Source: an uncultured Erysipelotrichaceae bacterium
GTDB lineage: Bacteria > Bacillota_I > Bacilli_A > Erysipelotrichales > Erysipelotrichaceae
Length of the DNA: 32,846 nucleotides
Assembly: GCA_902793635.1 (NCBI GenBank)
Contig: CADBEA010000025.1
Coordinates: 1-32,846 of the forward strand
Direction of reading: 5' to 3'
Part shown: positions 1 through 32,846 of the stretch, piece by piece
Layout: the number at the start of each line of letters is the position of its first letter
How positions within the stretch are numbered: position 1 is the first letter of the stretch
Position numbers and translations under genes: made by a program
The notes under the pieces: model-generated
The model's input: the letters and a program-made list of their open reading frames with translations, nothing else
Databases searched by the model: none
Told to the model about the DNA's origin: nothing

Positions 1-90
1 CCAGGTGGCTCTCAACTTTCGATATGATGGTTCCCTGAATTCCGTTGTGGTGGCTCCGCACATTTCCGATGTCAGTGCTCCTCAACTCCG
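1..90. mobile_element. Probable IS21-family end remnant
   Basis: Four similar heptamers lie at 5 (GTGGCTC), 27 (ATGGTTC), 50 (GTGGCTC) and 74 (AGTGCTC). They are 22-24 bp apart, about two helical turns. Multiple short repeats with this spacing and a GTGGCTC core are known at the ends of IS21-family elements, where IstA binds. No istA or istB coding sequence is present, because the element would lie to the left of the window. The exact outer end cannot be fixed from the sequence, and the family assignment is by memory of similar ends rather than by alignment. Confidence 0.35.
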
Positions 91-194
91 CCGTATGCAC
101 AAAGATATCAAAAATATCCAAGTAAGTTATCTAGGCCAATTATTACATTATGAATACAGTAGTAATTATTTAGTTATAACGCTTCCAACAGCAT

Positions 195-419
195 TTATTC
201 TGTATCTTTTGTTTTATAACCAAATAATGAATCAATGTATATGTAAGCAAATTGATAGAGATAAGAACTATCTTTTTTTGCGTCAATTGTACCTAAATCC
301 AATTGATCTGTTACATCAGGAATACTATCCCTAAAATTCTTCATTTTAGTCAGATCATATAACATGCTTTCTGGAATAATCTTATCCTGTTGGTTATAGT
401 TCCGATCAGTTGATTGCAT
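195..419 (-). CDS. Possible 74-aa hypothetical ORF or gene remnant
   Basis: This AT-rich reading frame has a charged, Lys/Asp/Asn-rich composition that looks more like coding sequence than the hydrophobic translation of its opposite strand. It starts with MQSTDRN and has no visible Shine-Dalgarno upstream, where only an A/T-rich run is present. Its 5' end overlaps the facing fragment at 410-766, so at least one of the two is broken or not expressed. I do not recognise the protein. A decayed gene piece left beside the insertion-element end is the likeliest reading. Confidence 0.2.
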   Translation of the reverse strand: MQSTDRNYNQQDKIIPESMLYDLTKMKNFRDSIPDVTDQLDLGTIDAKKDSSYLYQFAYIYIDSLFGYKTKDTE

Positions 420-766
420 TTTTGAATCAAACGTTTAAATGTGACATTAGTTTATTTATTGGCAAAACACTATCTGTATATTTATCAGTTCCAACAGAAA
501 AATTCCCAAAGGACGGTTTATCGAATAATGTAATTAAAGAAATACTAAAGTATATTGATGGATATAAAACAGGAACAAAAAGCATATCATTGCAGTTTAC
601 TGAATTAAAAACAAACAACAAAATCATTTATGAGATGCTTGCTGGTAATAAAACAGTTTCTCGCGTAATGAGATATCAGTACATCAATAATAACAACTAC
701 TCATTTAGATGCCGTTTGAGAAATGAATTGTGGCGAATCGATATGGATTCACGCAAAAAAATCTAA
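380..766 (+). pseudogene. AT-rich hypothetical gene fragment, 5' truncated
   Basis: The frame is open from just after a TAA at 377 and reads through a Lys/Asn-rich, coding-like protein of about 118-128 residues to a TAA at 766. The only plausible start is a TTG at 410 with no ribosome site, and codons before it still look coding. I therefore read it as the 3' part of a longer gene whose beginning was lost. The stop lies 6 bp from the end of the convergent helicase gene, with no terminator between. No family is recognised. The composition is far more AT-rich than anything else in the window, which points to foreign origin. Confidence 0.35.
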
Positions 767-772
767 GGAATA

Positions 773-3274
773 TTACAATCCCCCATACTTCTCATAATAA
801 GTTGCCAGGAAAGCCTGTTCCTTGTTTTTGATATTTTCTTTGAACGCATCTGTCATCTGGTTCCAGAGGTTCGGATTGAAGGACAATATATTCAGGTCCT
901 TGGAGTAATAAACGAATCTCTTTCTTTCGAACTTTTCAAATGGATTGGAAAGAATGGAATTCTTTAGTTTGACATCATCATTCAAGAACTCTTTGGTATA
1001 CACACAATTCGGTCTGTCTACCGGCAGATTTCTGTTTAAGCGATCCATATAGAAAGCTTTATACCGTTCCATCAGCTGATCAATTTTCACTTCCCCTTCT
1101 TCATCTGCCAGATCCAGCATACTCAGCATATAGATCAGTTTGAATGAGAATGTCAGCGTGTTCTCATCAATAAAGTCTTCAAAGTCTTTCAAGATGGTCG
1201 TTTCATCATGAACTCCGAGATTGCGTGATGTTCTGATCTTCTCAATGTCATCCTTTGAGAAATACGGCACCATTCGGGAGCCTATTCGCAACTGCAGGGA
1301 ACTGATACTGTTGTCTCTTCTGTACCAGTTCATTAAGGAACTGGTGCCGACATACAGTTCTCTTGCGGCCTGTTCAGGCGAAAGATAGCCACTATATTTT
1401 TCTTCGAATGTCAGAATGTCTATTTCCTGCATAGCCAGTTCTGTCTCATTCAAGCCCAGGATTTCCAGATATTCGTGATTGTTATTATTCTTCACACCCA
1501 TGAAATCTGTATACAGAGGCATTCCCATCAGTGAATTGAAGCACATAGGAGTCATCTTGCCTTCATAGTTGTCAACGACATCAATGACATACAGGCATTC
1601 TTTACCGGGATACTTTCTGACTCCTCTGCCAATCTGCTGGGTATAGAGAACTTTGGATAAAGTAGGTCTTGCCATAACAACGACTTCTGTCTGAGGTGAG
1701 TCCCATCCTTCCGAAATCATCTGACAGGACATAAGAAACTGTATTTCTTTGTTGGCATACTGTTCAAAATACAGATCATTCTTTGGGTTGTTTCCGTATA
1801 CAGCCCTTGCCTCGAATCCTTCCTGACGCATTAGTTTTTCCAGTTTCTGGGCATGCTGAATATTGACGCAGAACACAATACCCTGCTTATAGAAACCGGG
1901 TTTGGGGAAGAAGTATTTCTTCAGTGTTTTAACAATCAGTTCGTTACGGGATTCGACGATCAGTGTTTTCTCCAGATCAGCATAGTTATAGTCTTTTCCG
2001 TTATAGCGGACCATGGACAGATCAATATTGGAAAGTAGTCTGTAGCATCTGATATTGGCAACGATATCTTTATCGATTGCCTCTTTGAGTGTCATGCCGG
2101 TCTTATACTGACCGAAGATATCCTGCAGTTTCTTCTGATCCAGTCTTTCATCTGTAGCAGTCATACCAATCAGGTACTTTGGTGTGAAATACTGCAGTGT
2201 CTTGGCACAGTTGGCTGCCTGGGCATGGTGTGCTTCATCAAAAAGGATATAGTCAAAATAATCAGGCGGTGTCACATGTCTGCGCATGAAAGAGCGGTTA
2301 TACAGTTCAATTGTGATATCCACACCCGTACCAAGCTGCTTGATTCTTTCTTCCCAGTCAGAACAGATCGCGACATTCGGCACCATGATCAGCACCCTGT
2401 GCACCTTGTTCTGCTTTACCAGACTGCGGATATCTTCCAGGCCGATCTGTGATTTGCCGGAACCTGTCGCACATACGATCAGTGATGTATTGATTCCCTC
2501 TGCTCTCGCCTTTTCCAGTTCTTTCAATGCTGTTTCCTGGTGCTCATAAAGGGAGAACGGTCTTGAGCCGCCGACAATATGCGCATTTCGGAAAGTGTTC
2601 TTCTCACCGAGATAAGCCTTGATGCTGTCGATTGCCTGGTCCTTGAAGCGCAGGTTTTCATAAGAAAAACGATATGTCTTGAATCCGAATACTGACAGTG
2701 TATTCTGCTTTTCCAATTGTCTTTGATATGTTTCTTTTGTTACCAGCTGGGGATGGTGATAACGGACACCGTTCTCTTCAATAGCGTAATTGCCCGTATC
2801 TGTTTCGATGACGTAGTCAACAAAGCCGTTTCTGCCTGCTTCAAGAGATAAGGAATATTCTTTCTGAAGATAATTCAGTGCGTCATATCCATATGCTTCG
2901 ATAAAGAGATCTTCAAACACTTTTTCCAGCGGTGTGTTGTCTATATGCGACTTGTCAAACGATCCGCCGTCATCCTTAACCTCAATGCTTTCCGCCTGAT
3001 AACCGATCCATTTCAGGATTTCCTGAGAGATATTCTCGTCCCCTGTGACATAGAAACGATACAGTTTTCCAGCCTTCTCCATCCATTTATTCTGCATTTC
3101 ACAGTATTTGGAATAGTCAAAACAGGTATCTTCATCCTTGCTGTCACAAAGGTCATGATCCAGGATCACATAGATGTCATCACTGAAAAGGACAGAGGAA
3201 TGATGATTCGCATCATAGTAATATTCCTCTGCCAGTTGAAATCCATGTTTTGCAAGATCAGATAAAAGTGTCAT
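773..3274 (-). CDS. DUF559/Vsr-like nuclease - SF2 helicase - HTH protein
   Basis: This 833-aa protein appears to join three activities. Residues ~115-210 resemble a DUF559/very-short-patch-repair type PD-(D/E)xK nuclease: an early Glu (E117), VDY with D153, then IEENG with E167 and a following HH. Residues ~240-570 are a superfamily 2 DEAD/DEAH ATPase: ATGSGKS (269-275), DEAH (346-349), MTAT (371-374), SEGWDSP (521-527) and QQIGRGVRK (546-554). Residues ~640-690 read like a MerR/excisionase-type DNA-binding helix-turn-helix. The remaining ~140 residues are unassigned. Its start codon directly follows the stop of the methyltransferase gene (TAG-ATG), so translation is probably coupled. A restriction-like or DNA-repair role is inferred from the domains. 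The nuclease assignment is less sure than the helicase. Confidence 0.9.
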   Translation of the reverse strand: MTLLSDLAKHGFQLAEEYYYDANHHSSVLFSDDIYVILDHDLCDSKDEDTCFDYSKYCEMQNKWMEKAGKLYRFYVTGDENISQEILKWIGYQAESIEVKDDGGSFDKSHIDNTPLEKVFEDLFIEAYGYDALNYLQKEYSLSLEAGRNGFVDYVIETDTGNYAIEENGVRYHHPQLVTKETYQRQLEKQNTLSVFGFKTYRFSYENLRFKDQAIDSIKAYLGEKNTFRNAHIVGGSRPFSLYEHQETALKELEKARAEGINTSLIVCATGSGKSQIGLEDIRSLVKQNKVHRVLIMVPNVAICSDWEERIKQLGTGVDITIELYNRSFMRRHVTPPDYFDYILFDEAHHAQAANCAKTLQYFTPKYLIGMTATDERLDQKKLQDIFGQYKTGMTLKEAIDKDIVANIRCYRLLSNIDLSMVRYNGKDYNYADLEKTLIVESRNELIVKTLKKYFFPKPGFYKQGIVFCVNIQHAQKLEKLMRQEGFEARAVYGNNPKNDLYFEQYANKEIQFLMSCQMISEGWDSPQTEVVVMARPTLSKVLYTQQIGRGVRKYPGKECLYVIDVVDNYEGKMTPMCFNSLMGMPLYTDFMGVKNNNNHEYLEILGLNETELAMQEIDILTFEEKYSGYLSPEQAARELYVGTSSLMNWYRRDNSISSLQLRIGSRMVPYFSKDDIEKIRTSRNLGVHDETTILKDFEDFIDENTLTFSFKLIYMLSMLDLADEEGEVKIDQLMERYKAFYMDRLNRNLPVDRPNCVYTKEFLNDDVKLKNSILSNPFEKFERKRFVYYSKDLNILSFNPNLWNQMTDAFKENIKNKEQAFLATYYEKYGGL

Positions 3275-3874
3275 CTATTTCTTTCTAAGAATCACATTCA
3301 GCCACTGTTCTGCTTTACGGCCTGGTCTTACATCCGCAGTTATTCTCTGCTGAACGACTTCAAAACCACCGACCGCATCCAACAGCGTCTGGAATCTTTC
3401 TTCATTCAGATCAGTAAAGTACCTGCCGTTGCGGTATCCTTCAAAATCACCATATTTAAACGACACATACAGAATGCCATCTGTTTTCAGTGCTTTATAC
3501 AGACGTGTCATAATATCCTGCAGCTCATTGTATGGAACATGGAGAATCGACGCGCAGGCAAAGATACCGTCATATTTGTCCGTCTCATCTAGTTCCTGGA
3601 ACAGCATTTGCCGCACCGGAATACCGGCTGTCTCAGTGGCAATACGGACCATTTCCTCAGATCCGTCGATTGCTTCCACACGGTATCCCTTCTGCAGAAA
3701 ATAGCGGCTGTCCCGTCCGGCACCGCAGCCAAAATCCAGAATCAGCGCACCCGGCTCCAGAAAACTCAGGAAAGCATCCTGAATATCAGAAAACTCCAGA
3801 TCCACCGTGCTGCCGGCAAACTGAGCGGATTTCTCATTGTAATAATTCAGTGTCGTTTTAATATCGTCTGACAT
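3275..3874 (-). CDS. Class I SAM-dependent methyltransferase (TehB-like)
   Basis: This 199-aa protein shows Rossmann-type motif I, ILDFGCGAGRDSRYF, at residues ~43-57, followed by the acidic ribose-binding turn VEAIDGSEEM, then FACASILHVP (motif II/post-II region) and DGILYVSFKYG. The order and length fit small class I methyltransferases of the TehB/UbiE kind. No target-recognition domain is visible, so a DNA substrate is not indicated by the protein itself. GAGGTAAAT precedes the ATG. The gene begins 7 bp after the Sel1 gene and ends flush against the helicase start, making it the middle of a co-transcribed set. It could be a modification partner of the nuclease-helicase or a small-molecule methyltransferase; the sequence does not decide. 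Confidence 0.88.
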   Translation of the reverse strand: MSDDIKTTLNYYNEKSAQFAGSTVDLEFSDIQDAFLSFLEPGALILDFGCGAGRDSRYFLQKGYRVEAIDGSEEMVRIATETAGIPVRQMLFQELDETDKYDGIFACASILHVPYNELQDIMTRLYKALKTDGILYVSFKYGDFEGYRNGRYFTDLNEERFQTLLDAVGGFEVVQQRITADVRPGRKAEQWLNVILRKK

Positions 3875-3881
3875 ATTTACC

Positions 3882-5396
3882 TCAATTCAGTATTCCGGTT
3901 TCTTCGTAATCTTCCTCTTCTTCCGGTTCTTCCCTGTTTCTCTTCTTTGGTACCTTCACAGTGAAATCACCTTCAAACCAGGCAACACGATGGCCAAAGA
4001 GATACAGTTCTGTGCCTTCAACACGGTTGAACAGGATGCTTTCTGCTTTTGACGTTCCCTTCAGACTGCTTTGTCCTTCAAAGGTGACAGAGATTTCTCT
4101 GTGCAGGTCACAGTAGTGTGCTTCCGGCAATAACAGTAAAATCGGCAGTCCTTCCGGATCATAGTCATCCGGCTGGAAACGGAAGGTCAGCTTCAGTTTG
4201 CCGTCCTTCTGCTTCTTCGCCTTCATGATCACCGGGTAGTTGCAGAATTGAAGATCCGGCAGGAAGTCCATCGGGTTATCGTAGTGAACTGTTTTTACCG
4301 GTTTCTGGTAGGAAGAATTCTGCAGCGCTTCCAGCAGGGATGTACCGATCTGCAGCATGGTGCTCTGATCCCCTACTTCTTCGCCCGTTTCCATTCTGCT
4401 CTCCATGGCGAATCTGGCCAGCAGATAGTAGCGGTATGCCATATCCGGATCATACATCTGATCAATACCCTGCATAAACAGGTCACCCATGCGCAGGGCT
4501 ACTTCAGGAAGTGATCCAAAGGAAGGATCTTCTGTGAAGGTTCTGTATTCCGTCGTATATAATTCGCGGATCATGGCGGCCGCGGCTGTTTCGTTCTTCT
4601 TCACGCCGTAGCCGTTCATGTACATATCAGCCAGCAGGTATCTTGCCTGCGAACTGCCGGACATGGCCGCAACAGACAGATGCTCTCGTGCTTTTTTATA
4701 GTTTGGTTCACCGTTGTTCGCTCTGCCGTAGAATTCAATGATGCCCAGTTGTTCGGCAGTGAGCGGATCACCGTTGATTTTGTATGATTTCTCAAGGTCT
4801 TTGGCGATCTGCTTCCAGTCGGCGTTCTCAGGATCCTGGTGCGTGAAAGCGATTCTCACTTTTACCTCCTGAGGCATCAATTCCTCGAAGAAACGTTCAC
4901 ATTCCTCCAGTAGTTCCTTTTCATCCCGGTTTGGCTTCTTATCTGCCGAAGCCCAATGGTTCGCAAACAGCAATGCTTCATAGGGAGTCAGAGTCCATTC
5001 CGACAGTGGCTTCTTCTGGTTCTCACGGAAGTTGAGAATGATACCGTAAATTGACTCTATATCAATTTCCGGATTGCTGGTGTATTTTTCCTCGATCTGA
5101 TCGCAGACTTCCACTAATACGTCATATTCATTCGGCACAATTGGAGTACCAAAGTGATGTATGTTCCCCGTCTGGACGACACCCATTTTCAGAAGCTTGT
5201 AAAACATCTGCATCCATTCTTTCTCAAAATCAGGTTCATCCATACCGTTCAGAAAGGCTTCCTCGATATCTGACAGTTTTAAGAAATAGGAACCAACCGG
5301 CCAGCTTTCGGGCAGCCCGGCCCGGTTAATCAGTTCCTGAAAATCAATTTCATAGCGGCTAAATGCTTTAAGTGCTTCTCCAATTGTGTAATCCAT
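3882..5396 (-). CDS. Sel1-repeat (TPR-like) protein
   Basis: This 504-aa soluble protein has Sel1-type repeats at roughly residues 215-345. One reads ARYLLADMYMNGYGVKKN with the usual YG.GV spacing, and a degenerate second one includes MGDLFMQG and AYRYYLLAR. The N-terminal ~200 residues and the beta-rich C-terminal ~130 residues are unassigned, and the end is a Glu-rich tail. A GTG nine codons upstream is possible, but AGGAGA (5409-5414) sits inside that extension and serves the ATG at 5396, so I take the ATG. Sel1 repeats mediate protein contacts; the partner is unknown. The gene lies between a small ORF and the methyltransferase in the same direction with short gaps. Confidence 0.8.
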   Translation of the reverse strand: MDYTIGEALKAFSRYEIDFQELINRAGLPESWPVGSYFLKLSDIEEAFLNGMDEPDFEKEWMQMFYKLLKMGVVQTGNIHHFGTPIVPNEYDVLVEVCDQIEEKYTSNPEIDIESIYGIILNFRENQKKPLSEWTLTPYEALLFANHWASADKKPNRDEKELLEECERFFEELMPQEVKVRIAFTHQDPENADWKQIAKDLEKSYKINGDPLTAEQLGIIEFYGRANNGEPNYKKAREHLSVAAMSGSSQARYLLADMYMNGYGVKKNETAAAAMIRELYTTEYRTFTEDPSFGSLPEVALRMGDLFMQGIDQMYDPDMAYRYYLLARFAMESRMETGEEVGDQSTMLQIGTSLLEALQNSSYQKPVKTVHYDNPMDFLPDLQFCNYPVIMKAKKQKDGKLKLTFRFQPDDYDPEGLPILLLLPEAHYCDLHREISVTFEGQSSLKGTSKAESILFNRVEGTELYLFGHRVAWFEGDFTVKVPKKRNREEPEEEEDYEETGILN

Positions 5397-5456
5397 AGAT
5401 GTTTTTTTTCTCCTGTTATTCACTATTCTACAGTGATTTATTCTTTACACAGAAAA

Positions 5457-5624
5457 TCAGATGATTTTCTGTTTCTTTGCCTCAGCAATGACCTCTTCAT
5501 CGCTCATGGATGCCACTCTGGCAAGATCCATGACAGCCATCGGCATTTCCATCATGGCTGTTCCGTAATACTCTTCCAGTTCTTTTCTTACTTCTTCAAT
5601 GTCTTTTTCATCCGGTCTGTTCAT
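5457..5624 (-). CDS. Small 55-aa acidic protein
   Basis: This short, highly charged protein begins MNRPDEKDIEEVRKELEE and ends AEAKKQKII. The middle holds a Met-rich stretch, YYGTAMMEMPMAVMDLARV, then SDEEVIAEA, and it is predicted helical. GAGG (5633-5636) lies 8 nt before the ATG at 5624. A second ATG two codons earlier sits too close to that site. The start is 10 nt after the stop of the 164-aa gene, so the two are probably coupled. I recognise no family; composition and placement suggest a real co-expressed small gene. Confidence 0.7.
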   Translation of the reverse strand: MNRPDEKDIEEVRKELEEYYGTAMMEMPMAVMDLARVASMSDEEVIAEAKKQKII

Positions 5625-5634
5625 TTTCATATCC

Positions 5635-6129
5635 TCATTGTTTCATCATAGCGAACATCGCGTCCGGTGGAAAACAGTACTCCGCGTCGCATATATAACC
5701 GCGCAGCCACAGTGTCCCTTCGACATTGCGCAGATACAGTCCTTTCGGAAAGGCATCGTCTTTTTCCAGCGGCTCCGACAATACCGTGACCGCCGCGTCC
5801 GGTGCCGCATGCCGACTGAGAACAGCATCCAGGCTGGCCGGTTGCTCCTTCCAGGCAAGCCGCAGGAACAGGCCGGTGTTTGCTGGACAGGGTTTCAGAT
5901 GCTCTTGTGAGAGCCGCGAAAAGATTTGCGGCAGCGTGGCTCCTTCCGCAAAGCCAAGCTCCCGCAGGGACAGGATCCGGACGGTGATGTCTTCTGCTTC
6001 TTCCGTTATAAAGGCCGGATGAGCGAAGTATTCTTCCGCGTAGTGATTGATCTGTATACCGTTCCTATGGAGAATCTCTTCGATCTGCTCTTTTGGAAAT
6101 GGCTGGGCGTGTACGGTGATTTCTTTCAT
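5635..6129 (-). CDS. Conserved-looking hypothetical protein, 164 aa
   Basis: This soluble protein has no signal peptide or membrane segment. Visible landmarks are SLRELGFAEGATLPQIF, LKPCPANTGLFLRLAW, and a C-terminal part GLYLRNVEGTLWLRGYICD. I have an impression of similar proteins in Clostridia, but no function or domain name can be given. The ATG overlaps the NUDIX stop as ATGA, which ties the two genes into one transcript, and the 55-aa gene follows after 10 nt. G+C content is visibly higher than in the helicase end of the same operon. Confidence 0.75.
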   Translation of the reverse strand: MKEITVHAQPFPKEQIEEILHRNGIQINHYAEEYFAHPAFITEEAEDITVRILSLRELGFAEGATLPQIFSRLSQEHLKPCPANTGLFLRLAWKEQPASLDAVLSRHAAPDAAVTVLSEPLEKDDAFPKGLYLRNVEGTLWLRGYICDAEYCFPPDAMFAMMKQ

Positions 6130-6665
6130 ATGTTTTCTTTTTCTGCCAGGATCTCTTTGGCTCTTTTCAAGACGGGCACTTCCCGGTTACTGATCAGTCT
6201 GCCCAGTTTTGTCTTCCGGCTTTCTTCATAGGCGGCCAGTGCCTCATGGTAAGAAAGCTTTCGTACGGTCAGATGAAAACTGTCGATTTCATCTTCCGTC
6301 AGGTGTCTTCTGCCAAAGGAAGTCACCCGGCAGAGATAATAGTGGTTGATATTGTGGCGGTGAATCAGATTGTAATAGTCACTGACAATACCGATCTTCG
6401 TCAGAATCTGAACCTCCGCTCCGAGTTCTTCTTTCAGTTCCCGGTGCAGGGCCGCTTCCAGTTCCTCGCCTGCCTCCACCCCGCCGCCGGATGTTTCGAT
6501 CAGTTCCGCTTTGCCGAAGTCGTCGTCCCTCTCAATATGGGCAAAGTAATAGTATCCTTCTTTATCAACGACAATAGCCCGGACAATCGTGCGGTCATGG
6601 TCAATGCCGGTAAACGGCCATTCTTCATCTTCTTGTGATAAATACAATTCATCCTGTGGTTTCAT
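6126..6665 (-). CDS. NUDIX hydrolase
   Basis: The Nudix box is complete: GGVEAGE, seven residues, then RELKEELGA, matching G-x5-E-x7-REUxEExGU at residues ~59-82. This is the Mg-binding catalytic motif of enzymes that cleave nucleoside diphosphates linked to another moiety; the substrate cannot be read from sequence. The protein has 179 residues from the second of two adjacent ATGs. AGGCGG stands 6 nt before that one and only 3 nt before the first. It is the first gene of the minus-strand operon, with a TATAAT box at 6696-6701, and it overlaps the next gene by ATGA. Confidence 0.9.
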   Translation of the reverse strand: MKPQDELYLSQEDEEWPFTGIDHDRTIVRAIVVDKEGYYYFAHIERDDDFGKAELIETSGGGVEAGEELEAALHRELKEELGAEVQILTKIGIVSDYYNLIHRHNINHYYLCRVTSFGRRHLTEDEIDSFHLTVRKLSYHEALAAYEESRKTKLGRLISNREVPVLKRAKEILAEKENI

Positions 6666-6695
6666 CATTTACCGCCTATTGCCTGTCAGTCTTTT

Positions 6696-6701
6696 ATTAT
6701 A
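6696..6701 (-). promoter_or_regulatory. -10 box for the NUDIX-to-helicase operon
   Basis: A perfect TATAAT on the minus strand lies about 31 nt before the NUDIX start. No good -35 hexamer is seen at 16-18 bp and there is no TG extension, so the promoter is plausible but not certain. It sits between the end of the broken hydrolase gene and the operon. Confidence 0.4.
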
Positions 6702-6723
6702 CCCGTCTTTTCGATACTCTGAT

Positions 6724-7249
6724 TCAGTCTTTCAGGAAGTCTACGATCATTTTCTTCTCTTCGTCGCTCAGGAAGTTCATATGTCCCCTGCCTTCAAGAA
6801 GATACGTCTCACAGTCAGGAATGATCTGCTTCGCCCTTTCGATCACACCCGGACCGGGAAACAGGCAGTCTTTTTCCGCTGCCATGACAAGTGTCGGTGC
6901 TTTGCAATGACGCATCAGGCCGGCGGAAACATCGGCCGTAGTCATAATTGAACGCGGACAGTGAAGTCTCAGCACTCTTGCCGGGATGGCCGATCGTATC
7001 GACAGCGTAGATATGAAAGTCATCCTACAGGAAGTCACAGGCCAGCAGATTGTAGGCAGTCGTCGCATTGCCGCCATGGAACACCAGCAAAGGCTCCTTC
7101 GTCAATGTTCCCGTTTCAATCAGATGGGTCCTTCCGAAGGACGTATTCACATAGACATCCTGATACGTCCGGTCCAGCCGCTTCAGCTGTTCGTCATACA
7201 GTGCCAGGATCTTTCGTTTTCCTGCTTCACTGTTATAGATCGTCTTCAT
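6724..7249 (-). pseudogene. Broken alpha/beta hydrolase
   Basis: The N-terminal part starts MKTIYNSEAGKRK at an ATG that overlaps the upstream gene's stop (ATGA at 7246-7249). It reads to LLVFHGGNATTAYN, the oxyanion region, and then meets an in-frame TAG at 7025-7027. The same frame continues after that stop as DDFHIYAVDTIGHPGKSAE, a standard alpha/beta hydrolase strand. At about 6960 the frame changes and sequence jumps to APTLVMAAEKDCLFPG and LEGRGHMNFLSDEEKK, the acid and His ends of the fold. The central ~100 residues with the catalytic Ser elbow are missing. One nonsense codon plus a deletion/frameshift make this non-functional. Confidence 0.85.
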
Positions 7250-8067
7250 TCTTTCCGGACCTTTTCCTGCCGATAAACCATATTGGCGCACTTCCCGTCG
7301 TTTCTATTCATCCCATCATCTGCCGCTTTGGCAAACAGACAGTTGGCTGCCATGATATTACCAGCCGGTATTCCCTCAAAGGAAGGATCCATGACCTCTT
7401 CACAAAGACTGATCATTTCATCGAGGATCTCTTTGCCGCCGAAATTGTGCGGATGGGAATACAGCACCTGATCATACAGGTCACTGTATTTCTCTCTGAA
7501 TTCCTTCAGACTATCCCGGTACTCCTCAATCGTCGTACTTTCGTTCAGCTGTATGAACGTGGCGGAATTGCAGGCATCGCCAAACAGAACAATCCGGTCT
7601 TCCACAAACAGCGCGCAGTGTGAGCCCTGCGTATGTCCGTACATCGGCAACATCCTCACATGATACCCGCCCAGATGAAATACTGTCTCAGGCACATAGG
7701 TACAGACCTGCTCTTCCCGTAATTCAGGGATCAGATTGTCATAGGATACGTCTTCACCCTGGCTGGACAGATAACCGGCTCTTGCGTCCTTGCCGGAGCT
7801 GCGCAATGTCAGTTCCTTATCATTTTCCGGAACAGAGATCAAAGCGAATTCACCGGCACCGCCGACATGATCCAGATGACCATGTGTTGCGACAACCGTA
7901 ACCGGCAGATCTGTCAATGATCTGACATATTCCCACAGACTGCCAAGACCCAGACCGGTATCCACCAGCAGTGCCTGCTCATTGCCAACCGCAAGATAGG
8001 CAAAGACATTGCCGGGGCAGCGGATGCGGATCAGTCTTTCCGTGATCTGTTCATTCGTAAAGGTCAT
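7246..8067 (-). CDS. Metallo-beta-lactamase-fold hydrolase
   Basis: The protein has 273 aa, the usual size for this superfamily. The metal-binding motif THGHLDH lies at residues ~61-67, with a further metal His in GHTQGSH (~144-150), the bridging Asp in LFGDACNS (~162) and a last His near YSHPHN (~204-208). These residues predict a di-metal hydrolase for thioesters, lactones or similar, with the substrate unknown. AAGAGGTG stands about 8 nt before the ATG. The broken hydrolase is directly downstream with an overlapping start, so the two once formed an operon. Confidence 0.9.
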   Translation of the reverse strand: MTFTNEQITERLIRIRCPGNVFAYLAVGNEQALLVDTGLGLGSLWEYVRSLTDLPVTVVATHGHLDHVGGAGEFALISVPENDKELTLRSSGKDARAGYLSSQGEDVSYDNLIPELREEQVCTYVPETVFHLGGYHVRMLPMYGHTQGSHCALFVEDRIVLFGDACNSATFIQLNESTTIEEYRDSLKEFREKYSDLYDQVLYSHPHNFGGKEILDEMISLCEEVMDPSFEGIPAGNIMAANCLFAKAADDGMNRNDGKCANMVYRQEKVRKE

Positions 8068-8166
8068 ATATGTTCACCTCTTCATGTTTTATTACTATCA
8101 GTGTATGATGAATCGGGATATTTGTTGACGGCATTTTATCTATATATGATTCCTGATAAGTATGGT

Positions 8167-8172
8167 TATAAT
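8167..8172 (+). promoter_or_regulatory. TATAAT box right before the phosphoesterase start
   Basis: TATAAT ends 6 nt before the ATG at 8179, so transcription from it would begin at or near the start codon. TTGACG at 8125-8130 is too far away to be its -35 (36 bp), and the TATGAT at 8145-8150 is only 14 bp from TTGACG. No clear ribosome site precedes the ATG. The real promoter is therefore undecided. Confidence 0.3.
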
Positions 8173-8178
8173 GAAGAC

Positions 8179-8655
8179 ATGAAAATCATACTTGTCAGTG
8201 ACACCCATACCAATGCTTCGGTATTGGCGAAAGTCAAAGAGAAATTCCCCAGCTATGATCAGTACATTCACTGCGGTGACATTCTTGTTTCACCGGACAA
8301 TGCCTGCGGCTTTCATGCTGTAGCAGGCAATCTCGATGATCAGTCTATGTATCCGCAGGAATCGGTATTGAATGCCGGCCGTCTGCGCATCCTGATCAAG
8401 CATGGCCATGATCTGTTTATCGGTGCTGATCCGAATTACCGCGCGGTTGCCCGCTATGCCCGCAAACATGGCTATGACGCGGTGTTCTTCGGACACTCCC
8501 ATATGTACTACGACGGAGAAGTCGACGGCATCCGCCTGCTCAATCCCGGTTCCCTCTGGAAGAGCCGTGACAACAGTCCGCGGACCTTCATGGTCGTCAC
8601 CATTGAAGATGACATCATCAAAGCCGAGAAGAAAACATCGGTAGATCTGCTGTAA
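8179..8655 (+). CDS. YfcE/MJ0936-type metallophosphodiesterase
   Basis: The 158-aa protein shows the calcineurin-like metal motifs in order: SDTH (7-10), CGDI near 35, GNLDD near 51, KHGHD (~73) and FGHSH (~104-108). The size and the GHSHMYYDGEVDGIRLLNPGS style ending match the YfcE family, which hydrolyses phosphodiesters; the physiological substrate is generally unknown. An in-frame upstream extension to 8101 has no ribosome site and is not like the family, so the start is placed at MKIILVSDTH. It is one of few plus-strand genes and ends in a shared terminator with the facing gene. Confidence 0.9.
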   Translation: MKIILVSDTHTNASVLAKVKEKFPSYDQYIHCGDILVSPDNACGFHAVAGNLDDQSMYPQESVLNAGRLRILIKHGHDLFIGADPNYRAVARYARKHGYDAVFFGHSHMYYDGEVDGIRLLNPGSLWKSRDNSPRTFMVVTIEDDIIKAEKKTSVDLL

Positions 8656-8662
8656 AGAAAAA

Positions 8663-8697
8663 CGATCTGCGCATCATCAGCGCAGACCGATTTTTTT
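8663..8697. terminator. Bidirectional intrinsic terminator
   Basis: A 10-bp stem (CGATCTGCGC with GCGCAGACCG, one mismatch) has a 7-nt loop and is flanked by an A-rich run on the left and T7 on the right. It can stop both the plus-strand phosphoesterase and the minus-strand unknown gene, whose last codons lie inside the stem. Confidence 0.8.
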
Positions 8698-9117
8698 CTG
8701 GATGGCTTTCTGTTTCTTGGCTCTTTCTTCCAGCTTCTTGACAGATTCGGCAATGCGCTTTTCACTGTCAATGACCGGCTTGATGGCAGGATAGTTCTTG
8801 ATGTAGATTTCGTGATATCTGGCATCTTCCTTGATCGTGCCGGACATGACGGAGAAAAGACGCCTGAGGCTGAAGTACTTCAGGGTGCTGCGGCCGTCCT
8901 TGGCTTCCTTGTCGGTTGCTTCGAGTTCCTGGCCGGTGACCTTCTGAAGGATCTTCGCATTGGCATACATTTCCGTGCTGTGCTTCTTCAGCGGTTCGAT
9001 ATACAGACGCTGACCGTCCATGTCCTTGGTCAGATCCTGCATGGCGAATGCCATGTCGAGGATGAACTGCTGCCACTTCAGAAGCTTTTTCAAATCTTTC
9101 TTGTTGATCTCTTCCAT
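8677..9117 (-). CDS. Hypothetical protein, 146 aa, helical and basic
   Basis: The start MEEINKKDLKK is chosen because AAAGGAA stands 5 nt before it. The frame extends 21 codons further upstream towards the HU terminator, but without a ribosome site. The protein is rich in Lys and Glu, has no membrane segment, and ends in a probable coiled coil (ESVKKLEERAKKQKAIQKK). I recognise no domain. It stands alone between two terminators, so it is a single-gene transcript. Confidence 0.7.
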   Translation of the reverse strand: MEEINKKDLKKLLKWQQFILDMAFAMQDLTKDMDGQRLYIEPLKKHSTEMYANAKILQKVTGQELEATDKEAKDGRSTLKYFSLRRLFSVMSGTIKEDARYHEIYIKNYPAIKPVIDSEKRIAESVKKLEERAKKQKAIQKKIGLR

Positions 9118-9176
9118 GTATATTCCTTTTACAGGGATATTGTACTTGATTTGGACAGAACTGTCATTGTTTAAAA

Positions 9177-9198
9177 ACACCCGTCATCTGACGGGTGT
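9177..9198 (-). terminator. Intrinsic terminator of the HU gene
   Basis: A perfect 10-bp stem (ACACCCGTCA with TGACGGGTGT) with a 2-nt loop is followed on the minus strand by TTTTT and lies just after the HU stop. Confidence 0.88.
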
Positions 9199-9214
9199 CT
9201 TCAACAGTGAATGC

Positions 9215-9508
9215 TTATTTGACTGCGTCTTTCAGAGCCTTGGCTGCTTTGAAGCCCGGTGTTCTGCTTGCTTCGATCCGGATCTTTTCTTTTGTTGCAG
9301 GATTGATACCTTCTCTTGCGGCACGTTCCTTGACTTCGAATTTGCCGAAACCGCTGATGGAGATTTCACCGCCGTCCCTTAATGTATCGATGATCTCGTC
9401 GAATACTTCAGCAACAACTGTTTCTGCAGCTTTCTTTGTCAGACCGCAGTTTTCAGCTACTCTTTCAACGATATCCTTCTTGGACTTCACTAAGATTGCT
9501 TTACTCAT
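9215..9508 (-). CDS. HU-type DNA-binding protein
   Basis: The 97-aa protein contains the HU/IHF signature: GFGKFEVKERAAREGINPAT, with the DNA-intercalating Pro in the beta arm, then TPGFKAAKALKDAVK at the end. HU bends and compacts chromosomal DNA as a dimer. AGGAGG sits 8 nt before the ATG at 9508; a TTG two codons earlier is less suitable. The first residues, MSKAILVKSKKD, make it slightly longer at the N-terminus than the usual 90-aa HU. It is a monocistronic gene with its own promoter and strong terminator, as expected for an abundant protein. Confidence 0.97.
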   Translation of the reverse strand: MSKAILVKSKKDIVERVAENCGLTKKAAETVVAEVFDEIIDTLRDGGEISISGFGKFEVKERAAREGINPATKEKIRIEASRTPGFKAAKALKDAVK

Positions 9509-9538
9509 GTTCAATTCCTCCTTGCGTAAAACTCTTAT

Positions 9539-9567
9539 ATTTTACTGACAGATATTTAAAATTGCAA
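9539..9567 (-). promoter_or_regulatory. Sigma-A promoter of HU
   Basis: On the minus strand TTGCAA (9562-9567) is separated by 17 bp from TAAAAT (9539-9544), about 30 nt before the HU start codon. Confidence 0.65.
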
Positions 9568-9576
9568 GAATGTTGT

Positions 9577-10275
9577 TCAGGAACCTGACACTTCTGCAAG
9601 GTACAGCGCATAGACATCCCGAACCGCATCTTTCGGCAGAAGCGCCCGCATACCCCAGCCGTTGTCACTCATAATGGCCAGTCCCCTGCTTTTTGCGTCA
9701 TCTTCGACGATGTCGCGGATCAGCAGTTCCAGCGGCAATGTCTTCTGACTGGCTGTCGGCACATGGTCTTTCGCCTCACATGATGTGAAGACAAGACGCA
9801 TGCCGCCGCGCTTCATATCCTCTTCGTAGCTGTTCAGATAGACCCTTGCGCCATTGAGCAGACAGTTATACAGCTGCAGGCACATCCTGGCCCATACTTC
9901 CTCTTCCTCATGCATGAGGAATTCATTGACGGCCTTCTCCAGTGAATATAAGCCGCCATGTTCATAGTCGTCTTCCTTTGTCTGCAGATAATGACTGCGG
10001 ACAAAGGTCACAGCTGCTGTATCTTCATTGCCGAGCGACACCATTTCACCATTCTCATAACGGCTGATCAGCACCCTAAAAACCGGCAGTGCCGTATCAC
10101 GGCAGTAGAAATGATATGCCGTACCGTTTTTCAGATCCATGATATCTTCTCTGATATCGGCTGTGTTCAGCAGCGGAATCAGGGAAGATATCCCTTCATA
10201 TACCATCGGAATACAATGCGGACTGTTATCTGTATCTTCATCGTCCACTGACCAAATCATCGTATTTTTCTTCAT
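9577..10275 (-). CDS. Hypothetical protein, 232 aa
   Basis: This acidic soluble protein begins MKKNTMIWSVDDEDTDNSP. Its middle part, YSLEKAVNEFLMHEEEEVWARM, is helical, and it ends NGWGMRALLPKDAVRDVYALYL. There is no signal peptide, metal motif or nucleotide-binding loop, and I recognise no family. AGGAGA lies 7 nt before the ATG. A TATAAT box at 10296-10301 would serve it, divergent from the acetyltransferase promoter. Confidence 0.75.
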   Translation of the reverse strand: MKKNTMIWSVDDEDTDNSPHCIPMVYEGISSLIPLLNTADIREDIMDLKNGTAYHFYCRDTALPVFRVLISRYENGEMVSLGNEDTAAVTFVRSHYLQTKEDDYEHGGLYSLEKAVNEFLMHEEEEVWARMCLQLYNCLLNGARVYLNSYEEDMKRGGMRLVFTSCEAKDHVPTASQKTLPLELLIRDIVEDDAKSRGLAIMSDNGWGMRALLPKDAVRDVYALYLAEVSGS

Positions 10276-10295
10276 TCCAGTCTCCTGTCACTATT

Positions 10296-10319
10296 ATTAT
10301 AGTCCCCGGCTGTTATACT
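10296..10319. promoter_or_regulatory. Divergent promoter pair
   Basis: On the minus strand a TATAAT lies at 10296-10301 for the 232-aa gene. On the plus strand an extended -10 box, TGTTATACT (10311-10319), faces the acetyltransferase. The -35 regions are weak on both sides, and the two -10 boxes are only 12 bp apart, so the two transcripts may interfere. Confidence 0.45.
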
Positions 10320-10370
10320 TTTCCTGTAAGACCGGTATATTTGTCCGGGAAACAGAAAAGGAAACACAAA

Positions 10371-10826
10371 ATGACAGTAACGATCAGATATGCTTCAGCA
10401 GATGATGCTGACCTGCTCACTCGCACCCGCCTGAGACAGCTTGACGACGAAGAAGAACATCCCGACACAGATATCTATGACAATGTGTGCAGCTGGTTTA
10501 CGGAAAACCTGAACAACGGCAGCCTGCATCAGGTCATCCTGGAAGAAGACGGTCAGCTGATCGCCACCGGCGGTCTGATTGCATTTCCGATCCCGCCCAG
10601 TTTCTTCAAACCGAAAGGAAGAAACGGCTATATTCTCAACATGTACACCATACCGGCCAGACGCCATCAGGGCTTTGCCGAAAAAGTACTGCAGTTACTG
10701 CAGGATACAGCAAAAGAAGAAGGCTTCGAAGTTATCTATCTTCGAACTTCCGAATGGGGCCGGCCGGCATATGAAAAAGCAGGCTTTCAGGCCTGCGGTG
10801 ACTGGATGGACTGGACGGTACGATAA
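10371..10826 (+). CDS. GNAT N-acetyltransferase
   Basis: The 151-aa protein has GNAT layout: N-terminal MTVTIRYASADDADLL, a central strand ATGGLIAF, the acetyl-CoA pyrophosphate region YTIPARRHQGFAEKVLQ (motif A, R/Q-x-x-G-x-A style), and C-terminal LRTSEWGRPAYEKAGF (motif B). The acceptor is unknown. The start is set at the ATG preceded by AAAGGAAA; an in-frame upstream ATG lacks a ribosome site. It stands alone on the plus strand and meets the double-glycine peptide gene head-on. Confidence 0.9.
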   Translation: MTVTIRYASADDADLLTRTRLRQLDDEEEHPDTDIYDNVCSWFTENLNNGSLHQVILEEDGQLIATGGLIAFPIPPSFFKPKGRNGYILNMYTIPARRHQGFAEKVLQLLQDTAKEEGFEVIYLRTSEWGRPAYEKAGFQACGDWMDWTVR

Positions 10827-10848
10827 ACCGGCAGAGATCTGGTTTCTG

Positions 10849-11139
10849 TCAGTCTCCGTATTTTTTTATCAGAAGATCCATGAAATCTTTGTGAGACATT
10901 CCGTTCTCATAGTTTGGACCACCTTCCTGGAGATACATACCCTCAAGATTAAGTTCCGGATAAGCGTTGACAAGGAAAGTGAGAATAGAGGCGTCGATAT
11001 GGCGGTGGTTTGCGCTGCGTGAGATACCTGCGCCATGACGGTTGCACCAGTCAAGAAGTTCCTGTGTTTCCTCCAATGTGCCGCCGCTGATGAATCCCAG
11101 CAGTTCATCGTTGACTGCTTTCTGTTTGTTGTTCTCCAT
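10849..11139 (-). CDS. Double-glycine-leader peptide, possible bacteriocin/RiPP-like precursor
   Basis: The 96-aa product begins MENNKQKAVNDELLGFISGG. The pattern NDELLxxxSGG is that of leaders cut after Gly-Gly by C39-type peptidase exporters. The remaining 76 residues begin TLEETQELLDWC, contain one Cys, and end in the charged FMDLLIKKYGD. AAGGAGAAA precedes the ATG at good distance. No C39 exporter, modification enzyme or immunity gene is next to it; the ABC exporter at 27677 is distant and lacks a peptidase domain. It might be an orphan signal or bacteriocin-like peptide, or a small cytoplasmic protein with a chance GG. No known core family is recognised. Confidence 0.65.
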   Translation of the reverse strand: MENNKQKAVNDELLGFISGGTLEETQELLDWCNRHGAGISRSANHRHIDASILTFLVNAYPELNLEGMYLQEGGPNYENGMSHKDFMDLLIKKYGD

Positions 11140-11268
11140 GATTTGTTTCTCCTTAATACACTAAGTGCCATATCATGCATGACTCTTTTTTATTGCATCT
11201 CATATCTGTTCTTTTTTTTCTGTGATTCATACTTCCCGGAAAAGAAACCGGCAAAATACAATACATAC

Positions 11269-11312
11269 CGGCTTTAAAGCCGTCAGAGATCCGTTTATCA
11301 ACAGACGGCTTT
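11269..11312. repeat. Alternative hairpins upstream of the DUF3793 promoter
   Basis: CGGCTTT (11269-11275), AAAGCCGTC (11276-11284) and GACGGCTTT (11304-11312) can pair in two mutually exclusive ways: a short palindrome of the first two, or a 9-bp stem with a 19-nt loop from the last two. No T-run follows on the plus strand. The intergenic stretch around it (11140-11343) holds no gene. The function is unknown; it may be a weak terminator or a processing site. Confidence 0.4.
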
Positions 11313-11343
11313 GCATTTCATGTGATCCTCCCTTTCGTTTGGT

Positions 11344-11372
11344 TTGACATCTTACAACCGAATTAGTATAAT
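11344..11372 (+). promoter_or_regulatory. Consensus sigma-A promoter of the DUF3793-flavodoxin operon
   Basis: Perfect TTGACA (11344-11349) and TATAAT (11367-11372) are separated by exactly 17 bp. The ribosome site GAGGAG stands 5 nt before the start at 11414. A promoter this strong is normally held down by a repressor, and palindromes overlap its -10 box. Confidence 0.92.
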
Positions 11373-11401
11373 CTAACCATATAGTTAGACATAACTAACT
11401 A
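11363..11401. promoter_or_regulatory. Tandem TTAG-N6-CTAA operator
   Basis: Two palindromes, TTAG-N6-CTAA at 11363-11376 and at 11385-11398, are centred 22 bp apart. The first encloses the -10 box. The second extends to TAGTTAG-N6-CTAACTA (11382-11401). The arms resemble the AGGTTAG/CTAACCT arms of DtxR/IdeR-family iron boxes, though the spacing differs. Iron-responsive repression is an inference, supported by the flavodoxin downstream. No regulator gene lies nearby. Confidence 0.65.
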
Positions 11402-11413
11402 AAGAGGAGAAAG

Positions 11414-11965
11414 ATGTCAGATACCGAGATCATTCGTTACTGTTCCCCTACTCTTGCCGGTCTGAAAACCGCCAGTCTGTTCGCTACCTACTTCAGTGAT
11501 TATGAACATCTGCGGAAACAGATCACCCGGATCAACGCAAAACTCAGCAACAGCGGTCTGCGCCTGATCCCGCTTTCATTCCGGAATAACAGAGCATTGA
11601 TCTATATCTATCGGGAATCTGCCCTGGCCAGAGATATACTGCGCAGCGCATCCAGACAGATTCTTGAACAGCTTGGTTACGCACCTGAAGATCCTTTACG
11701 AAGTGTCTGCCATCTGTCACGAAGGATCCGGGAAAGCGATGTCTTCCCACATGAAATAGGCTTTTTCCTGGGCTATCCGGAAACAGACGTGATCAGTTTC
11801 ATGGACGGCCGCAAGGACTATGTCTGCGCAGGTGTATGGAAAGCATACTCTCATCCTGAAGAAGCGAAGAAAACATTCTCTCTTTATAAAAGATGCATTG
11901 AACTTTATACAAAACGGCTGGCAAACGGAGAACCGATTGACCGGCTGATTGTTAAATCAAATTAA
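11414..11965 (+). CDS. DUF3793 family protein
   Basis: The 183-aa protein has the features I associate with DUF3793: an N-terminal CSPTLAGLKTASLF, a central RALIYIYRES, then FPHEIGFFLGYPETDVISF, and a C-terminal half with CAGVWKAYSHPEEAKKTF and YKRCIELYTKRL. Several Cys residues are conserved-looking (CSPT, CAG, RCIEL). The biochemical role is unknown. In Clostridia such genes are often beside flavodoxins or iron-transport genes. Here the flavodoxin follows 19 nt later in the same transcript, and the shared promoter carries a probable metal-responsive operator. Confidence 0.85.
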   Translation: MSDTEIIRYCSPTLAGLKTASLFATYFSDYEHLRKQITRINAKLSNSGLRLIPLSFRNNRALIYIYRESALARDILRSASRQILEQLGYAPEDPLRSVCHLSRRIRESDVFPHEIGFFLGYPETDVISFMDGRKDYVCAGVWKAYSHPEEAKKTFSLYKRCIELYTKRLANGEPIDRLIVKSN

Positions 11966-11984
11966 AAGAAAGGTAGAAAAAGAA

Positions 11985-12404
11985 ATGAGTAAAACAGCAA
12001 TCGTATTCTGGAGCGGCACCGGTAACACGGAAGCCATGGCTCAGGCAGTCAGGGAAGGAATGGAAGGAAAAGGCGCGGAAGTCAGCGTCATGGGACCGTC
12101 TGAATTTACTGCGGACATGGTCAATGACTATGATGCCATCGCATTCGGATGCCCGGCAATGGGTGCCGAAGTTCTTGAAGAAACCGAGTTTGAACCGATG
12201 TTCAGTTCCGTGGAAGGCACACTGGCCGGCAAAAGGGTCGGTCTGTTCGGATCCTGGGGCTGGGGCAACGGCGCCTGGATGGAAGACTGGCAGGCCCGTA
12301 CAGAGGCAGCCGGCGCTGACACAGTTCCGTATGTCATCTGCATGGAAGCACCGGACGAAGCAGCTCTGGCTGAATGCCGTGCCATGGGTGAATCCCTCGC
12401 ATAA
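11985..12404 (+). CDS. Short-chain flavodoxin
   Basis: The 139-aa protein carries the FMN phosphate loop WSGTGNTEAMA (residues 9-19). It also has the two isoalloxazine-binding loops: FGCPAMGAEVLEETEF, and GSWGWGNGAWMEDW with a Trp likely stacking on the flavin. Flavodoxins replace ferredoxin as electron carriers when iron is scarce. The ATG at 11985 follows AAAGGT; an in-frame TTG upstream overlaps the previous gene and lacks a site. It is the second and last gene of the operon, followed by a long terminator. Confidence 0.95.
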   Translation: MSKTAIVFWSGTGNTEAMAQAVREGMEGKGAEVSVMGPSEFTADMVNDYDAIAFGCPAMGAEVLEETEFEPMFSSVEGTLAGKRVGLFGSWGWGNGAWMEDWQARTEAAGADTVPYVICMEAPDEAALAECRAMGESLA

Positions 12405-12455
12405 AAACTTTGGAAGACGGAAAGCATATTTTCCGAATCTCAGCAATTAAAAAGA

Positions 12456-12520
12456 GGCGTAACCCGAAGTGTCTGATGAAGAATCATCAGTCACCTGCCG
12501 GTTACTGCCCTTTTTCTTTT
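12456..12520. terminator. Large branched terminator between convergent operons
   Basis: The outer stem GGCGTAACC (12456-12464) pairs with GGTTACTGCC (12500-12509, one bulge). The inner hairpin CTGATGA-AGAA-TCATCAG (12473-12490) is perfect, and TTTTTCTTTT follows. It ends the flavodoxin transcript. The AAAAAG run on its left side gives a weaker T-run for the minus-strand operon, whose SRPBCC reading frame ends inside it. Confidence 0.75.
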
Positions 12521-12951
12521 TCATCTTTCAGCAGTCTGATCCATTTTCTCTGTCTGTGCGTATAAAAGATGTTGGCCCATATTCATATGAAGAATGTCTT
12601 CCATCCGGCATTGATCACCACCATGTCTGTATATTCCGTATGATCCGCATCAAGCATCTTCAAAGTGATCTGATGGTTCCAGACAGGAACATGTTCATTC
12701 CCCTCTTCACTTTGGATCCCGTCTTCATCCAGGTGAACGATATGAATGGTATGCGTGCCATAGGGAATACAGCCGAAAAGAAAGAACTGATAGGAAGGAG
12801 TCTGTCCGGCAGTCCATATCTCCGGAGCCTTCCCGACAGGCTGAAAAGACGCATATGGCCAGGCGATATGCTGCAGTGTTTTCAGCTGCTGCAGTTTCGC
12901 GAGTACTTCTTCCCGGCCGGCGGGAAACACAGTTGTTTTCCGTACGATCAT
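12502..12951 (-). pseudogene. SRPBCC-family protein gene with in-frame TGA
   Basis: The protein begins MIVRKTTVFPAGREEVLAKL and continues AWPYASFQP and VWNHQITLKMLDAD, typical of a polyketide cyclase/START-like (SRPBCC) ligand-binding fold of about 150 aa. At 12583-12585 a TGA interrupts it after AGWKTFFI. The same frame goes on for 26 codons, IWANIFYTHRQRKWIRLL..., to a TAA at 12502. That tail is the expected last helix of the family. The product is either truncated by that helix or the gene is newly dead; TGA is a normal stop elsewhere here. The start overlaps the upstream membrane gene by ATGA; an ATG nine bases earlier is also possible. Confidence 0.75.
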
Positions 12952-13601
12952 AACAGACATCCGGCTGTGATCAGAACTATCGCGAACAATGAGAAACCGA
13001 TGCCCATGGCACCGCCGATCTTCACATTACATTTTCTGAGTGGAATCAGGATCAAAGCGGCAGTAAAAGGATTCAGAAGCGCCATGATTTTCGGCACGGG
13101 AAGATCCTGTCTCAGAATGGCGATGATCATGATTGCCGTCGTACCCAGGAACAGACTGACGGCGCTGATCATGGAAGGAACGGCCGCGTATTTACCGACT
13201 GCTTCAACGGCGGCCAGGGCATCTTCCTCAGGCAGTCTGCCGGCGATCCGGCGGTAGACTATATACTTCGAGCAGACGGAACCATGATAGAAAAGACCGG
13301 TATAGGCACCGATGAAAGTATTGATCTTCAAAATCAGAGCAAGTGAAGGATTCTTCATGCCGATCCGTTCCGCCAGCATCCACATGGTCAGATAGGTTCC
13401 CGGCTGACCGAGGAAGGAAAGCCAGAAAGCCTTGTCGAACCAGGCCTCCTTCACTTCACACCACCAGGACGCCGGCTTACCCAGTGACCTGGCATCGATT
13501 TTTTCATTTTTCCTTCCCGAATAAGCCAGTGGCACATCCGCCTGGGCACAGAGAATGCCGCTGATCACACCGACGATACCGATAATTATATAAGCATTCA
13601 T
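12948..13601 (-). CDS. Multi-pass membrane protein (DUF6796-like)
   Basis: The 217-aa protein starts MNAYIIIGIVGVISGIL and has about six hydrophobic segments, with recognisable pieces FLGQPGTYLTMWMLAERIG, GLFYHGS and ALLNPFTAALILIPLRK. The layout resembles DUF6796-type proteins such as the gene two places upstream, although direct identity between the two is low by eye. AGAGG lies 7 nt before the ATG at 13601; longer upstream starts would run into the previous gene. It is third in a four-gene operon, 10 nt after the hydrolase stop, and it overlaps the SRPBCC start. Function unknown. Confidence 0.75.
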   Translation of the reverse strand: MNAYIIIGIVGVISGILCAQADVPLAYSGRKNEKIDARSLGKPASWWCEVKEAWFDKAFWLSFLGQPGTYLTMWMLAERIGMKNPSLALILKINTFIGAYTGLFYHGSVCSKYIVYRRIAGRLPEEDALAAVEAVGKYAAVPSMISAVSLFLGTTAIMIIAILRQDLPVPKIMALLNPFTAALILIPLRKCNVKIGGAMGIGFSLFAIVLITAGCLL

Positions 13602-13611
13602 AAACCGCCTC

Positions 13612-14391
13612 TCAGGATGCCATGCATCTTTCAATTGCGTCCAGCACCGGCTGCCGCCATTTCTTCTGGAACAGCCATGCCTCATGCTGCATATCAAAAC
13701 GGAGAATATGAGGATTGCGGAAATGCTGATAATAGCGTTTCTCGTATTTCGGACCCATTTTCAAAGCATAGATAATATGAACAACGGTGTCTTTAACATA
13801 GATGCCGTTCTGCAGAGGTGTGACATAATCAGAATAGAACTCCCGGCATACCGTATCCGGATGCAGAGATACGATGCTCTGACAGAACTGGTTCATGAAC
13901 TGATCTGTTTCCGCGTCCATTTCCATACCGAAGTTTTTCACCAGCATATCCTTGAGCTGTTTCTGCTTCTTTTCATTCTTGCCGGCATCGGCGATCCATC
14001 GGCCGACGATCCAGGTCATGATCTTCGCGACAAACGGACTGCCCTGATCAAGATCGGAAGAGCCGATGAAGCCATGATCGATATGGATCCGTTCCCTCTG
14101 GATAAGCAGACCGACAAAACTGCCGCCCAGTGAAGAGCCATAGGCACCGTTCACATGACCGTCATGATGTTCAAGAATATAGTCCTCGATTTTTTTCGTT
14201 ACAGTCAGCATATCCGTAAACGGTTTTGTTTCCTTTTCGTCATCGAAGCCGTCATAGTTGACACAGATCAGATGATATTTCTCACTGAGTATGTCAATCA
14301 CTTCATGGAAATTGATTTCCCATGTGCATGCTGTTCCCGGCAGCAGCAACATAGTCTTTCCTTCCATGTTTCCCATTTCCGTAAATTTCAT
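13612..14391 (-). CDS. Alpha/beta hydrolase
   Basis: The 259-aa protein shows LLLPGTACTWE (oxyanion strand/loop, ~14-24), the nucleophile elbow GSSLGG with Ser near residue 85, a later FIGSSDLD and a His in RFDMQHEAWLF near the C-terminus. This is the Ser-acid-His order of the fold. A substrate cannot be named. The start is the ATG that overlaps the upstream gene's TGA (14388-14391), preceded by AGGCGGTG; the frame stays open 55 codons further but inside the upstream gene. It sits between two membrane-protein genes of one operon, perhaps acting on lipid. Confidence 0.85.
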   Translation of the reverse strand: MKFTEMGNMEGKTMLLLPGTACTWEINFHEVIDILSEKYHLICVNYDGFDDEKETKPFTDMLTVTKKIEDYILEHHDGHVNGAYGSSLGGSFVGLLIQRERIHIDHGFIGSSDLDQGSPFVAKIMTWIVGRWIADAGKNEKKQKQLKDMLVKNFGMEMDAETDQFMNQFCQSIVSLHPDTVCREFYSDYVTPLQNGIYVKDTVVHIIYALKMGPKYEKRYYQHFRNPHILRFDMQHEAWLFQKKWRQPVLDAIERCMAS

Positions 14392-15110
14392 GATTTCACC
14401 GCCTTTCTCATCGTCACCAGCAAGCCCGTAAACATCCAGAAATTGCCGATACTGATCCATCCTGCCATCAATGCATTGCGCAAAGGTGTTTCCGGCAGAA
14501 GCTTCAGCAGCATCGTCAGAGCCATGCCGAATGCGGTACAGAAAATCCAGCACCACTTCGGATATGGTGTGTATCCCTTTGCAAAAGCCAGCACATGCGC
14601 CGCCTGCTGCAGCCAGAAAAAGATCAGAAAGAGGATCATTCCCGGCAGCAGGAAATACATACCGAATTTCACTGCGGCAGACACCGCCGTATCCGGACTG
14701 AAGGCCATCATGTATTTATAGAAGAACACACTGGCCAGACATGGCACATGCACACCGCACGCCGCAAAGATCAGATAACCGAAAATGCCCGAACGATACA
14801 GATGGGCGTATTTCTGTGAATACGGTGCGATCAGCCGGTAAATACCGAAATAACAGAGTCCTTCCAGAGGGATTCCGACCAGTCCCAGAAAAGACGACCA
14901 GAAGATCCGCGTATCAGAAACAGTCAGGTAAGCAGACAGAAACCCTTCCATGCCCGGTTTTGACGCATCATGCATGCCCCATCCCAGCAGAACATCTCCG
15001 GCCATGACCATGCATGAGGCAAAAATACCGATGATCAGCAGTTTTCTGATCCGCGGCCAGTCCAGGGTATCCGGAATTCCGATCTCGTTATAGGAACCTG
15101 CTTTATGCAT
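14388..15110 (-). CDS. DUF6796-like membrane protein
   Basis: The 240-aa protein has about six membrane segments, the first at ~25-45. Landmarks are FLGLVGIPLEGLCYFGIYRL, YRSGIFGYLIFAACGVHVPC and GNFWMFTGLLVTM. The family assignment is from memory of such proteins in Firmicutes, and function is unknown. AAAGGAAATCAGT precedes the ATG. As the first gene of the four-gene minus-strand operon, it overlaps the hydrolase by ATGA, so the products are likely made in fixed proportion. Confidence 0.8.
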   Translation of the reverse strand: MHKAGSYNEIGIPDTLDWPRIRKLLIIGIFASCMVMAGDVLLGWGMHDASKPGMEGFLSAYLTVSDTRIFWSSFLGLVGIPLEGLCYFGIYRLIAPYSQKYAHLYRSGIFGYLIFAACGVHVPCLASVFFYKYMMAFSPDTAVSAAVKFGMYFLLPGMILFLIFFWLQQAAHVLAFAKGYTPYPKWCWIFCTAFGMALTMLLKLLPETPLRNALMAGWISIGNFWMFTGLLVTMRKAVKS

Positions 15111-15198
15111 ACTGATTTCCTTTCTTCCTAGATGTTAGTCAAGGCAAACTCATAATTATTGTAATGCAGAATCACCGTCAGTGATACCGCAAAATGAA

Positions 15199-15219
15199 AA
15201 ACGGCATGTTCTGCCGTTT
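15199..15219 (-). terminator. Terminator of the ParB-BMP/phosphoesterase operon
   Basis: The stem AAACGGCA/TGCCGTTT with a 5-nt loop is followed on the minus strand by TTTTCATTTT, 8 nt after the phosphoesterase stop. Confidence 0.8.
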
Positions 15220-15226
15220 CAGTTGC

Positions 15227-15898
15227 TCAGCGTCGTTTTCTGGTGCTGACAATATACCAGTCATAGAAGAAGGATCCGGTATTGCCTTCTTTCGGATAGC
15301 TGTCTTCCGGAACATCGAGGATGTACCGGCTGTAGCCGTTGATGATCTGCGTGCCGGAAGGATGTGTCCTTTCACGCTGGAAGTCACCGTATTCCTGATG
15401 GACGTGGCCATGCAGCATATACTTCGGATGATACTGTTCCATCAGATCATTGAAGCAGTCAAAACCGGCATGGGGAAGATCGTCGAGGTCGCCATAGCCT
15501 TCCGCCGGCGCATGGGTCAGAAGAATGTCAAAGCCGCCGGTAAACAGCAATGTTCCCTTCAGCTTGCGGATGCGCTTCTGCATCTCCTTCTCGGTATACA
15601 TATCCGGCCCGCCGTGATAACGGTAGGAGCCGCCCAGTCCGAGAATTCTCAGGCCATGGAAGTTATAGACCTGATCGTCGATGTCAATGCAGCCTTCCGG
15701 CGGCTTGACGTCATATCTTCCGTCATGATTGCCTCGGACATACAGCAGCGGCACATTGACGACTGTCGTCAGAAATTCCAGATACTCACTCCGCAGATCG
15801 CCGCAGGAGAGGATCAGATCCACCCCTTCCGTCTTCTTCGGTGAATAGTAATCCCATAAACCGGGATCTTCATGATCAGCTACGACCAGGATCCTCAT
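15227..15898 (-). CDS. Calcineurin-like metallophosphoesterase, variant motif I
   Basis: The 223-aa protein carries SCGDLR (~31-36), GNHDGRY (~56-62), LLTHAPAEG (~126-134) and LHGHVHQ (~163-169), so it has four of the five metal motifs of the superfamily. The first motif is VVADHEDPGLW instead of D-x-H: the residue two after Asp is Glu. My recollection is that a related Firmicute subfamily shares this change, so it is probably a subfamily trait and not damage. The ATG overlaps the stop of the ParB-BMP gene (ATGA), so the two proteins are likely functional partners. The substrate is unknown; a phosphorylated nucleoside compound is a reasonable guess from the partner. Confidence 0.88.
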   Translation of the reverse strand: MRILVVADHEDPGLWDYYSPKKTEGVDLILSCGDLRSEYLEFLTTVVNVPLLYVRGNHDGRYDVKPPEGCIDIDDQVYNFHGLRILGLGGSYRYHGGPDMYTEKEMQKRIRKLKGTLLFTGGFDILLTHAPAEGYGDLDDLPHAGFDCFNDLMEQYHPKYMLHGHVHQEYGDFQRERTHPSGTQIINGYSRYILDVPEDSYPKEGNTGSFFYDWYIVSTRKRR

Positions 15899-17733
15899 AC
15901 CGAAGGCTCCTGCTGATACGGCAATGACCCGATGATATTGTCATTGAGCCACTGCATGTGCAGTATCTCCTCATTGCTCAGTTTCGCGTCGTAAGGTCCT
16001 TTGATGATGCCGGTCTGGGAGTGCAGTTCACCATCAAACGGATTCAGTTTTTCATGGATCAGACCGTTCTTGAGAAGCTGCACCAGTTTCCGGGAAGAAT
16101 ACGGCAGGGAGCCGGATACTCTGACATCGAGCACTTCGGCACTCATGCCCCACCAGTAGTTCAGATGCGAAGCACGGAAACTCACCTGACCTTCCAGCAG
16201 GCTTTCCGCCAGTCTGGTATAGTAGTTGCCCCAGTTAATGACCGGGTTGGCCAGATTGACCGTATTGCCGTCCTTCAGCTGCCAGATGCCGTACTTCATA
16301 CTGTCACCATGCAGATCAGGCAGTTCGGTTCCCGAGAAGACACTGATATCCAGTGCTTTCATCTGTTCCTGCCATTCGGCATCGAGCTGATCCTTCCAGG
16401 ACAGAATGATCTCGGCATAAGGATCGATCATCGCCGCGCCGATTGCAAAAGCATTGATCTCGGCAATCGTTCCTTCCCTCGGCATTTCGGAAAGATAAGC
16501 AATGCGGTGTGAATCCGCAAAGACTGCCGCCAGAGCACCAAGCAGGAATTTGGCTTCGTACATACGTACGTCATAGACCGGCAGTACATTCTTTGTCATA
16601 TTGCCGGAGCAGTTCAGAAAGGTTCTTTCCGGCTTGCGGACAGCCGCCCGGTAGGTATCCTCGAAAGCTTCCGGGAAGGTCGTGATGATCACATCATGGT
16701 TTTCCGAAGCATCCGTCAATGCCTTGCGCAGGACTGCAACATCCTGACAGTTTTCATAGGTATCGGTCTGCACTTTTGAACCGAGTCTTTTTTCCAGAAT
16801 GATACGGCCCAGTTCATGATCAAAAACAGCCGCGGATTCCTTCGGGGAAGCTTCATAGAGGAAAGCGATACGCAATGGCTTATGGGCAAACGGCAGAGGC
16901 AGAGGCAGAACCTTTTTGACTTCATTGAGCGGATCTGCTTTCTTTTCCTGCGGTTTGACAGCAATGGCCGCCGGTCTGTTTTCTTTACGCAGTGCTTCCT
17001 TCACACGGACAAACTGTTTCTGATAGGCTGTCTCATCGCTGACCCGCAGCCCTTCCAGACCATACACCGAGACAAAAGCGAGGAACGCCTCCCCCTGCGG
17101 TCCTTCCAGACCGTATTTCTCAGCGGATTTGCAGAAACGGTAATAGAGGGCCGTCAGACGGCGTTTCTGCTCGTCTGTCCAGACCTGATTCAGGGAATAG
17201 CCCAGAAGATCCGCGAGCTTCTGATAGCCGCCCGGGGTGGTGATTTCCGGTTCGTATAAACCGGTCGCTTTGTACCAGACAAGGAATTCTTCATAGAGAG
17301 GATCCTTTTCATCCGGCAGGATTCTTGTCACATCAGCCAGAATCGTCGGTACATCGAGATATTTCATGACGGAAACGCGTTTGTTTCCCTCCTGTACATA
17401 GAAGCGGTGTTTGTATTCAAAAACCAGGACCGGATCCTGAATGCCGGAAGTCTCCTGATAGTTATACAGGGAACCCCATTTCGCCGCGAATTCTGTCTGG
17501 GGATCAGCGGCCGGCATGAAATTGCAGGCAAAAGTATTCTTTCTGCCGGCTGTCTTTGTGCCGACGATCTGACTCAGAGGAATCTCCATGGTGCCAAGCC
17601 GGACCATTGAATGCGGATAATCATCCGGCAGGATTTCATCCAGCGCTGAAAGATACGGGTACTGTCCCTTCAGAACGGCGGCACGGATCGCTTTATCAGC
17701 TTCTCTGCGCGCTTTCACATATGCATCATTCAT
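15895..17733 (-). CDS. Cytoplasmic ParB-like/BMP-domain fusion protein
   Basis: This 612-aa protein has no signal peptide or membrane segment. Residues ~40-140 look like a ParB/Srx N-terminal domain: MEIPLSQIVGT, then RFYVQEGNKRVSVMKYLDVP, the box-like GNKR-V pattern. Residues ~285-590 match the BMP/Med family of purine-nucleoside-binding proteins: LRIAFLYEASPKES, AKFLLGALAAVFAD, IAYLSEMPREGTI and INAFAIGAAMIDP. BMP proteins normally sit outside the membrane as ABC-transporter lipoproteins; here the fold is inside the cell. AAGGTC precedes the ATG. The last 4 bp overlap the phosphoesterase start. A nucleoside-sensing or nucleotide-processing role is inferred. Confidence 0.82.
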   Translation of the reverse strand: MNDAYVKARREADKAIRAAVLKGQYPYLSALDEILPDDYPHSMVRLGTMEIPLSQIVGTKTAGRKNTFACNFMPAADPQTEFAAKWGSLYNYQETSGIQDPVLVFEYKHRFYVQEGNKRVSVMKYLDVPTILADVTRILPDEKDPLYEEFLVWYKATGLYEPEITTPGGYQKLADLLGYSLNQVWTDEQKRRLTALYYRFCKSAEKYGLEGPQGEAFLAFVSVYGLEGLRVSDETAYQKQFVRVKEALRKENRPAAIAVKPQEKKADPLNEVKKVLPLPLPFAHKPLRIAFLYEASPKESAAVFDHELGRIILEKRLGSKVQTDTYENCQDVAVLRKALTDASENHDVIITTFPEAFEDTYRAAVRKPERTFLNCSGNMTKNVLPVYDVRMYEAKFLLGALAAVFADSHRIAYLSEMPREGTIAEINAFAIGAAMIDPYAEIILSWKDQLDAEWQEQMKALDISVFSGTELPDLHGDSMKYGIWQLKDGNTVNLANPVINWGNYYTRLAESLLEGQVSFRASHLNYWWGMSAEVLDVRVSGSLPYSSRKLVQLLKNGLIHEKLNPFDGELHSQTGIIKGPYDAKLSNEEILHMQWLNDNIIGSLPYQQEPSV

Positions 17734-17767
17734 AAACAGACCTTCTTTGTTTTATGCGTATATGCAC

Positions 17768-17776
17768 ATTATAGCA
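17768..17776 (-). promoter_or_regulatory. Extended -10 promoter of the ParB-BMP gene
   Basis: TGCTATAAT on the minus strand fits an extended -10 element (TG-N-TATAAT) about 34 nt before the start codon. The -35 region is weak, as is usual for such promoters. Confidence 0.55.
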
Positions 17777-17806
17777 AGGATACAATGACGATTTGTGAAA
17801 GGAATG

Positions 17807-17828
17807 AAAAAACCGGTCATATGACCGG
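17807..17828 (-). terminator. Terminator after the two dehydrogenases
   Basis: A perfect palindrome, CCGGTCATATGACCGG (17813-17828), is followed on the minus strand by TTTTTT, 11 bp beyond the stop of the last gene. Confidence 0.85.
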
Positions 17829-17839
17829 CTGTGAGACAA

Positions 17840-18667
17840 TCAGAAGTTTGTTTTTCCGGATACGGCTGCGAATTTGTTGGCTTCCGTGATTCTGCCTTCC
17901 GCAGTTGTAAGAACTGCCTTGACAGCGTCGGTGCCCAGCAGCAGACGGAACGGAGCTTCTTCAGCGAATGCCATTTCATAGACGACTTCACCGGCTTTCA
18001 TCGGATCGCCCGGCTGCTGTCTCTTGTTTACGGCATTGGCATTCTTCCATGTCGAATCCTTGTAGGCATCGACCTTCAGCGGTGCGCTCTTGAGTGCTTC
18101 GTCATAGAAGTGTGTACGGAACGCACCCGGTTCAATGACCATGACACGGATGCCCAGCGGTGCCAGTTCCTTGCACAGACCATCAGTCAGAAGATCGAGA
18201 GCTGCTTTGGAAGAAGCGTAGTAGCCGGAACCGACAGCGGAACGTTCAGCGGCGATACTGGTGGTGTTCATGATGACACCGGTGCCGCGGGAACGCATGC
18301 TCGGCAGAACAGCCTTGATCATGTTGATCGGGCCGAACAGGTTTGTTTCAAACAGTTCACGGATAGCTTCGTCTTCACCCTCTTCAACGGAAGAACGGTA
18401 GCCATGACCGGCATTGTTGATCAGAACGTCGATTGTGCCGAACTTTTCAATTGTCTTGGCGACGATGTTCTTCATCTGTTCAACATCAGCCATATCCAGA
18501 GTCATCGGCAGACATGTATCCGGATAGTCATTGGCGATGCCTTCCAGTTTGCTTAATGATCTGGCGGTGATGACAGCGTTGTCACCGTGAGAGAGTACGG
18601 CTCTGGCGATGCCTTCGCCGATACCGCCGGCACTTGCGCCGGTAATGATCCATGTTCTCTTTGTCAT
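17840..18667 (-). CDS. Short-chain dehydrogenase/reductase, 275 aa
   Basis: A classical SDR with the NAD(P)-binding TGASAGGIGEG (9-19), an NNAG motif (~84-87), catalytic Ser in NTTSIAA (~138), and YASSK (~151-155) with Tyr and Lys. The length and the C-terminal extension beyond residue 190 fit classical family members near 275 aa. TARSLSKL after beta-2 suggests NADP preference, but this is weak evidence. AGAGG stands before the ATG, and the gene is 22 nt after the second SDR, so they share a transcript under the LysR regulator. The substrate is unknown. Confidence 0.93.
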   Translation of the reverse strand: MTKRTWIITGASAGGIGEGIARAVLSHGDNAVITARSLSKLEGIANDYPDTCLPMTLDMADVEQMKNIVAKTIEKFGTIDVLINNAGHGYRSSVEEGEDEAIRELFETNLFGPINMIKAVLPSMRSRGTGVIMNTTSIAAERSAVGSGYYASSKAALDLLTDGLCKELAPLGIRVMVIEPGAFRTHFYDEALKSAPLKVDAYKDSTWKNANAVNKRQQPGDPMKAGEVVYEMAFAEEAPFRLLLGTDAVKAVLTTAEGRITEANKFAAVSGKTNF

Positions 18668-18689
18668 TTTCTTATCCTCTTTCTTTCTA

Positions 18690-19454
18690 TTACAGTTTTA
18701 CCGGATAGATGGCAGCCAGACCGCCGTCTACCAGGATTTCGACACCATTGATGTAAGATGATTCGTCACTTCCCAGAAATACCGCCGTATTGGCAATGTC
18801 TCTGACATGCCCGACCCTTCCGGCCGGAATCAGTGTCGAGCGGTACGCCTGGCGTTCTTTTTCTTCTTCCTTGCTGCGGCCCAGCTCGCCGCCGGCCGCT
18901 TCGGTCGGGATGATACCCGGGGCGATCGCGTTGACGCGGATCCTGCGGTCTCTTAATTCATTGGTCCAGGTATGAATGAATGACTTCTCAGCCGACTTGG
19001 CTGCGATATACAGACTGAAATCCTTCAGGCCGAGGGAAGCAGTTACTGATGTATTCAGGATGATCGTTGATCCTTCCGGCATGAGCGGCAGGCAGGCCTG
19101 CACAGTGAAGTAGGAACCCAGCACGTTGGTATGCATGACCCGATCGAATTCTTCCATCGTGACATCTTCCAGGGAAACATATCTTCCGACGCCGGCATTG
19201 GCGACGACGATATCGACATGACCCTGTTCCTCTTTGATCATTTCGGCAACCCTGTTCATATCTTCCCGGTTGCCGACGTCAGCTGTCATATAACCGACGT
19301 TGCGGCCGATCTTTTCAGCAGCTTCCTTCAGGACTGCTTCACGGCGTCCGGTGATATATACATACGCGCCTTCTTCCACATAATGTCTGGCCATCTCGAA
19401 GCCGATGCCGGTTCCGCCGCCGGTGATCAGCGCCACTTTGTCTTTCAGTCTCAT
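18690..19454 (-). CDS. Short-chain dehydrogenase/reductase, 254 aa (FabG-like)
   Basis: A classical SDR: TGGGTGIGFEM (11-21), TGRR after the second strand (NADP-type Arg), ANAGVGRY (~87-94), catalytic Ser in NTSVTAS and YIAAK with Tyr and Lys (~152-156), and C-terminal INGVEILVDGGLAA. It belongs to the 3-ketoacyl-ACP-reductase-like group of about 250 aa, but an ACP substrate is not implied by position. AGGAGG stands 7 nt before the ATG. It is first of two tandem SDR genes, with repeats between it and the LysR gene that probably control the pair. Confidence 0.93.
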   Translation of the reverse strand: MRLKDKVALITGGGTGIGFEMARHYVEEGAYVYITGRREAVLKEAAEKIGRNVGYMTADVGNREDMNRVAEMIKEEQGHVDIVVANAGVGRYVSLEDVTMEEFDRVMHTNVLGSYFTVQACLPLMPEGSTIILNTSVTASLGLKDFSLYIAAKSAEKSFIHTWTNELRDRRIRVNAIAPGIIPTEAAGGELGRSKEEEKERQAYRSTLIPAGRVGHVRDIANTAVFLGSDESSYINGVEILVDGGLAAIYPVKL

Positions 19455-19510
19455 TGGCTTTTCCTCCTGTCTGTATAGTAGCAGTCAGAAAGCCGGAACC
19501 GAAGTCTCCT

Positions 19511-19556
19511 TTTGGAAATCAGTGTCTACCAAATGGTATTCACTCTTTGGAAATCA
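19511..19556. promoter_or_regulatory. Direct repeats between LysR gene and SDR operon
   Basis: TTTGGAAATCA occurs twice, at 19511-19521 and 19546-19556, exactly 35 bp apart. A CCAAA at 19529-19533 lies between them in inverted sense. The right copy lies across the LysR stop codon. An extended -10-like box (TGCTACTAT, minus strand) follows upstream of the SDR start. LysR-type regulators bind paired sites of this kind; binding is inferred. Confidence 0.45.
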
Positions 19557-20427
19557 ACGAAAGGAACTTTTTAACCTTTTCGGAAGGAAAGACAGAATGC
19601 AGAATGCCGTAGGGAATCGTATACTGCCATGCCACATCGACGATGTTCAGCATCGGATGCGCCTTAGCCCACTGTTCACTGGTAACCAGCAGCCAGCCTT
19701 TCTTTTCGCAGTCGTTGAAGACCTGCATATCAAGATGTTCAAAGTCATGGATCCTGACATCTTTGATTTCTTCGGTGAGATACTTACGGATACCATCCAT
19801 GGCATGGATCTTGCCGGGACTGATCAAAAGAACATCGGATCCTTTCAGATCCTTCGGGACAATATCAGCCCGGTGGGAAAACGGATGTCTGCGTGATACG
19901 GCGATCTTGACTTTGACATCCATTAATGCAGTTCCCGAACAGTTCCGATAAGCATAATGTGTTTCATCACAGATCCCTGTCAGCATGTCGATCTCCGTGC
20001 CGAGGCCGGCAAATACACGGCTGATATCAGCCGGTGTATTCTGAAACGGAATGATCTGGATCTTCAATTGCGGCCACTGCTCATAGATCCTGACCCAGAG
20101 GTCGGTGATCAGATCAGCACTTGTGACCGGTGAAGTGGCAACCCGCAGAACACTGCTTTCATCATCAGCACTGCTGCGTGCCCTGGAGATGCTTTTCTCG
20201 GCATATTCCAGTAACAGTTTGCCGTCGGTATACAGCGAATGACCGGCGGCCGTCAGCTTGAGACCGCGGCTGGTGCGCTCAAAAAGCACCGTTCCGGTTT
20301 CCGCTTCCAGAGCATCAATCTGTTTGATGATTGCCGAGGGAGTCACATACATCTGTTCCGCTGCTTTGCGGAAGGATCCGGCATCCGCGGTAAGGATCAT
20401 TGTTTCCAGGTGTCTGAGATTCAGCAT
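19540..20427 (-). CDS. LysR-family transcriptional regulator
   Basis: The 295-aa protein has the N-terminal winged HTH of the family: LNLRHLETMILTADAGSFRKAAEQMYVTPSAIIKQIDALE (written here in parts: LRHLETMILTA, GSFRKAAEQMYVTPSAI, IKQIDALE), then GTVLFERTSRGLKLTAAG. The rest is a LysR substrate-binding domain with an effector pocket of unknown specificity. It lies immediately upstream of the two SDR genes in the same direction rather than divergent, which is less usual. AGAGG stands before the ATG, and ATTACAAT appears twice, 16 bp apart, just upstream (20430-20475), a possible autoregulatory site. Confidence 0.95.
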   Translation of the reverse strand: MLNLRHLETMILTADAGSFRKAAEQMYVTPSAIIKQIDALEAETGTVLFERTSRGLKLTAAGHSLYTDGKLLLEYAEKSISRARSSADDESSVLRVATSPVTSADLITDLWVRIYEQWPQLKIQIIPFQNTPADISRVFAGLGTEIDMLTGICDETHYAYRNCSGTALMDVKVKIAVSRRHPFSHRADIVPKDLKGSDVLLISPGKIHAMDGIRKYLTEEIKDVRIHDFEHLDMQVFNDCEKKGWLLVTSEQWAKAHPMLNIVDVAWQYTIPYGILHSVFPSEKVKKFLSLISKE

Positions 20428-20481
20428 GGGTTATCCTCTGTTTTTATTGTAATATACCACCATTGTAATTTCATATAAAAA

Positions 20482-20503
20482 CCGTGTACTTTTCTGTACA
20501 CGG
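20482..20503 (-). terminator. Terminator of the E2-like gene
   Basis: The stem CCGTGTAC/GTACACGG (8 bp, perfect) with a 6-nt loop is followed by TTTTTATAT on the minus strand, 9 nt after the stop. Confidence 0.85.
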
Positions 20504-20512
20504 CTGTATGAA

Positions 20513-21397
20513 TCATTTGTAATCGAAACCGGACGGTTCGTTGAGCGGCTTCTCGAGAAGCTCGGGATTGTCGCAGATATGCTTCAGCAGTTTCAGGCTG
20601 CGGGCGAAGTAGAAACCATCACCGATTCTTTCGTCGATCGTCGCACCGACGTCAATGACATCGCGGATCTCCTTGTGGCCGTCTTCCATCAGGATCTCTT
20701 CCTTATGCAGGGTGCCGATCGTTACCATGATCGAATTGGTTCCGTAGTTGTTCAGATGATGGTACACGGACGGACACTTGATACTGCCCAGGTTGGATAC
20801 CAGGATCGAGGAATAGTTCGGATCGCCGTCGGTCAGGAACTTCGGGTTGACGCCCCAGAAATCCATCCAGCGGATCACCCGGATCGAAGCGGCGAAGATC
20901 GGCCTTGGCAGTGCGGCGAACTTGTCGAGCAGTTCATCAATGCCGCCGGTCGCATGTTCGCTCTTGCGGGCTTCTTTGACATCTCCGATGATCTTCTTTG
21001 AGATTTCATTGACCGTATCAGTCATCTCCGGTATGAAGTACATCAATGTTTCCTCGGCACCGTCGGTAAAGCGGCGCTTGGCAACGAAAGACAGACTGAT
21101 CTCGTTTCTCTGATAAATGCGGTAGCCCTGGATAAAACGGTTCATCTGCGGCCGTTCCACCAGCATTCTCGCCAGAGCCGTGATCATGCAGTGGAAGATC
21201 GTCATCTTCTCTTCTGTTTTGCCTTCGTTCTTCTTTTCCAGATAAGCAATCAGATTTGTCGCGTCGATCGTATCGTGCAGATACACTTCGCAGTCCGTAC
21301 GGTTCGGGAACAGTGCAGTCATGACGGTCTGCAGACCGGGTGCCTTGACCCGTGTACCGTCGCGGCGGTCGCCCCATTTCACCTTTTCTTTTGTCAT
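20513..21397 (-). CDS. Stand-alone 2-oxoacid dehydrogenase E2-type acyltransferase homologue
   Basis: The 294-aa protein consists only of a chloramphenicol-acetyltransferase/E2 catalytic fold: FHCMITALARMLVERPQMNRF, ISLSFVAKRRF, ILVSNLGSIKCPSVYHHL, and VGATIDERIGDGFYFARSL. It has no lipoyl domain or E1/E3-binding domain, and no dehydrogenase genes are nearby. The active-site motif of E2 enzymes is HRxxDG; here it reads ERIGDG (256-261), so the catalytic His is a Glu. The enzyme may therefore have another chemistry or be a binding protein. AGAGGTT stands before the ATG. It is a single-gene unit with a strong terminator. Confidence 0.85.
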   Translation of the reverse strand: MTKEKVKWGDRRDGTRVKAPGLQTVMTALFPNRTDCEVYLHDTIDATNLIAYLEKKNEGKTEEKMTIFHCMITALARMLVERPQMNRFIQGYRIYQRNEISLSFVAKRRFTDGAEETLMYFIPEMTDTVNEISKKIIGDVKEARKSEHATGGIDELLDKFAALPRPIFAASIRVIRWMDFWGVNPKFLTDGDPNYSSILVSNLGSIKCPSVYHHLNNYGTNSIMVTIGTLHKEEILMEDGHKEIRDVIDVGATIDERIGDGFYFARSLKLLKHICDNPELLEKPLNEPSGFDYK

Positions 21398-21443
21398 AAT
21401 ACCAACCTCTTTGTTTCTATCCTAACGTATATTTTATCATCAT

Positions 21444-21962
21444 TCATTCTGCCAGTTCACAAATGTACTCCTGCCCTTTAACGGTCTGCAGGCGGTAGGT
21501 ACCGGCCTGCGGCACCACGACATCCGCCTGAAACGGGCGGCCTTCCGTGAAACCGTTTTTGTTCAGAACGGCGATCATCGCCTGATTGTCCGCGTTGACA
21601 TAGGCGGTGATCCTTTCGCACCAATGTTTCTCATTGAGCAGATCCTTCAATTGCCGCAATGCCTCTGTGCCATAACCCTGATTGGCATATGCTGTTTTCA
21701 TGATCAGATCCAGTTCAGCATCGTCGTTATGGTCTTTCGTCACTTCGATCTTGCCGATGATCTGATCGTCAAGAACTATGGCATAGCAGAGAAACGGTTT
21801 GCCGTCCGCCAGTTCCCGGCGCACGGCCAGCAGATACTTCCGTGTGCTGTTCAATGGCAGCGGCACCGGCAGATGGACCAGACAGAAGCTCTGATCAGCT
21901 TCGGCATACAGTTCTTCCAGCGGTTCCTTGCGAAGATATGGGAACTTTTCCAGTCTGATCAT
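21444..21962 (-). CDS. GNAT N-acetyltransferase (RimJ-like)
   Basis: The 172-aa protein has a GNAT core: IIGKIEVTKDHNDDAELDLIM, the acetyl-CoA loop NQGYGTEALRQL (Q-x-x-G-x-G/A, residues ~97-108), and NADNQAMIAVLNKNGF, a RimI/RimJ-style motif B. The acceptor is unknown. GGAGG lies 8 nt before the ATG. It is the last gene of a three-gene minus-strand set and starts 16 nt after the cystatin-like lipoprotein stop. Confidence 0.9.
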   Translation of the reverse strand: MIRLEKFPYLRKEPLEELYAEADQSFCLVHLPVPLPLNSTRKYLLAVRRELADGKPFLCYAIVLDDQIIGKIEVTKDHNDDAELDLIMKTAYANQGYGTEALRQLKDLLNEKHWCERITAYVNADNQAMIAVLNKNGFTEGRPFQADVVVPQAGTYRLQTVKGQEYICELAE

Positions 21963-21978
21963 ACATCCATCCTCCGGA

Positions 21979-22644
21979 TCAGTTCACATGATCCAGCAGA
22001 TTGAAATATGACACGTCGCTCATCTCGACGCTGCCGTCCGCCTTCTTCCAGGCTGTCGTCACAAACAGCTGCATGACCCCGTTCTCCTCACCTTTGGCAA
22101 GAACGAGATAATTGGTGCCGCTGACAACCTGTCTGGCCAAAAGAGCCAACGGATACAGCACAGCGCCTTCATACTGATCAGCTGCCAGATTGTAGTCAGT
22201 GAAAATATCCTGCGGCAGTGTGATGGCGTTGGCGATCTCTTTGTTCACACTCCAGCCGCCGACCAGATCAGCCGGGACACCCTGTTTGCCGGCCGCATCC
22301 GGAATTTTGATTTCCTTGACGGATGTGATTGCCGCTTCATGTGTCGCGGTTTCATAGATGACCGCGATCACCCATTCAGGCTGTTCTTCATCGTCATTCA
22401 GACACAGATAGGCATAATTCATGCCGGAAACCACCTGGGTGGCCACAACAGTCACTGGGATCAGGGTCGCATAACCACCGTCCGCGGCTCTTGCCTGCTC
22501 AAACAGCAGTTCTTCTTCCTCACGCAGAACGGGCGTGAATTCCGTATTGATTTCCCAGCCGCCGAGGTCCTGGTTACCAACCCCGGTGCCGAAACAGCCG
22601 CACAGCAATACAGCCGCCAGAACGGCAATACCTGTTTTTTTCAT
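21979..22644 (-). CDS. Lipoprotein with two cystatin-like domains
   Basis: The start MKKTGIAVLAAVLLCGC gives a lipoprotein signal with lipobox LCGC and Cys17 as the lipid site, so the product is anchored outside the membrane. GGAGAGAG precedes this ATG; the longer frame has no signal peptide. Two similar ~95-residue units follow. Each has GGW (28-30 and 129-131), a helix, and QVVSG (70-74 and 172-176) followed by a Tyr, then a paired-strand end. GG and QVVSG are 42-43 residues apart, close to the spacing of the conserved Gly and QxVxG loop in true cystatins, which block papain- or legumain-like cysteine proteases. Inhibitor function is inferred, and similar bacterial domains are of unknown role. 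Confidence 0.75.
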   Translation of the reverse strand: MKKTGIAVLAAVLLCGCFGTGVGNQDLGGWEINTEFTPVLREEEELLFEQARAADGGYATLIPVTVVATQVVSGMNYAYLCLNDDEEQPEWVIAVIYETATHEAAITSVKEIKIPDAAGKQGVPADLVGGWSVNKEIANAITLPQDIFTDYNLAADQYEGAVLYPLALLARQVVSGTNYLVLAKGEENGVMQLFVTTAWKKADGSVEMSDVSYFNLLDHVN

Positions 22645-22669
22645 GATGTTCACTCTCTCCATGATGGCA

Positions 22670-23593
22670 TTATACCATTTCCGCGACAGCCCGGCGGATC
22701 GCCGCATCCACTTCTTCCCGTGTTCTGCGGCATTCATCCGTATAACCCTTGGCGGCCGGGAAACATTTCGGCAGCAGGAAGTCGACACCAACCGGCAGCA
22801 GCATCTTCATCATCGTTTCCGGCAGGATGAAATGCGTGCCGTGGGCGAAAGTCAGCGGTTCAAACACACAGCTGTGTTCTCTTGTTTTCAGCCTTTCTTC
22901 GACACGGCGGATATACCGGCAGGTATCCCACAACGCGTCGTCTTCGGCACCGATCATCAGTACATGACCCTTCGCGTTTTCGACTTTGATCTTCATCTCT
23001 TCCGTCAGCGGACACCTGTTTTCCGATTCGTCGAACATATTGCGGGCTGCTGCCATATTATGCGTGTTTTCCGCCTCCTGTTTCAGCATCTGCCAATAAT
23101 CGGGATGGGCATAGGCATACGGCAGATACGGCAATGCCTCATGACGCCAGGTCAAAGTTGACTCACCTTCCGCCGGCCTTTCACCACAGCCGTCCAGACC
23201 GTCTCTTAAGAAGCCCTGCATGACAAAGTCACTGGCTGTCATGGCAATTGTCAATGTCAGATCGTCAATCAGGGAAGCGGCACATAAAGCGATCATGCCG
23301 GTCGTTGAAAGGCCGGCAATGCCGAACGTCGTATTGCCATATGCGCGCATGACTTCGATCGCATTCTCGATGCATTCCAGCCGGTAGCTGTGATAGCCGT
23401 AGTCCTTTTTGCGGCTGGACATGGCCAGGACATTGCAGCCGAGCGTCTGGAAATAGCGGGCGGCAGTGCGGGCCAGATAATCTTCACTGTCATCGCCGAA
23501 CATGATGATCATCCCCTTCTTCGATCCTTCCGGACGGGGATAATACACACCATGGAAACCGTCTGTTTCATATTCATAACGTATCATTTTCAT
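22670..23593 (-). CDS. Alpha/beta hydrolase, BAAT/acyl-CoA-thioesterase-like
   Basis: The 307-aa protein has an alpha/beta hydrolase core: GMIIMFGDDSEDYLA (strand and oxyanion), nucleophile elbow GIAGLSTTGM with Ser96 (GxSxxG), acid region LMIGAEDDALWDT (~215-227) and LTFAHGTHFILPE, which supplies His. This GxSxxG style and the WxxCRYIRR helix after the acid resemble the C-terminal acyltransferase/thioesterase domain of BAAT. The N-terminal BAAT domain is absent. AGGAGAAAG precedes the ATG. It is first of the three-gene set with the cystatin-like lipoprotein 25 nt downstream. The acyl substrate is unknown. Confidence 0.82.
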   Translation of the reverse strand: MKMIRYEYETDGFHGVYYPRPEGSKKGMIIMFGDDSEDYLARTAARYFQTLGCNVLAMSSRKKDYGYHSYRLECIENAIEVMRAYGNTTFGIAGLSTTGMIALCAASLIDDLTLTIAMTASDFVMQGFLRDGLDGCGERPAEGESTLTWRHEALPYLPYAYAHPDYWQMLKQEAENTHNMAAARNMFDESENRCPLTEEMKIKVENAKGHVLMIGAEDDALWDTCRYIRRVEERLKTREHSCVFEPLTFAHGTHFILPETMMKMLLPVGVDFLLPKCFPAAKGYTDECRRTREEVDAAIRRAVAEMV

Positions 23594-23637
23594 GATCTTT
23601 CTCCTGTTAGTTATTACTTACTCTATTGTAACAAAAA

Positions 23638-23664
23638 GGAAGGATCTGTTAAGCAGACACTTCC
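23638..23664 (-). terminator. Terminator of the bcp-yaaA operon
   Basis: GGAAG and TCTG pair with CAGA and CTTCC across a small internal mismatch, and TTTTTG follows on the minus strand. The yaaA stop codon lies inside the hairpin. Confidence 0.65.
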
Positions 23665-24383
23665 TTCTTCAAAAACACATAGGTTGTTTCATCGGAATCC
23701 TGCTGGCTGAAGGTATAGCCGTTGTGGAAGGCTTTCATATCTTCGGCTTTTTCAATGCTGTTTTCCGCCAGCCAGTAGACCATCTCACCGCGTGCCATTT
23801 TGGCAAGGGTGCCCTTCTGTTTTAATTTGCCGTTGTTCATTTCGGCAAAGACAACAGTGACGGCTTTGTCTTTGCAGTATGGCAGCACAGCATCACTGTA
23901 TTCCTTGGACGCAAGATTGATCACTTCCTCTTCGCCGATTGCATCATACAGTTTATGATTCCAGAAGTCATAGAGACTGCCGGTCTTCGGCAGAATCGCC
24001 TGCATTTCCAGACGGTACGGTGTAATGCCATCAAACGGCTTCAGGATGCCGTAGAAGCCGGACAGAATGCGCAGATGTTCCTGCAGCCAGGCAAGTCCCT
24101 GATCGGTCATTGCGCCGGGTGCTATGTGCTGATAGGCAAGGCCGACATAGGAAAAGACAGCCGGCGAAAGACTGTTTTCAAGATCCATCCTCTCCAGTCG
24201 CTCCATGTTTTCCTTCAGCAGTTTGTCCGAGCAGTTCCAGATCTTCTTCAGTTCTGAAGCATTACAGGAGCGCAGTTCTTGCAGTAAGATCTTTGCGTCA
24301 TTGAGATATACCGGCAGATCCCGGTATGCGAAATCATCATCGGCACGGACCATTTTCTTGGCCGGTGCCAATATCACTTTCAT
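23649..24383 (-). CDS. yaaA: Peroxide stress protein YaaA
   Basis: The 244-aa protein has YaaA (DUF328/UPF0246) landmarks: the start MKVILAPAKKM, RILSGFYGILKPFDGITPYRLEM, NLASKEYSDAV and a late KMARGEMVYWLAENSIEK, all in the usual order and length. E. coli YaaA lowers free iron and limits oxidative damage during peroxide stress. Its start overlaps the peroxiredoxin stop by ATGA, and that partner fits the peroxide role. The biochemical activity is unsettled, but DNA-binding and iron-related effects are reported for the family. Confidence 0.95.
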   Translation of the reverse strand: MKVILAPAKKMVRADDDFAYRDLPVYLNDAKILLQELRSCNASELKKIWNCSDKLLKENMERLERMDLENSLSPAVFSYVGLAYQHIAPGAMTDQGLAWLQEHLRILSGFYGILKPFDGITPYRLEMQAILPKTGSLYDFWNHKLYDAIGEEEVINLASKEYSDAVLPYCKDKAVTVVFAEMNNGKLKQKGTLAKMARGEMVYWLAENSIEKAEDMKAFHNGYTFSQQDSDETTYVFLKKEVSA

Positions 24384-24835
24384 CCCAGATCTCCCAGCAC
24401 TTCACCGCCGTGATCAGCCGGCTTTACCTTTTCGTAAGTCTTGATAATCACACCTTCTTCGTCGATCAGATACGTGGATCTGACGATGCCCATATAGGTC
24501 CGGCCGGCCAGTTTCTTTTCGTGCCAGACATCATAGGCTTGAATGACTTTCGTCTCTTCATCGGAAAGCAGCGTAAACGGCAGAGACTGTTTCTCTTCAA
24601 AGTTCTTATGGGATTTGACAGAGTCTTTGGAAATGCCGAGAATGACCGCACCTTTCTCAGTGATCTGCGGATAGCGGTCACGGAAGCTGCATGCTTCCTT
24701 GATGCATCCGCCCGTCTGATCCTTCGGGTAGAAATACAGAATGACTTTCTTTCCCCGGTAAGCAGATAATGTATGATTTTCACCATTCTGATCCGGCAAT
24801 GTGAAATCCGGAGCCATGGTACCGACTGACAGCAT
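24380..24835 (-). CDS. bcp: Peroxiredoxin, Bcp/PrxQ type
   Basis: The 151-aa protein has the peroxiredoxin active site PKDQTGGC, the PxxxTxxC pattern with peroxidatic Cys44, and a second Cys at 49, the five-residue spacing of the Bcp/PrxQ group. These enzymes reduce hydroperoxides with thioredoxin. The family commonly has TPGC, so Gly replaces Pro here. GAGGAGG stands 7 nt before the ATG. It overlaps yaaA by ATGA, forming a two-gene oxidative-stress operon. Confidence 0.95.
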   Translation of the reverse strand: MLSVGTMAPDFTLPDQNGENHTLSAYRGKKVILYFYPKDQTGGCIKEACSFRDRYPQITEKGAVILGISKDSVKSHKNFEEKQSLPFTLLSDEETKVIQAYDVWHEKKLAGRTYMGIVRSTYLIDEEGVIIKTYEKVKPADHGGEVLGDLG

Positions 24836-24884
24836 ATTGTTGCCTCCTCTTCTTTGTCACTATTGTACTATACGGCACAAAAAA

Positions 24885-24911
24885 AAGATGAATGCGTGAC
24901 ACATCCATCTT
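24885..24911 (-). terminator. Terminator of the C11 protease gene
   Basis: A 10-bp stem (AAGATGAATG with CATCCATCTT, one mismatch) with a 7-nt loop is followed on the minus strand by a run of T, about 11 nt after the stop. Confidence 0.8.
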
Positions 24912-24921
24912 TCGGATAAAA

Positions 24922-27558
24922 CTATTTTGTGAAATGACTCTCGGCGAATTCGGAAGTGAAGGTGCGCTGATAGACGTCCTGCATGACGACGCCATAGCGC
25001 AGATCACACTCACCGATCGGCTCGTCCGTGACTTTCAGGTTGCTCATGCTGGAAAGCCGGATCGAGTGGCCGTGCGTGTCTGTCTTCACCACTTTGCCTT
25101 CTTCGTCATAGTAGTCAAACAGGAAGGAGATGACTTCACCTGGCTTCAGTTCCTGCAGACCTTTTTCCATGAAGGCACTGTCTTCATTGGTGAGACGGTA
25201 GCCGACTACATGTCCGTTGGTCGGAATCTCATCATCAGCAACGATCGGATCCCACTCAATGTACAGGGTGATCTCTTCGCCGTTGAGACTGGCCCGGACG
25301 GTGCCCTTCTGAATGACGCCGTTCTCATTGGTGACAGCCGGCTGTGCTTCATAGTTGACGACCTGACCGTTGATATGTACCCAGCGGCCGGTTGCGGCAA
25401 CCATCGGGTGATCGTTCTCGTCATAGGCAGCCGGAATGTCGCGGCCAAGATACATCCAGCCGTCCTCCGTCTTCATATAAACGACCTGATTGGCTTCCGC
25501 GATGATATTCCAGGCTGTATCCGGCAGCTGCATCTGCCAGCCGTCTTCCTTTTCAACCAGCGGAATATCCACGACAGCCTGCGTTGTTTCATAGTTCTCA
25601 AAGTCTTTGATATACCATTCTTCCTTGGTATAATCGTCGGTCGACAGCTGAAAACCGAAGATTTCGGGAGCCTTGAATTCCAGTTTGCGGACAGCCGCCA
25701 TAATACTGAAGAAGTCGTCATATAACTTCCGGCAGGTTTCCATACCGAGTTTTTCGTACTGGATATGGTCGCGGCCGTAAGAAGAGATCATCTTGTACGG
25801 GAAGGACACCGCGAGACCGTTGATGCCGTCATGGGACATGGCGTTCCGGCAGACGATGCTGGCTTTGACGTAATTGATCACTTCTTTGATCTCTTCCGGT
25901 GTCGCGATCGAATCGTTATAGTCGGCATGATCCAGCAGTTCCAGGTAATCGACCAGGTCGATCTGTTCGTCACCCGTGAAGGCAGTCGCCTTGCCGGCGG
26001 CAATCGAGATATCCGCGTAGTCGGCCGAATCGGCAAGGAACGCGGCATGTTCTTTCTCATAGAGAGCCATCAGTTTGTCGAAGGCCGGCCGGATCCTGGT
26101 CAGATCGATCAGCGACAGAGTGGAACCGCTGTTGTCTAACTTCTCATGCATAACCCTGAGGTTGACGTCATAAGCAGAGATGATTTCTTTGCCAAATTCT
26201 TCCATGCTGGTGGTCGGATCCTTTGCCAGCATGCCGAAGGCCGATGTATAGAACCAGCCTTCACCGGATTCTGTTTCTTCCGATGCCAGATAGTAGTCGG
26301 CATACGGTTCCATGGCCACGGCGATTTCGATATCCTGCATCAGGCAGGCATCAAAGCCGATCATATCAAATTTCACACCGGCCCGGTCGATCGCGGAAAC
26401 GATCTCATTGACCGGCAGCGCTCCGTACTTGGTATCCTTGCGTTCGTTCAGAACATCCTGGCCATAACCGCTCGGCAGACCTCCGCCATGATCCCAGAGA
26501 ACCAGCATATAACGGTCCGCCGGATAATTTTCTTTTGTCCAGGTGATGAAATTGTACAGTTCATCCTCCATGCACATGCATACTTTGTCACCGAGGTTTT
26601 CCTTCATGGTCAGCTTGCCGTCCGCGATTTCATAGAGACCGACGGTGCTGTGCTTGACACCGCTGGTAAACCAGCGCTTGGTGCCGCCTGCTTCAACGAC
26701 GAATTTCAGAGCGGAGCCCTGCTCGGTCGCATCCAGCATCTGACGAAGATTGATCGTTGCCATGCCCATGGCATCTTCCAGGTTGGAGCCGATGACATAT
26801 TCCATGACGACGACACTTTCGTCTTTGGAATGATCCGGGAAGAAGTAGTCACGGCTGGTCGGGAACGAGGCAAGATCATGATATGCATCACCCATAGTGT
26901 CATTCCGCAGCATGACACTGCCGTCACCTTTCACGTCTTTTGCGGTTTCGTAGAAATCCTGCAGCATCAGATAAACGACCGGCTCAGGCATATAGTTGCG
27001 CAGGGTCAGGAAACCGACCACTCCGAACGAAACCACGAATACCGCCGCAAAGCCAAGCTCGCGCAGAATCGTGAAACCGATCTGTATCCATCTGGCACGG
27101 ATGATCTTTCTTTTGAAGACCGGCCCGCCGTAAAACACTGATTTTTTACTGCCCAGCAGGATCAGAAACAGAGCCGGTAACATGATCATGCCAATGCGGA
27201 ACAGAACACTCTTTTTAAAGCACTTACCAAGCCGCCAGTACAGGTTGATCAGGAAAATGCCGTATACGATCAGCGCGACGATGATCAGCAGCCGGGCCGT
27301 CACGACAGCCATCTTGTCCGCGGCATTGCTCATATACATGCCGGCAGCCAGATTCAGACCGGCAATGACCAGCGGATGCCAGTAGGAACTCATGCTTTCA
27401 AACAGGATCGTCGAAAGCTTTCCTTCCGCCGCAAACGGAACGATTGCCCACTTTCCGTCCATGTCGACTTTCCGCAGTACGCGGAAATAACCGATGGACT
27501 GAAGGATCCATGGAATGATCCAGAAAACAGGCTTTGTAAAATAATAGATCAGCAACAT
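24922..27558 (-). CDS. Membrane-anchored clostripain-like (C11) cysteine protease
   Basis: The 878-aa protein has about five N-terminal hydrophobic segments (near residues 5-22, 62-80, 88-108, 118-136 and 165-185), then a long hydrophilic part. The catalytic pair of family C11 is plain: LWDHGGG with His357 and GFDACLM with Cys405. VMEYVIGSNLEDAMGMAT and FVVEAGG match the upstream part of clostripain domains. C11 proteases cut after basic residues and are often calcium-activated and self-processed. The C-terminal ~250 residues form a beta-rich extension. GGGAGAG precedes the ATG. It stands 2.3 kb from the cystatin-like lipoprotein, with bcp-yaaA between. It could act in processing of surface or host proteins. 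Confidence 0.92.
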   Translation of the reverse strand: MLLIYYFTKPVFWIIPWILQSIGYFRVLRKVDMDGKWAIVPFAAEGKLSTILFESMSSYWHPLVIAGLNLAAGMYMSNAADKMAVVTARLLIIVALIVYGIFLINLYWRLGKCFKKSVLFRIGMIMLPALFLILLGSKKSVFYGGPVFKRKIIRARWIQIGFTILRELGFAAVFVVSFGVVGFLTLRNYMPEPVVYLMLQDFYETAKDVKGDGSVMLRNDTMGDAYHDLASFPTSRDYFFPDHSKDESVVVMEYVIGSNLEDAMGMATINLRQMLDATEQGSALKFVVEAGGTKRWFTSGVKHSTVGLYEIADGKLTMKENLGDKVCMCMEDELYNFITWTKENYPADRYMLVLWDHGGGLPSGYGQDVLNERKDTKYGALPVNEIVSAIDRAGVKFDMIGFDACLMQDIEIAVAMEPYADYYLASEETESGEGWFYTSAFGMLAKDPTTSMEEFGKEIISAYDVNLRVMHEKLDNSGSTLSLIDLTRIRPAFDKLMALYEKEHAAFLADSADYADISIAAGKATAFTGDEQIDLVDYLELLDHADYNDSIATPEEIKEVINYVKASIVCRNAMSHDGINGLAVSFPYKMISSYGRDHIQYEKLGMETCRKLYDDFFSIMAAVRKLEFKAPEIFGFQLSTDDYTKEEWYIKDFENYETTQAVVDIPLVEKEDGWQMQLPDTAWNIIAEANQVVYMKTEDGWMYLGRDIPAAYDENDHPMVAATGRWVHINGQVVNYEAQPAVTNENGVIQKGTVRASLNGEEITLYIEWDPIVADDEIPTNGHVVGYRLTNEDSAFMEKGLQELKPGEVISFLFDYYDEEGKVVKTDTHGHSIRLSSMSNLKVTDEPIGECDLRYGVVMQDVYQRTFTSEFAESHFTK

Positions 27559-27642
27559 GTTTTCTCTCCCTTATCTTTGTAAAAATCAACGGATACTATG
27601 TGATTATTTTATCATCACTAATATGTTTCGAAAATGAAAACC

Positions 27643-27660
27643 GCCGGAGAAAACTCCGGC
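27643..27660 (-). terminator. Terminator of the ABC exporter gene
   Basis: A perfect 7-bp stem GCCGGAG/CTCCGGC with a 4-nt loop is followed on the minus strand by GGTTTTCATTTTC, 17 nt after the stop. Confidence 0.7.
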
Positions 27661-27676
27661 AGCCCGTCATGTATTT

Positions 27677-29464
27677 TCAGTCACCCGCCAGCAGCAGGTC
27701 CTCCGCCGCAAGACCATTCCACAAACGGTAATAGGTGCCCTTTTTCGCCAGCAGTTCTTCATGACTGCCTTCTTCCTCGATGCCGTTTCTGTTCAGGACG
27801 ATGATCCGATCGGCATCCCGGACGGTGGTCAGACGATGGGCAATCGTCAGTGTCGTTCTGCCCTTCGACAGTTTTTCCAGGCTTTCTTCGATCAGCAGTT
27901 CGCTTTGATTGTCGAGCGCTGAAGTCGCCTCGTCGAGCACCAGGATCGGCGGATTCTTCAGGAAGACACGGGCAATGGAAATACGCTGCTTCTGACCGCC
28001 GGAAAGCTTGACGCCGCGCTCGCCGACATAGGTATCATAACCGTCTTTCAGCTCGTTGATGAATTCGTCGGCACCGGCCAGCCGGGCTGCCTGAACGATC
28101 TCCTCTCTTGTCGCGTCCTGTTTGCCGTAGGCGATGTTCTCAAGGATCGTGCCGGAGAACAGATAGACGTCCTGCTGCACGACACCAATGGCAGAACGCA
28201 GGGAGTGCAGTGTCACCTTGCGGATGTCCTGATCGTCGATCAGGATGCGGCCTTCCGTGACGTCATAGAAACGCGGGATCAGGGAAGACAGAGTGGTCTT
28301 GCCGCCGCCGCTTTCTCCGACCAGCGCCAGGTTCTCACCCGGTTTGATATCCAGATTGATATGATGCAGAACCCGGTTATGATCGTCGGGGTATTCAAAC
28401 GTCACGCCTTCGAAGACGATGTGACCGCCCTTGACGACAATGTCCTTCGCATCCGGCTCGTCGTGGATATCGACCGGTGTGTCCATGATCTCGAGGAAAC
28501 GCTCGATACCGGTCAGGCCGGACTGAAACTGCTCGGCGAATTCGACGATGCGGCGGATGGTGGCGATCATCGTCGTCACATACAGCATATAGGCGACCAT
28601 GTCACCGGCATTGATCAGGCCTTTGACCATGAACATACCGCCGGCCAGGATCGTCGTCAGATACATCAGTCCGTCAAAGAAACGGGTCGACATCATATAG
28701 GCGGCCATCGCATAGTAACGCTTCTTTTTGACTTCCTTGAACTTCTCGTTGCGGTCCGTGAAGCGGCTCATTTCATATTCTTCCGCCGTGAAAGCCTTGA
28801 CGACTCTGACACCGAGCAGTGACTCTTCGACCTGGGAATTCAGTTCACCGATCTGCACACGCTGTGCCTTGGTGGCGTTGCGGAACGTGAAATTCAGTTT
28901 GATCGACGCATACAGCATGATCGGTATGCAGGCGAAGATGATCAGGGTCAGCAGCCAGTTGGACTGACACAGGATCACGAAAGCGACAGCGATCTTGATA
29001 AAGGCGATAAAGAATTCTTCCGGACAGTGGTGGGCGAATTCGGTGATGTCAAACAGGTCACTGGTAATGATGCCCATCAGCTGGCCGACTTTGGTATTGG
29101 CATAGAAACTGTCACTGAGACGCTCGAGATGCCGGAACGCGTCAGTGCGCATGTCCGTTTCAATATAGACACCCATGATATGTCCCTGGGAAGCCATGAA
29201 GTAGTAGGCCGCCATATCCACCAGTCGCAACAGACCGTAGATCAGCGCCATCCGCAGCACCAGAGCTACGGTCAGGGATGCCGGATCATACATGGCCGTA
29301 TTTGTCAGACTGCTCATGATGCGGGGCAGCACGATATCACACAGGGTCGTCAGTGACGCGCAGAAAAGATCGAAGACCAGCAGTTTCTTCTGACGGAAAA
29401 GATACGGCGCAAAGCGGCCCAGCAGTTCCTTTGTCTTATACCGTTTCGAAACCATTCTGCTCAT
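27677..29464 (-). CDS. ABC exporter, fused membrane and ATPase domains (MsbA/MdlB-like)
   Basis: The 595-aa half-transporter has six membrane segments over residues ~25-310 and a nucleotide-binding domain: GESGGGKTT (Walker A, ~386-394), VQQDVYLF (Q loop), LSGGQKQR (signature, ~492-499), LVLDEATSALD (Walker B, ~512-522) and AHRLTT (H loop). It would act as a homodimer exporting lipids, drugs or peptides. There is no N-terminal C39 peptidase, so it is not a bacteriocin-processing exporter. GGAGG is 7 nt before the ATG at 29464; an ATG two codons earlier is too close to it. Extended -10 TGATATAAT is at 29492-29500. Confidence 0.95.
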   Translation of the reverse strand: MSRMVSKRYKTKELLGRFAPYLFRQKKLLVFDLFCASLTTLCDIVLPRIMSSLTNTAMYDPASLTVALVLRMALIYGLLRLVDMAAYYFMASQGHIMGVYIETDMRTDAFRHLERLSDSFYANTKVGQLMGIITSDLFDITEFAHHCPEEFFIAFIKIAVAFVILCQSNWLLTLIIFACIPIMLYASIKLNFTFRNATKAQRVQIGELNSQVEESLLGVRVVKAFTAEEYEMSRFTDRNEKFKEVKKKRYYAMAAYMMSTRFFDGLMYLTTILAGGMFMVKGLINAGDMVAYMLYVTTMIATIRRIVEFAEQFQSGLTGIERFLEIMDTPVDIHDEPDAKDIVVKGGHIVFEGVTFEYPDDHNRVLHHINLDIKPGENLALVGESGGGKTTLSSLIPRFYDVTEGRILIDDQDIRKVTLHSLRSAIGVVQQDVYLFSGTILENIAYGKQDATREEIVQAARLAGADEFINELKDGYDTYVGERGVKLSGGQKQRISIARVFLKNPPILVLDEATSALDNQSELLIEESLEKLSKGRTTLTIAHRLTTVRDADRIIVLNRNGIEEEGSHEELLAKKGTYYRLWNGLAAEDLLLAGD

Positions 29465-29491
29465 ATGCATACCTCCCCTGCGTATTTCGCT

Positions 29492-29500
29492 ATTATATCA
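29492..29500 (-). promoter_or_regulatory. Extended -10 promoter of the ABC exporter
   Basis: TGATATAAT (TG-N-TATAAT) on the minus strand is about 28 nt before the start codon. TTCCTG, 18 bp further upstream, is a weak -35 match. Confidence 0.6.
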
Positions 29501-29540
29501 GACTCCCGGCTCAGACAGGAACGATATGCGCCGGAAAAAG

Positions 29541-29568
29541 AAAAACGGCTTCCCTTTGGGGAAACCGT
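29541..29568 (-). terminator. Terminator of the MPI-ROK fusion gene
   Basis: A 10-bp stem (ACGGCTTCCC with GGGAAACCGT, one G-T type pair) has a 4-nt loop and is followed on the minus strand by TTTTTCTTTTT, 6 nt after the stop. Confidence 0.85.
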
Positions 29569-29573
29569 CATGT

Positions 29574-31415
29574 TTAGAGATTAGCCGCGCCGATCATGCC
29601 GGCCGTACTGCCGAGTTCGGCCACCTGGATGACCGGTATACTGCCGTGGGCACCGCCGAAGCAGTCCCTCTTCATCATCTTCCGCAGCTTTGGCAAAAGG
29701 CTTTCAAGATACGGCGACATGTCACCGCCGAGCAGTACCAGCTGCGGGCGGTACAGATTGACGATATTGACGATACCGGTGCCAAGCATTTCGGTATACT
29801 GTTCCATCACTTCCTTCAGTTTCGCATCTTTGCAAGCGAAGACTTCTTCCAGGCTCACCGGCCGCTGCATCTTTTCTTCCGCCTCATGCATCAAAGCAGG
29901 CATGGACGCATACGCTTCCAGACATCCTCTTCGGCCGCAGGTACATGGCCGGCCGTTGGCCTGCACGACCATGTGGCCGACTTCACTGCCGCCGATCATG
30001 CCGCCTTCAAAGACCTGGCCGTTCAGAATAATGCCGCCGCCGACCCCGTTGCCCAATGTCAGCAGAACGACGTCACTGTATTCCTTGCCGGCACCGGCCA
30101 CCGCCTCACCTAAAGCCGCGCAGTCGGCATTGTTGGCGATCCGCACCGGACATGGTATGACGCGGCCGAGCAGACTCCGTAAAGGAACCTTTTCCCAGCG
30201 CAGGTTGTTGGAATAATTGATGCGGCCGTTGCGGCGGTCGACCGTGCCTGGAACACCGACGCCGACCCCGATGCACTGATCGAGCGGCACGCTGTTTTTC
30301 GCCAGCAGTTTCAATGTTTCCGCTGCTGTTTTCTCAATAATTTCTTCCGGTGTTTTTTTCCGGTCCGTGGCGAACGTCTTTTCGGCAATCAGCTGGTTCT
30401 GATCATTGATCAGACCGATCTGGGTGGAAGCCGAACCGATAATGATACCGGCCCGGATCGGATTGGCCTTCTCACGGATCGTCGTCAATAACGCGTCACA
30501 GGTGCCTTCGATCGTGTATTCCCCGCTGCCTGCCGGCAGGAAGATACTGTCGCCCTTCCGGTAAGTGACCTTTTCATTCTTGCTGGAAATGACACCTTCG
30601 CCGTCGAGGATCAGAATCGATAAAAAGGATTCTTTGCCGACGGTTCCCTGCATGCGGCGCATCAGAGTGCCGTCGAGGTCGAGTTTATCGACTGTGAAAT
30701 AGTCACAGTCCGCGATATGCGGATAGTTCTCGCCACGCTGAATGATCGGCACCCGCTCGGTGACGGCCAGGGCTTTTTCAATGTGCAGGTCGCGCTTCTT
30801 GCCGTCTTTGCCGACACGGCCGTAGTCATATACCCGGTATGTCACGTTGGAATTCTGCTGGATCTCGGCAATCAGGATGCCCTTGCCGATGGCATGCAGG
30901 GTGCCGGAAGCGATGAACAGTGTATCGCCCTTATGCACTTCCACCGGATTCAGCACTTCCAGCAATGTGTTGTTGCGGATCCGCTCGGCGAATTCCTCTC
31001 TGCTGATTTCCCGGCGGAAGCCGTAATACAGAAAGGCACCCGGCTGGGCGTCCAGGACATACCACATCTCCGTCTTGCCGTACTGTCCTTCGTTCTGCAG
31101 GGCATAGCCGTTGGATGGATGAACCTGGATGCTGAGGTTGTCTCTGGCATCGATGAACTTGGTCAGAATGGGAAATTCCCGGAATCTGCGGCAGTGCGTA
31201 CCCAGCACTTCCATACCCTTTTCATCGATGTATTCCTTCAGTGTCTTACCGGCATATTTGCCATTGGTGATTACTGAAGGTCCGTCCGGATGACAGGAAA
31301 GCTCCCAGGCTTCCGCCAGGATGTCACCGTCGTATTCAATATGATACTCATTTTTCAGACGCTGCCCGCCCCACAGATAATCCTTGCACGCGGGTTTCAG
31401 TTTCAGGACTGCCAT
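29574..31415 (-). CDS. Mannose-6-phosphate isomerase fused to ROK sugar kinase domain
   Basis: The 613-aa protein joins two enzymes of sugar metabolism. Residues 1-~315 are a class I mannose-6-phosphate isomerase: SIQVHP with His99, KTEMWYVLDA with Glu116 and SGTLHAIG with His174, the zinc ligands; it interconverts mannose 6-phosphate and fructose 6-phosphate. Residues ~320-613 are ROK: NNADCAALGE (catalytic Asp431), GNGVGGGIILNG, and the zinc motif CTCGRRGCLEAY (491-502). The first ATP-loop motif, normally DxGGT, reads IIIGSAST, so the Asp is lost and kinase activity is in doubt. AGGAGA precedes the ATG at 31415; an earlier in-frame ATG overlaps that site. Confidence 0.92.
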   Translation of the reverse strand: MAVLKLKPACKDYLWGGQRLKNEYHIEYDGDILAEAWELSCHPDGPSVITNGKYAGKTLKEYIDEKGMEVLGTHCRRFREFPILTKFIDARDNLSIQVHPSNGYALQNEGQYGKTEMWYVLDAQPGAFLYYGFRREISREEFAERIRNNTLLEVLNPVEVHKGDTLFIASGTLHAIGKGILIAEIQQNSNVTYRVYDYGRVGKDGKKRDLHIEKALAVTERVPIIQRGENYPHIADCDYFTVDKLDLDGTLMRRMQGTVGKESFLSILILDGEGVISSKNEKVTYRKGDSIFLPAGSGEYTIEGTCDALLTTIREKANPIRAGIIIGSASTQIGLINDQNQLIAEKTFATDRKKTPEEIIEKTAAETLKLLAKNSVPLDQCIGVGVGVPGTVDRRNGRINYSNNLRWEKVPLRSLLGRVIPCPVRIANNADCAALGEAVAGAGKEYSDVVLLTLGNGVGGGIILNGQVFEGGMIGGSEVGHMVVQANGRPCTCGRRGCLEAYASMPALMHEAEEKMQRPVSLEEVFACKDAKLKEVMEQYTEMLGTGIVNIVNLYRPQLVLLGGDMSPYLESLLPKLRKMMKRDCFGGAHGSIPVIQVAELGSTAGMIGAANL

Positions 31416-31449
31416 AATCGGTCTCCTTCTTTTTCTGAACTTCATCTGT

Positions 31450-31478
31450 ATTGTACACCAGCCGGATTCCGCTTGCTA
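31450..31478 (-). promoter_or_regulatory. Promoter of the MPI-ROK gene with possible cre site
   Basis: TACAAT (minus strand, 31450-31455) is a -10 candidate about 35 nt before the start. TAGCAAGCGGAATCC (31464-31478) around the -35 matches the catabolite-responsive element pattern with two mismatches. CcpA control would make sense for a hexose isomerase gene, but the match is partial and no repressor gene is here. Confidence 0.35.
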
Positions 31479-31525
31479 AGACGAACCGGATAAACAGATG
31501 ATTTCGTGATCATTGTCACATGAAA

Positions 31526-31549
31526 AGCCCCCGCTTTTCAGCAGGGACT
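31526..31549 (-). terminator. Terminator of the 6-phospho-beta-glucosidase gene
   Basis: A 9-bp stem (AGCCCCCGC with GCAGGGACT, two wobble pairs), loop TTTTCA, is followed on the minus strand by TTTTCATG, 27 nt after the stop. It separates the glucosidase and MPI-ROK transcripts. Confidence 0.6.
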
Positions 31550-31576
31550 CTGGTTAAAATGTTTCGGGATACAGGA

Positions 31577-32846
<1,270 letters not shown>

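Follow-up and report, generated by a model that had tools for sequence, protein, structure and literature searches.

A tandem cystatin-like lipoprotein encoded by an uncultured Erysipelotrichaceae bacterium

A gene on the minus strand at 21979..22644 (stop codon included) encodes a 221-amino-acid lipoprotein with two tandem domains, whose cystatin ancestry and fold we regard as very nearly certain. It lies in the window analyzed here, a stretch of 32,846 nucleotides from an uncultured Erysipelotrichaceae bacterium. The lipoprotein probably acts as an inhibitor of papain-family (C1) cysteine proteases that come from outside the cell. The initial annotation had described a tandem cystatin-like lipoprotein, and this description is now backed by two structure predictions, a fold comparison, a profile search of the PDB and the conservation of the papain-contact motif.

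The open reading frame (ORF) runs from an ATG at 22644 to a stop at 21979, and a ribosome-site-like sequence, GGAGAGAGT (22652..22660, minus strand), was read 7 bases 5′ of the ATG. The encoded N-terminus is MKKTGIAVLAAVLLCGC, with a lipoprotein signal peptide at residues 1-16 followed by the lipobox cysteine Cys17 (LLCG-C; 22594..22644, minus strand). Cys17 was invariant in all 27 aligned homologues. The closest orthologue, L044, is 84% identical to the lipoprotein. The dN/dS ratio between the two genes was 0.18 over the full length, with values of 0.18 for domain 1 and 0.16 for domain 2, which indicates purifying selection and, therefore, a real gene.

The lipobox cysteine of lipoproteins anchors the attached domains outside the membrane. 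The invariant Cys17 therefore suggests that the cystatin domains are exposed at the surface, outside the membrane. A wall-side location is also supported by a relative in Coriobacteriia (L086:241-2067, plus strand), in which five PASTA repeats (Pfam, E = 1.9e-67) lie between a hydrophobic N-terminal segment and two cystatin domains. PASTA repeats bind the cell wall, and this fusion would be a peptidoglycan-associated version of the protein.

Each of the two repeats carries a GGW, a helix and a QVVSG-x-NY. In domain 1, these are G28-G29-W30 (22555..22563, minus strand), which supplies the N-terminal glycine of the inhibitory edge, and the first hairpin loop QVVSG from Q70, in the context QVVSGMNY (22423..22437, minus strand). 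In domain 2, they are G129-G130-W131 (22252..22260, minus strand), with G129 invariant in the alignment, and QVVSG from Q172, in the context QVVSGTNY (22117..22131, minus strand). The spacing from the glycine pair to QVVSG-x-NY is 42 residues in repeat 1 and 43 residues in repeat 2. This pattern of two units had been noted initially from the sequence; its coordinates and spacings proved exact, and it is conserved in homologues. Both hallmarks of the cystatin superfamily (MEROPS I25), an N-terminal glycine (here GG before W) and QxVxG, are thus present in both domains. Local alignment of repeat 1 with repeat 2 gave a score of 94, compared with a mean of 25.2 (sd 4.8) in 2000 shuffles (z = 14.4), none of which reached 94. 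The two repeats are related beyond chance.

The structure predictions agreed with these motifs. The domain model of residues 27-115 (domain 1; 22300..22566, minus strand) had a pLDDT of 86.9, and the full-length AlphaFold model, built with 16 sequences and covering domain 2 at residues 126-221 (21982..22269, minus strand), had a mean pLDDT of 81 and a pTM of 0.79. The full-length model shows the order beta-alpha-beta-beta-beta-beta twice. In the models and their structural alignments, we found the cystatin fold, namely a five-stranded antiparallel sheet around one helix in the order beta1-alpha1-beta2-3-4-5. The best alignment of the domain 1 model was with CsStefin-1 (5zc1; Z 9.1, 2.6 Å, 82 residues), followed by tarocystatin (Z 8.6), Dictyostelium cystatin A2 (8gqq; 8.5), potato multicystatin (8.4), ricistatin (8.1) and stefin B in complex with papain (1stf; 7.9), Z scores near 8-9 being moderate by the aligning tool's own note. 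In domain 2, the stretch 142-214 of the full-length model aligned with cystatin-based scaffolds. A Foldseek search with the full-length model returned a sesame phytocystatin first (E = 1.1e-5) and potato multicystatin second (E = 9.1e-4); NTF2-like and VirB8 folds, which share an alpha-beta roll, were also among its matches. Domain 1 alone gave no Foldseek match with E < 0.001, and the BFVD structure search returned nothing with E < 0.001. The comparison of predicted fold with cystatins that had been proposed at the outset thus gave a fold not unlike theirs.

The full-length model aligned over ranges such as 25..214, so that strand 1 may have been attributed to the neighboring domain. Because the model of domain 1 by itself forms a single compact cystatin fold, we read these ranges as ambiguity of the prediction and rejected a domain swap.

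Taken singly, the lipoprotein sequence is only suggestive of a cystatin. Its best Pfam match was SQAPI (18.5 bits, E = 0.0027, below the cut-off of 31), Cystatin also scored below its cut-off (15.8 bits, E = 0.017, cut-off 22.2), and NCBIfam gave no match to the lipoprotein. The two best matches of a single-sequence phmmer search against the PDB were cystatins, with E-values of 0.3 and 0.49. Once relatives are included, the case becomes strong. When a profile of 31 domains (A4) was searched against 177,635 PDB sequences at E up to 10, all 17 distinct matches were cystatins or stefins, the best with E = 0.0038. It would be hard to explain why fold, motif, spacing and profile all agree if the domains were not cystatins.

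For 46 distinct two-domain proteins, some of them retrieved by a DNA pattern that included part of the motif and others by whole-protein similarity, we compared the two domains. In domain 1, the Q, V and G of QxVxG were invariant (46/46), a core leucine being the sole other invariant column; the asparagine two residues after QxVxG was present in 45 of the 46, and the GGW was also well kept (Gly in 85%, Trp in 93%). In domain 2, QxVxG was kept in 37 proteins and lost or altered in 9. Domain 1 is thus the constant site.

The type of cystatin was examined by further traits. The PW of the second hairpin, typical of type-2 cystatins and phytocystatins, was found in 0 of 96 domains. The two disulphides of type-2 cystatins are absent, as domain 1 of the window protein has one cysteine and domain 2 has none, and no conserved cysteine pair was found among the top alignment columns of the domains. 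This lack of disulphides is shared with stefins. The asparagine site of legumain-acting cystatins is not conserved: the alpha1-beta2 loop of domain 1 of the window protein has no N, and of the 96 domains, 31 have an N in this loop, with no fixed position. Judged by these sequence traits (PW, disulphides and Asn loop), the lipoprotein resembles stefins more than it does type-2 or plant cystatins. Its lipoprotein signal with the invariant Cys17 nevertheless sets it apart from canonical stefins, which have no signal peptide.

In the mechanism that we propose, the protein would be anchored to the membrane as an extracellular lipoprotein, with two domains of cystatin fold derived from one ancestral duplication. 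The N-terminal glycine strand and the QVVSG hairpin would enter the active-site cleft of the protease, as in stefins and cystatins. Domain 1 would serve as the constant inhibitory unit and domain 2 as an additional site, now decayed in some relatives. We infer both this inhibition and its target.

Some cystatin-fold proteins, such as monellin and SQAPI, do not inhibit cysteine proteases. The domains could, therefore, have cystatin fold and ancestry and still act otherwise, as a surface binding scaffold (for adhesion or for a ligand) or as an inhibitor of another protease class, as SQAPI is for aspartic proteases. SQAPI rather than Cystatin as the top Pfam match, the missing PW of the second loop and the loss of QxVxG in 9 of 46 second domains would fit such a role, as would accessory DUF4430 and Lipocalin_4 domains in relatives. 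We nevertheless consider it unlikely, since the papain-contact Q, V and G are fully invariant in domain 1 and a mere scaffold would not need them. Within the set L039, L040, L041, L043, L045, L007 and L021, some proteins carry an additional DUF4430-like domain at the N-terminus and others a Lipocalin_4-like domain at the C-terminus.

If inhibition of papain-family proteases is the function, a target has to be sought inside or outside the producing organism. The sole C1-family match in its own genome was a PepC-type C1B peptidase of 445 amino acids (Peptidase_C1_2, E = 1.6e-168) without a signal peptide. No secreted papain-family protease was found in this genome, whose assembly is 95% complete, so that a missed C1 gene is possible; this makes an external target likelier than a self target. 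Legumain-acting cystatins use an asparagine loop between alpha1 and beta2, and legumain is related to the C11 (clostripain) family. A C11 gene is located 2.3 kb upstream of the lipoprotein gene, at 24922-27558 on the minus strand. Its product has 878 amino acids with hydrophobic N-terminal segments and a C11 domain (E = 3.7e-33), and the genome encodes a second C11 protein elsewhere. The L044 contig alone retains the upstream neighbors (C11, AhpC, YaaA and an alpha/beta hydrolase). A shared operon or neighborhood was rejected: the 14 other loci had no consistent neighbor, and no conserved neighborhood naming a target was found across L044 and these 14. The ORF at 20513-21397 (minus strand) encodes a 294-amino-acid protein with a 2-oxoacid dehydrogenase acyltransferase catalytic domain, for which Pfam reports no lipoyl domain.

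Regulation of extracellular cysteine proteases made by the organism itself, such as the C11 protein 2.3 kb away, is a quite improbable role. The C11 gene stays nearby in the L044 contig, and apparently secreted C1 proteins, either large or with a lipobox, are encoded in some genomes of the genus, but the neighborhood is lost in other homologues, the asparagine site for clan CD proteases such as legumain is not conserved and is missing from the domain 1 loop of the window protein, and the organism's own genome has no secreted C1 protease. Most PF00112 matches in the genus looked PepC-like (a C-terminal match in frames of 440-490 amino acids). Co-occurrence with papain-like proteases was also rejected, as genomes with an apparently secreted C1 protein were, by inspection, not visibly richer in the lipoprotein. 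Two papain-family proteins of the same genus have a Lectin_like domain (L050:1-2409 and L051:910-2343), one of them with a lipobox. The initial annotation had proposed protection from host or self cysteine proteases; the self branch is weakened by the intracellular PepC as the sole C1 match and by the unconserved legumain-type asparagine loop. That the resemblance to cystatins arose by convergence or chance without cystatin ancestry, as the weak Pfam scores and the alpha-beta roll common to NTF2-like and VirB8 folds might suggest, is highly improbable, since the 17 PDB profile matches were all cystatins and since the position of the motif, the spacing and the order of the strands are all in agreement.

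For an inhibitor of external C1 proteases, candidate sources of the target in the ruminant gut would be ciliates, host cathepsins and plant feed. In rumen protozoa, peptidases are highly expressed, engulfed bacteria are digested, and cysteine peptidases probably matter in proteolysis (PMC6908469). The relatives with named records were ruminant-gut MAGs, from sheep, goat, roe deer, water deer and RUG (rumen) assemblies, labeled Solobacterium, Erysipelotrichaceae and, once, Coriobacteriaceae.

The distribution of the family is patchy. The organism's own genome encodes a second paralogue (C42:21796-22392) with 34% identity. A match at E up to 1e-3 was present in 36 of the 60 genomes examined from the genus and in none of 40 other genomes of the order. 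In the class, 4 of 395 genomes matched the domain profile: its own genome, one from another genus of the family, one from a different family, where two one-domain matches lie next to each other in short frames, and a marginal one. A phylum-wide draw gave 2 of 392. In Coriobacteriia, the class of the Coriobacteriaceae relative, 10 of 296 sampled genomes matched, mostly with two-domain proteins, 56-66% G+C and lipobox-like starts. One weak plasmid match (Persicobacter, E = 2e-3) and a single-domain relative, L089, which lies beside cellular-looking genes on an IMG/VR contig, were taken as no evidence of a mobile carrier for this family, and carriage by plasmid or phage was rejected.

In a domain tree, second domains of both phyla grouped together (44 rows, SH-aLRT 99), in a group that also included two first domains and one single domain. 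The second domain of the window protein grouped with mainly Coriobacteriia second domains (support 91), in a tree of few columns whose finer branching is unsafe. As second domains of both phyla fall in one group, the domain duplication is most likely older than the phylum split, and the two-domain gene most likely moved between Bacillota and Actinomycetota.

Cystatins are known mostly from animals and plants. The view that they are chiefly eukaryotic, taken in the initial annotation, holds in this sense and has to be qualified, for bacterial genes of the superfamily have been on record since 2009 (PMC2784779). Kordis and Turk described stefins and cystatins from a small number of bacteria, with a patchy spread from which horizontal transfer was inferred, and defence against host proteases was proposed for the bacterial cystatins (PMC2784779). 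Bacterial cystatins have been described from genomes (PMC2784779, PMC3594739), and a 2012 review wanted experimental data before a role is assigned (PMC3594739). The lipoprotein shares with the bacterial stefins its superfamily, the conserved QxVxG and the patchy spread; those are cytoplasmic-type single domains, seen among Firmicutes in Clostridia only (PMC2784779), whereas the present protein has two domains and a lipoprotein anchor and belongs to a lineage outside Clostridia. Three single-domain relatives without a signal (L060:1809-2075, L079:1501-1779 and L089:2986-3258) are likely the bacterial stefins of the literature. A bacterial multidomain cystatin is known from Polaribacter (EAQ42446), set apart by its description as a three-domain protein fused to another gene in Bacteroidetes (PMC2784779). 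Plant multicystatins (potato, PDB 4lzi and 2w9p) match by structure and also have tandem cystatin domains, but they have more domains, a PW loop and no lipid anchor, with an identity of about 15-20%. Type-1 cystatins (CsStefin-1, stefin B, Dictyostelium A2) share the single-domain fold, a QVVAGTNY-type loop, the absence of conserved disulphides and the best structural scores, but they are cytosolic or without a lipobox and not tandem. No report of a two-domain cystatin lipoprotein was found in a literature search that had most subscription journals outside its reach. Bacterial cystatins, including multidomain ones, are thus known, and the two-domain lipoprotein version appears to be new.

We tentatively suggest that surface tandem cystatins may shield ruminant-gut bacteria from eukaryotic papain-family proteases of ciliate, host or plant origin, and that this shield may have been traded between Bacillota and Actinomycetota. 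The family offers a compact, soluble and testable case, with two sites under different constraint, a likely cell-surface location, a clear habitat and many natural variants, including second domains that lack the motif. If the domains do inhibit cysteine proteases, the family would be an example of a gut bacterial lineage that maintains a protease inhibitor of eukaryotic type on its surface, and it would provide a natural indicator of the pressure that cysteine proteases exert in the ruminant gut.
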